This document shows positions 1-46,249 of a stretch of DNA of 46,249 nucleotides, one piece after another. Source of the DNA: an uncultured Verrucomicrobiales bacterium (GTDB taxonomy: Bacteria; Verrucomicrobiota; Verrucomicrobiia; Verrucomicrobiales; Akkermansiaceae); contig CALGZA010000012.1 of assembly GCA_937934595.1 (NCBI GenBank), forward strand, positions 1 to 46,249, in the 5' to 3' direction. Positions within the stretch are counted from its first letter, which is position 1, and the number at the start of each line of letters is the position of its first letter. The notes under the pieces are model-generated. The model made no database searches. It was not told the DNA's origin and saw only the letters and a list, made by a program, of their open reading frames with translations. Position numbers and translations under genes: made by a program.

Positions 1-1
1 G

Positions 2-148
2 TTGGTAACGCGGGGATTTCCGCGAATTTCTAATGACTTAGCTAACACACTCGCAAAACTCGGTAATTACTTCTGGTTAGGATTTATAATAACAGGACTT
101 CCACCTGATAAGAAACGCCACACTTGGCACGGCGCACAACAGTATTAG
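2..148 (+). CDS. Possible 3' end of a gene cut by the window edge
   Basis: An open frame runs from base 2 to a TAG stop at 146-148, giving a 48-residue tail (ending HTWHGAQQY) with no start codon needed if the gene enters from upstream. The composition looks protein-like (a hydrophobic stretch NYFWLGFII followed by a basic tail), but I recognise no family. The other two forward frames close within about 35 bases. It could also be a chance frame; only the sequence to the left can decide. Confidence 0.3.
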   Translation: MVTRGFPRISNDLANTLAKLGNYFWLGFIITGLPPDKKRHTWHGAQQY

Positions 149-161
149 ATCACTCCCCTTG

Positions 162-175
162 ATGTGATATCACAT
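162..175. promoter_or_regulatory. 14-bp perfect palindrome, possible operator
   Basis: ATGTGATATCACAT is a perfect palindrome. Its core TGATATCA recurs at 316-323 and 342-349, so three copies lie within about 185 bases of AT-rich sequence upstream of the recombinase relic. Clustered palindromic copies are the usual form of a dimeric regulator's binding sites. The half-site spacing does not fit the standard CRP site, so no regulator is assigned. Confidence 0.25.
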
Positions 176-397
176 ATTAAGCTGGTTGCTAGTAGTAAGG
201 TAGTGGTTTTCGTTTTGATACTATAAAAAATAAAGGTTTGAAGCTACTTGGCAAATATTTATTATGGACTTTAATTTCATTTTGATTTGTTAATAGTCAC
301 TCTTTATTAATGAATTGATATCAGGTGTTTTTCAGTATGGCTGATATCACTTGTTTAGGTAAAATTAATTGTATAGATGATCGAAAGATGACGATTT

Positions 398-715
398 GTG
401 TTTTCATATGAACATACCTCAGTATTTTATATGTTCATGAGAACAATTTTCAATTGGAGGCATGATCTGGAGTTGTCTAGAGATTTAAAGGAAAATGAAA
501 AACATGCTTATGGGTTTCTTCTTTCCTGGTTCGATCAATGGCGGAACTCTATTGATTTAGCCCCTAATAGGGGCGTCATCCATACGTTTTGGGAACGAGG
601 TGATCATGGCTAAGAATAGGGAAGCATGGCAGTTAGATGGGTGGGCGGAGGCGGTGTGGTGGTTTTGCGATGGCTGTCGCTTACGGTGCAAAAAGGGCAG
701 CGTTTCGTCAGTTAG
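398..715 (+). pseudogene. Frameshifted N-terminal relic of a tyrosine recombinase (integron-integrase-like)
   Basis: A 71-residue frame (398-613) contains HAYGFLLSWFDQWRNS and PNRGVIHTFWERG, then stops. The frame opening at about 600 continues with AKNREAWQLDGWAEAV, and a further shift near 660 gives VLRWLSLTVQKGQRF before a stop at about 715. The order of short motifs, ending in a W-Q-L-x-x-W-A-E-A-x-x-W-like block, resembles the N-terminal SAM-like region of long bacterial integrases as I remember them. No catalytic domain (R...HxxR...Y) is visible, so this would be a dead remnant with at least two frameshifts and a lost C-terminus. The family call is by eye. Sequencing error could account for one shift but not for the missing catalytic half. 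Confidence 0.42.
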
Positions 716-834
716 TTTATCAGCTTCCTTCAGCCAGGATCTCACAATCTTAACCTTGCAGTCTGCTAGTGGTTCTCTCTGCAGTGCCCACAGGGGACTT
801 GCCTCCCTGGTCTGGGTGCCCTGCCGGGCACACA

Positions 835-866
835 TAAAAAAGGGAAGCCCCAACCGGAGCTTCCCT
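835..866 (-). terminator. Rho-independent terminator of the EF-hand gene
   Basis: Read on the minus strand, AGGGAAGC and GCTTCCCT form an 8-bp perfect stem around a 10-base loop, followed by a run of six T. It lies just past the stop codon of the EF-hand gene. Confidence 0.85.
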
Positions 867-888
867 CACCTAATGAATGGAATACAAA

Positions 889-1707
889 TTACCCTTCGCC
901 TCTTTTCCCCTTACGCTTACCCTTTTTACCGCCTTTATGACAGCCTCCTTTTCTGCAACTCTTACCTCGGCGCATTAAGTGGAAAGGACGGTTCTCCATC
1001 ATCCACTCACCTGCTTGTTTACGCTCTTCACCTTCTAGTTCTCCACTTCCATCAGCATCAAACTTATCGATCATATCCTGCTTCTCTGCCTCATGAGCCA
1101 GCTTGCGCTCTTCACCAGAAAGTTTACCGTCACCATCATTGTCATACTTCTTTAGCATCTCTGCCTTGAACGCCTCACGTGCCGCTTTCACTTTCTCCTT
1201 CATCGCTACCTTCTCATCATCTGAGAGCTTGCCATCTCCATCAGTATCATGCTTCTCCATGAAGAGCTTCTTCATCTTTGCTCTCTTCTCTTTCCTCTCC
1301 TGGTGTTTCTTCTTCCAAGCTTCTTTTGCTGTCTTCTTCTCATCATCAGATAACTCGCCATCTCCATCAGCATCATACTTCTCTAGAAGCCTCTTCTTCA
1401 TCTTCTCGCCGCCTTTGTGACATCTACGCTTGCCCATCTTCTTGCGGAAAGCCTTTCTTTCCTCATCAGACACCTCACCGTCACCATCCGTATCAGCCTT
1501 TTTCTTCATTTTCTCCTTCCAAGCTTCCTTCGCAGCTTTTCTCTCGTCTTCCGAAAGCTCGCCATTGCCGTCAGCATCAAACTTCTCTAGCATCTCCTTA
1601 CGGAACTCCGCTCCTTTATGGCAACGCTTGCCGCCCGGCTTAGATAAAGCAAGTCCTGATAACCCAAAAAGGGCAAATGACATCGTAATTACTATTGTTT
1701 TGTTCAT
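889..1707 (-). CDS. Secreted calcium-binding protein with six EF-hands
   Basis: The 272-residue protein has an N-terminal signal peptide (about residues 1-22) and six canonical EF-hand loops at about 44-55, 72-83, 112-123, 154-165, 189-200 and 217-228. Each loop has D at positions 1, 3 and 5, G at 6 and E at 12, so all six look able to bind calcium. The linkers are highly charged helices rich in K and E. A second motif, Cys-His-Lys-Gly, recurs at about 29-32, 96-99 and 256-259, and the C-terminus is very basic (GKKGKRKGKR). Known family behaviour: calcium buffering or sensing; inference: acts outside the cytoplasm. The start is the ATG that leaves an intact signal peptide; no Shine-Dalgarno is present. 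Its partner is unknown. The gene stands alone with its own terminator, and its base composition is less strand-skewed than its neighbours. Confidence 0.9.
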   Translation of the reverse strand: MNKTIVITMSFALFGLSGLALSKPGGKRCHKGAEFRKEMLEKFDADGNGELSEDERKAAKEAWKEKMKKKADTDGDGEVSDEERKAFRKKMGKRRCHKGGEKMKKRLLEKYDADGDGELSDDEKKTAKEAWKKKHQERKEKRAKMKKLFMEKHDTDGDGKLSDDEKVAMKEKVKAAREAFKAEMLKKYDNDGDGKLSGEERKLAHEAEKQDMIDKFDADGSGELEGEERKQAGEWMMENRPFHLMRRGKSCRKGGCHKGGKKGKRKGKRGEG

Positions 1708-1863
1708 AATTTTAATTGGTTATTTTCTGTGGTTCTCAAGCTGTTTTTCGCTCTTATAGGTCTATTAACTCAACAACTTCAGCATAGTTGCATATTTTAT
1801 TCACTTTTTAAAAAATTAATCACTAACCACTGGTAACCAGACATGTATAGCCCACACACCCCA

Positions 1864-3816
1864 CTAATGAAAATAAGAAGTAGCTGGTATAAACTCAAAC
1901 CCCTTATCTCCAAGTAACTTCCATAGAATCATCTCCTTCCCAACAGGCTTTTTCCTCAAATACAAAGTAAACGGATGCTTCCCCTCACTCAAATTTAAAG
2001 TCCGGTCATTAGAATAAGCATCCTCAGAATCCGTATCAACCAAATGAATCTTATGAACTCGTAATATACCACGCACTCCCTCCTTAAGCGCAAAAGTATA
2101 AGCCCCAGAAACCTTCACATCTATAAAACCACTCAACTGAAAACTATCACGCGAAACATAGCTCGTTTCCCTAACGTCCTCCCCCTTGCCTACATTCACC
2201 CCAGTTTTCACTCCCTTCACCTCTATAGGTTGAATCTTCATCCCATCATAAGGCCGCCTCGCACTATCATTAGTATGATGACAGCGTGACACTGCAGCCA
2301 GCCAATGAGCATTTCCAGGCACTCCCTTATGACCTGCGATATCAAGAGACTCAGCAGGATCACTCACCACATCAAATACCATAAAATCATCATCCCATTG
2401 CTTAATGTCACAGCGAATAGCTTTATACCGACCCTGACGAATAACCTGCATCTCACCACGCCTCTGTCCAGACCTCGCATCCGGAAATACATCATACTTA
2501 GCTGTCCGCCCGCCTACCTTATACTCTACATAAATCTCAGAACCCTCTCCCTCCTTACCCATCAGCATCGGCAGCAATGACACCCCGTCAGCAATAGCAG
2601 GAGTGGACGTCTTTGCCACATCACAAAACGTAGGCATCCAGTCTTGCATTTGAGACGGCTCCTCACTCACAGACCCAGACTTCACCTTCCCATCCCACCT
2701 CACTATAGCGCCTGGACGTATCCCTCCCTCCCAGCAATCTCTTTTTATCCCCGTAAAAGGACCAAACGACTGAAAAAAAGAAGGATCAAGCTTCTCCCTA
2801 ATATAAGACTCGCGTGAAGCACCATGATCACTCGTAAAAACAATCAACGTATTCCTATCAAGCCCCAAGTCCTTTAAAGTCCCCAAAATATCCGCCACAG
2901 AATGATCAATACGCCTAATAGATGACGCATATCGCTTCGATACATCCTTCCACTCCTTGCTAGCATAATCAGGATGAATATAACTATCCACCTCACCCCC
3001 AGCTGTATTAATCATCTCACCAGATCTCCCTAGCCACTGAACCCCACCATCAACCCCAAAACCACGAGGATATGCCATCGTAGCAACCTGTGTAGCTGCA
3101 TGAGGAGTATCATATGAAAGAGTTAAAAAAAACGGTTTCTTCGACCCACCATTATGATGACTCACGATGAATCGCTTCGCCGCAGCTGTAAATAAATCTG
3201 TCGTGTAACACCCCTTAAGATCAGAACTTATCTCCCTACCCTGCTCCCACAACTTCGCCTTCATCTTCCGATTCTTCAAATAAATATTCTCATATGGATA
3301 ATGCTCATGCCCATCCACATGCCTCACATAACCCAAAAAATAATCAAACCCACGCTTCGTTGGATAAGAAGACCAAGCATCCACACCACCCAGCGTCACA
3401 TCTTTCTCCCCCTGTAAACCCCACTTTCCTACTAGACCAGTCCTATACCCAGCCTCACGTAACACAGAAGCCAGCGTAGGTTGATCCGGCAAAGCCTTAT
3501 CAAACTGATTATTTCGGACAGGACAATTCCCCTGTGACTGACCAAGAAAAAATGACGCGCGCGAAGGCGCACACACAGGCGCCGCCACATAATGCGCCCT
3601 CAACTGCATCCCATCCCTAGCCAACTGATCAATATAAGGTGTCTTAAATGAAGGCTGCCCAGCACCTCGACTATTCTGATAAAATACCCCCACATCCCCG
3701 TAACCCAAATCATCACACAAAAAAAACAAAATATTCGGTCTATCATTCGCTAACAGAAATGACGAACCCACAAACACAGCCATCAAAATCAAAAGCCTAT
3801 TGCATAATATTAACAT
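1864..3816 (-). CDS. Secreted sulfatase (alkaline-phosphatase superfamily) with a C-terminal PA14-like region
   Basis: The 650-residue protein starts with a signal peptide (about 1-23, ending LLA-ND). It shows the sulfatase signatures: RPNILFFLCDDLGYGD with metal-binding D35 and D36; CAPSRASF, where Cys82 is the residue converted to formylglycine in the C-x-P-S-R motif; VGKWGLQG with K131; FTSDHGAS with D330 and H331; and GIKRDCWEGGIRPG with K358. From about 530 onward a beta-rich region (LSGFIDVKVSGAYTFAL, then LSEGKHPFTLYLRKK) resembles PA14-type carbohydrate-binding domains. Family role: hydrolysis of sulfate esters, probably on sulfated polysaccharides in the periplasm or outside. No formylglycine-generating enzyme lies in the window. 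It is divergent from the DoxX gene with 153 bases between them. The exact substrate cannot be read from sequence. Confidence 0.93.
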   Translation of the reverse strand: MLILCNRLLILMAVFVGSSFLLANDRPNILFFLCDDLGYGDVGVFYQNSRGAGQPSFKTPYIDQLARDGMQLRAHYVAAPVCAPSRASFFLGQSQGNCPVRNNQFDKALPDQPTLASVLREAGYRTGLVGKWGLQGEKDVTLGGVDAWSSYPTKRGFDYFLGYVRHVDGHEHYPYENIYLKNRKMKAKLWEQGREISSDLKGCYTTDLFTAAAKRFIVSHHNGGSKKPFFLTLSYDTPHAATQVATMAYPRGFGVDGGVQWLGRSGEMINTAGGEVDSYIHPDYASKEWKDVSKRYASSIRRIDHSVADILGTLKDLGLDRNTLIVFTSDHGASRESYIREKLDPSFFQSFGPFTGIKRDCWEGGIRPGAIVRWDGKVKSGSVSEEPSQMQDWMPTFCDVAKTSTPAIADGVSLLPMLMGKEGEGSEIYVEYKVGGRTAKYDVFPDARSGQRRGEMQVIRQGRYKAIRCDIKQWDDDFMVFDVVSDPAESLDIAGHKGVPGNAHWLAAVSRCHHTNDSARRPYDGMKIQPIEVKGVKTGVNVGKGEDVRETSYVSRDSFQLSGFIDVKVSGAYTFALKEGVRGILRVHKIHLVDTDSEDAYSNDRTLNLSEGKHPFTLYLRKKPVGKEMILWKLLGDKGFEFIPATSYFH

Positions 3817-3969
3817 AGAACAAAAATATGCCCACTCACCGGAATAAACACAAGAGCGAACTCATCATACAGACCCACTATAGCATCAACAAAGAAGAAG
3901 CTCGTATTCAACACTCAATGAAACTAAACTCCAACCAACCTACATAAAAAATCATAACCATAACCTAAT

Positions 3970-4356
3970 ATGAAACACATGCCCAACCTAGCAGCAGCAC
4001 TCCTAGCACTCGCCTTCCTCGCATTCGGAATCAACCACTTCATACCATTCCTCCCAGCTCCAGCCCCATCCAGCAGCCCTCACGCCACACCATTCTTTAA
4101 ATCCATAATTCTATCCAGCTTCATGGACTTCATCAAAGTCATAGAAATCATCGGAGCCATCCTAGTAGCAACCCCAAAAACCAGAAACTGGGGACTACTC
4201 GCACTCGGTCCCATCATCATCGGAATCATAGCCACTAACATCTTCATAAAAGGAGACGGAGCTGTCTTCGCACCACCCATCATCCTTATCTCAGTCCTAT
4301 CAGCTTACCTACTCTGGAACGCACGTGAAAAATTCCTTAACCTACTCAATAACTAA
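3970..4356 (+). CDS. DoxX-like small integral membrane protein
   Basis: The 128-residue protein has about four hydrophobic segments (about 7-29, 45-68, 73-93 and 98-116), consistent with the DoxX/DoxD-like superfamily of small four-helix membrane proteins. The central block FIKVIEIIGAILVATPKTRNWG matches the family pattern of an E-x-x-G helix followed by a short polar loop. Family members take part in redox or respiratory functions that are mostly uncharacterised. The next gene, encoding a CDGSH iron-sulfur protein, begins 15 bases after its stop, so co-transcription is likely and hints at a shared redox role (inference). No Shine-Dalgarno precedes the ATG. Confidence 0.72.
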   Translation: MKHMPNLAAALLALAFLAFGINHFIPFLPAPAPSSSPHATPFFKSIILSSFMDFIKVIEIIGAILVATPKTRNWGLLALGPIIIGIIATNIFIKGDGAVFAPPIILISVLSAYLLWNAREKFLNLLNN

Positions 4357-4371
4357 ACCAAATCAAATAAC

Positions 4372-4611
4372 ATGGAAAAACCAAACATAGCAGACAACAA
4401 ACCAATACCAGTAGTTCTCACCAAAGACCAAACATATTACTACTGCACCTGTGGCAAATCCACAAACCAACCATTCTGTGACGGCAAACACAAAGGAACA
4501 AACTTCAAACCCCACGCATTCACAGCTGAAAAAGACGGCACAGCATACCTCTGCCAATGCAAACAATCCGCCTCCGCACCATTCTGCGATGGAGCACACA
4601 AAAAAATCTAA
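4372..4611 (+). CDS. Tandem CDGSH iron-sulfur protein
   Basis: This 79-residue protein carries two CDGSH-type motifs. The first uses C25, C27, C36 and H40 (CTCGKSTNQPFCDGKH) and the second C61, C63, C72 and H76 (CQCKQSASAPFCDGAH). The 3-Cys/1-His pattern is the ligand set of the mitoNEET-like [2Fe-2S] cluster, and two motifs in one chain match the monomeric class in which the two halves fold together. Such proteins are redox-active and pH-sensitive; the physiological partner is unknown. There is no signal peptide, so it should be cytoplasmic. It follows the DoxX-like gene by 15 bases. The signature serine is K in the first motif and A in the second, a common variation. Confidence 0.92.
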   Translation: MEKPNIADNKPIPVVLTKDQTYYYCTCGKSTNQPFCDGKHKGTNFKPHAFTAEKDGTAYLCQCKQSASAPFCDGAHKKI

Positions 4612-4638
4612 TAAAATAAACAAAACACACAACACCTC

Positions 4639-4679
4639 AAAAACAACAACCTCCCACAAGCAAAAAAACAACAACCTCC
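4639..4679. repeat. 16-bp direct repeat pair
   Basis: AAAAACAACAACCTCC occurs at 4639-4654 and again at 4664-4679, between the CDGSH gene and the peptidase gene. The surrounding sequence is very poor in G and T, which raises the chance of accidental repeats, but an exact 16-base match 25 bases apart is notable. Confidence 0.5.
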
Positions 4680-4721
4680 TTTTAAGATGGATATTTATTT
4701 ATCACCCAACTACAAAGTGGC

Positions 4722-5738
4722 ATGGTTACCACAGACTATTCACCACTCCAACAGCTCCTAGAAATAGACTCCCCATCAGGATACACACACCACGCTGGAG
4801 AATTCATCATAAACTATCTAACAAAACTAGGATACAAACCCACCCTCACCAACAAAGGCGCAGTCCGCTGCCAACTAGGTAATAACCCAAGCCTAGCCAT
4901 CGCCGCTCATGTAGACACACTCGGCGCCATCGTCTCAGGTATTAACCCTAACGGAACACTAAAATTCTCACTCCTAGGTGGACTCTCTCTAACTGGCGCA
5001 GAAGGTGAATACGTTCGTATCCGCACACTAGATGATAAAATATTCACAGGAACCATCCTCCTAAATGACCCCTCATCACACACCAACAACAACAGAGAAA
5101 ATACCACCCGTAACATCGCAAACATGCACATCAGACTCGATGAAGAAGTCTACTCCACAACAGATGTCGACAACCTAGGCATCAGCATCGGCGACATCAT
5201 CTGCCTCAACGTCAACTACCAAGAAAAAGAAAACGGCTTCATCAAATCCCGTTTCCTAGATAACAAAGCCGGCTGCTTCGTCCTCATGGAACTCGCCAAA
5301 GCATACAGCAACAAAAACATCCCCGTGGAAATCTTCTTCTCAAACTACGAAGAAGTAGGACACGGAGGCACCTGCGGATACTCACCCACCATCACAGACC
5401 TCCTCGTCATAGACATGGGAGTCCTCGGTGACGCCTGCCAAGGAAACGAAGTCTCATGCTCCATATGCGCCAAAGACTCCACAGGACCATACGACTACCA
5501 CATGCGCAAAACCCTCGTAACCCTCGCGCGTAACAACAACATCCCTTACAAACAAGACATCTACCCCTTCTACGGCTCAGACGGATCCGCCGCACTCAGA
5601 GCTGGAAATGACATGCGCGTAGGACTCATCGGACCAGGTGTAGCCGCATCACACTCCACCGAACGCACACACAAAAAAGGCATCCAAGCCACCATAGACC
5701 TATGCAAAGCATTCATCCACAACCTAACTAACAAATAA
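4722..5738 (+). CDS. M42 family aminopeptidase
   Basis: The 338-residue length and motifs match the M42 (glutamyl aminopeptidase/TET) family of dinuclear metallopeptidases. Candidate metal ligands and catalytic residues are all present: H63 and D65 in AAHVDTLGA, D180 in RFLDNKAG, E210 and E211 in SNYEEVGHGG, D231 in VIDMG, and H311 in ASHSTERTH. The family clips amino acids from the N-termini of peptides, usually as a cytoplasmic dodecamer; some members were once called endoglucanase M. There is no signal peptide, consistent with cytoplasmic peptide turnover. The gene begins 110 bases after the CDGSH gene and precedes the helicase by 57 bases on the same strand. The start ATG has no Shine-Dalgarno. 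Confidence 0.92.
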   Translation: MVTTDYSPLQQLLEIDSPSGYTHHAGEFIINYLTKLGYKPTLTNKGAVRCQLGNNPSLAIAAHVDTLGAIVSGINPNGTLKFSLLGGLSLTGAEGEYVRIRTLDDKIFTGTILLNDPSSHTNNNRENTTRNIANMHIRLDEEVYSTTDVDNLGISIGDIICLNVNYQEKENGFIKSRFLDNKAGCFVLMELAKAYSNKNIPVEIFFSNYEEVGHGGTCGYSPTITDLLVIDMGVLGDACQGNEVSCSICAKDSTGPYDYHMRKTLVTLARNNNIPYKQDIYPFYGSDGSAALRAGNDMRVGLIGPGVAASHSTERTHKKGIQATIDLCKAFIHNLTNK

Positions 5739-5795
5739 CAAACCACAACAAAACCTCTCTAACTTCTACCCACTAATCACCTCCCCAATAAATCC

Positions 5796-8366
5796 ATGCT
5801 CCTTAAAAAACCAACACAACAAAAACCCTCCACAGATGAAATCCTTAACCTCTTTCTCGACCAACTCGTCGAAGCAGGAATCGAACTCTACAACCACCAA
5901 GAAGAAGCCATCCTAGAACTCTTCGCAGACAACAACGTCATCCTAAACACCCCAACAGGATCAGGCAAATCACTCGTCGCTCTCGCACACCACTACAAAT
6001 CATTCTGCCAAAACCGCACCTCATACTACACCGTCCCCATCAAAGCTCTCGCAAACGAAAAATTCATCTCACTCTGTAACTCATTCGGACCAGAAAACGT
6101 CGGCATGATAACAGGTGATGCAACAGTAAACGCCTCAGCCCCCATCATCTGCTGCACCGCAGAAATACTATCAAACCTCGCACTCAGAGAAGGATCACAA
6201 GCTCTAGTCCAAGACGTCATCATGGACGAGTTCCACTACTACTCAGACACAGATCGCGGCATAGCATGGCAGATCCCCCTCCTCACACTCCCCCAGTCAC
6301 GCTTCCTCCTCATGTCCGCCACCATCGGTGACACCACATTCTTCCAAAAAGAAATTACCAATCTAACAAAAGCAGAAACATCACTCGTCCAGTCAGACCA
6401 GCGCCCAGTCCCACTAGAATTCACATACTCAGAAATATCCCTAACAGAACAAGTCACAGAACTCGTAGAATCTAACAAATCACCCGTCTACCTAGTCCAC
6501 TTCTCACAACGCGCCTGCGCAGAATCATCACAAGCACTCCTCTCCAACAACCTCTGCTCCAAAGAAGAAAAAAAAGAAATCGCAGAAGCTCTTCACCAAG
6601 CAAATTTCCGCTCACCATACGGCAAAGACATATCCAAACTACTTCGCCACGGCATCGGCATCCACCACGCAGGACTACTCCCAAAATACCGCGTACTAGT
6701 TGAAAAACTAACCCAGCGTGGACTCCTCAAAGTCATCTGCGGAACAGACACACTCGGAGTCGGAATCAACGTCCCCATCCGCTCCGTCCTATTCACCCAG
6801 CTCTGTAAATTCGACGGATCAGGTATGAACATACTATCCGTCCGCGACTTCAAACAAATCGCAGGAAGAGCAGGAAGACGCGGGTTCGATGACATCGGCT
6901 ACGTCGTCGCCCAAGCCCCCGCCCACGCCATCGAAAACATCCGCCTAGAAGCCAAAGCCGCAGCTTCTAACAAAAAGAAAAAAATCGTCAAAAAGAAACC
7001 ACCAGAATTCGGCTACGTCGAATGGTCACTAGACACCTTCACCAAGCTCCAAACATCACCACCAGAACCACTAAAATCCAGCTTCAAACTCCAACACAAC
7101 ACCCTGCTAAACATCCTCAGCAGAACAAACCAAGACGGCTGCACAGAACTAAAAAAAATCATCTCCAACTCCCACGAAACAGAAAAATCCAAGAAAAAAC
7201 TCCGCTCCCTCGCACGCTCCATGTTCATCTCCCTCGTCAGAGGCGGAGTCTTCACCATCATCCCCCCATCAGAAAGAAACCAGCAAAGCTCCAATCAATC
7301 ACAAATTCAGGCGCAAGCCGTCAAGGTACGATTAAACGTCGAACTCCAAGAAGACTTCTCCATGAACCAAGCTCTAGGACTCTACCTACTAGAAGCCATA
7401 CCAGAACTAAACCAAGATGACCCCAACTACGTACTAAACCTCCTCTCCCTCGTCGAAGCCATCCTCGAAAACCCCGCAGCCATACTCAAAGCCCAAGTAA
7501 ATAAAGCAAAAGCAGAACTCGTCGCAGAAATGAAAGCAGACGGAATCGAATACGATGAACGCATGGAAAAACTAGAACAAGTCACCCACCCCATGCCGGG
7601 CAAAAACTATATCTACGACACCTTCAACACATTCCGCACCAAACACCCCTGGATACACTCAGAATCCATCCGCCCCAAGTCCATCGCACGCGAAATGTTC
7701 GCAGAATTCATGAGCTTCGAAGACTACATCAAAAATTACAAACTCGAACGCTCAGAAGCCATCCTCCTCAGACACCTCAGCGAAGTATACAAAGCACTCA
7801 GCCAAACCGTCCCACCAGCCAGCAAAACCCCAGAAGTCCTAGACGCAGAAGCATACCTAAAAGAACACGTCATCAACATAGACTCAAGCCTCATAGACGA
7901 ATGGGAAACCATGAAAAACCCAAACCATAAACCACTTGACCAACAACAAAACAAACCCACCCACCCAGACCGCCCATTCACTCACAACAAAACAAACCTC
8001 ACCAAAATAGTCAGACAAAAAATCTTCACCTCAGTCAAACACCTCGCTCACGATAACCTAACAGAACTACTCACCCTCTTCACCCCCGCAGACCCAGAAA
8101 ACACCCCATGGACTATCGCCCGCCTAGACCCCATCCTAGACGAATACTTCGAGACCCACCACAACATCCGCCTAGACCCAGAAGCTCGCAACATCAAACA
8201 CTTCACCATGGAAGAAACAAACGATAAAAACATCCTAAAAATCACCCAAACCATCACAGACGACGACCTCCTCAACGACTGGATCCTAACCGCTCACCTA
8301 AACCTAACAGAAACCAACCAAGCAGAAGAACCCATCCTCACCCTAGAATCCATAGCACCTGTATAA
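5796..8366 (+). CDS. Ski2-like superfamily 2 RNA helicase with DUF3516-type C-terminus
   Basis: The 856-residue protein has a complete SF2 helicase core: Walker [11 protein letters not shown] (about 51-60), motif II DEFH (144-147), motif III SAT (174-176), a [15 protein letters not shown] block (about 315-329) and motif [12 protein letters not shown] (354-363). The remaining 490 residues are helical and match my memory of the DUF3516 helicases, best known from Actinobacteria and related to HelY/Mtr4-Ski2 enzymes. A lysine-rich insert ([15 protein letters not shown]) follows the core. Family role: ATP-dependent RNA unwinding, probably in RNA processing or decay; the substrate is unknown. The strand bias is extreme here, and the protein is correspondingly rich in T, N, K, H and P, especially near residues 705-730. 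Confidence 0.88.
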
Positions 8367-8382
8367 ACAGTTTGCCCAAGAC

Positions 8383-8399
8383 GGAGGTTTCTAACCTCC
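8383..8399. repeat. Short hairpin after the helicase gene
   Basis: GGAGGTT and AACCTCC form a perfect 7-bp stem around a TCT loop, 17 bases past the helicase stop. No T-run follows, so it is not a typical intrinsic terminator. It may stabilise the 3' end or be a dispersed intergenic hairpin. Confidence 0.5.
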
Positions 8400-8420
8400 A
8401 AAGTAAACCCCAACAAAACC

Positions 8421-8460
8421 CCAAAATGTCCCAAACTTTTCACAATTTAAGACATTTTGG
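8421..8460. repeat. 10-bp perfect inverted repeat next to a gene fragment
   Basis: CCAAAATGTC (8421-8430) and GACATTTTGG (8451-8460) are exact inverted copies separated by 20 bases. The right arm overlaps the first codons of the orphan coding fragment that follows. The arrangement could be a recombination or excision scar, the ends of a very small element, or a regulatory hairpin. Confidence 0.6.
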
Positions 8461-8591
8461 ACGAAGGAAACTATGCAGACATCAGTGATCCAATTTGGAA
8501 AGATGAGGCATTTCCTCACTTTTTCCGAAACAAAGCCTACATCACCTCAATCATAAAAAAAGTCTATGGTAAACCACTCCAGCAAGTGTAA
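8451..8591 (+). pseudogene. Orphan C-terminal coding fragment
   Basis: From just after a TAA at 8448-8450 to the TAA at 8589-8591 a 46-codon frame encodes a very protein-like sequence, including NYADISDPIWKDEAFPHFF, then NKAYITSIIKKVYGK. It has no in-frame ATG. It reads like the last helices of a larger enzyme whose front has been lost, with the break at the inverted repeat 8421-8460. I do not recognise the family. Alternatives are a real small protein with a non-ATG start or a chance frame; the aromatic and charged residue pattern makes chance less likely. Confidence 0.45.
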
Positions 8592-8600
8592 CCTCAAACC

Positions 8601-8981
8601 ATGGAAAATTTCGAACCAAACAAAAACGTCCTCGGTGAAAAAATCACCCCCTGCAGCATCGACCCCATCACAGGATTCTACCGAGATGGTCACTGCAACG
8701 TCGGCCCAGACGACCACGGCTGCCACGCCATCTGCTGCGAACTCACAGATGACTTCCTAGACTTCAACAAAGCCACTGGAAACGACCTCACCACACCCAG
8801 ACCCGAATACGGATTCCCAGGACTCAAAGCCGGAGATCGCTGGTGCATCTGTGCCGCTCGCTGGTCAGAGGCACACGCCGCCGGATTCGCATGCCCCGTC
8901 ATCCTAAAAGCCACTTCAGAAGCAGCTCTAACATACGTAAGCAAAAGCATCCTAGAAGAATTCGCACTTCTCGAAGGCTAA
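8601..8981 (+). CDS. DUF2237 family protein
   Basis: The 126-residue protein matches the DUF2237 family closely. It has NVLGEKITPCSIDPITGFYRDG near the start, a middle block with several cysteines (CNVGPDDHGCHAICCELT), GNDLTTPRPEYGFPGLKAGD, and RWCICAARWSEA followed by a conserved acidic C-terminus. The length is typical. The family is widespread in bacteria and eukaryotes but has no established activity; the conserved Cys and Asp residues suggest metal or ligand binding, which is inference. It has no signal peptide. The gene follows the orphan fragment by 9 bases. The ATG at 8601 was chosen because the family motif begins a few residues later; an overlapping frame from 8566 is a shadow. Confidence 0.88.
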   Translation: MENFEPNKNVLGEKITPCSIDPITGFYRDGHCNVGPDDHGCHAICCELTDDFLDFNKATGNDLTTPRPEYGFPGLKAGDRWCICAARWSEAHAAGFACPVILKATSEAALTYVSKSILEEFALLEG

Positions 8982-9166
8982 TTAAAACAACCACCATAAC
9001 CTCCCACATCCACCTCAAAAAACTCCATCAAAACCCTCCCTTAACACATCACCACCCTTTTTTACCAAAATAGTTCTTTACGCCGCCTCACACATTGAAT
9101 AGAAATAACCTCTATATCACTCTAAATAATTGACTTGCGAGCAACAATTAACGTTCCAGCAGCCTA

Positions 9167-11581
9167 ATGACTATGTTAATCAAAAAAAAGATCATCACCA
9201 AACTATATCTTATAATAGCCAGTAGCCTCATCATCTTACCCTCCCTCGCCCACAGCCAAACCATTAAAAAAAACCTCGTCATCCTACTACGCTTCTCAGA
9301 TCACCAGAACCGCACACTCCCCACCCAGCAAGACTTTAACGTCTTCATGAACTCTAACACCACTCATCCCACACTAGCACCCACCGGAAGCTTCAAAACA
9401 TACTACAAAAACAACTCATACGGAAAATTCGACCCCCAATCAACCATCACCAAATGGATCAACCTCCCCAATACAGAAAGCTACTACGCCGGAGGAAACT
9501 CCGCACTAAGAGGCGCCCCCAAACTCAGAGACGAAGCCATACCTTTCGCTCTCACACAGATCGATAACGACCCATCCATAAACCTCGCTGACTTTGACTC
9601 TGACAACGACCAGAAAATTGACTTCCTCACCGTGTTCCACTCAGGAAGAGGTGCCGAAATAGGCGGAACAGACGAAGCTGGAGTCAATCCACCAGACAGA
9701 ATATGGGCACACCAAGGCTGGGTCAGCAGCACCTGGAGATCATCTGCTGGTCTAGGCGCCAGATTCTACGCCACCACATCCGCACTCCACGGCCTCTTCG
9801 GAACAGACATCGCGCGCCTAGCACTCATCGCTCACGAATTCGGACACGCACTAGACCTCCCTGACCTCTATGATGGTGACGAAAGCAACGGCGACGGACT
9901 CATCGGTAGTGGCATCTCCAGCCACGGACTCATGGGCACACTATGGGGCGCAGATGCCTCAGGCTGGAACCCCCCACCACTATCAGCATGGAGTAAAGAA
10001 ACCCTCGGCTGGGTTACCCCCACCATCATTTCACAACCAGGAACATACTCCATCTCCAAAGCATCAATCTCACCTCAAGTATTCAAAATAAACAGAGGCT
10101 TCGGATCTCAAGAATACTTCCTCATCGAAAACAGATCAAATAACGACGGCTCAGGCGGCCTCGCCATCTGGCACATAGACAACTCAGCAAGTAACACCAC
10201 TGAAGGATACCCTGGTGACGGACTCTGGCCCAGTAAAAGATACAAAGTCGCACTCATGCAAGCAGACGGACGCTTTGACCTCCAAAGAGACGGCAGAGCA
10301 GACAACGGAGACTTCTACACCGCCGCAGGCCAGTCAGAAATCAGCCCTAACACCGTGCCAGACACAGACTCATACTACCAAGGTAGACTCTCACACTCAG
10401 GACTTCACATCTATGACATCAGCAATGCAGGCACCACCATGACATTCAAAGTTGACTTCCAAGTCACACCCCCACCCATACCAACCACACTCACCACCAC
10501 AGTAAACAACAATGCAGAAGTCACCATAAACTGGACAGACAATGCAACCAACGAAAACGGCTTCATCCTCCAAAGAGCCAAACCAGGTGAACCCTTCGAA
10601 GAAATTGCCAACCTCTCACCAAACTCTAACTCATTCCTAGACACCACAACACTAAACGGTGGATCATTCACATACAGAGTCGCTTCCTATGTAGGAAATG
10701 GAGTCTCCAAATGGTCAAACTCCAGCACAGCCAGCGTTGCCCCTCCAGGAGAATCCACCCCCTACCCAGGAATGATAAACTGGGCTCGTGACCCCATCGC
10801 TGTCGCATCACAATCCACACCCATGCAAGGAACTACAGAAACTCCAGCATCACGCGCCATCGACGGAAACATAAGCGGCAGATGGATTGACAACAGCATC
10901 AGCCAGACAGCCAACTTCAGAACTTCATGGACTGTAAATCTAGGAAAAACAAGAATCATCAACAAAATACGCATCTTCAACAGACACCTAGACGGCCCAC
11001 TCATCACATCTCAATTATCTAACTTCAGCATCATCATTGAAAAACAATTCGGCCCCAGATGGCTACCAGTAACCTCAAAAGACTTCTACACATTAGAAGG
11101 GCATGTCGGTGAATCAGAAGTCTGGGACACAGGCGGTGTCGAAGGAGACAGAGTAGTCATTCGCCTCATCGATAAAAACAGATTATCTAACTGGACACTC
11201 GCACTAGCAGAAGTCGAAGTCTGGGGACCTGACCCACTATCACCAAACACAGATTCAGACGGTGACGGCCTATCAGATATAATCGAAGAATTCCTCGGAT
11301 CCAACCCACAAATACCAAATACCGGCCCAGTCATAACCAATGTAGACAACAATGGTACCATCACCATGAGCCACACCATAAACCCATCACCAGCAGCACC
11401 ACTCACAGGAACCTACGAATGGTCCCCAAACCTAAAAGACTGGTACCAAGTCAGCAGCAACAACGGTCCACCATCAGGACTTACCGTCACCGCAAACCTT
11501 AACTCACCCACAACCCCCATATTCACACCAAACTTCCCTCAACAAAACATATTCCTCCGCCTCAGAGTCACACAAAACTAA
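9167..11581 (+). CDS. Secreted M6-type metalloprotease with fibronectin III, discoidin-like and TSP3-like domains
   Basis: The 804-residue protein has a signal peptide (about 1-30, ending LAHS-Q). An M6/immune-inhibitor-A-like peptidase domain spans about 33-430, with the zinc motif HEFGHALDLPDLYD (H223, E224, H227; candidate third ligand D233) and a DFDSDNDQKID calcium-like loop at about 142-152. A fibronectin type III domain follows at about 433-530, then an F5/8-type discoidin-like domain (about 535-690: NWARDPIAVASQS through AEVEVWG), then a thrombospondin-3-like loop SDGDGLSD near 697 and a beta-rich tail. The architecture suits an exported enzyme that binds glycans or surfaces while digesting protein. 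A second ATG two codons in is an alternative start. The gene stands alone and ends at a strong terminator. Confidence 0.9.
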   Translation: MTMLIKKKIITKLYLIIASSLIILPSLAHSQTIKKNLVILLRFSDHQNRTLPTQQDFNVFMNSNTTHPTLAPTGSFKTYYKNNSYGKFDPQSTITKWINLPNTESYYAGGNSALRGAPKLRDEAIPFALTQIDNDPSINLADFDSDNDQKIDFLTVFHSGRGAEIGGTDEAGVNPPDRIWAHQGWVSSTWRSSAGLGARFYATTSALHGLFGTDIARLALIAHEFGHALDLPDLYDGDESNGDGLIGSGISSHGLMGTLWGADASGWNPPPLSAWSKETLGWVTPTIISQPGTYSISKASISPQVFKINRGFGSQEYFLIENRSNNDGSGGLAIWHIDNSASNTTEGYPGDGLWPSKRYKVALMQADGRFDLQRDGRADNGDFYTAAGQSEISPNTVPDTDSYYQGRLSHSGLHIYDISNAGTTMTFKVDFQVTPPPIPTTLTTTVNNNAEVTINWTDNATNENGFILQRAKPGEPFEEIANLSPNSNSFLDTTTLNGGSFTYRVASYVGNGVSKWSNSSTASVAPPGESTPYPGMINWARDPIAVASQSTPMQGTTETPASRAIDGNISGRWIDNSISQTANFRTSWTVNLGKTRIINKIRIFNRHLDGPLITSQLSNFSIIIEKQFGPRWLPVTSKDFYTLEGHVGESEVWDTGGVEGDRVVIRLIDKNRLSNWTLALAEVEVWGPDPLSPNTDSDGDGLSDIIEEFLGSNPQIPNTGPVITNVDNNGTITMSHTINPSPAAPLTGTYEWSPNLKDWYQVSSNNGPPSGLTVTANLNSPTTPIFTPNFPQQNIFLRLRVTQN

Positions 11582-11610
11582 CCAAAACCTCTACACCAAA
11601 AAACAACAAA

Positions 11611-11635
11611 GCCGCTTATTCAATAAGCGGCTTTT
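11611..11635. terminator. Bidirectional terminator between the protease gene and tRNA-Val
   Basis: GCCGCTTATT and AATAAGCGGC form a 10-bp perfect stem. TTTT follows on the plus strand and an A-rich tract precedes it, so it can end the protease transcript on plus and the tRNA transcript on minus. Confidence 0.85.
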
Positions 11636-11640
11636 ACAAA

Positions 11641-11716
11641 TGGTACAAGGTGAGGGACTTGAACCCCCGACCAATTCGGTGTAAACGAACCGCTCTACCA
11701 ACTGAGCTAACCTTGC
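11641..11716 (-). tRNA. tRNA-Val (anticodon TAC)
   Basis: The minus strand folds into a full cloverleaf. The acceptor stem GCAAGGT pairs with ACCTTGT (the first pair is G:U), the D-arm is GCTCAGTTGGTAGAGC, the anticodon stem is GTTCG/CGAAT with loop TTTACAC and anticodon TAC, and the T-arm is GGGGG-TTCAAGT-CCCTC. CCA is encoded at 11641-11643. The length is 76 bases with the usual five-base variable loop. Anticodon UAC reads GUA and GUG valine codons. The terminal G1:U72 pair is uncommon but tolerated. Confidence 0.95.
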
Positions 11717-11947
11717 ATTTAATTTGTTTGTCTAACATCAACCTACTTACGTTTGGCGATGCGAAACGAAAAATGCATTAATTCTGAAAATCTACAAGAA
11801 AAAAAGACACCTACTCTAAAAAAAATATTCAAACCCACTCATTACTCCTCGCAAGTAAAAGCCAAAGCTTGCAAAAATAAATCAGTCCTCTAAAAACCAC
11901 ACCACACATCAAATTTACACACAACTCAACGATCCAATCACTTACCC

Positions 11948-12910
11948 ATGGAAAGCATCGCAATAATGACATCCGGCGGAGACGCCGCCGGAATGAACCC
12001 CGCAGTTAAATGCGCTGTAGAATACTCCCGCAAAAAAGGATACAAACCATTCCTCATCAGAGACGGACTCAGAGGACTCATCGATGGCAAAATCTCAGAA
12101 GCCACCCGCGCAGACGTATCAGGCATACTTCATCGCGGCGGAACAGTTCTCCGCTCATCCAGATCAGAAAGATTCTTTCAATACGAACACCGCAAAACCG
12201 CATACGAAAACCTACAAAAACTAGGCATTAACAAAATCATAGTCATCGGCGGTGACGGCTCATTCAGAGCCCTAAATCAATTCTACGAAGACTTCAACAT
12301 CCCATTCGCAGGCATACCTGCCACTATCGATAACGACATCCCAGGTACCGACTACTGCCTAGGTGTAGACACCGCCCTCAATGTAATCCGCGAATCCGTT
12401 GACTCCATTCGTGACACAGCCACTTCTTTCAGCAGAGCATTCGTCATCGAAACCATGGGAAGACACTGCGGATATCTCGCCATCACCAGCGCCCTATCCA
12501 GTGGAGCAGAAATATTAATTGCCCCTGAACTAGAACACGACCTTGACTCCATAAGAGAGAGACTCATAGAAGACTGTGCAGCAGGTAGAGATCACATCAT
12601 CGCCATCGTCGCAGAAGGCACTAACATGGGTGAAAAATTAACCAGCTGGATCACTACCAACCTCAAAATGGATGCCAGACTCACCGTCCTCGGTCACGTC
12701 CAGCGCGGTGGTTCCCCCACAGTCAGAGACAGAATCATGGCATACAAATTCGCCGTAGCCGCCGTTGACTCTCTAGACGCAGGTAATACGAATCAAATCA
12801 TCGTATTCAATGACGGCAACTTCGGTTGCACCCCCATCAATGAAGTAGCAGATGCAACATACACGCTCGCACCAGAACTTCTCAAGCTCTCTGCTCACCT
12901 AGCCAAGTGA
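11948..12910 (+). CDS. pfkA: ATP-dependent 6-phosphofructokinase
   Basis: The 320-residue length is that of bacterial PfkA. The phosphodonor loop GGDGS (101-105) has Gly where pyrophosphate-dependent enzymes have Asp, which points to ATP. PATIDNDIPGTDYCLG (124-139) carries the catalytic D128, and ETMGRHCGY (about 168-176) and VLGHVQRGGSP complete the substrate site. It phosphorylates fructose 6-phosphate to the 1,6-bisphosphate in the committed step of glycolysis, in the cytoplasm. The N-terminal loop reads TSGGDAAGMN in place of the usual GGDAPGMN, a mild variation. The start is the ATG immediately before the first beta strand; there is no Shine-Dalgarno. It is transcribed alone, with an 87-base gap to the PspA-like gene. 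Confidence 0.94.
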   Translation: MESIAIMTSGGDAAGMNPAVKCAVEYSRKKGYKPFLIRDGLRGLIDGKISEATRADVSGILHRGGTVLRSSRSERFFQYEHRKTAYENLQKLGINKIIVIGGDGSFRALNQFYEDFNIPFAGIPATIDNDIPGTDYCLGVDTALNVIRESVDSIRDTATSFSRAFVIETMGRHCGYLAITSALSSGAEILIAPELEHDLDSIRERLIEDCAAGRDHIIAIVAEGTNMGEKLTSWITTNLKMDARLTVLGHVQRGGSPTVRDRIMAYKFAVAAVDSLDAGNTNQIIVFNDGNFGCTPINEVADATYTLAPELLKLSAHLAK

Positions 12911-12997
12911 TTCCAAAATCACACTAGACTTATACTTGCAGATTGAATAATAATCAGTAAACATCCAAACAATTCAAACACTACAAAAACTAAACCA

Positions 12998-13771
12998 ATG
13001 TTCAAAAGAATAGGAAATCTAATCAAAGGATTTTTCGGACTCTTCATCGGAGGACTCGAAAAAAGTAACCCAAAAGCACTTCTAGAAGTCGAAAAAGAAA
13101 ACCTTCGCAAGCAAATCTCTAAATTCAACCAAGGTCTCGCATCTCACGCAGGACTCGTAGAGAAACTGATCTCACAGGTCAAAAAGCTAGACAAAGAAGA
13201 AAATGATCTCCGCGCTAAAACAGCTGCTCACCTCAAAGCCGGCAACAGAAAGCTCGCAGGCGAATACGCTCTTAAACTCAAAAAAGTTGATGCCGAACAT
13301 GATGAAATCGCTAGCCAGCTTGAATCCTCAGAAGCTAGATACAAAGAACTCATCAAAGCAAGAGACATCTCCGTCAAAGAAGCTCGTGATAAAATCGACG
13401 ACTTAAAACGCGGCCTCGATGACATCGAAATCCAAAAAGCCACCGCAGAACTCAATGAAATGGCTTCCGGCATGATCACCAACCTCGGTGGCGCTGGCGA
13501 TACTCTCAACAGACTTGAAGAACTCGTAGACGAAGAGCGCACCAAAGCCGCTGGCCGCAGCAGAGTCGCCAGAGACAGCATGGACCTCTCTGAAATTAAC
13601 ATCAAAGAAAACGAGCAAGAAGCACTCCAAGACATGGCTCTTGCTGAATTCGCAGCAGAACAAGGAATCGCTATCGAAAGCTCAGATGCCTCAGCCTCAT
13701 CATCACCAGAGCCAAACACTGAAGATGAAACTCCATCATCTGGCGCAATGGGACCCGGAGTAACGCAGTAA
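12998..13771 (+). CDS. PspA/IM30 (ESCRT-III-like) family protein
   Basis: The 257-residue protein starts with an amphipathic segment MFKRIGNLIKGFFGLFIGG, the membrane-sensing helix typical of PspA/Vipp1. It continues as long charged coiled coil to about 205 (for example EKENLRKQISKFNQGLASH and EARDKIDDLKRGLDDIE) and ends in a Ser/Pro-rich acidic tail. Known members form rods and rings that protect or remodel the inner membrane under stress. The tail after about 225 is longer and less ordered than in E. coli PspA. There is no adjacent pspF, pspB or pspC, so the control differs from the enterobacterial phage-shock operon. A strong terminator follows. Confidence 0.85.
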   Translation: MFKRIGNLIKGFFGLFIGGLEKSNPKALLEVEKENLRKQISKFNQGLASHAGLVEKLISQVKKLDKEENDLRAKTAAHLKAGNRKLAGEYALKLKKVDAEHDEIASQLESSEARYKELIKARDISVKEARDKIDDLKRGLDDIEIQKATAELNEMASGMITNLGGAGDTLNRLEELVDEERTKAAGRSRVARDSMDLSEINIKENEQEALQDMALAEFAAEQGIAIESSDASASSSPEPNTEDETPSSGAMGPGVTQ

Positions 13772-13802
13772 AATAACCCAACTTCAAATCTTTAGTTCTA
13801 CC

Positions 13803-13842
13803 AAGCGCCTACTCAACTCATGAGTAGGCGCTTATTATTTAA
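13803..13842 (+). terminator. Intrinsic terminator after the PspA-like gene
   Basis: AAGCGCCTACTC and GAGTAGGCGCTT form a 12-bp perfect stem with a 7-base loop, followed by the T-rich tract ATTATTT. Confidence 0.88.
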
Positions 13843-14003
13843 CTCATTCTTATTAAGTTACACCTTATCTAAAAGATAAAACACACATTATCTCTCTCTC
13901 AGCCATTGTAAATTCAAAGCAAATCATAAACACGAATTAACATTACATTGTAATCACTAAATTTATATTTGACATATGCTAAGCCCCCTAGTAACAGAGG
14001 CCC

Positions 14004-14210
14004 ATGAACAATAGACTCATTTCATCGTACCCTAACGATAAATCTGACACATTTGCCAAGATCCAACAAAAATACTTCGGGAAGCAGCTAGCTCACAATG
14101 AAGAAGTTACACTCACCAAAGAGGAATTTCGGCTCATTTGTGAGGACAGCCACGAGCTAGGCAGACTCAGAGAGAGAGCACTCAAATCAGGCTCACTAGG
14201 CTTAAGGTAA
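14004..14210 (+). CDS. Small uncharacterised protein
   Basis: The 68-residue frame encodes a soluble, charged protein with no signal peptide. The second half (VTLTKEEFRLICEDSHELGRL and then REKA-like charged residues) looks like two amphipathic helices, the sort of fold seen in small DNA-binding or adaptor proteins, but I recognise no family. Support for a real gene: a strong terminator sits 30 bases past the stop, and a TTGACA hexamer lies at 13969-13974, upstream of the ATG. A -10 box at the usual spacing (TAACAG at 13992-13997) is weak; if used, the transcript would be nearly leaderless. Confidence 0.6.
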   Translation: MNNRLISSYPNDKSDTFAKIQQKYFGKQLAHNEEVTLTKEEFRLICEDSHELGRLRERALKSGSLGLR

Positions 14211-14239
14211 CTATCACCTTTATTAGAATACCAGATTAC

Positions 14240-14276
14240 AAAAAGCTCCTCTAAACCATGTTTAGAGGAGCTTTTT
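14240..14276 (+). terminator. Intrinsic terminator after the small gene at 14004
   Basis: AAAAAGCTCCTCTAAA and TTTAGAGGAGCTTTTT form a 16-bp perfect stem around CCATG. The flanking A and T runs make it usable on either strand. Confidence 0.88.
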
Positions 14277-14395
14277 AAATTTAAAACACACCCGCTCACC
14301 CACCCCCCTATCATTGAAAACTATTATTTTTTCATTCCTTTTGAATAAAAGACATCACACCCAAGTCAAACATAGTGAACCGTAAATAAAGAACT

Positions 14396-14758
14396 ATGAA
14401 AAAAATACTAACATACTTAAGCATCATCGCTGTCACACTAGTACTGACTCCTAACAAACTAGAAGCAAGGCCATACGCACAAAATAGCATTGTATACAAA
14501 AGTGGATATTCTTCATGCGGCTGCCCCATATACACTAAAAAAGTACTCAGCCATTTCAGCAGATATGGAACCCCTATCTACAAATACTATAGACACCCCA
14601 GCAACTGTAACTGCACCAGCAGAGTCTACCGCTCAAACAGATACTACCAGCCAAGAAAAGTATACCACAACAAACGTAAATGCAGTAATCGTAGACACCG
14701 TAACTATCGCAACCGCCACAGAAGCAACTCAAGAATCAACGTAGTATTCACAAGATAA
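14396..14758 (+). CDS. Small secreted Cys/Tyr/Arg-rich protein
   Basis: The 120-residue protein begins with a clear signal peptide (MKKILTYLSIIAVTLVLTP, cleavage around LEA-RP). The mature part has five cysteines, in CGC (about 42-44), CNC (about 71-73) and a later single Cys, and is dense in Tyr, Arg, Asn and Ser, ending in an Arg/Asn-rich region (HRNYRNRHRSNSR). The two CxC pairs and high positive charge suggest an exported structural, metal-binding or polyanion-binding protein; no family is recognised. It has its own terminator, so it appears to be an independently expressed gene. Confidence 0.65.
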   Translation: MKKILTYLSIIAVTLVLTPNKLEARPYAQNSIVYKSGYSSCGCPIYTKKVLSHFSRYGTPIYKYYRHPSNCNCTSRVYRSNRYYQPRKVYHNKRKCSNRRHRNYRNRHRSNSRINVVFTR

Positions 14759-14792
14759 ATATACTCAAAACAAACCTCAGATATCAAAAAAC

Positions 14793-14825
14793 AAAACGGA
14801 GACTCCCAGAGCCTCCGTTTTTTTA
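14793..14825 (+). terminator. Terminator shared by the small secreted protein gene and the convergent TraB-like gene
   Basis: AAAACGGAG and CTCCGTTTT form a 9-bp stem with an 11-base loop, followed by a T-run. The A-run on the other side would serve the minus-strand gene ending at 14841. Confidence 0.8.
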
Positions 14826-14840
14826 CACACAAGCCCCCCC

Positions 14841-15719
14841 CTACTTATTTGCCTTCTTCTTATCTATATTCCAAGCAGTCATCCAGAACTGATGCTTCTT
14901 CTTAAACCCTTGAGCTAAAATCCTCTCTTCCATATCAGGAAAATGAGCCGCTCCATAAAAAATACCTATATTCTTCTTACCTGCCTTAACCTGTCCCTCC
15001 ATCACCTCCAAACACTTAACATTCCTATCACCAATGATAACACTCTTCCCCGCAAAAGCAGCTATCTGATCATCACCCGCCCCCAAAGTATGAACCAAAC
15101 TCAATTTCAACATATCACTATTGCCAGACCACAAAGCCCGCATCATCTTCAGCATACTAGGTTGTTTAACACCCTTGGGCGCGCTCTGCGCATTCTTCAG
15201 CGCAAAACTAAACAAAGACTCCTTCTTCTCACTCTGCAGTCTAGTAAACTCCTCCATAGTCAGATCAGCATGCACAAAATTCTCTTTACCATAATCCACA
15301 TGCTCCTTCTGCCCCGCCAATGCCAACCGCTTTTGCATTGAATTATACATCGTGTCCAAGAAACTAAACTGAACATCCACCTTCTTACCATCATCCACCT
15401 TCTTACCACCCTCCATCTTATCACCCCCCACCATCTCAAAAAGCAACGCATCATACTTCTCAAACAAAACATTCAGATCCGTAAAATACTGCTTATCTGC
15501 CACATGAACCGCACCTATCAGATCAACCTTCAACCCATCCCTCACATAACGAGTCACTGAAGTTTGTAACTTCACCTCATTCCCACCTTCAGACACCCTT
15601 ATAAAATCAGTCTTCGCTTCCTTCTTCATAGGCTTAGCCACTTCCTTAGCCTGCCCGCAAACAACCAAAGGCAAAAACACAGCACCCATAGCAAATATAA
15701 ATTTTGTAAAATGTTTCAT
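14841..15719 (-). CDS. TraB/TIKI-like exported protein
   Basis: From the ATG at 15719 the protein is 292 residues with a signal peptide (MKHFTKFIFAMGAVFLPLVV). It contains the paired motifs of the TraB/TIKI clan: GAVHVAD with H72, an acidic FEMVG with E95, and near the C-terminus GIFYGAAHFPD with H259, preceded by IIGDRN (228-233). In TIKI proteins equivalent GxxH and Glu residues hold a metal for proteolysis; whether this member is catalytic is unknown. An upstream in-frame ATG at 15806 would add 29 residues ahead of the signal peptide and is rejected. It is convergent with the preceding small gene and divergent from the DUF1080 lipoprotein gene. Confidence 0.75.
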   Translation of the reverse strand: MKHFTKFIFAMGAVFLPLVVCGQAKEVAKPMKKEAKTDFIRVSEGGNEVKLQTSVTRYVRDGLKVDLIGAVHVADKQYFTDLNVLFEKYDALLFEMVGGDKMEGGKKVDDGKKVDVQFSFLDTMYNSMQKRLALAGQKEHVDYGKENFVHADLTMEEFTRLQSEKKESLFSFALKNAQSAPKGVKQPSMLKMMRALWSGNSDMLKLSLVHTLGAGDDQIAAFAGKSVIIGDRNVKCLEVMEGQVKAGKKNIGIFYGAAHFPDMEERILAQGFKKKHQFWMTAWNIDKKKANK

Positions 15720-15823
15720 AGCTTGATCAACATGAACCAGATCAATGAGATATCCAGAGAAAAATAACTCCCACTCACGTATTAAAAGTGAAATAATATC
15801 CCACACATGCTAGTAATACTAAC

Positions 15824-16531
15824 ATGAAAATCCCCAGATCCACCTTCACTGCAGCTATCCTCTCTATGACCATAGCACTCCCAGCGTGTAACGAAAATAA
15901 AACCCCAGATCATGAAATAAAACCAGCACCAGCCACCCAGCTATTCAATGGCAAGAACCTTGAAGGCTGGTATATCGTTGGTGGCAATGGCGAATATAAA
16001 GTAGAAGATGGCTGCATCGTCGGATTCGGAGAAAACATCAAAGATAACACATTCTTAAGAACTGAAAAAACATTCAAAAACTTCGAACTCACCTACCAAT
16101 TCAAATTCGACCACCTAAAAGGTAACTCAGGAGTCATGTTCAGAGCTAAACAAAAACAATCAAAAGACGGTAATGGCCGTGTCTTCGGATACCAATGCGA
16201 AGCAGATAACACAAAAAGAGCCTGGACTGCCGGACTTTACGACGAAGCCAGAAGAGGCTGGCTCTTCCCTACCAAAACAGAACATGACAAAGAACAGGCA
16301 AATCAATTCACAAAACAAGGTAACATCATCTTCAAATGGAACGACTGGAACACCATAACCATCAGATGCAAAGACAACCACATCCAAACTTGGCTCAATG
16401 GAGAAAAGCGTGTAGACTATACTGATAACGACAAACAGCACGACACCAGAGAAGGCTTCTTCGGACTTCAGGTCCACGGAGGTAAAGCCTTCCAAGCCCG
16501 CTGGAAAAATATTTCACTCAAGCAACTCTAG
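15824..16531 (+). CDS. DUF1080 (3-keto-disaccharide hydrolase-like) lipoprotein
   Basis: The 235-residue protein has a lipoprotein signal with lipobox LPAC (Cys22), then one DUF1080 domain: LFNGKNLEGWYIVGG near 40-54, GNSGVMFRAK near 101, WNDWNTITIRCKDN and a closing FGLQVHGGKAFQARWKNI. The domain is a beta-jelly-roll lectin-like fold, abundant in Planctomycetes and Verrucomicrobia, and some members hydrolyse 3-keto-disaccharides. The protein is probably anchored to the outer or inner membrane. The next gene, for a CxxCH dehydrogenase, starts 18 bases after its stop, and this pairing is common in the phylum. It supports a joint role in oxidising and cleaving sugars (inference). Confidence 0.92.
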   Translation: MKIPRSTFTAAILSMTIALPACNENKTPDHEIKPAPATQLFNGKNLEGWYIVGGNGEYKVEDGCIVGFGENIKDNTFLRTEKTFKNFELTYQFKFDHLKGNSGVMFRAKQKQSKDGNGRVFGYQCEADNTKRAWTAGLYDEARRGWLFPTKTEHDKEQANQFTKQGNIIFKWNDWNTITIRCKDNHIQTWLNGEKRVDYTDNDKQHDTREGFFGLQVHGGKAFQARWKNISLKQL

Positions 16532-16549
16532 CTAAATATACACCGCACC

Positions 16550-18856
16550 ATGAAACGCATTCTGCTCTCACCCCTCCTCGGAACCCTAATCGCAACCCTC
16601 ATTAGTAGCTCCTCCATCAACGCACAACAAGGCGACAGAGGCAAAAAGCAAATTGCACCCATCCCAGCTAGCCAAATCCCACCATCACCATACCTAAACA
16701 TCGAAGAATCCATGAAGACCTTCCAGGTCGCTGATGGTTTCAAACTCGAGCCCATCGCCCACGGTGCCATCACCCGCATGCCTGTCGCTCTTGACTTCGA
16801 CTCAGACGGCAGAGCTTGGATCGTAGAAATGCGTAACTACATGCGTGACCTAGACGGTTCAGGAGAAAATCAACCCACTGGCCACATCCGCGTACTAGAA
16901 GATACCACTGGCGACGGCCTACTCAATAAAGCCACCACCTTCCTTGATAAACTCATCCTCCCCAGAGCTATCTCCGTCACTCCTGACGGTATCCTATACT
17001 GCCACCAAGACCAACTCTTCTTCATCAAACGTGACGGACTAAAACCAATCGGAAAACCACAACTAATCGACAAAGACTACGCAAAAGGAGGAAACGCAGA
17101 ACATAAAGCAAACGGCCTCCTTCTTGGTATCGATAACTGGTATTACAACGCCAAATCTGACGCCAGATACAGACGCATCAACGGCAAATGGACGAAACAA
17201 AAAACCACATACCGCGGCCAATGGGGCATAGCAAAAGACAACCAAGGAAAACTATACTCCAATAACAACTCAAACCTACTCTTCGGTGACATCCAGCGCC
17301 CAAGCCTCCACTACTCTCACCCCAAACTAAACTTCAAACTCAAAAACAAAGGCAAAAAACGTATCGGCAACAACGCAGTAAATCCCATCCGCATCACTCC
17401 TGGACTCAACCGTGCCTACCAAAAAGGACTGCTCGCCCCCAAAACAGGCAAACTCAAAAACACAACCTCCGCCGCAGGTATGACCATATACCGCGGTGAC
17501 CAATTCCCAGAAAAATACCAAGGCATGGCTATCGTAGCATCACCATGCGCAAACATCGTCAAACTCATCGAAATCAAACGAGACCAACAAAACAACCCCA
17601 TCGGATCTCACCCACTCGGAAAAAAAGAACTCATCGCCTCCACAGACGAATGGTTCCGCCCGGTCAACATCTACACCGCCCCAGACGGCTCAGTCTGGAT
17701 ACTCGACATCCACTTCGGCCTCATCCAGCACAAAACATACATGACCACATACCTGCGTAACCAATACAGCTCACGCGCTCTTGACAAACCACCATCAACT
17801 AACGGCAGAATCTACAGACTCACACACAACGCAAAACCACTAAATAAAGCACCAAAACTCACAAACCTCACCATAAAACAACTCATCAACCATCTCGCCC
17901 ACAAAAACGGAACCATCAGAGACAAAGCCCAGCTACTCATCACCACCAAAATCAACACCAACCCAAAAACCATCACACCACTCCTCACCTCCGCATTCTC
18001 AGCAAGCAAAAACCCACTCCAAAAACTCCACATCCTCTGGTCACTAGAGGCCACAGGAAAAATCCCCACACATATATTCCAATCCGCACTCAAATCCAAA
18101 GACATACCACTACTATCATCCGCCCTAGAACTCGCCCACCTCACCCCATCACCACAAACAATCCTAGAAATCATCACTCCAGATAAATTAAACCAAAAAG
18201 CCCTTAACTCATACCTCTACGCCCTTGGTGTCATAAATACAAACGCATCACTCATCGCTGCAGACAAAGCCATCAAACTATTCCCCACAAACTCATTCCT
18301 CCATGAAGCATACCTAACCGGAACATCAAAAGCCTCATCAAAAATCATCACCAACAACAAAAACATCAACCAAAAGCTAGCCCAACTCATCACCAAAGCC
18401 AGTAACAAACAAACCATAACCATCACCAAAAAATCAGGTCAAGGACTCACCGGCAAACACCTCCAAAGCTTCCTGAGAGGTAAAAAAATCTACTCCGCCA
18501 CAGCCTGCGCAAGCTGCCACGGAGAAAACGGTAAAGCACCCGCACCCGGATTCCCACCTCTCGCCCCATCAGACTGGGTCACCGGAGACCCAGAAAGACT
18601 CACCAAAGTCATCCTAAACGGCCTCACCGGAAACATCACCCTCAACGGCAATAAATTTGAAACCACTCTCCCCATGCCTCCTCACATCCAAAACCCAAAT
18701 TTAGCCAAAGACCAAAACCTAGCTGACCTCATAAACTACATTCGTAACCTAGGCGAAAACAATGCTTCACACATCACACCACAACAAATAAAAACCTTCC
18801 GCTCACTCGCAGAAAAACGCCATGCCCCATGGACCGAGAAAGAACTCAGAAAATAA
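16550..18856 (+). CDS. PVC-type membrane-bound dehydrogenase with C-terminal cytochrome c domain
   Basis: The 768-residue protein has a signal peptide (cleavage near INA-QQ). Its N-terminal half is a beta-propeller of the PVC-type kind (FQVADGFKLEPIAHG, VALDFDSDGRAWIVEMRNY, ANGLLLGIDNWYYNA, and GSVWILDIHFG), followed by a helical-repeat region (about 425-625). A cytochrome c domain follows at about 640-745 with haem-binding C653, C656 and H657 in CASCHGENG and a candidate axial Met in TLPMPPH. Family members are proposed periplasmic sugar or alcohol dehydrogenases passing electrons to c-type cytochromes. It directly follows the DUF1080 lipoprotein gene and likely shares its transcript. The helical-repeat segment is unusually rich in T, N, K and I, following the local strand bias. 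Confidence 0.9.
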   Translation: MKRILLSPLLGTLIATLISSSSINAQQGDRGKKQIAPIPASQIPPSPYLNIEESMKTFQVADGFKLEPIAHGAITRMPVALDFDSDGRAWIVEMRNYMRDLDGSGENQPTGHIRVLEDTTGDGLLNKATTFLDKLILPRAISVTPDGILYCHQDQLFFIKRDGLKPIGKPQLIDKDYAKGGNAEHKANGLLLGIDNWYYNAKSDARYRRINGKWTKQKTTYRGQWGIAKDNQGKLYSNNNSNLLFGDIQRPSLHYSHPKLNFKLKNKGKKRIGNNAVNPIRITPGLNRAYQKGLLAPKTGKLKNTTSAAGMTIYRGDQFPEKYQGMAIVASPCANIVKLIEIKRDQQNNPIGSHPLGKKELIASTDEWFRPVNIYTAPDGSVWILDIHFGLIQHKTYMTTYLRNQYSSRALDKPPSTNGRIYRLTHNAKPLNKAPKLTNLTIKQLINHLAHKNGTIRDKAQLLITTKINTNPKTITPLLTSAFSASKNPLQKLHILWSLEATGKIPTHIFQSALKSKDIPLLSSALELAHLTPSPQTILEIITPDKLNQKALNSYLYALGVINTNASLIAADKAIKLFPTNSFLHEAYLTGTSKASSKIITNNKNINQKLAQLITKASNKQTITITKKSGQGLTGKHLQSFLRGKKIYSATACASCHGENGKAPAPGFPPLAPSDWVTGDPERLTKVILNGLTGNITLNGNKFETTLPMPPHIQNPNLAKDQNLADLINYIRNLGENNASHITPQQIKTFRSLAEKRHAPWTEKELRK

Positions 18857-18936
18857 TTACATCCTATTCAGTTGCTAAATACAACAAGCTCTGATAAGTG
18901 TTCATTTGTTCACAAAAGAGAACAACAAGAAACACC

Positions 18937-20583
18937 ATGCTTAGTTTACTAAAAATCAAAAATTTAGCTCTCGTAGACCAGCTTACATGGCAAATCGGGA
19001 ACGGCCTAGTAGGAGTAACAGGAGAAACCGGAGCCGGAAAAAGCGTCATCGTCGGCGCCCTCAAGCTCATCCTCGGTGAACGTGCTGATAAAGGTCTCAT
19101 CCGCACCGGAGAAAACACATGTACCGTCGAAGCCATGTTCACCCTCAAAGACAGCTCCATCGTCAACAACATCCTAGAAGACTCAGGACTAGACAGCTGT
19201 GAGGATAACCAGCTCATCATCAAAAGAGTCATAGGCCACTCTAACAATAAACAATTCATCAATAACAGCCCCGCTACTCTCTCAGTCCTAAAAAAAATAG
19301 GCTCAGAAATCGTTGACCTACACGGCCCACATGACCACCAGTCACTACTCTCCATCGACCGCCAGCTCAGCATGCTAGACGCATTCTCAGAATCAGAAAA
19401 CCAACTCAAAACATACAAACAAACATGGAGCGAATGGAATGAAAAATCGATGCGCCTAGAAGACCTCAGAAACTCAGAAAGAGCCAACGAACAAGAACTA
19501 GACCTACTCAAATTCCAAGTAGAAGAAATCGAATCCGCTAACCTCAAACCAGACGAAGAAGAAGACATCGAACAACAATTCCAACGCGTCTCAAATAGCT
19601 CAAAACTCATCGAACTCTCATCAAAAATAGCAGGCACACTCGAACACACCATAAATGATGCACTTGGAGAAGCTCTCAGAGCAGCTCATGAACTACAACT
19701 CCTAGACCCCAGCACTTCAGACAAATTCTCAGGCCTTGAACAAGCTGCTCTCGAGCTCCAAGACCTAGAAAGAGAAATGGCATCATACTCAGGTGAACTA
19801 GACGTCGACCCAGAAGAAGAAAATAAACTATCAAACAGAATTAACACATTCGAGAACCTCAAACGTAAATACGGAGCCTCACTCACAGACGTCATCAACC
19901 ACGGAAACGACGCCAAACAAAGACTCCTAGAAATAGTAAATCGAGACGGCATACTAGAAAACCTCCAAACCGAAGTAGACAACCTCTTCATAAACGTCCT
20001 CGCAGACGCAAAAAAACTAACCGCAAAACGCCAGAAATCAGCTCCAAAATTAGCCAAACTCATCGCCCATCACCTCAAAGAACTCGGCTTCAAACAAGCC
20101 GCATTTGACCTCACACTCACCCCTCAACCTAAACCAACCTCAACAGGAGCAGAAACAATAGAATTCCAATTCGGCCCTAACCCAGGTGAACCACTAAAAC
20201 CACTCAGACAAATCGCATCAAGCGGAGAAATCTCACGCGTCATGCTCGCCGTTAAAAGCTCCCTCGCTAACCAAGAAGCAACCCCACTCATGGTATTCGA
20301 TGAAATAGACGCAAACGTGGGCGGCGAAATAGCCAGAGCAGTTGGAGAAAAAATGGCAACACTCGGAGAACAACACCAAGTCATCTCCATCACTCACTTC
20401 CCACAAGTCGCCGCTGTTGCTGGCCAACACTTCGTCGTAGAAAAAATAATCAACACCGGAAGAACCACCTCAACACTACACGAGGTCACAGGCAAAAAAC
20501 GCATAGAAGAACTCGTCCGCATGCTCGGCGGTGGTGACGGAAAACAAGCCACAGCAATGGCTAAATCACTACTCAAAAACTAA
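18937..20583 (+). CDS. recN: DNA repair protein RecN
   Basis: The 548-residue protein (ATG at 18937; an upstream non-ATG start would add 13 unlikely residues) is an SMC-like ATPase. The N-terminal lobe has the Walker A GETGAGKS (29-36) and HGPHDHQSLL. Long coiled coil fills about 150-370. The C-terminal lobe has an ABC signature ASSGEISRVMLAVKS and Walker B VFDEIDANVGGEIA, then ITHFPQVAA. The length and order match RecN. It acts at double-strand breaks, holding DNA ends for RecA-dependent repair. The ABC signature reads ASSGE where the usual form is ASGGE. It lies 80 bases after the CxxCH gene on the same strand. Confidence 0.95.
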   Translation: MLSLLKIKNLALVDQLTWQIGNGLVGVTGETGAGKSVIVGALKLILGERADKGLIRTGENTCTVEAMFTLKDSSIVNNILEDSGLDSCEDNQLIIKRVIGHSNNKQFINNSPATLSVLKKIGSEIVDLHGPHDHQSLLSIDRQLSMLDAFSESENQLKTYKQTWSEWNEKSMRLEDLRNSERANEQELDLLKFQVEEIESANLKPDEEEDIEQQFQRVSNSSKLIELSSKIAGTLEHTINDALGEALRAAHELQLLDPSTSDKFSGLEQAALELQDLEREMASYSGELDVDPEEENKLSNRINTFENLKRKYGASLTDVINHGNDAKQRLLEIVNRDGILENLQTEVDNLFINVLADAKKLTAKRQKSAPKLAKLIAHHLKELGFKQAAFDLTLTPQPKPTSTGAETIEFQFGPNPGEPLKPLRQIASSGEISRVMLAVKSSLANQEATPLMVFDEIDANVGGEIARAVGEKMATLGEQHQVISITHFPQVAAVAGQHFVVEKIINTGRTTSTLHEVTGKKRIEELVRMLGGGDGKQATAMAKSLLKN

Positions 20584-20649
20584 TAAAACCATCAAATATA
20601 AACACATTTATAAACTTGCTTTTATACCCACACAGCCTACCACAAAACC

Positions 20650-21921
20650 ATGCGTCTCTTAGCCTACATACTACTAATAAGCTCAAGCTTATTCACACCT
20701 CTATCAGCTCTTCCTACTGAAACAGAGAAAAACCCCAGCGTAGAAGGCCTCAGAATCTGGACCAACAGAAAAAACAAAAACATAACTGCCAGCCTCGTTA
20801 AATTAACCAAAGTCCACGCAGATAAAACCAACAAAAAATCGCGCATCGATGTCACATTCAAATACAAAAGCGGAAAAATAGTCACATTCGACGTCAAGAA
20901 ACTCTCCAAAGATCATCAAACCCAACTTATTAACTGGGTCAAAAAAAATCCCACAGGAATAGCAAAACCTTCCCCACCATATTCATGGCCAGAATACTAC
21001 GCAGGTAAAAACGCCCCAAAAGCACAATACATCAAGTTTGACGAATCGCGCAAAGCACACCTATTCCGCACCTCACATTTTGACTTCTATGCAGACGAAA
21101 GACTCAGTGACTCTACCATTTCAAAATGCGTCGCCGTATTCGACTCAATAGTAGAAACCATCAACGCACTCCCTCTAGCCATGGACACCATACCATCAGG
21201 GAAAAAACCCCGCTTCCAAGCACTAATCGTATCATCTCAGCAAAAATACATGCAGCTAGGCGGCATAAAAAACAGCGCAGGATTCTTCTCACCAGGCCGT
21301 AACCTAACCGTTATCCCTATGCAATCCCTCGGCATCGTAAAAAAAGGCAACAATTGGGTATTCGATGGTAAAAAACGCTCTTTTAAAACACTCGTCCACG
21401 AACTCACTCACCACGCCACCTCACACTGGTACGGCATGCCACCATGGTTCGAAGAAGGCCTAGCTGACTACATGGAAGCCATGCCATACCAATCCGGCAG
21501 ATTCCTCTTCTCTAACACAGGATCAGCCATCTCCAAAAGCATCAGAAAATACAAAAAAACAACCGTTGAAAAATTCGTCTACCCAAAAGGCCTATTCAAA
21601 ATGAGACACCTAAAAATCCTATTCAATACTTCCAGACAACAATGGAACGCAAGCATGGCAAGCCCTCAAATCTCATCCAGAAACTACAGTAGCTCCATGG
21701 TTCTAATGTATTATCTCATGCATGTGGACGGCAGAGGAGATGGTCATCATCTCATTCAATGGATGCACAAACACAAAGCCGCCTATATAAGCCGTAGAAT
21801 AGCTGACCTAGATGGCATCTTCAAAAAACACATCCTCAGAGACAGAACCTACGAGGACATAGAAAAAGAAATCAAAACATCAATGAGCAAAAAAGGCACT
21901 AGACTAGATTTCTCACCATAA
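20650..21921 (+). CDS. Exported putative zinc metalloprotease with N-terminal SHD1-like domain
   Basis: The 423-residue protein has a signal peptide (about 1-20, LSA-LP). Residues about 33-97 (RIWTNRKNKNITASLVKLT ... TFDVKKLSKDHQTQLINWV) resemble SHD1-like small beta domains often found at the N-termini of exported PVC proteins. The main domain carries LVHELTHHATSHWYG with H250, E251 and H254 of an HExxH zinc site and a downstream WFEEGLADYME whose E268 or E269 could be the third ligand, a gluzincin-like arrangement as in DUF1570-type peptidases. Role: probable periplasmic or surface peptidase; the substrate is unknown. It starts 66 bases after recN, but no functional link is evident. Confidence 0.75.
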   Translation: MRLLAYILLISSSLFTPLSALPTETEKNPSVEGLRIWTNRKNKNITASLVKLTKVHADKTNKKSRIDVTFKYKSGKIVTFDVKKLSKDHQTQLINWVKKNPTGIAKPSPPYSWPEYYAGKNAPKAQYIKFDESRKAHLFRTSHFDFYADERLSDSTISKCVAVFDSIVETINALPLAMDTIPSGKKPRFQALIVSSQQKYMQLGGIKNSAGFFSPGRNLTVIPMQSLGIVKKGNNWVFDGKKRSFKTLVHELTHHATSHWYGMPPWFEEGLADYMEAMPYQSGRFLFSNTGSAISKSIRKYKKTTVEKFVYPKGLFKMRHLKILFNTSRQQWNASMASPQISSRNYSSSMVLMYYLMHVDGRGDGHHLIQWMHKHKAAYISRRIADLDGIFKKHILRDRTYEDIEKEIKTSMSKKGTRLDFSP

Positions 21922-22026
21922 AAATTCACATCACACCACTCGGCCACCCCCCATTCATCCTTTACTTAGGCCATCACAGCCATTAAATTGAAATTCTAAT
22001 ACAAAAATATTATCAGCCCCACCTAT

Positions 22027-23127
22027 ATGCCAAAATTTAAAACACTTCTATCTATCGCATCAGCACTCATGCTACTTAAACAAGCACATGCGAAAGACCT
22101 AAACCCTCCACTCGTAGAAACCACGCTAGATTCAAAAAAATCAACCAAACTAAATACAAAAAAAAACACCACAGATACTCCAATCACGGATGAAAAAACA
22201 GACATCCTCACCCCCGCAAAATTCATCCCAGCTGGCGGCACAGCATTCCTCACTAAGCAAGCCGACATTGATCTATTCACCAAAGGCAAAAATATAGGCA
22301 ACGTCAAAAACAACCCAAAGCTCTCATACCGTAGACTCGTTCAGCGAACAATGATGCCCACCGAAGAAAGACCATTCTACGGATCCACCCTCACCTTTGA
22401 TGACCAACTTGTCGGCGACAACCCCTCTTCTGGGAACGCAATAGACATAGTAAATGACCTAGCCCCACTTAAAGCACGCTCCATATTCTTCGCCAATGTA
22501 CCCATGGTCTCAGGCAAAAACATAAACTACATACTAGCCAAAAACAAAACCTCCGAAAAACGCCTACAAGAAACCAGAAAACTACTAGAAAGCAAAAGAG
22601 CAGAACTCATCAAACTCACCAGAAACCTCATCAAAATCAAACTCCCAGCAGATGATAACGGTAATGCAGAATACGCATGCGAGGTTTTCAATCACACAGC
22701 ATTCCACCAAAACATGAGCCAGCTAAAAGTCGGATCAGACCGTTATAAAATCTGCATCATGGGCATCGAATTCATAGAAGAATGCCTAGACGAGGCTTAC
22801 CTTAAAGAAAGACCCGGCTGGGATCGTGCCAGATACTTCCGCTTTCCATTCCTCCACGCGCCCAAATACGCAGCCACCAAAGCAGCCCTCAACGAAACAT
22901 TCACCAAACTAGGACTCATCTCACTAGGAGAAACTCAGGACTCAAAAGACTTCGACAACTACAGCCATAAAGTAGCCTACGCATCCATGATCGCCGCCAA
23001 AGAAAACAGGCGCTACAACCCCAAATTCGGTAAATACGGACGCACAGATAAACCCATCGCTCTATTCCACACCAAAACATGGCCTAAAATAAAACGTGGC
23101 ATCATTAAAGCAATCAAAGAAAAATAA
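22027..23127 (+). CDS. Divergent NodB-type polysaccharide deacetylase
   Basis: The 366-residue protein has an apparent signal peptide (about 1-22, ending AHA-KD). It shows the ordered NodB motifs: TFDD (123-126, catalytic base and metal Asp), HTAFH (223-227, the H-x3-H metal pair), RFPF (272-275, the R-x-P motif) and a late ALFHTKTW, the L-x-H position. The linker between motifs 1 and 2 is long (almost 100 residues), with a charged helix about 175-205. Family role: metal-dependent removal of N- or O-acetyl groups from chitin, peptidoglycan or other glycans. Spacing differs enough from typical members that the substrate is open. A small lipoprotein gene follows after 5 bases and is almost certainly co-transcribed. 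Confidence 0.72.
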   Translation: MPKFKTLLSIASALMLLKQAHAKDLNPPLVETTLDSKKSTKLNTKKNTTDTPITDEKTDILTPAKFIPAGGTAFLTKQADIDLFTKGKNIGNVKNNPKLSYRRLVQRTMMPTEERPFYGSTLTFDDQLVGDNPSSGNAIDIVNDLAPLKARSIFFANVPMVSGKNINYILAKNKTSEKRLQETRKLLESKRAELIKLTRNLIKIKLPADDNGNAEYACEVFNHTAFHQNMSQLKVGSDRYKICIMGIEFIEECLDEAYLKERPGWDRARYFRFPFLHAPKYAATKAALNETFTKLGLISLGETQDSKDFDNYSHKVAYASMIAAKENRRYNPKFGKYGRTDKPIALFHTKTWPKIKRGIIKAIKEK

Positions 23128-23132
23128 TATCC

Positions 23133-23333
23133 ATGCTTAAAAAAATCACTACCATCGCAGCTATTACAATCACCACCCATATACTAAACTCATGCGCACT
23201 TGTCAGCGTGCCCGTTAAAGTAGCAGGAAAAGTAGCCACCACATCACTCGGTGTTGCAGGTAAAATGGCTGGTGCAGGAATAGATGCAGTCACACCCAAT
23301 AGCTCAGTAGCTAAACCTACAGAAGAAAACTAA
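23133..23333 (+). CDS. Small putative lipoprotein
   Basis: The 66-residue protein has an N-terminal hydrophobic segment and lipobox LNSC (Cys21), then a Val/Ala/Gly-rich body (VPVKVAGKVATTSLGVAGKM). It matches the size and style of the many small bacterial lipoproteins whose body is a short amphipathic repeat; no function is known. It begins 5 bases after the deacetylase stop, so the two are co-transcribed and may be associated at the envelope. Confidence 0.7.
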   Translation: MLKKITTIAAITITTHILNSCALVSVPVKVAGKVATTSLGVAGKMAGAGIDAVTPNSSVAKPTEEN

Positions 23334-23357
23334 CCTAAAAGCCAATCCCTTCAGGGC

Positions 23358-23384
23358 AAAAAAAAGGGAAGCTTTCGCCTCCCC
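23358..23384 (-). terminator. Terminator of the accBC operon
   Basis: On the minus strand GGGAGGC-GAAA-GCTTCCC forms a 7-bp stem (one G:U) closed by a GNRA tetraloop and followed by eight T. It reuses the GGGAAGC arm seen in the EF-hand terminator at 835-866. Confidence 0.88.
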
Positions 23385-23389
23385 TCTGC

Positions 23390-24757
23390 CTACTTCTCTA
23401 TCTCACGCATCCGCTCCTCGAGATAATCTCCCACCCAAGCAATGTTATAATTACCACTCTTAAAATCAGGGTGATTAATGATCTCTATCTGAAAAGGAAT
23501 CGTTGTTTTAATACCCGTTACCATAAACTCCTGCAATGCACGGTTCATCCTAGTAATCGCTATCTCTCGCGTAGCACCAGTACAGATCAACTTTGCTATC
23601 ATCGAGTCATAATAAGGAGGAACTGAATACCCAGAATACACATGAGTATCTACGCGTACACCCTTACCACCTGGAGCAAACCATAAATCAATTTTTCCAG
23701 GGCTTGGTGCAAAGTTATTATAAGGATCCTCAGCATTAATACGGCACTCTATTGAATGCCCACGTGAATGAGCATTAAGAACATGATCAGAAAGCGGCTC
23801 ACCAGAAGCCACCCTAATCTGCTCCTTGATTAACTCACAACCCATAACTTCCTCAGTAATAGGATGCTCCACCTGAATACGCGTATTCATCTCCATAAAG
23901 TAGAAATTCTCACCACTAGAATCCACCAAATACTCAATTGTCCCAGCATTCTCATACCCTATCTCTGATATCAACTTTACAGAAGCATCACCCATGCGTT
24001 TGCGCATCTCATCACTAATCAAAGGACTAGGACACTCCTCTATTATCTTCTGGTTTCGGCGCTGCATAGAACAATCACGCTCATTCAAATGAATAAAATT
24101 ACCATGCGTGTCCGCCATCACCTGAAACTCTATATGATGAGGGTTAAGCACCAACTTCTCCAAATAACACTCACCATTACCAAAACAAGCTATCGCCTCT
24201 TGGCTAGCTGCATTATACAAACTTATAAACTCATCCTCCTCATAACAAGGACGCATCCCCCTACCCCCACCACCAGCAGTAGCCTTAATCATAACAGGGA
24301 AACCCATCTCTATCGCTAACTCCAAACCATGCTCAGCAGACTCTAGTATCCCCTCTGAACCTGGTGTTACAGGAACTCCACTCTTTAAAGCTGTAGACCG
24401 GGCAGTATTCTTATCACCCATCATCGTGATCGTCTCAGCCTTAGGCCCTATGAACTTAATATCACAGCTCTGACAAATCTCCACAAACCGAGCATTCTCA
24501 GACAAAAATCCATACCCAGGGTGAATGGCATCAGCCTCAGTGATCTCTGCAGCCGCTATTATTCTATCAGGTAATAAGTAAGAATCCTTACTAGCTCCTG
24601 AACCTATGCACACAGCCTCATCTGCCAACTGAACATGCATTGAATCAACATCAGCTTCTGAATACACAGCCACTGACGGAATACCTAACTCACGGCAGGC
24701 TCTAATCACTCGAAGAGCTATCTCCCCACGGTTTGCTACGAGAACTTTCTTAAGCAT
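23390..24757 (-). CDS. accC: Biotin carboxylase subunit of acetyl-CoA carboxylase
   Basis: The 455-residue protein is the length of bacterial AccC. Key motifs: NRGEIALRVIRACRELG at the N-terminus, HPGYGFLSEN, the glycine-rich ATP loop ATAGGGGRGMR, EKLVLNPHHIEFQVM, NERDCSMQRRNQK, and EMNTRIQVEHPITE carrying the catalytic ATP-grasp residues, then GHSIECRINAEDP. It carboxylates biotin on AccB using ATP and bicarbonate, the first half-reaction of fatty-acid synthesis. accB lies 21 bases upstream on the same strand. The carboxyltransferase subunits are not in the window. Confidence 0.97.
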   Translation of the reverse strand: MLKKVLVANRGEIALRVIRACRELGIPSVAVYSEADVDSMHVQLADEAVCIGSGASKDSYLLPDRIIAAAEITEADAIHPGYGFLSENARFVEICQSCDIKFIGPKAETITMMGDKNTARSTALKSGVPVTPGSEGILESAEHGLELAIEMGFPVMIKATAGGGGRGMRPCYEEDEFISLYNAASQEAIACFGNGECYLEKLVLNPHHIEFQVMADTHGNFIHLNERDCSMQRRNQKIIEECPSPLISDEMRKRMGDASVKLISEIGYENAGTIEYLVDSSGENFYFMEMNTRIQVEHPITEEVMGCELIKEQIRVASGEPLSDHVLNAHSRGHSIECRINAEDPYNNFAPSPGKIDLWFAPGGKGVRVDTHVYSGYSVPPYYDSMIAKLICTGATREIAITRMNRALQEFMVTGIKTTIPFQIEIINHPDFKSGNYNIAWVGDYLEERMREIEK

Positions 24758-24778
24758 AAAATTAAAAGAGTATTAACC

Positions 24779-25237
24779 CTATTTGATAGTAAACAAAGTG
24801 TCACCAAACTGAACCGGAGTGCTATCGTCAACTAAAACAGCAGTTATCACACCACTCTTCTCTGCCTTGATCTCATTCATCACCTTCATCGCCTCTATGA
24901 TACACAGTGTATCACCCTCACTCACACTACCTCCAACCTCTACAAAATTAGGAGCCTCAGGTGAAGCCTTCCTATAAAATGTACCAACCATCGGCGAGTT
25001 AATAGGCTCACCATCCACCACTGAAGCCGCCTCAGCACCTCCAACAGCAGGCGCTACTCCAGCAGCTACAGCAGGTGCTGCCTGCACAGGCGCAGCAGCA
25101 GGCATCGCCGCAACTATAGCATCAGCATCTACTCCTTTTTTGAGCTTAAGGTTAAACTCCTCTTTTTCTAAGTGAAAAAAGGAAAGTTCATGCTCATTCA
25201 TGAGCTCCACTATTTTCTTAATGTCTTTGAGATCCAC
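24779..25237 (-). CDS. accB: Biotin carboxyl carrier protein of acetyl-CoA carboxylase
   Basis: The 152-residue protein has a charged N-terminal helix (MDLKDIKKIVELMNEHELSF), an Ala/Pro/Val-rich flexible linker (about 40-72) and a biotinyl domain with IEAMKVMNEI, where K118 is the biotin site. The thumb loop (PINSPMVGTFYRKASPEAP) marks true AccB. The start is GTG at 25235-25237; an in-frame TGA two codons upstream excludes a longer form. It is the first gene of an accB-accC operon with a 21-base gap. Confidence 0.96.
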   Translation of the reverse strand: MDLKDIKKIVELMNEHELSFFHLEKEEFNLKLKKGVDADAIVAAMPAAAPVQAAPAVAAGVAPAVGGAEAASVVDGEPINSPMVGTFYRKASPEAPNFVEVGGSVSEGDTLCIIEAMKVMNEIKAEKSGVITAVLVDDSTPVQFGDTLFTIK

Positions 25238-25416
25238 GATTCAATGATGGTTAGTTAATTTGTGTCCTATCTAGCTATTCTAGATACAGCGAACTGCAAT
25301 CAAAATAACTGCCATTCGTTTGTTGCGTCAAGCGCAGATAAATTAAAGTTTTGCTTTCTAAATCTCCCCATCTCCAGACAATAACATCCAACCCACAAAA
25401 CTAAACACATTCAATC

Positions 25417-28400
25417 ATGGAAATCACCGAAAAATGGATCATCAAAGCCGCAGGCTGGAAAGCCACCAAAGAAGGCAGAGAACTTCATAAACAAGGTGCT
25501 GTCATAGAATCAAAACAAAAAGCCAACATCATTACTGGATCACTCCGCTCAGGTGCCAAACCCACTCGCGTCACCATCAAAATAAACTCATCAACTGACG
25601 TCGACACCACCTGCCCACGCATCCAATGCAGAAGAACAGGTGAAATCTGCTCCCATGCTGTAGCCGTCATACTCCACACCATCTCAACTCCACCAACAGA
25701 TTCCAACCCTCCAGAAAAACAACCCCAACAAACATCCAAAAACACACCCATCCCCCTCAGAATAGACCTCCCACCCACATTCCCTTCCAGCCTAAACAAA
25801 GGCAAAGGTGGAATCAGTATCAAACTCTCACCCTCAGATAACTCCTCACCTACAAAAAGCGACCACAACCTAACCGACTGGCTCATCGAAAATACCAACA
25901 ACCCCGCCCCACCCCTACTAGGGCTCAAAGGCATACAAGCACTCGACTTCCTAAACCAACTCGCAGGACACCAAAAAACCTTCATCGCCGGCAAACCCAC
26001 ATCCATCCACAACAACGGAAACCGTATCCCCATGTCCCTGCAACGTGACGATGACAGGTTCAATATCCAACTCTCATCCCACAAAACCTCAGATACCACA
26101 GCATGGTACACAAATGACCACCTCTACCTCTGGGACAATAATAACCATCACCTCATCATCCACAACGTCACCAAACTCTGGAAACCCCGCTACTGGCTAA
26201 GAATTGCAGACGGATATAACGTATCCATACCCATCAAGGAGTTCCTAACCAGCATAGAAGCCCAAAATGACCTCATCATCTGGGACAACAGCGAAACACT
26301 CTCAGAAATACCCATCTCCCCCGCCACACCATCATTCACACTCATCCTAGAAGGATCTACCTCGCTACTCAGCGCTCAAGTCCAAGCTCTATACCCCTCC
26401 GAACCACCACACACCATAGGCATCCAAGACAACTGCAATATCAAATTCCCCATCCCAAACCCAAATAAAGAAGACCACTTCCTCACAAGAAATAAAAACG
26501 CTGAAGAACAAGCCGCTGCATCCCTAATGCAAGCAGGCTTCAACATCACAGACCCAAATGGCACATGGCAAATGAACAGTGAAGACACCATCATCGAGTT
26601 CCTCACCGCCACCCTCCCAAACCTCGATAAACAACAAAACTGGACCATCAAAACCAACAACAAGCTCAACAGCCTCAAAAACAACATAGTCCGTATCACC
26701 CCAAGCTTTGACATCACCAACGAACAAACACAAAAATCAGGACAAGACTGGCTCGCATTCGACCTCAACTTCAAAACCGATGGAGGAAAAGAAATCCCTA
26801 AAGAGGTCATCCAACGCATGCTAGCAAGCGGTAAAAGAACCGGCACATCAAAAAACGGCAAACGAGTCATCATATCAAACTTCGATGCCAACACCATAGA
26901 AACAGTCCTCCGCGACACCAACCCACAACAAGAAAACGGCCTCTACTACACCCCTAAAGCACAAGCTGCATACCTAAAAAGACTCCAACAACATTACAGC
27001 AACCAAACTCCCACAAAACCAGACCTAAACATAACCAAAAAACTCCCACAATCAATCCAGTCCACACTAAGACCCTACCAAAAAGAGGGCATAGCATGGC
27101 TGCACGACCGCACCACAAATGAAGGCGCCGCCCTCCTAGCAGACGACATGGGACTCGGAAAAACACTCCAGACCCTCTCACTCATCCACCTCATAAAAAG
27201 CCCCACCCTTCCCACCCTCGTCGTCTGCCCCACATCCCTCCTAGGAAACTGGCAAGCCGAATGCCAAAAATTCTTCCCTCAGCTAAACACCCTCATCCTC
27301 CACGGACCTAAACGCAAAAAATACTTCAACATCGCCAACACAGCAGACATCATCATCACCAGCTACGCCCTCATCGCACGTGACCTAGAATTCTACTCTA
27401 AAACAGAACTCCAGACCCTCGTCATAGACGAAGCATCACTCATCAGAAACCCAGACACCCAAGCAGCCAAGGCTCTCAAAAAAATCACCGCCACCCACCG
27501 TATCGCTCTCACCGGAACCCCAGTCGAAAACGCCATCCAAGACCTCTGGTCACTCTTCCACTTCCTACTCCCTAACTACCTCGGAACACGTAAAGAATTC
27601 CAACAAAACTACCAACAACCACTCTCCTCAAGCACACCAGACCCAGCCATCATGAAACGCCTCAGAATGAGAGTAGAACCATTCATGCTCAGACGTACCA
27701 AAACAAAAGTAGCCACAGACCTCCCACCTAAAATCCACCAAACCATCTACTGTGAACCCACATCATCCCAAAAAAACACCTACCAACAACTCCTAAAACA
27801 AGGCATCCAAAAAACAGAAAACACAAACGCAAATCAACCCGGCCAAGCTCACCTACAGATACTCACTGTCCTCCTCAGACTTCGCCAAGCAGCCACAGAC
27901 CTCCGCCTCCTAGACCCAGACATGGACATCTCAGCAGATGAAGCATCCAGCAAAATAACCAGACTCCTCGAGCTACTCATAGCAGCCAAACAAGGAAACC
28001 ACAGAGTCCTCATATTCAGCCAGTTCACTAGCATGCTTTCACTCATTAAATCAGCTCTCATAAATGCTAACATCACATTCGCCTACCTTGATGGAACAAC
28101 CAAAGATCGATCCAAAGAAGTCGAAAAATTCCAGTCCCCAAACGGACCAGACACCTTCCTCATCAGCCTCAAAGCAGGAGGATACGGACTCAACCTCACC
28201 GCCGCAGACACCGTCATACACGTCGACCCTTGGTGGAACCCAGCAGTCGAAGCTCAAGCCACAGACAGAGCATACAGAATAGGCCAAACCAAACCAACCA
28301 CAGTCTACAAACTCGTAACCACAGGCACCGTAGAAGAAAAAATACTCAAACTCCAAGAAACAAAACAAGGACTCATCAACGCTACGCTCGCTGATGCAGA

Positions 28401-28464
28401 ATCACACACACCACTCATGCAAGGCCTTAGCCAAAAAGAAATTGCACAACTACTCACTCAGTAA
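25417..28464 (+). CDS. SWIM-domain SNF2-family DEAD/DEAH helicase
   Basis: The 1015-residue protein has a SWIM zinc finger at about 66-80 (C66, C71, C78, H80), a long middle region with little recognisable fold, then a full SNF2 ATPase: LADDMGLGKTLQTL (about 574-587), TSYALIARD, motif II DEAS (671-674) in place of the usual DEAH or DEAQ, TGTPVENAIQDLWSL, FSQFTSML, and motif VI QATDRAYRIGQT. Family role: ATP-driven DNA or nucleoprotein translocation; bacterial members are poorly understood, with some linked to transcription (RapA-like) or defence. Context gives no partner: accBC is divergent upstream and a thioesterase gene converges on its 3' end with 15 bases of overlap. Strand bias is strong and the protein is rich in T, N, P and Q. 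Confidence 0.9.
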   Translation: MEITEKWIIKAAGWKATKEGRELHKQGAVIESKQKANIITGSLRSGAKPTRVTIKINSSTDVDTTCPRIQCRRTGEICSHAVAVILHTISTPPTDSNPPEKQPQQTSKNTPIPLRIDLPPTFPSSLNKGKGGISIKLSPSDNSSPTKSDHNLTDWLIENTNNPAPPLLGLKGIQALDFLNQLAGHQKTFIAGKPTSIHNNGNRIPMSLQRDDDRFNIQLSSHKTSDTTAWYTNDHLYLWDNNNHHLIIHNVTKLWKPRYWLRIADGYNVSIPIKEFLTSIEAQNDLIIWDNSETLSEIPISPATPSFTLILEGSTSLLSAQVQALYPSEPPHTIGIQDNCNIKFPIPNPNKEDHFLTRNKNAEEQAAASLMQAGFNITDPNGTWQMNSEDTIIEFLTATLPNLDKQQNWTIKTNNKLNSLKNNIVRITPSFDITNEQTQKSGQDWLAFDLNFKTDGGKEIPKEVIQRMLASGKRTGTSKNGKRVIISNFDANTIETVLRDTNPQQENGLYYTPKAQAAYLKRLQQHYSNQTPTKPDLNITKKLPQSIQSTLRPYQKEGIAWLHDRTTNEGAALLADDMGLGKTLQTLSLIHLIKSPTLPTLVVCPTSLLGNWQAECQKFFPQLNTLILHGPKRKKYFNIANTADIIITSYALIARDLEFYSKTELQTLVIDEASLIRNPDTQAAKALKKITATHRIALTGTPVENAIQDLWSLFHFLLPNYLGTRKEFQQNYQQPLSSSTPDPAIMKRLRMRVEPFMLRRTKTKVATDLPPKIHQTIYCEPTSSQKNTYQQLLKQGIQKTENTNANQPGQAHLQILTVLLRLRQAATDLRLLDPDMDISADEASSKITRLLELLIAAKQGNHRVLIFSQFTSMLSLIKSALINANITFAYLDGTTKDRSKEVEKFQSPNGPDTFLISLKAGGYGLNLTAADTVIHVDPWWNPAVEAQATDRAYRIGQTKPTTVYKLVTTGTVEEKILKLQETKQGLINATLADAESHTPLMQGLSQKEIAQLLTQ

Positions 28465-28833
28465 ACTCCGCCAGCTCGCAGGAATCACCTCACCTCGCCC
28501 AGCACTATCCACATAAGCCGTCACCATCTCCCCCTCAGCGCAAACCCTATCACCTACAGAAACAACAAACCCCCAACTCATAGACCTCTCACCCACCTCA
28601 CCCAAAGTCAGCGCCACTAGCACCTCATCCCTAAACCTCAGCGGATAACTATAATCACACTCCACACGCACCTTAGGCAAGCCTCCCTCACTAGAAATAA
28701 CCGCTATCCCCAGCTCATCAAGGCAAGCATGCTCAGCCAGCTCAATATAACCCAAAACACGCGTATAATGAACCACCCCTGCCATGTCAGTATCTTGAAA
28801 CGGAACATTAAGTCGATAGAGAAACCTTTTCAT
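28450..28833 (-). CDS. Hotdog-fold acyl-CoA thioesterase (YbgC/4HBT type)
   Basis: From the ATG at 28833 the protein is 127 residues, the normal size for a single hotdog domain. It carries VPFQDTDMAGVVHYTRVLGY with candidate catalytic D16, in the D-x-D-x-x-G-V-V-H-Y motif of the family, and E31 in the following helix. Family role: hydrolysis of acyl-CoA or hydroxybenzoyl-CoA type thioesters, in the cytoplasm. An upstream in-frame ATG at 28881 would add 16 residues ahead of the first strand and is less likely. The last 15 bases overlap the convergent SNF2 gene end, so the two coding sequences share their 3' termini. Confidence 0.85.
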   Translation of the reverse strand: MKRFLYRLNVPFQDTDMAGVVHYTRVLGYIELAEHACLDELGIAVISSEGGLPKVRVECDYSYPLRFRDEVLVALTLGEVGERSMSWGFVVSVGDRVCAEGEMVTAYVDSAGRGEVIPASWRSLLSE

Positions 28834-30074
28834 ATGAGTAAATAAAAAAACCACTATGTCGTCCATAGAACGAAGAGCCACTAATCCGAAAGCTCAGAAA
28901 GTGGGAACGCCCTTTAGCACGCTGTCTTCCTGAAAAGGCATGACATTGCACCGCTAGGTAATGCTCCCGTCATAATATCATCGGTCTGGGCTTGCTCTAT
29001 ATGTGGACAAACATAGCAGTTAAAACAAATTAAATACAAATCTCAGATTTTGCAACAGTAAATCATATTCTAATTTCATGTTACAAAACAAAAGGTAACG
29101 TAATATTTTTTCTGTAAAAGTTTAATTAATCTTCAAAGATTGTTAGTTGGTTTAATTCTATTGTGTTTAACTTGAGGTAAGTTATTCAGATTTCCAGCTC
29201 ATCGGAAGTTTCTATGTTAACTCCAGTTACTATCCTTAATACAGATTCTGCGCTGAGCCACATTCAGACTACCTTGGTTAAATCCACCCTGTTGACAGGC
29301 TATTTGGGGAAGAGCTTTCTTAGTCTCTACTATCGCTTTACAGACCAGAGCCGTAGCTCGTTCTGTGCACGCATTTCCCAGAGACAGGTGATAACTTCAT
29401 TGTAACAGGTTTTAACGCTGAGGCTGAGACCGTAACGCTTACTGTTCTCAGTTATGGTGTAAATATAGCACAGCTTCGCACCCAGTCTACCACCCCATAG
29501 AAAAGCCAGCAACACTCACCTAACTTTCTTGATAGAAAGGCATTATCTATTAGGTTACTAGCCATTCCTATGCACCCCTTGACAAAATACTGCTTATGTT
29601 TATTCCCATTGACCAAAGACACCGTCGATAGCCAAAGTAACCTTAAAATTTTATGACTAGCGGGCTTGGAGATTAGTTCTCATGAAGTGAATACCACATA
29701 TAAGAAGTGCTCATTGATGAGATTTAACAGCTTCGTGCCTGCGCCTTATACCATTTGAACTGTTAGAATGGATTGATAGCACAACAAGATAGCAAGCGTA
29801 GCAAGGCAAGAGGAAAGCGCACAGTGGACTATGCAACTGACGAATTAAGAAGCTAATCTTAATGTATTGTTTTGCACTTCAAAAAATCAGCTCTGCTGCT
29901 GTTTCCAAATATATTGAAACTGCTATCAACCCAGAATAACTGTGAAAATGGTATTAACCCATTACATTGAAGATAGCCTTGGTAGTGGTCTTGACCTATA
30001 CCTTTCAGCCTAAAACTTCGCCCAAGATGGTATTTTTTCTTGTTGGATATACTGAGCCATACCGTCCACAAGAC
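28834..30074. other. Gene-poor region with degraded coding traces
   Basis: No convincing gene fills these 1.2 kb, and the strand bias seen on both sides is absent. Traces seen: a 15-residue minus-strand sORF at 28894-28941 (MPFQEDSVLKGVPTF), about 60 bases upstream of the thioesterase start; a plus-strand frame 29214-29405 (VTILNTDSALSHIQTTLVKS and onward), followed in another frame by GDNFIVTGFNAEAETVTLTV ending at 29500; and PFELLEWIDSTTR near 29752-29790, followed by a stop. These look like pieces of one or more decayed genes, perhaps a surface protein and a mobile element, but none is identifiable. I saw no tRNA, tmRNA, SRP RNA or RNase P signature on either strand. Confidence 0.5.
29214..29500 (+). 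pseudogene. Frameshifted fragment of an unidentified beta-rich protein
   Basis: The first frame (from an ATG at 29214) reads VTILNTDSALSHIQTTLVKS then GYLGKSFLSLYYRFTDQS. The next frame, entered near 29380, reads FPETGDNFIVTGFNAEAET then VTLTVLSYGVNIAQL and stops at 29500. Alternating hydrophobic residues, a GDNF turn and the change of frame suggest an exported beta-sandwich or repeat domain broken by an indel. No family is assigned, and chance cannot be excluded. Confidence 0.3.
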
Positions 30075-30110
30075 AAAAAAATAACCCCGCCTGATATATC
30101 ATCAAGACGG
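30075..30110 (-). terminator. Terminator of the exb-TPR operon
   Basis: On the minus strand CCGTC-T-TGAT pairs with ATCAGGCGG (9 bp with one bulge and one G:U), followed by GGTTATTTTTTT. It lies 27 bases past the last gene of the operon. Confidence 0.78.
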
Positions 30111-30136
30111 AGCTAATGTGTTGAATAATGCCAGAA

Positions 30137-31201
30137 CTACTTGGCTTTAGCTTTTGCCTTTGACTTGGCTTTAACTTCAGACTTGCCCTTATTTTTAGTC
30201 TTATCATCTTTCTTCTTGGCTGCTTGAACCTCCTGCGCACGTGCTTCACGCTTCTCAAGCATTTTCAAGGTCTCATCAGAAGTATATTTCTGAAACTTCT
30301 TATACTTTGATGGTAACGGAACTCCAGAACCAAGACCTGCCTTCTCATAAAGACGTGCCAAACCATTCGCCTCAGTAAGCTTTTTGTAACCCGACTTATT
30401 CTTCTCCTCATCAGGAGTTTTCCACAACCGCATAGCTATGTGAATCTCCTCGTCTTTATTAAATATACGCAATGAGTTCAACGCTGCCTCTCGCACAATG
30501 CTCTCAGAACGTGTAAAATCCGAAGTCATAGCAGTAGCATAGGCGTTAAGCGCTTCATTAGTCTTGCCTAACCCTTCATAAGCTAGACCATGACAAAAAG
30601 CTACTTGAGCTCGCTGGCCCAATGACAAAGGATAATCAACATACTCAAGGCACAATGTATGGAGACGCTTCCAGTCTTTCTTATGAACAGCATCATACAT
30701 CTTATACAGCTTTGTCTGCTGAATTATACCAGGACGCGTCAAATAACTTGGCTTATAAAGCTCTAACTCTTTAGCTAATGTCTTATAATCCTTCAACTTC
30801 CGATAGCATTCCATCTCATAAAACTTACTAAGCTCTACATAGTTATCATCTAAAAACTGAAAAGCCTTATAGCGCTTCTGTAGATCTATAAAAGCATCCT
30901 TCGCTTCCTTATACTTCCTCGCCTCATAAAGATCCTTAGCCTCAGTAACGTCCTTAGGCTCAAACAACCAGATACCAGAAAAACTACTAATTGATGCTTT
31001 TTTAGTAACCGTAGCTTTTTTGTTCTCTTTATAGTATAACTTCCTCTTGCTATCAGAACCTGAAACAAGAACCCTGTTGTATTTACCATCATCTTTTATC
31101 AAGTAGCCAGAAACATAAGGCTTCTTAGCCTGCCCACTCACTATCAACGTCCCCAACACTAGTGTAGTTATAGCCGCTGCAATTGATTTTAAAATATTCA
31201 T
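30137..31201 (-). CDS. Exported TPR-like protein with lysine-rich tail
   Basis: The 354-residue protein has a signal peptide (cleavage near SGQA-KK). A short beta region (VSGYLIKDDGKYNRVLV) is followed by helical hairpins in TPR style (about 85-270: YEARKYKEAKDAFIDLQKRY, AFCHGLAYEGLGKTNEALNAY) and a very basic low-complexity tail ending in repeated Lys-Ala and Lys-Ser pairs (about 325-354). It should sit in the periplasm. It is the last gene of the exbB-exbD-exbD-TPR operon, 38 bases after the larger TPR gene, so it is probably an accessory of the same envelope machine. The Lys-rich tail could bind peptidoglycan, LPS or another polyanion (inference). Confidence 0.72.
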   Translation of the reverse strand: MNILKSIAAAITTLVLGTLIVSGQAKKPYVSGYLIKDDGKYNRVLVSGSDSKRKLYYKENKKATVTKKASISSFSGIWLFEPKDVTEAKDLYEARKYKEAKDAFIDLQKRYKAFQFLDDNYVELSKFYEMECYRKLKDYKTLAKELELYKPSYLTRPGIIQQTKLYKMYDAVHKKDWKRLHTLCLEYVDYPLSLGQRAQVAFCHGLAYEGLGKTNEALNAYATAMTSDFTRSESIVREAALNSLRIFNKDEEIHIAMRLWKTPDEEKNKSGYKKLTEANGLARLYEKAGLGSGVPLPSKYKKFQKYTSDETLKMLEKREARAQEVQAAKKKDDKTKNKGKSEVKAKSKAKAKAK

Positions 31202-31239
31202 AATTATATTTATTTAGTTAATTTTTTTATGACCAGTAA

Positions 31240-34200
31240 TTACCCCTCAAGACCCTTTTCTTTTCTCTGTCTCTTTAGCGATTTAATTCCTGGCTCACTT
31301 TCCCATGACTTTGAAAGATCCCTCATCTCCTCCCATGATTTCCTAACATCGGTCGGCATCTTTACCTTATTTGCCTCATAAGCCTTAGTTGAACTCCTAA
31401 CAAAATTAGCAACCATGTTGTAAGCTATCTGCTTAGCTGAAGTCCCCTGAACTTCCTTACCATTCTTTTTAGTAAGAATTGCTGCCTTCTTCAAAGCTGG
31501 AATAGATATTTCCCACCTCGATTTATAGCGACCGTATACCGCTGTATAGGTAGATGTCGCCTTGCTGACATTACCATCTGCCTCATAGCCCCTGGCCAAC
31601 ATAAACGCTACTTCCGCTTGTTTATTCTTCGCGTATTTAGCTTTGTTGTATGAAGTAGCATACTTAATAACATTCTTCCAGCTCTCCTTCTGAGCATAGA
31701 CTTCTACCAAGTTATACGTTGCTTTCTCCTCCGTCTTACTATCAATATCCTTTGTAGCTAATACGTCTTTAAGCGTTTCTAATGCCTGATTCTGCTCAGT
31801 TGCGTTAGTGCTCTTGGCCAAAATACCAGCTCTTCCAAACTGCGCTTTCACACGGAATTTTTTACTATTTCGTCCAAGAATTTCATCATAATAAGGCAAT
31901 GCCTTACGTGGATTACCCGTACGTTCTGCAATGAAGTTACCCAAGCGTATCAAAATAAAGTCACTGAGTTCACTCTTCTTGAACTTCTTATCCATATCTC
32001 CAAATATCACTTGGATCTTAATCCTCAGAAGATCCACTTCTTCCTGAGCATCTTCACCACCTGCCTTCTCCAAATTAGCGATGATATCCTCATAAACTCC
32101 AATTATAGCTATTCGTAGCAATGCCTGGGTACGCTTATCTCCAGCATCTACATCCGGGAATCGCTCAAAATGAGTCTTTAGCTGCTCTGGAGTATATCCC
32201 TCTTCTAGATAAAGCTTACCATAACTATTTATGGCCTCCTCTAAGCCTGGTGCATTCTCCTTCTTTGCCATCTCTGATAAGACACTCTGAAGATTCGCTA
32301 ATGCCTCTTTACCTCTACCCGCTGCCTTAAGAGCCGGTACACCCGCTACTGCTAACTCAGTCTTATACGGTGAACTCTGGCGCTCTTTCCAGAACTCATC
32401 ATAATAAGGTATAGCATCTTGTATCTTAGGATTAGGCTCTTTATTTACAGTCTTGACTCCGTGTAGCGCAACTAATTTATAGAGTGCCTCTTCAGACACA
32501 ATATCTGCTCCCTGCCTCTTAGAAAGCTCTAGCCCCTTTATATAATACTCGTGAGATAAATCCTTTTCCTTCTTAGCTCTGTGAACATCTCCTCGCAATA
32601 AGAAAGCAACGCTCTCAACAGCAGAGGATGGAAACTTCTTCTCTAACTTGTCGAGTGCAGCCACAGACTCCTCTAACTCTTCAAGTGAAAAATGTGTATT
32701 CGCCCTATCATACAAAGCAAACGGTATATAATCATTCGTACTAGCATCAGGATAATCGCTCATAAAACGATCCAACTCAGTCGCTGCTTTCTCCCAATTC
32801 TCAAGACGTGTGTAGTTAGATGCCGCAAAATATCTTGCTGCAATCTTATACTTACTATCTTTATACATCTTCACATGCTTCTTCAAATACGGATCCGCTT
32901 CAAAAAACCTACCAAGATAAAACATTGAACCACCATAAACATGCAAACATAAATCATGTTGCTCAGTCTTCTCCGCCAAAGTAGGCATTAGCTCAGTAGC
33001 AACCTTAAAAGCCACCTCATATTCACCAGTATAAAAAAGTGAAATCAACATCATGTTTTTCACCGCTCCAGCATACTGACTTGTAGGAAACTTCTCTAGA
33101 AAGAGTCTACCATACTTTTCTGTCTCCATTACCTCTCCTACAGCGGACGAAGTCCTCACCAAATTGTAGAGATTTGCCTCACGACGCTTACTTTTCTTGT
33201 AATACTTTTCCAGAGACTTGAAAGCATTATACGCTCCTCGCGTATACCCCTCTCCCTCATGTGTCGCTGCAAGGGACAACATCGCCAAAAGCTCGTGAGG
33301 CTCACCGGCATCTATAGACTTACTAATATGCTTCAAATCATTTTGGATACGGATCACAGACTGCATAGCATTAGGATTTATATAACCATCTTTTACAAGA
33401 GGCCTTGTGTAACCAGCCAAATCTTGGTCAAAAACACTGAGATCTTCAAATGCCTCTTTCGTTCCAGGCATTAACCCATAGAGCGCAAACGTAGCTCCTA
33501 ACATATCCTGAGAAAACGCTTCAGCAGCATACTTCCTAAAGGACGGAATAAACTGATACATCTTATAAGGATCAAGAGTCAATACACCTCGGTTCTCATT
33601 TACAAACTTTACTAACATCGCCTCTTTCTTTTGAAAGATAGTCGCAGCAGCAAAGTCTTTGAATGCGGTTACAATCGCAGCATCAGGCACTCTCATCTTG
33701 TCTTTGTTCTTTAAAGCCTTCTCGTAGTAACGCAGACCTCCTTTTATATTAGGCTTTTCGAGTTTAAAATGGCAAATTGCCATGTTAATGTGATACATCC
33801 CAATGTGATATTTATCTTTGATCTCCTTCTTATCACGCTCATCAAGAAATTTCTTGTAGCTTGTAATCGCTTCAGCAAACTTCTTTAAATGCTGATCGGC
33901 TTCTCCTGTATACAGTAGCGATTTAGTACGGTATATATTCTCCTTACCCTTGATCTTGCGACAAGCCTCAAAAGACTCTTTAGCCTCACCCAATAGCTCT
34001 TCAGCTTTGTTTAAATCCTTCTCGTTACTAGAACTCAGAAGAGTTTTCGCAAAACTTAACTCACAATAGCCCTTGTCATAATACAAGTTACCAAACTTAG
34101 GCCCATGTAATCGTGCTCCATTCTCTCCATGATTCTTCATGATGCGATCATAGATAACCTTAGCTTCAGCATAGCTTTTCTTACGCATCGCCTGTATAGC

Positions 34201-34308
34201 AGCGCCAACATCTTGACCTATATTTGCACTTGCTACATGGGGTAATACAGTCACCAAGGAAGACCCCGCGATTACTAGTGCTAACGTGATTGACTTTCTT
34301 TTTTTCAT
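31240..34308 (-). CDS. Large exported TPR-repeat protein
   Basis: From the ATG at 34308 the protein is 1022 residues; an upstream ATG (34353) would put 15 residues before the signal peptide. After the signal (MKKRKSITLALVIAGSSLVT, cleavage near ASA-NI) almost the whole length is TPR-like helical hairpins, for example KKFAEAITSYKKFLDERDKK, NYTRLENWEKAATELDRFM, and EVAFMLARGYEADGNVSKAT. Such periplasmic TPR solenoids act as protein-binding scaffolds, similar in principle to CpoB (YbgF) beside Tol-Pal, though far larger. It is in an operon with exbB and two exbD genes; the preceding exbD is 179 bases upstream. A role in coupling the ExbBD motor to an outer-membrane partner is inferred. Confidence 0.8.
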   Translation of the reverse strand: MKKRKSITLALVIAGSSLVTVLPHVASANIGQDVGAAIQAMRKKSYAEAKVIYDRIMKNHGENGARLHGPKFGNLYYDKGYCELSFAKTLLSSSNEKDLNKAEELLGEAKESFEACRKIKGKENIYRTKSLLYTGEADQHLKKFAEAITSYKKFLDERDKKEIKDKYHIGMYHINMAICHFKLEKPNIKGGLRYYEKALKNKDKMRVPDAAIVTAFKDFAAATIFQKKEAMLVKFVNENRGVLTLDPYKMYQFIPSFRKYAAEAFSQDMLGATFALYGLMPGTKEAFEDLSVFDQDLAGYTRPLVKDGYINPNAMQSVIRIQNDLKHISKSIDAGEPHELLAMLSLAATHEGEGYTRGAYNAFKSLEKYYKKSKRREANLYNLVRTSSAVGEVMETEKYGRLFLEKFPTSQYAGAVKNMMLISLFYTGEYEVAFKVATELMPTLAEKTEQHDLCLHVYGGSMFYLGRFFEADPYLKKHVKMYKDSKYKIAARYFAASNYTRLENWEKAATELDRFMSDYPDASTNDYIPFALYDRANTHFSLEELEESVAALDKLEKKFPSSAVESVAFLLRGDVHRAKKEKDLSHEYYIKGLELSKRQGADIVSEEALYKLVALHGVKTVNKEPNPKIQDAIPYYDEFWKERQSSPYKTELAVAGVPALKAAGRGKEALANLQSVLSEMAKKENAPGLEEAINSYGKLYLEEGYTPEQLKTHFERFPDVDAGDKRTQALLRIAIIGVYEDIIANLEKAGGEDAQEEVDLLRIKIQVIFGDMDKKFKKSELSDFILIRLGNFIAERTGNPRKALPYYDEILGRNSKKFRVKAQFGRAGILAKSTNATEQNQALETLKDVLATKDIDSKTEEKATYNLVEVYAQKESWKNVIKYATSYNKAKYAKNKQAEVAFMLARGYEADGNVSKATSTYTAVYGRYKSRWEISIPALKKAAILTKKNGKEVQGTSAKQIAYNMVANFVRSSTKAYEANKVKMPTDVRKSWEEMRDLSKSWESEPGIKSLKRQRKEKGLEG

Positions 34309-34487
34309 AGTTTGTTGATTATTGAATTTATAATGTAATCGTAACAGATTCACGATTCATAAAATGAAGGACGACTCCCATAAAAAAGACGGCCTTCTTT
34401 GGTTTAGATCTTCTACAGTTAGTATTACGAAAAACACCGCAGAAATATTAGGTATTCAGAGGACTAAATTATTAATGCAGTTTCTCG

Positions 34488-34955
34488 CTACTCGTCAATT
34501 ACAGCAAAAGTCACACTATTAATATTTGCACCTTTCAGACAGTTTAAAACATCCATTGCAGTCTGTTGATCGAGCAAAGGATCAATAAATAACTGCACAA
34601 CAGGCTCAGAACCACTTGATTTTGTTGTCATACTGTAAGTTTTCAAACTCTCGAACAATAATGGCAACACACGATCATCACCCTTAACTGATGTATCAAG
34701 ATTTTCTTCCTTATTAACCACTATAGAAAAACCTGATCCTGTCTTATTCACTTGGATAAGCATAGGCTCAATTTCCACAGGAGCAGAAGTCTTCGAATCT
34801 GAAGGTAATGTCATCGGTAAGTCTTGCTCACGCGGTTGAATTGTTGACGTAACCAAAAAGTAAATAAGTAACAAAAAACAAACATCAATCAATGATGAAA
34901 TGTCTAACACTGGTTCGTCTTCATCTGCCTGGAGTCCTCTCTTTCTTCTAGCCAT
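34488..34955 (-). CDS. exbD: ExbD/TolR family protein (second copy)
   Basis: The 155-residue protein has a short basic cytoplasmic tail, one transmembrane segment (about 19-41, ISSLIDVCFLLLIYFLVTS) with the conserved proton-path D24, and a periplasmic domain ending at about 150. This is the ExbD/TolR/MotB-like architecture: a single-pass partner of ExbB that uses proton-motive force. The operon has two different exbD genes (this and 35001-35480), which share the N-terminal pattern but differ in the periplasmic domain, so a heterodimer is likely. It begins 45 bases after the first copy. Confidence 0.9.
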   Translation of the reverse strand: MARRKRGLQADEDEPVLDISSLIDVCFLLLIYFLVTSTIQPREQDLPMTLPSDSKTSAPVEIEPMLIQVNKTGSGFSIVVNKEENLDTSVKGDDRVLPLLFESLKTYSMTTKSSGSEPVVQLFIDPLLDQQTAMDVLNCLKGANINSVTFAVIDE

Positions 34956-35000
34956 AATAATAATATATGTTGTATTTAATAAATGTTAAGATAAGAAAAT

Positions 35001-35480
35001 TTAGTCCTTATCAAACGGATAAACAGAAAATTTGATTTTCCTAACCCCTGCCGCTGCTGCCCCTGCTATAGCCTCCTGAGAATACTTAAAGAGCACCCTC
35101 TTGTCTCCTCGCAAATGGAGATTAAGCTTTTCTTCAAATTCAGGATTCATGTCCGTGATACGTTTTTTCTCCGCCTCAACATATTCTGTAATCTCTTCTA
35201 TCGTCTCCATCTTACCTCCATCTTCTTCAGCGTATTTAACTTTGCGGTAGTCCTTCTCACCCCTCACGTTTAGTACTATTCTGCCGTGATTGTCATTCGG
35301 CTTGGTAGAATGAACCGCTGTCGCTGGTTTGACGTCAGGGTCCATTTTCACAATCATAGGCGATGATACTACAATGAAGAAAATCAACAGCAGAAACACC
35401 ATATCAATCATTGGAGACATATCCATATCAGATTCCTTCTCTTGATGTGCGTTTAACGCTCGTAATTTATTTGATGCCAT
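35001..35480 (-). CDS. exbD: ExbD/TolR family protein (first copy)
   Basis: The 159-residue protein has a cytoplasmic N-terminus with MDMSPMIDMVFLLLIFFIVV, in which D26 is the conserved protonatable residue of the single transmembrane helix, and a periplasmic domain with HLRGDKRVLFKYSQEAI, the ExbD carboxy-terminal fold. It has an acidic periplasmic insert (YAEEDGGKMETIEEITEY, about 83-100) not present in the second copy. It is encoded 104 bases after exbB, with a strong hairpin in that gap. Confidence 0.92.
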   Translation of the reverse strand: MASNKLRALNAHQEKESDMDMSPMIDMVFLLLIFFIVVSSPMIVKMDPDVKPATAVHSTKPNDNHGRIVLNVRGEKDYRKVKYAEEDGGKMETIEEITEYVEAEKKRITDMNPEFEEKLNLHLRGDKRVLFKYSQEAIAGAAAAGVRKIKFSVYPFDKD

Positions 35481-35535
35481 AATGTAAATATACTAATTTA
35501 AATTAGCTGAATCGTGTAAGATAGTGATCTAAAAT

Positions 35536-35569
35536 CAACCAGAGGCTCAGCTATTGAAACCTCTGGTTG
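35536..35569 (-). terminator. Intercistronic hairpin between exbB and exbD
   Basis: CAACCAGAGG and CCTCTGGTTG form a 10-bp perfect stem with a 14-base loop in the exbB-exbD gap. On the minus strand only ATTTTAG follows, a weak T-run. It could act as a partial terminator or 3'-end stabiliser giving more ExbB than ExbD, in line with the known excess of ExbB in the motor. Confidence 0.6.
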
Positions 35570-35584
35570 TATATGTTGTTCAAG

Positions 35585-36364
35585 TTATACGGCTAAGCCC
35601 TCAGGAATCTTAGCTAATTGAGCATCTCCATTCACTGTCTGAATAGATGCATTGATCAATTGCTCCGCTGTCTGGTTACACTCAGCTACTAAAGACTGGT
35701 AACGTCCTTTGAAGTAAAAATAAGCAAAAACAGCTAAGATAGCTACAATAAGACCCCACATAGTAGTAAGTAGCGCTACTGATATCTTCCCAGCAAGATC
35801 ACCAGGATCAGTCTGACCGTCACCTAGTAAAGCAAAAGCTCCAATCATACCAAAAACAGTTCCAAAGAGTCCTAGCATCGGTGCTACTTGGGCTACCAAT
35901 GATACCATATTAATCCAAATCATGTTCTTTCTACCCTCGTTGATTGAAAAATCAGCCATTGAATCCTCTACTCCATCTCTGCCTAAATCTTCAGGACGTG
36001 TAGCATCTATATTAGGTAGCGCATAAGCCATCATCCTTCCTAAGTAAGATGGGTGAGATGCGGACAATTCAATGGCAGACCTGACTCTACAGTTCACCAT
36101 ATGGTCTAAAAGTGCACCCTTAAGGTCGTCCGGACAATACTTTGCCTTCGACAAATTAATGAAGTTATACACCGATAAACCAATCAATGAAATGAGACCA
36201 AAGGCAACAATAAACATGGTCAACAGTCCACCCTGCGTTAAATACTGCTCTAAAGCACTTTTCGGCTTCGCGGCTGACTGAGCCATCAACGGCGCAGCGG
36301 TTAATAATACGGTCGATAGTGCGAGACTCGCTTTCTTGACTTTGCTAGTAGCTAAATATTTCAT
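35585..36364 (-). CDS. exbB: ExbB/TolQ/MotA family proton channel protein
   Basis: The 259-residue protein begins with a cleavable-looking signal peptide (about 1-29, LMAQSA), as in many Gram-negative ExbB proteins of this type. Transmembrane segments follow at about 47-68, 152-175 and 192-216. The second and third have the signature SLVAQVAPMLGLFGTVFGM and the TTMWGLIVAILAVFAYFYF helix of the MotA/TolQ/ExbB domain. It forms the pentameric channel that powers TonB-like or Tol-like machines. It is first in a five-gene minus-strand operon with two exbD and two TPR genes. No tonB gene is visible in the window. Confidence 0.92.
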   Translation of the reverse strand: MKYLATSKVKKASLALSTVLLTAAPLMAQSAAKPKSALEQYLTQGGLLTMFIVAFGLISLIGLSVYNFINLSKAKYCPDDLKGALLDHMVNCRVRSAIELSASHPSYLGRMMAYALPNIDATRPEDLGRDGVEDSMADFSINEGRKNMIWINMVSLVAQVAPMLGLFGTVFGMIGAFALLGDGQTDPGDLAGKISVALLTTMWGLIVAILAVFAYFYFKGRYQSLVAECNQTAEQLINASIQTVNGDAQLAKIPEGLAV

Positions 36365-36626
36365 GTTGTGATGTGTGTGTTACGTGTGGTTAAAATTTTA
36401 TAATTAACGTTTCCTATACTGCGAATCAAACGCATCTAGTAAAGAAGCATTTTTAAAAAAATATAATCCAGCCACTACTCCATACCGAATGAAACCCTCA
36501 AATCATTACAGCGCAATGAATTAAAGAAAAATGAATTCCAAACACCTTTAAGAAAAATCACAAATTAGTACTTTAGAAATCTAAAATGAACCAGCATCTA
36601 CTATACTCTCTAACAATTTTCACCGC

Positions 36627-37190
36627 TTAAATTTCTATCTTATACCTAGGAACAGAACCATCAACATCTTTACTCCATCTATCTATACCGCCCAAAAGCG
36701 CAAAACTGTGCTTCATCTCATGCCCAACAAACCACGCACATGTATCCAGAGCACTTTGACCTTTATGATCATAAATAACTATAACTAGTGCTTCTGACCT
36801 ATCCCAATTTGAAAAAATATCCTGTTGCAATTCCTGCGTCATAAAATACGAGCCAGCTATCGCCACCGCCTCATGCTCCTCCCTCGTCCTTGTATCCACA
36901 AACCTTACTTCTACCCCGCTATCCATCATAGCCTTAACAGCCTCCGGCTCTATCAACATTCCCTTATCTACCACATGACTATCCAGTATATGAGCCTTTA
37001 CCTCATCAAAATCTAATGAATTCCTGCCACAAACCCCCATTAAAGTCTCATCATCCTTATAGGCACATGAACTGCACCCACCTATGTGATAACGGGCAAA
37101 CAACGCTCGCCTCGCCCCCGGATACCTAGAATTAACCTCACCCATAGTCACTCCCTCAGATAACTCATCCCCATTTTTCATTTGCGTCAT
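36627..37190 (-). CDS. DUF1858-like and pseudo-rhodanese domain protein
   Basis: From the ATG at 37190 the protein is 187 residues; an ATG at 37211 is possible but adds seven residues with no support and crowds the divergent promoter. The N-terminal part (about 12-65 of this form) has GGCSSC, a CxxC found in DUF1858-like redox disulfide domains. The C-terminal part is a rhodanese fold (VRFVDTRTREEHEAVAIAG, then VIYDHKGQSALDTCAWF). The active-site loop reads Y-D-H-K-G-Q-S, so the catalytic Cys is replaced by Asp and the terminal Arg by Ser: it cannot be a working sulfurtransferase. It may bind a persulfide or a partner protein. It is divergent from pssA. Confidence 0.78.
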   Translation of the reverse strand: MTQMKNGDELSEGVTMGEVNSRYPGARRALFARYHIGGCSSCAYKDDETLMGVCGRNSLDFDEVKAHILDSHVVDKGMLIEPEAVKAMMDSGVEVRFVDTRTREEHEAVAIAGSYFMTQELQQDIFSNWDRSEALVIVIYDHKGQSALDTCAWFVGHEMKHSFALLGGIDRWSKDVDGSVPRYKIEI

Positions 37191-37264
37191 AGCCAATCTA
37201 TTACATCGCATACTCTAAATTTTCCACTGTTTCTTTTGGTCAAAGTATGCTCATCTCCAGAAGC

Positions 37265-38176
37265 ATGAGTAACAAACATCCAAAAACTACTATAGCTGAA
37301 CAAACTGAGCCCACTAAATCAAACACAGTGACCCCAGATTACTCACACCTAGAACCTAAAATATACCTACTCCCTAACTTAATGACAGCAGGTAACCTAC
37401 TATGCGGTTTTCTTGCTGTCCTATCAATCATAGAAGGAATGTATGGCGAAGTTCAGTTCGCAAAAAAAATCGGCGACGTCACCCTCGCTAGCATCCACCA
37501 GTGTTACGAAAACGCCATCTTCTACATCTTTGGATCATGCATCTTTGACCTCCTCGATGGCAGACTTGCCAGATTAGGCGGTAAAGAATCACCATTTGGT
37601 AGAGAATTCGATTCAATTGCAGATGTTATCTCATTCGGAATGGCTCCAGCCCTTCTCGTCTCGAAAGCTGTGCTTTTCGATCTGCCTGAAGAAATCAGCT
37701 GGATCGGCGGAGTCGTCTCATTCACATACCTACTCTGCGGATCAATGCGACTTGCGCGCTTTAACTGCCTCGCAGCCATCCCACATAACAGTGACGACAA
37801 TAAAGACTTCCTCGGTATACCCATACCCATGGCAGCAGGATTCATCGCATCGCTTACATACCTACTATCAAATTTCTACGAATTCGATAAAAGCCTAGGA
37901 GCATGGAACTATGTCCTCGTCGGAGTCACACTTGGCCTATCATTTCTAATGATTTCTAACGTCCGCTACCCTAGCTTCAAAAAAATAGACCTAAAAACAA
38001 AAGGTTCAGTCTGGGGTATACTACTAGGCACCCTAGCCATAGTACTAATCTTCAACCAAGCCACACGCTCCTACACACCAGCTATCATATTTACAGTATA
38101 CTTAGTATTCGGATTAATCAGACCATTATTATCTAAAAATATACGCAACTCACTAAGCGAAACTATAGACGGCTAA
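37265..38176 (+). CDS. pssA: CDP-diacylglycerol-serine O-phosphatidyltransferase
   Basis: The protein (about 303 residues from this ATG; the ATG at 37247 is an alternative) carries the CDP-alcohol phosphatidyltransferase signature D-x2-D-G-x2-A-R-x8-G-x3-D-x3-D in FDLLDGRLARLGGKESPFG, continuing REFDSIAD. Eight or so transmembrane helices follow the pattern of PssA type II enzymes, with GSMRLARFN, IPIPMAAGF and SNVRYPSFKK. It makes phosphatidylserine from CDP-diacylglycerol and serine, the step toward phosphatidylethanolamine. A phosphatidylserine decarboxylase gene is not in the window. The start was chosen by spacing from the divergent neighbour; no Shine-Dalgarno helps. Confidence 0.9.
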   Translation: MSNKHPKTTIAEQTEPTKSNTVTPDYSHLEPKIYLLPNLMTAGNLLCGFLAVLSIIEGMYGEVQFAKKIGDVTLASIHQCYENAIFYIFGSCIFDLLDGRLARLGGKESPFGREFDSIADVISFGMAPALLVSKAVLFDLPEEISWIGGVVSFTYLLCGSMRLARFNCLAAIPHNSDDNKDFLGIPIPMAAGFIASLTYLLSNFYEFDKSLGAWNYVLVGVTLGLSFLMISNVRYPSFKKIDLKTKGSVWGILLGTLAIVLIFNQATRSYTPAIIFTVYLVFGLIRPLLSKNIRNSLSETIDG

Positions 38177-38255
38177 TAACCAACTCACAAACACTCCACT
38201 CCTTACTAAAAAAAATTACTTTGCCAACAAACTATTTACCTATACAATCCATCTT

Positions 38256-38870
38256 ATGATCAAATACCTACTATCATCCCTCATGCTCATGGCATGCGCC
38301 ACTTTTTCATCTGCAGGCGAAAACACCACGATCATTATTGACCCCGGCCACGGAGGTAGAGATCGCGGAGCTAAATGGGGTGGAGTCAGTGAAGCATCAC
38401 TTAACCTCAAAGTCTCAAAAAAAGTCAAAGCCTTCCTCGAAGCAAAAAATATACCTGTAGTTATGACCAGGAAAAGTGACGTTTACCTCTCCCTCGCTCA
38501 ACGTTCTGTCATCGCTAACAAATACAAAGACGCCATCTTCGTAAGCATCCATTTCAACGCCCACACAAATACCACCATCAAAGGTGTAGAAACCTTCTAC
38601 GCCAGCCCTGATGGCAAAAAAATCGCCAGCAACGTCCAGCGTAGAGTCAGTAAACTCACAGGAACAAGAAACCGTGGAATTAAAAATGGTATCAACTTCG
38701 CTGTCCTCAACCAAACAAAATGCCCAGCTATACTAGTAGAGTGCGGATTCATCAGTAACCCCTATGAAAGAAGAAGATGTGCCCAGTCATGGTACCAAAC
38801 GCTTGCCGCCAGAGCCATCGTTGAAGGTATTTTACTTTCAAGAAAAACAATGCCTTCAAACGCACAATAA
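38256..38870 (+). CDS. N-acetylmuramoyl-L-alanine amidase (Amidase_3)
   Basis: The 204-residue protein has a signal peptide (MIKYLLSSLMLMACATFSSA) and one Amidase_3 domain. The zinc ligands H32 (DPGHGG), E46 (GVSEASLNL) and H99 (SIHFNAH) and the catalytic E162 (VECGF) are all present. It cleaves the amide bond between N-acetylmuramic acid and L-alanine in peptidoglycan, in the periplasm. There is no cell-wall-binding or AMIN domain, so it is a minimal AmiC-like enzyme probably working with a separate activator. It converges on rnhA across a structured intergenic region. Confidence 0.93.
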   Translation: MIKYLLSSLMLMACATFSSAGENTTIIIDPGHGGRDRGAKWGGVSEASLNLKVSKKVKAFLEAKNIPVVMTRKSDVYLSLAQRSVIANKYKDAIFVSIHFNAHTNTTIKGVETFYASPDGKKIASNVQRRVSKLTGTRNRGIKNGINFAVLNQTKCPAILVECGFISNPYERRRCAQSWYQTLAARAIVEGILLSRKTMPSNAQ

Positions 38871-38945
38871 AACGCTCAATTAAAAAAATGCACTTTTTTT
38901 CAAAGAAAAACTTGACCATTACTGAAATCTGTTTATAACTTTCTC

Positions 38946-39021
38946 AGCGACCTATGGTTTTTGGTCTTAAGCTTTTGGGAGGGGGCTTAAGATTCTGTTT
39001 TACCATAGGTCGCTACTTTTT
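38946..39021. terminator. Nested hairpin between the amidase and rnhA genes
   Basis: AGCGACCTATGGT (38946-38958) and ACCATAGGTCGCT (39002-39014) are a 13-bp perfect inverted repeat; inside it TCTTAAGC (38965-38972) and GCTTAAGA (38985-38992) form a second 8-bp stem around a G-rich loop. A T-run (ACTTTTTT) follows on plus. It could be an elaborate terminator for the convergent amidase and rnhA genes, a small structured RNA, or a palindromic element. I know no family that matches. Confidence 0.65.
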
Positions 39022-39044
39022 TGCCCTGATCTCTCAGCCAGCAC

Positions 39045-39554
39045 CTACCCCTCTGGATCCTCTTCAAACAAATCCAAATCACCTCTCTTACTATCCTCAT
39101 AACCCAGATCAGGTATCAACTCCCCACCATCCGCAGCTGCCGTAGCTAACACATCACACCTCTCATTAAATTGATGGCCCGCATGCCCCTTAACCCACGT
39201 CCACATAATATCATGGCCCTGCATCGCCTCATAGAGACGTTTCCACAGATCCACATTAAGTAACGGCTTCTTCCCTGCCTTCGCCCACCCTCTACTCCGC
39301 CAACCATCCAGCCACCCTTCGTTAAGAGCATTTATTACATAACGCGAATCAGAAAACACCTCTACTCCACAAGAAAACTTCAAAGCCTCAAGAGCCACTA
39401 TCACCGCCATCAACTCCATCCGGTTATTTGTAGTCTCAGTATAACCACCACTTAACTCCTTCTCATGCCCCCCACTCAAAAGCAAAGCCCCATAACCTCC
39501 TGGCCCAGGATTCCCCCGCGAGGATCCATCTGTATAGATAAGAACTTTATTCAT
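39045..39554 (-). CDS. rnhA: Ribonuclease HI
   Basis: From the ATG at 39554 the protein is 169 residues. The catalytic residues D9, E47, D69 and D134 and the H124 loop ([14 protein letters not shown]) match type I RNase H, with the usual [16 protein letters not shown] opening. It degrades RNA in RNA-DNA hybrids, removing primers and R-loops. An upstream ATG at 39566 would add four residues. A Gly/Asp-rich extension (about 141-169, ending DLFEEDPEG) extends past the core; its role is unknown. It is divergent from trmD. Confidence 0.95.
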
Positions 39555-39605
39555 AGTCAAAAGCATAGTATATTGTTGAAGTAATCCAATCTAATAGATT
39601 CCAGC

Positions 39606-40277
39606 ATGCGCATAGACATCATCACACTGTTCCCAGAAATCGCCCTTGCCCCCCTCAGCGAAAGCATCATCAAAAGAGCTCAAGCCTCAGAAATCGTCAA
39701 AATCTATGCTCATAACCTACGCGACTGGGCTACTGACAAACACAAAAAAACTGACGACTACCTATGCGGTGGCGGTCAAGGCATGCTACTAAAACCAGAA
39801 CCCATCTTTGCCGCCATCGCGGAACTCACCACTACAAATAGCCGCACCCTCCTCATGACCCCACAAGGTAAGCCATTCAAACAATCAATGGCACAAAACT
39901 TCTCTAAAGAAAAACACCTCATCATCCTCTGCGGACACTACGAAGGTGTCGATCAACGCGTCATAGATGAACTCGTCGACGACGAAATCTCCATCGGTGA
40001 CTACGTCCTAACTAACGGAGCCATAGCCGCCGCAGTCGTATCAGACGCCATCATCAGACTCATCCCAGGCGCCCTAGGAGACGAACGCTCGCACCAAGAA
40101 GAATCATTCACTAACCCTAACCTCCTAGAAGCCCCCGCCTACACCAAACCCATCAACTTCAAAGGCCTAGAAGTCCCAGAAATACTCCTCAGCGGAAACC
40201 ACGCCAAAATCAATACCTGGAAAAAACAACAAGCCTACCAGCGCACCAAACAGAACCGACCAGACCTCCTTGAATAA
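39606..40277 (+). CDS. trmD: tRNA (guanine-N1)-methyltransferase
   Basis: The 223-residue protein has the TrmD trefoil-knot motifs: MRIDIITLFPEI, NLRDWATDKHKKTDDYLCGGGQGM, LCGHYEGVDQRVID, SIGDYVLTNGAIAAAVVSDA, and the C-terminal LEAPAYTKP with EVLLSGNH-like EILLSGNHAKI. It makes m1G37 in tRNAs reading CNN and GGN codons, needed to prevent frameshifting. It is slightly shorter than E. coli TrmD (255), ending after the RTKQNRPDLL block. Most bacteria place it next to rpsP and rplS; here it stands alone between rnhA and xylB. Confidence 0.96.
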   Translation: MRIDIITLFPEIALAPLSESIIKRAQASEIVKIYAHNLRDWATDKHKKTDDYLCGGGQGMLLKPEPIFAAIAELTTTNSRTLLMTPQGKPFKQSMAQNFSKEKHLIILCGHYEGVDQRVIDELVDDEISIGDYVLTNGAIAAAVVSDAIIRLIPGALGDERSHQEESFTNPNLLEAPAYTKPINFKGLEVPEILLSGNHAKINTWKKQQAYQRTKQNRPDLLE

Positions 40278-40332
40278 ATAATACCTAGTAGTAAAACAGA
40301 TTTAGCTGATCCATTCTACAGATCATTAAAAC

Positions 40333-41898
40333 CTAGTCAGTAGCCATAGCAGCCACCAAAGCCCGCTCAAACTCCTCTGAAACAGCTTCATAAACTCCCG
40401 CCTCCACCCCAGGCTCCAAGGCACTTCCTGCATCAGGCTGACAGAACATAGCCTCCAATTCACCCATGCTCTTGCCAAGGCTATTCACCGCAGCACGCAT
40501 CGCCGCTCCCAGCCCCACTGAGCCACTCACCACCAGCCGCTCCACTCGGGTCTGAAAAACATCCGCAACCACCTGCGCAATCGCATCATTCTGAGATGCT
40601 CCACCAGTCAAATAAATCACCTCAGGACTCAAGCCCATCCAAGCCGTCCTCAACTTCATATTTATAAACTGCCCCTCCACACAAGCCCTTACAGCTGCAT
40701 CCCCATCTCCCCAACGCTCAAAAACCTCTCCACCTAACAAAACAGGCCCTCCTAAATCCAACCTAGGACTACTCTCAGGACTGAAAAATGGCAACATCAA
40801 ATGACCTCCATTCCCACTTGGAGTCACAGTAAAAGCACTCGTAAACTGATCCCAATCATAACCAAACTTATCCTTCACCCCCTCACGAGCCAATGAACCA
40901 TTCACAAAACACTGCAACGACATCGACCCCGCTACAGGATTCCCAAAAACATGCCCACACCCCGCAGGATCCGCCACCACATCAGGCATCGCCGCAAAAA
41001 AAGTATCGGAAGTCCCCAGTGAAACCACCACCTTCCCAGGCTCACTCGCCCCCATACCTACTAGACTACTAGGATTATCACCCGTAAAAATAGTCACAGG
41101 AACACCCGCAGAAAAACCATACTTCTCAACAAAATACTCACCCAACTCACCAACCACACTATCCCCACCACAAACCGCAGGTAACTTCTCCATCAACCCA
41201 GGAGCAGTGGCATCCACTAAATCTCCATCCCACTCCCAACAAGAAATATCCACCAAGTTCATCCCCGCCCCATCACCAGTATCCAAAGCAGCATCACCAC
41301 CTATCATCACACTGCACAAAAAAGAACTCACCAAATGAATGCGCGCCGTCTCCTCATAAGCAGCAACATCACTCTTATAAAATTTACGAATCTGTGGCCC
41401 AGTAAACCTCTCAATAGCCACCGAGCCTGACTTCGCACAAACAACCTCATCACCACCCACAGCAGCCGCTATCTCAGCGCACTCCTCACCCGTACTACTA
41501 TCCATCCAAATAGGAGATGTAGACCTAGAAAACGTTGCATCCAACTGCTCCGCAAGCCCCTTACCCGAGTCCAAAGACCCCACCACCTCATGCCAACCTG
41601 CATTCAAGTAAACAGAACCATGCTGCTGCCCAGCTCCAGAAATCGCCGCCACTTTAGACAAATCACACCTCTCAGAGAGATCACCTAACAATATCTCAAG
41701 AGCATCCAACCACATCCTAGGATCCGAGTGAACCTCACCACCCTCACCACCAGCAATAAAACCAGATGGTGCCCCATACTCAGGCAACCTATCACCAAAA
41801 TTAACCGCAGCCTCCGCAACAACAACACCGCTCTCAACATCAATAACCAAAGCAGAACAGCTCTGCGTAGAAGAATCTATACCAAGTGAATAAGACAT
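40333..41898 (-). CDS. xylB: Xylulokinase
   Basis: The 521-residue FGGY-family kinase has the opening SYSLGIDSSTQSCSALVID with the phosphate-binding loop, GAGQQHGSVYL, the central IFTGDNPSSLVGMGASEPG and VVSLGTSDTFFA blocks, and LTGGASQNDAIAQVVADVF in the C-terminal domain. It phosphorylates D-xylulose using ATP, the step after xylose isomerase. The gene follows xylA on the minus strand across a 93-base gap that holds a hairpin (41935-41970). It is very rich in Gly, Ala, Val, Asp and Glu, the minus-strand counterpart of the window's strand bias. The xylulokinase call is supported by the xylA neighbour. Confidence 0.9.
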   Translation of the reverse strand: MSYSLGIDSSTQSCSALVIDVESGVVVAEAAVNFGDRLPEYGAPSGFIAGGEGGEVHSDPRMWLDALEILLGDLSERCDLSKVAAISGAGQQHGSVYLNAGWHEVVGSLDSGKGLAEQLDATFSRSTSPIWMDSSTGEECAEIAAAVGGDEVVCAKSGSVAIERFTGPQIRKFYKSDVAAYEETARIHLVSSFLCSVMIGGDAALDTGDGAGMNLVDISCWEWDGDLVDATAPGLMEKLPAVCGGDSVVGELGEYFVEKYGFSAGVPVTIFTGDNPSSLVGMGASEPGKVVVSLGTSDTFFAAMPDVVADPAGCGHVFGNPVAGSMSLQCFVNGSLAREGVKDKFGYDWDQFTSAFTVTPSGNGGHLMLPFFSPESSPRLDLGGPVLLGGEVFERWGDGDAAVRACVEGQFINMKLRTAWMGLSPEVIYLTGGASQNDAIAQVVADVFQTRVERLVVSGSVGLGAAMRAAVNSLGKSMGELEAMFCQPDAGSALEPGVEAGVYEAVSEEFERALVAAMATD

Positions 41899-41934
41899 AA
41901 CGTTCTAAAAAAAATAAAATATATATTAGGCTAA

Positions 41935-41970
41935 AACGGGAGTGCAGACAAATCGCCCCACACTCCCGTT
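41935..41970 (-). terminator. Intercistronic hairpin between xylA and xylB
   Basis: AACGGGAGTG (41935-41944) and CACTCCCGTT (41961-41970) form a 10-bp perfect stem with a 16-base loop. On the minus strand TTTTAG follows. It lies after xylA and before xylB, where partial termination would give more isomerase than kinase. Confidence 0.68.
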
Positions 41971-41991
41971 AAAATAAACTACAGAATCAAC

Positions 41992-43299
41992 CTAGATGAA
42001 CTCATTCAAGAAATTCTCCATCAACTCCTGACGCCCACTCGCCAAAACAGGCTCAGGATTCGCCAAAGCATACTTCTCTAAATCCTCAAAAGTAAGCTCA
42101 CCAGCCTCAACCTTAGCACCAATATCAGAATCAAAAGTACTATAACGAGCCTGAACAAACTCAGACATACGCCCATCCTTACGGATCGCAGACGCCACCT
42201 TAAGCCCTCGTGCAAACGCATCCATACCACCAATATGAGCATACATAAGATCCATCGGATCATGTGACTCCCTGCGGCGCTTCGCATCAAAATTCAAACC
42301 ACCAGTCGTAAACCCACCCATCTCTAACACCACAAGCATAACCTGCGTAGTAAGATAAATATCCGTAGGAAACTGATCCGTATCCCAACCAATAAGCTCA
42401 TCACCACGGTTCGCATCTATACTACCAAGCATATTAGCATTCGTACAAACAGTCAGCTCATGCTCCATCGTATGCCCCGCCAAAGTCGCGTGGTTTGTCT
42501 CAATGTTTAACTTGAAATGATCCATCAAGCCATACTCACGTAAGAAATTCAAACAAGTAGCAGAATCCGCATCATACTGATGTGTAGACGGCTCACGCGG
42601 CTTAGGCTCAATATAAAACGGCCCATCAAAACCAATCTTCTTAGCATGATCCACCGCCATATGCAAAAACGCCGCCAAATGATCCAACTCACGCTTCATA
42701 TTCGTATTCAACAATGTCGCATACCCCTCACGACCACCCCAAAACGTATAACCCAAACCATCCAGCTCCTTCGTACACTCAAGAGCCTTCTTAACCTGCG
42801 CCGCTGCATAAGCATAAACCTGAGCATTCGGAGAAGTCGCTCCACCCTGTGAATAACGTGGATGAGAAAACAAACAAGCAGTCCCCCACAAAAGCTGAAC
42901 CCCAGTCTCCTGCTGCTTAGTCTTTAACTTAGCTACAACCTTATCCAAAGCAGCATTCGAAGCCGCCAAATCATTTAGCTCAGGCGCTATATCACGGTCA
43001 TGCCAACAATAATAATCAATCCCAATCTTATCCAAAAACTCAAAAAATACATCCACGCGTGAAAGCGCATTCTCCACAGAATCAGAACCATCATCCCAAG
43101 GCATCTGCGCAGTCCCACCACCAAATGGATCAGCCAGCTCATTACGCATCACATGCCAATAAGGAGCCGCAAATCTCAAATGATCCTTCATCGACTTCCC
43201 ATCCACAAGCTCATCAGCATTATAATGTTTAAATGCCAATGGATTCTTTGAGCCTACACCCTCAAAATTAATTTTTTCGCAATCGAAGTATTCTTTCAT
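41992..43299 (-). CDS. xylA: Xylose isomerase
   Basis: The 435-residue protein matches class II xylose isomerases. It has [21 protein letters not shown], the catalytic [11 protein letters not shown] with H100 and D103, the [13 protein letters not shown] motif, [18 protein letters not shown] for metal site 1, [17 protein letters not shown], and [20 protein letters not shown] for metal site 2. It interconverts D-xylose and D-xylulose in the cytoplasm with Mg or Mn. The first gene of a xylA-xylB unit, it is divergent from the XylR-type regulator with 112 bases between start codons. Confidence 0.97.
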
Positions 43300-43411
43300 A
43301 TCAATAATAATTTAAATTTCATCAAAGCATACCCAAATCACACACACTATAAACCGCATATTACGTATTAATTCTGTTGATTTGCGTAAACCTCTCACTA
43401 AACTCACAACC
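43300..43411. promoter_or_regulatory. Divergent xylA-xylR promoter region
   Basis: These 112 bases separate the start codons of xylA and the regulator gene. The inverted pair TTACG/CGTAA near 43362-43387 is a candidate regulator site. I see no clear -35/-10 pair on either strand. The regulator most likely binds here. Confidence 0.45.
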
Positions 43412-44554
43412 ATGGGAAAACAGGTAGCCATCATCATGACAGAAGTATTCCTCCGTCGTCTCACCCCCTCACTCATCCCCTTCGTAAGAAGACAACACGA
43501 CTTCAGAATCCTCAGCATCCGCCGCCCCATCAAAGAACTAAAAGCCATCATCAAAGAACTCAGCCCCAGCGCCCTCATCACCGAATGGATACCAGACACC
43601 ACCGAAACCCTACTCGAACTCGGCATACCCACAGTCATCGCAGCCACCGATAACCAATACCAAGGCGCCACCAGCATCGATGTCAATGACTGGCAAGTCG
43701 GATCAGAAGTCGCACGTGCATTTGCGCAAGCAGGATACCAAAGCTTTGCATGCCTAGGAAATTCCACCCCATACTCAGACCAACGCATCCAAGGATTCAC
43801 CCAAGAACTCGGAAACACCGCACAACTCTCCATCCACGAACAAGAAACCCTCAACGAAACCAGCTACAGCGAAGACTTCGCACTCCCATGCCAATCCCTA
43901 CAAAACTGGCTAACCTCACTACCCAAACCAGTAGGAATATTCGCCGTCCACGACCCCCTAGGCAGATTCCTCTGCGGAGTCTGCCGCAACATGGGCATAA
44001 AAATCCCCGAAGAAGTCGCCATCATCGGCGCCAACAATGATGACCTAGTCTGCGGACTAAGCTACCCCATGCTTTCCAGCGTATCCATACCATGGGACAC
44101 CATTGGCGAATCCATCGGCGAAGCCATTCGCTCACTACTAGCAGGTGAACCCACCCCCACAGAACCCATACTAGTCCCAGCAGGTGCCGTCATCCTCAGA
44201 CACTCCGCAAACCACCTCGCCGTAGGAGACCCCACACTCAGAAGAGCCATGACCTACCTCACCACTCACATCCAAGAACCCATCACCATCGAAATCCTCT
44301 GCAGCGAACTAAAAATCGCCAGACGTGGACTCGAACAAAAATTCCGAGAATACCTCCACTGCACACCTTGGGAAATGCTCTGCAAACTGAGAATCAATCA
44401 AGCCAAACAACTACTAACAGAAACCAACCACCCCATATCCATCATCTCAGAACTATCAGGCTTCAATGACCCAGAACGCATGGCTGTCGTCTTCAAAAGA
44501 ATCGAAGGAATCCCACCCTCAAAATACAGAAAAGGCATCCGCAAAAACTCCTAG
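43412..44554 (+). CDS. xylR: XylR-type transcriptional activator (LacI-like sensor plus AraC DNA-binding domain)
   Basis: The 380-residue protein (ATG at 43412; a TTG ten codons upstream is rejected) has an N-terminal periplasmic-binding-protein fold as in LacI-type sugar sensors (about 1-265: MGKQVAIIMTEVFLRR, DVNDWQVGSEVARAF, EVAIIGANNDDLVCGL) and a C-terminal AraC-type pair of helix-turn-helix motifs (about 280-377: IEILCSELKIARRGLEQKF and PISIISELSGFNDPERMAV). This is the domain order of E. coli XylR. It probably binds D-xylose and activates xylAB from the divergent promoter. No xylose transporter lies in the window. Confidence 0.9.
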   Translation: MGKQVAIIMTEVFLRRLTPSLIPFVRRQHDFRILSIRRPIKELKAIIKELSPSALITEWIPDTTETLLELGIPTVIAATDNQYQGATSIDVNDWQVGSEVARAFAQAGYQSFACLGNSTPYSDQRIQGFTQELGNTAQLSIHEQETLNETSYSEDFALPCQSLQNWLTSLPKPVGIFAVHDPLGRFLCGVCRNMGIKIPEEVAIIGANNDDLVCGLSYPMLSSVSIPWDTIGESIGEAIRSLLAGEPTPTEPILVPAGAVILRHSANHLAVGDPTLRRAMTYLTTHIQEPITIEILCSELKIARRGLEQKFREYLHCTPWEMLCKLRINQAKQLLTETNHPISIISELSGFNDPERMAVVFKRIEGIPPSKYRKGIRKNS

Positions 44555-44560
44555 CAAAAA

Positions 44561-45172
44561 CTACCTAAACCTCCACCACACAAAAGGCATCCCCATCAGA
44601 AACAACATCAACGAACTCGGCTCAGGAACAGGCAAAAAACGCACACCATCCACAGCACCATCACTCACCGCTACAGACGTAAAACCCCTACCATTCAAAG
44701 AAGAATCAAAGCCCAGCTCAAGCCACCCATACTTATAACGCACCTTATCCTCCCGCACCCTAAAAGCAATAGCATGCTCACCACCAGTCAACCCACCACC
44801 ACCTTGCACCACCGGGTAACGACTCACAATAAACTCATAAGCATTATAAGCTCCCTGCCCCCACATCCCTAGCTCAGTCTCAGCAGACATCATCTCCCCC
44901 ACCTCAAGAGGCTTAGCCAGCCCACTATCAGACAGTAAAAACTCAACCTGACTACCAGCTAAAATAGAACATGACACAGCGCACGCCGAACCATCTAAAT
45001 CACGCGTACATATCAACTCTGAACTCAGAGAAATACTCCCCTCATCTTCATCACTAAGCATAAAGGTCTGAGAACTACTCCACAAAGACGCCTGATCTAC
45101 AGCCATCCTCACTATAGCAGCCTCAACAAAAATGCTCATACAGCACAGAGAAAAAATAATCTTAAAATACAT
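44561..45172 (-). CDS. PEP-CTERM sorted exported protein
   Basis: The 203-residue protein has a signal peptide (MYFKIIFSLCCMSIFVEA), a beta-rich body with Gly/Ser turns (SRYPVVQGGGGLTGGEHAI; KYGWLELGFDSSLNGRGF) and a textbook PEP-CTERM tail VPEPSSLMLFLMGMPFVWWR: the VPEP motif, a hydrophobic helix and a terminal Arg. In known systems the tail is cleaved and sorted by an exosortase, often in organisms making exopolysaccharide. The exosortase gene is outside this window. The 3' end converges on xylR with a 6-base gap. The function of the body is unknown. Confidence 0.82.
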   Translation of the reverse strand: MYFKIIFSLCCMSIFVEAAIVRMAVDQASLWSSSQTFMLSDEDEGSISLSSELICTRDLDGSACAVSCSILAGSQVEFLLSDSGLAKPLEVGEMMSAETELGMWGQGAYNAYEFIVSRYPVVQGGGGLTGGEHAIAFRVREDKVRYKYGWLELGFDSSLNGRGFTSVAVSDGAVDGVRFLPVPEPSSLMLFLMGMPFVWWRFR

Positions 45173-45357
45173 AAATAAAGTAGCTTACAAATTAATATAA
45201 CAGCAAATCACCAGCGATTCGCAGCACTCGCTACTACCAAAAAAAGAAACGCACAAGAAAAAAACGAAATAGTTTTCAAATAATCGTTTAACTCAAAAAA
45301 AACGCCATCCACCAACCAAGCAAAAACATTACAGCACCCAACCCTCAAATCAAAGCA

Positions 45358-45747
45358 TCACTTAGGCATAAGCCATACACCCACAACCTTCAATAACTTT
45401 ACATCCACAATCAAAGCAGCCCGCCCAGCACCATTACCAACCTTAAGCCTCCCATCATCATCATTCACATATCGAACAAGCCACACCTCACTCGCCTTAA
45501 ACTTCCCCAAAAGACGAAAACTCTCAGATACATAAGTCGACTTCCGCCTATTAACCCAGCCTGCAAAGTCCTTGACCACCGTCCTGGACTTCACACTCGG
45601 ATCCATGCTCAAATGCTCCTGTAAATAATCATCAGCAACAGCATAAACCTTCTTCTCCTCCTGAAGATCAACAACAGCCAAACCACTAGCCAATAATGAC
45701 TGAACAGTCATCAAAGCACACATTAGCCTCACTAACAAATAAACCAT
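45358..45747 (-). CDS. Small exported protein of unknown function
   Basis: The 129-residue frame begins with a hydrophobic signal-like segment (MVYLLVRLMCALMTVQSLLASGLA). The rest alternates charged and aromatic residues (KDFAGWVNRRKSTYVSESF, VWLVRYVNDDDGRLKVG), suggesting a small beta-sandwich periplasmic domain. No family is recognised. It lies 8 bases downstream of the 45756-46196 gene and should be co-transcribed with it; the two may form a secreted pair. Confidence 0.65.
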   Translation of the reverse strand: MVYLLVRLMCALMTVQSLLASGLAVVDLQEEKKVYAVADDYLQEHLSMDPSVKSRTVVKDFAGWVNRRKSTYVSESFRLLGKFKASEVWLVRYVNDDDGRLKVGNGAGRAALIVDVKLLKVVGVWLMPK

Positions 45748-45755
45748 AAAACAAC

Positions 45756-46196
45756 CTACCTAAGATTTTTCAGAAACTGTAAATCCAACCACAGCCCATC
45801 TCTCAAGAAATAGGAAAACAGAATCTTCCCCTTACCTTCCTCCCATTTTACAACCATCCGGTAATCGGATCCACCTTGGACATAAGTAAGCCCCTCAAAA
45901 GGCTTACCATCTATAATCTTTACTTCCGCAACCTCCCCTCCAGAGCCATCTCTCCAGATGTGCTTCTTATCCTTGCCCTGCTTCAACACCTGAGCATAGA
46001 GACCATGGCTCTCATCAACCGGCCAGCAGAGAATGTGCCAATCAGCCACCTCATGCTCAGCTTTTTTCTTTAGAATAACAACCTCAGCTTTCTCAGAATG
46101 AGGCTCAACGCTCAAGGACGCTTGAGCAATAAATGCAGAGGCAACTACAACAGCAACCCCAGCCAGGGACTTGGAGATATTAACAGTATTTATCAT
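45756..46196 (-). CDS. Small exported protein of unknown function
   Basis: The 146-residue protein has a signal peptide (about 1-26, MINTVNISKSLAGVAVVVAS, cleavage near AQA-SL). The mature part is beta-rich and charged (EHEVADWHILCWPVDESHG, and GGSDYRMVVKWEEGKGKI) with one Cys. No known family. The next gene on the same strand follows after 8 bases. The window ends 53 bases upstream of its start. Confidence 0.68.
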   Translation of the reverse strand: MINTVNISKSLAGVAVVVASAFIAQASLSVEPHSEKAEVVILKKKAEHEVADWHILCWPVDESHGLYAQVLKQGKDKKHIWRDGSGGEVAEVKIIDGKPFEGLTYVQGGSDYRMVVKWEEGKGKILFSYFLRDGLWLDLQFLKNLR

Positions 46197-46249
46197 AACA
46201 ACATTACCATAACACCCCTATCCAGCATTTGCGTAAAAAGTATGTAAAG

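Follow-up and report, generated by a model that had tools for sequence, protein, structure and literature searches.

The mucin utilization locus MUL1 of Akkermansia muciniphila is that of Davey et al. 2023, as cited in PMC13174399, PMC12418764 and PMC11790493. According to PMC12418764, the A. muciniphila MUL genes are required for mucin degradation products to build up in internal compartments. PMC11790493 labels some of the A. muciniphila enzymes as Mul1A-associated. MUL1 has been presented as a gut adaptation specific to mucin, and in 2026 no MUL1 synteny was reported in aquatic Akkermansiaceae, marine members of which take up fluorescent fucoidan (PMC13174399). PVC-group bacteria also carry TPR-tolQ-tolR-tolR-vWA clusters, in which a membrane-anchored transducer has a conserved His (PMC12204202). 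The locus described here bears on the question of how large polysaccharides are transported across the Verrucomicrobiota outer membrane.

The five-gene unit and its relationship to MUL1

The window, meaning the whole stretch of DNA analysed, comprises 46,249 nucleotides from an uncultured Verrucomicrobiales bacterium. An earlier note on this sequence had claimed that the minus strand encodes, in succession, an ExbB, two distinct ExbDs, a 1022-residue TPR protein and a second TPR protein. The five open reading frames were all found at the positions it gave:

35585..36364, minus strand: ExbB/TolQ-like motor subunit (ExbB/MotA; PF01618, 1.6e-24), 259 aa
35001..35480, minus strand: ExbD-a, first of the ExbD pair (PF02472, 2.4e-15), 159 aa
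34488..34955, minus strand: ExbD-b, second of the ExbD pair (PF02472, 9.3e-17), 155 aa
31240..34308, minus strand: large periplasmic TPR solenoid with signal peptide (TPR Pfams), 1022 aa
30137..31201, minus strand: Mul1B homologue, the second TPR-like protein (NF052542), 354 aa

The intergenic gaps, from exbB through exbD-a, exbD-b and the TPR gene to mul1B, are 104, 45, 179 and 38 bp. The TPR protein is 1022 aa long counted from ATG, and 1037 aa if a GTG start is used. The order ExbB-ExbD-ExbD-TPR-Mul1B was kept in all 64 of the 64 named loci with enough contig, mainly from aquatic Akkermansiaceae or Rubritalea, and as judged from this conservation the order is therefore not due to chance. 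The main test set for the earlier note, conservation of the TPR genes beside exbBD, was thus passed. In four genomes of the family, TPR-Mul1B occurred without an adjacent motor.

The last protein scored 220.4 bits against NF052542, NCBI's curated Mul1B model (cut-off 75); among 387 Verrucomicrobiota genomes, only the window's family contained matches over this cut-off. The identical five genes in identical order are present in genome L038, which we take to be A. muciniphila ATCC BAA-835, where the Mul1B family match was 292 bits. Identities to the L038 proteins are 50% for ExbB, 40% for ExbD-a, 39% for ExbD-b, 27% for the TPR solenoid (1100 aligned positions, E 6e-73) and 22% for Mul1B. The marks of MUL1 are thus present: a Mul1B family member over the cut-off, a large TPR gene directly upstream of it, and ExbB, ExbD and ExbD upstream in order. 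From the NF052542 match and the shared gene order, the five genes are identified as a homologue of Akkermansia MUL1 in a marine-type relative, and the TPR solenoid is probably the counterpart of Mul1A, encoded by the TPR gene adjoining mul1B in A. muciniphila.

The two loci are alike in their five protein families, their order, a Mul1B over the cut-off and the presence of MUL2 in the genome, where the Amuc_1102 family (213 bits, cut-off 55) and the Amuc_1101 family (775 bits, cut-off 650) were found in matching gene order. They differ in flanking genes, in the low identity of the two TPR proteins and in host: the nearest named relatives are uncultured Rubritalea. As the organism is Rubritalea-like and of marine type, the substrate is probably not mucin. 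The genome encodes 15 sulfatases. On sequence comparison, the conserved MUL1-type loci of aquatic Akkermansiaceae contradict the reported absence of MUL1 synteny there (PMC13174399). That marine and freshwater relatives conserve MUL1 suggests a motor for glycan uptake in general, with its use for mucin a later adaptation. It also opens the way to genetic tests with aquatic isolates and points towards a part in marine carbon cycling.

Motor subunits and periplasmic TPR proteins

The ExbB pore threonines T168, T199 and T200 (numbering of alignment A1, start Met excluded) were invariant in 13 of 13 relatives. The best solved relatives of this protein are TolQ and ExbB, with its profile nearest to solved TolQ. 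The membrane helix of ExbD-a carries the motif DMSPMID and ExbD-b the motif DISSLID, each with the proton-site Asp, which was present in both families (26/26). Each family formed a monophyletic clade, with support of 100/98 for ExbD-a and 100/99 for ExbD-b; the periplasmic region of ExbD-a varies in length. By these trees and motifs, ExbD-a and ExbD-b are assigned to two old, separate orthologous lineages, each retaining the proton-binding Asp. The earlier proposal of an envelope motor whose two ExbDs make it asymmetric is supported. With Thr at the pore of its pentamer subunit and Asp on the inner helix of its dimer subunit, the unit has the hallmarks of the 5:2 ion-driven motors (ExbBD/TolQR/MotAB), and its two different ExbDs make it a natural system for testing asymmetry in such motors. 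It resembles ExbB-ExbD-TonB in its 5:2-type motor proteins and their conserved Thr and Asp residues, but has two distinct ExbDs and two periplasmic TPR proteins, and no TonB.

The AlphaFold2 model of the TPR solenoid (pLDDT 91.7) is almost wholly helical. The Mul1B homologue (pLDDT 93.4) consists of a signal peptide, a small N-terminal beta-domain, TPR-type helices and a Lys/Ala tail. This tail had been singled out previously, but it is not conserved, being missing from most homologues, and was dropped as a candidate functional element. In fold comparison of the large TPR protein and Mul1B, the matches listed were all generic TPR proteins (Ctr9, SKI3, BamD, MamA and others) and gave no functional lead; a PHROGs search gave no match. 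Matches to PorW/SprE and YbgF fell far under the curated cut-offs and were taken as generic TPR similarity. The TPR solenoid may, as suggested earlier, stand in for TonB. Both TPR proteins look secreted and lack a retained membrane helix, and so cannot bind the motor inside the membrane as TonB does.

Proposed function, alternatives and force transmission

By analogy with A. muciniphila, the locus most likely serves to import large glycans into the periplasm by a proton-driven mechanism. In the inner membrane, an asymmetric motor powered by protons would be built from five ExbB, one ExbD-a and one ExbD-b. The TPR solenoid and Mul1B would occupy the periplasm, at or close to the periplasmic domains of the ExbDs, and would link the motor to a complex for import across the outer membrane, perhaps the secretin/pilus-like complex of the genome's MUL2; they may in addition retain periplasmic glycan hydrolases. 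Large glycans or glycoproteins would thereby enter the periplasm by energy-driven 'selfish' uptake, the substrate being mucin in Akkermansia and here probably an algal or sulfated polysaccharide. We consider this reading, a MUL1 homologue whose asymmetric motor is coupled to outer-membrane import through the TPR solenoid and Mul1B, a reasonably probable account of the five genes.

A Tol-Pal-like machine for outer-membrane stability and division seems unlikely; here ExbB-ExbD-ExbD would pull on the outer membrane via the TPR proteins, and a defect in uptake would be a secondary effect. It would fit the TolQ-like motor with a periplasmic TPR partner and the resemblance of the TPR proteins to CpoB/YbgF and to TPRs of the BamD type, and as no TolB N-domain was found in the genome the role could be filled by another system. 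Compared with TolQ-TolR-TolA-Pal, however, the MUL1-type unit lacks TolA, TolB and Pal, none of which was found in the scanned window ORFs, and its TPR protein has about 1000 residues. Moreover, C25 (L062) encodes another TolQR-like pair together with a TolA/TonB-like protein, and the A. muciniphila MUL phenotypes given in PMC12418764 concern mucin accumulation. Less likely still is a motor for surface motility or protein secretion, of the kind seen in gliding or type IX secretion, where the TPR proteins would make up the periplasmic section of a secretion apparatus. Gliding in other phyla is powered by related motors (PMC12204202) and the TPR protein is weakly similar to PorW/SprE (44 bits, cut-off 250), but this resemblance is one of generic TPR repeats and A. 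muciniphila carries the locus yet is non-motile (PMC12418764). Least probable is a second energiser for TonB-dependent transport, working with a TonB and receptors encoded elsewhere, as the genome's sole TonB_C match lies at C5 in its own ExbB-ExbB-ExbD-TonB cluster (L061) and only three TonB receptor plug domains were found.

In line with the earlier note, the 27 window ORFs scanned with Pfam contain neither TonB, TolA or Pal nor a TonB receptor, and no TonB is encoded beside the motor. With a TonB and receptors elsewhere, the genome is therefore not TonB-less, and since an unlinked TonB can serve a motor, the one at C5 is a possible partner. MUL1 is a diverged relative of a phylum-wide module comprising TPR, Mul1B-like, ExbB, ExbD and ExbD genes. 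A TonB-like anchored transducer often adjoins that module and was absent from the MUL1 units examined. A purpose-built transducer model matched loci of the phylum-wide module, but no ORF beside MUL1-type units and none in the window; nor does any protein of the five-gene unit have a TonB-like membrane helix. The PVC clusters (PMC12204202) likewise combine a TPR gene with a single gene of the TolQ/ExbB type and two dissimilar ones of the TolR/ExbD type, whereas no adjacent membrane-anchored transducer with a helix His was found in MUL1-type units, and the gene order is permuted. Unlinked membrane-anchored toroid proteins, found in the same genome at C42 and C88 and as a tandem pair in L193, have a topology that fits the missing transducer, but the His that marks the membrane helix of the phylum-wide-module transducers is absent from theirs, and they remain a lead. 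More tentatively, we suggest that a phylum-wide class of proton motor, separate from Ton and Tol, might use two unlike ExbDs as an obligate pair to drive a long periplasmic TPR solenoid for whole-polysaccharide uptake. MUL1 would be the branch with no linked anchored transducer, transmitting force via the ExbD periplasmic domains and TPR solenoid or via an unlinked transducer.

Hairpins and transcription

Three hairpins were located in and directly after the unit:

35536..35569, minus strand: 13-bp hairpin between exbB and exbD-a (dG -19.4)
34366..34397, minus strand: hairpin between exbD-b and the TPR gene
30074..30115, minus strand: terminator-like hairpin (dG -16.2) and T-tract (TTTTTTT) directly after mul1B

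The five genes had been described as one minus-strand unit. Their order and strand bear this out, but a single transcript is not established because of the hairpins in the exbB/exbD-a and exbD-b/TPR gaps, and the TPR genes are possibly transcribed independently or with attenuation. A consensus promoter scan gave matches rarer than in shuffled sequence and was not used. Hairpins of -8 kcal/mol or better occurred in the exbB/exbD-a gap of 48 of 79 loci, and this element is possibly an attenuator or RNA-stability element. In several relatives the exbD-b/TPR gap contains a hairpin followed by a T-tract. The terminator-like hairpin after mul1B is probably the 3′ end of the unit.

The five-gene unit and MUL1 of Akkermansia

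The unit consists of five genes, given here in order of transcription:

35585-36364, minus strand: ExbB, first
35001-35480, minus strand: ExbD-a, second
34488-34955, minus strand: ExbD-b, third
31240-34308, minus strand: TPR protein, 1022 aa, fourth
30137-31201, minus strand: Mul1B-family protein, 354 aa, fifth and last

The intergenic gaps, from exbB to the last gene, are 104, 45, 179 and 38 bp. The parent assembly is 3.15 Mb, with a completeness of 95.9%. The 354-aa protein scored 220 bits against NF052542 (NCBIfam, 'Mul1B family putative transporter subunit'; cut-off 75), a model exceeded in 34 of 387 Verrucomicrobiota genomes, all 34 in the window's own family. Locus L038, in a genome (G113) that we take to be A. 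muciniphila ATCC BAA-835, contains the same five genes in identical order, with identities to the window of 50% (ExbB), 40% (ExbDa), 39% (ExbDb), 27% (TPR) and 22% (Mul1B). This genome also has a MUL2-type locus with an Amuc_1102 family member, supporting its identity as A. muciniphila. The window's unit is a further example of the known MUL1 system. Amuc_0546, described as a biopolymer transporter (PMC11480725), fits the ExbD position by our inferred numbering, provided that Mul1B is Amuc_0543.

An ExbB profile scan of named genomes yielded 80 loci, mostly aquatic by name (Rubritalea, Roseibacillus, Haloferula, Luteolibacter and other assemblies). The closest ExbB relatives, from Rubritalea and Akkermansiaceae assemblies, were 85% identical, with one partial match at 91%. 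The complete ExbB-ExbDa-ExbDb-TPR-Mul1B order was present in 64 of these loci; 15 more ended at a contig edge with the order undisturbed as far as present, and in L100 the order was complete with the ExbDa frame split. When loci of the window's family were drawn by Mul1B over its cut-off, 12 of 16 had the complete order. The other four (L043, L047, L048 and L050) carried TPR-Mul1B without an adjacent motor, and no MUL1-type ExbB was found elsewhere in their genomes. The TPR genes are conserved beside exbBD, a point that the earlier note had proposed to check. Two loci labelled Akkermansia muciniphila (L117 and L143) encode an ExbB 58-62% identical to the window's, compared with 50% for L038, and may stem from wrongly labelled aquatic relatives, not from gut Akkermansia.

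A 2026 study (PMC13174399) states that aquatic Akkermansiaceae lack MUL1 synteny, and that MUL1 is hence a mucin-specific gut adaptation. For the five-gene unit, the present loci contradict the absence as stated there. Low TPR and Mul1B identity, together with differing flanking genes, could explain the oversight; those authors may also define MUL1 more widely. The distribution of MUL1-type loci is wider, and their ancestry clearer, than the publications consulted describe.

Motor proteins and periplasmic partners

A tree of 89 sequences resolved MUL1 ExbDa and ExbDb as one clade each (support 100/98 and 100/99, respectively), confirming that the two ExbDs are distinct. ExbDa clustered with the first ExbDs of a related phylum-wide module (97/96). 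These separate clades, and the grouping of ExbDa, indicate that the two are an old pair and not recent copies of each other. The helix Asp was retained in 26/26 ExbD sequences, both ExbDa and ExbDb, and ExbB Thr 168, 199 and 200 in 13/13. Other systems too have paired exbD genes, among them exbD1 and exbD2 of several Ton systems. An ExbDa-ExbDb heterodimer inside the pore would be the natural reading of these sequences.

Inspection of the TPR protein shows a signal peptide at the N-terminus, and nearly all its relatives lack a lipobox. Its predicted structure is an unbroken helical solenoid (pLDDT 91.7), and Mul1B is predicted to have a small beta-domain with TPR-type helices after it (pLDDT 93.4); structure searches with both returned generic TPR matches only. 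No retained membrane anchor was seen in either protein, so neither can engage the motor at membrane level in the manner of TonB or TolA. The Lys-Ala-rich tail pointed out previously is absent from most homologues, and so is not conserved.

In the unit, the motor-type proteins retain conserved residues, the ExbDs belong to two lineages, the TPR partners are secreted and the gene order is conserved. The ExbB-ExbD-ExbD-TPR-TPR arrangement noted earlier stands; the interpretation given with it is upheld in part. Published work reports that A. muciniphila needs MUL genes to accumulate mucin products internally (PMC12418764), that some enzymes of this species are associated with Mul1A (PMC11790493), and that marine Akkermansiaceae take up fucoidan (PMC13174399). 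Glycan uptake in the window's organism would be driven by the same machine as A. muciniphila MUL1. Its genome encodes 15 sulfatases, one within the window. Its MUL2 genes are ordered pilin-like Amuc_1102 family, PilM-like Amuc_1101 family, two more genes, secretin and two genes; the last two are consistent with the dephospho-CoA kinase and rho described for MUL2.

Related modules and candidate transducers

Weaker Mul1B matches across the phylum revealed the related module, in the permuted order TPR, Mul1B-like, ExbB, ExbDa, ExbDb. Twenty loci were picked for their weak Mul1B matches, so that the fraction gives no population estimate; 19 of them had ExbB-ExbD-ExbD, and in some of the 20 the gene at the Mul1B position fell below recognition by the Mul1B model. 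In L043 and L116, from the window's family, the MUL1-type and phylum-wide modules adjoin. The permuted order could have arisen by tandem duplication and subsequent loss. Across L043, L116, L074 and L098, the two modules are adjacent or additional TPR/Mul1B genes occur, an arrangement that fits a history of duplication and permutation.

The phylum-wide module is often accompanied by a protein with one N-terminal membrane helix holding Ser-x-x-x-His, a linker, and a C-terminal domain that is a toroid (squalene-hopene-cyclase-like), DUF4159 or unassigned. The topology matches that of TolA/TonB-like transducers reported from PVC bacteria (PMC12204202); the toroid of a TonB/TolA-like helix-linker protein seems to be an output domain other than that of the vWA transducers in the same paper. 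Toroid transducer ORFs lie beside TPR-ExbB-ExbD-ExbD in L056, L053, L116, L152, L157, L159 and L160 (alignment A5). A transducer model built here matched no ORF beside MUL1-type units or in the window; the match in L116 belongs to its phylum-wide module. Unlinked toroid proteins, with a single helix and starting MSLH, were found in the MUL1-bearing genomes tested:

6457-7914, plus strand: ORF in L191 (window's genome, contig C42)
7411-8286, plus strand: ORF in L192 (window's genome, contig C88)
7713-9215 and 9365-10888, minus strand: two ORFs in L193 (A. muciniphila-like G113)

They are related to the phylum-wide-module transducers, and their membrane helix lacks the His. These proteins are possibly the missing force transducer of MUL1.

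Elsewhere in the window's genome, contig C5 (L061) carries a TonB system with its own ExbBs and ExbD, and C25 (L062) a TolQR-like pair with a TolA/TonB-like protein. The genome contains three TonB receptor plug domains; a search of it for the TolB N-domain found none. A further ExbB-ExbD-TPR (796 aa) cluster, with one ExbD only, lies on C122 (L064, 4223-7969, minus strand).

Intergenic hairpins

The exbB/exbD-a gap contains a 13-bp hairpin, and a second hairpin lies in the exbD-b/TPR gap:

34366-34397, minus strand: hairpin, with similar sequence in the same gap of L066, L067, L068, L070 and L072

Hairpins of <= -8 kcal/mol were present in the first gap in 48/79 loci and in the second in 60/70, where a T-tract follows in several loci (for example L082, L085, L088, L092 and L098). 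Against shuffled sequence the signal was moderate, with a median z of about -1.5 to -1.9. Judged by sequence, the gap hairpins would fit attenuation giving more ExbB than ExbD, and more of the motor than of the TPR gene products; they would also fit separate transcripts. A hairpin and T-tract directly follow the last gene of the unit. In the Rubritalea group, the hairpin upstream of the TPR gene (GAAGG-CGTC ... GTCGTCCTTC) shows stem differences, and is possibly a conserved RNA element.
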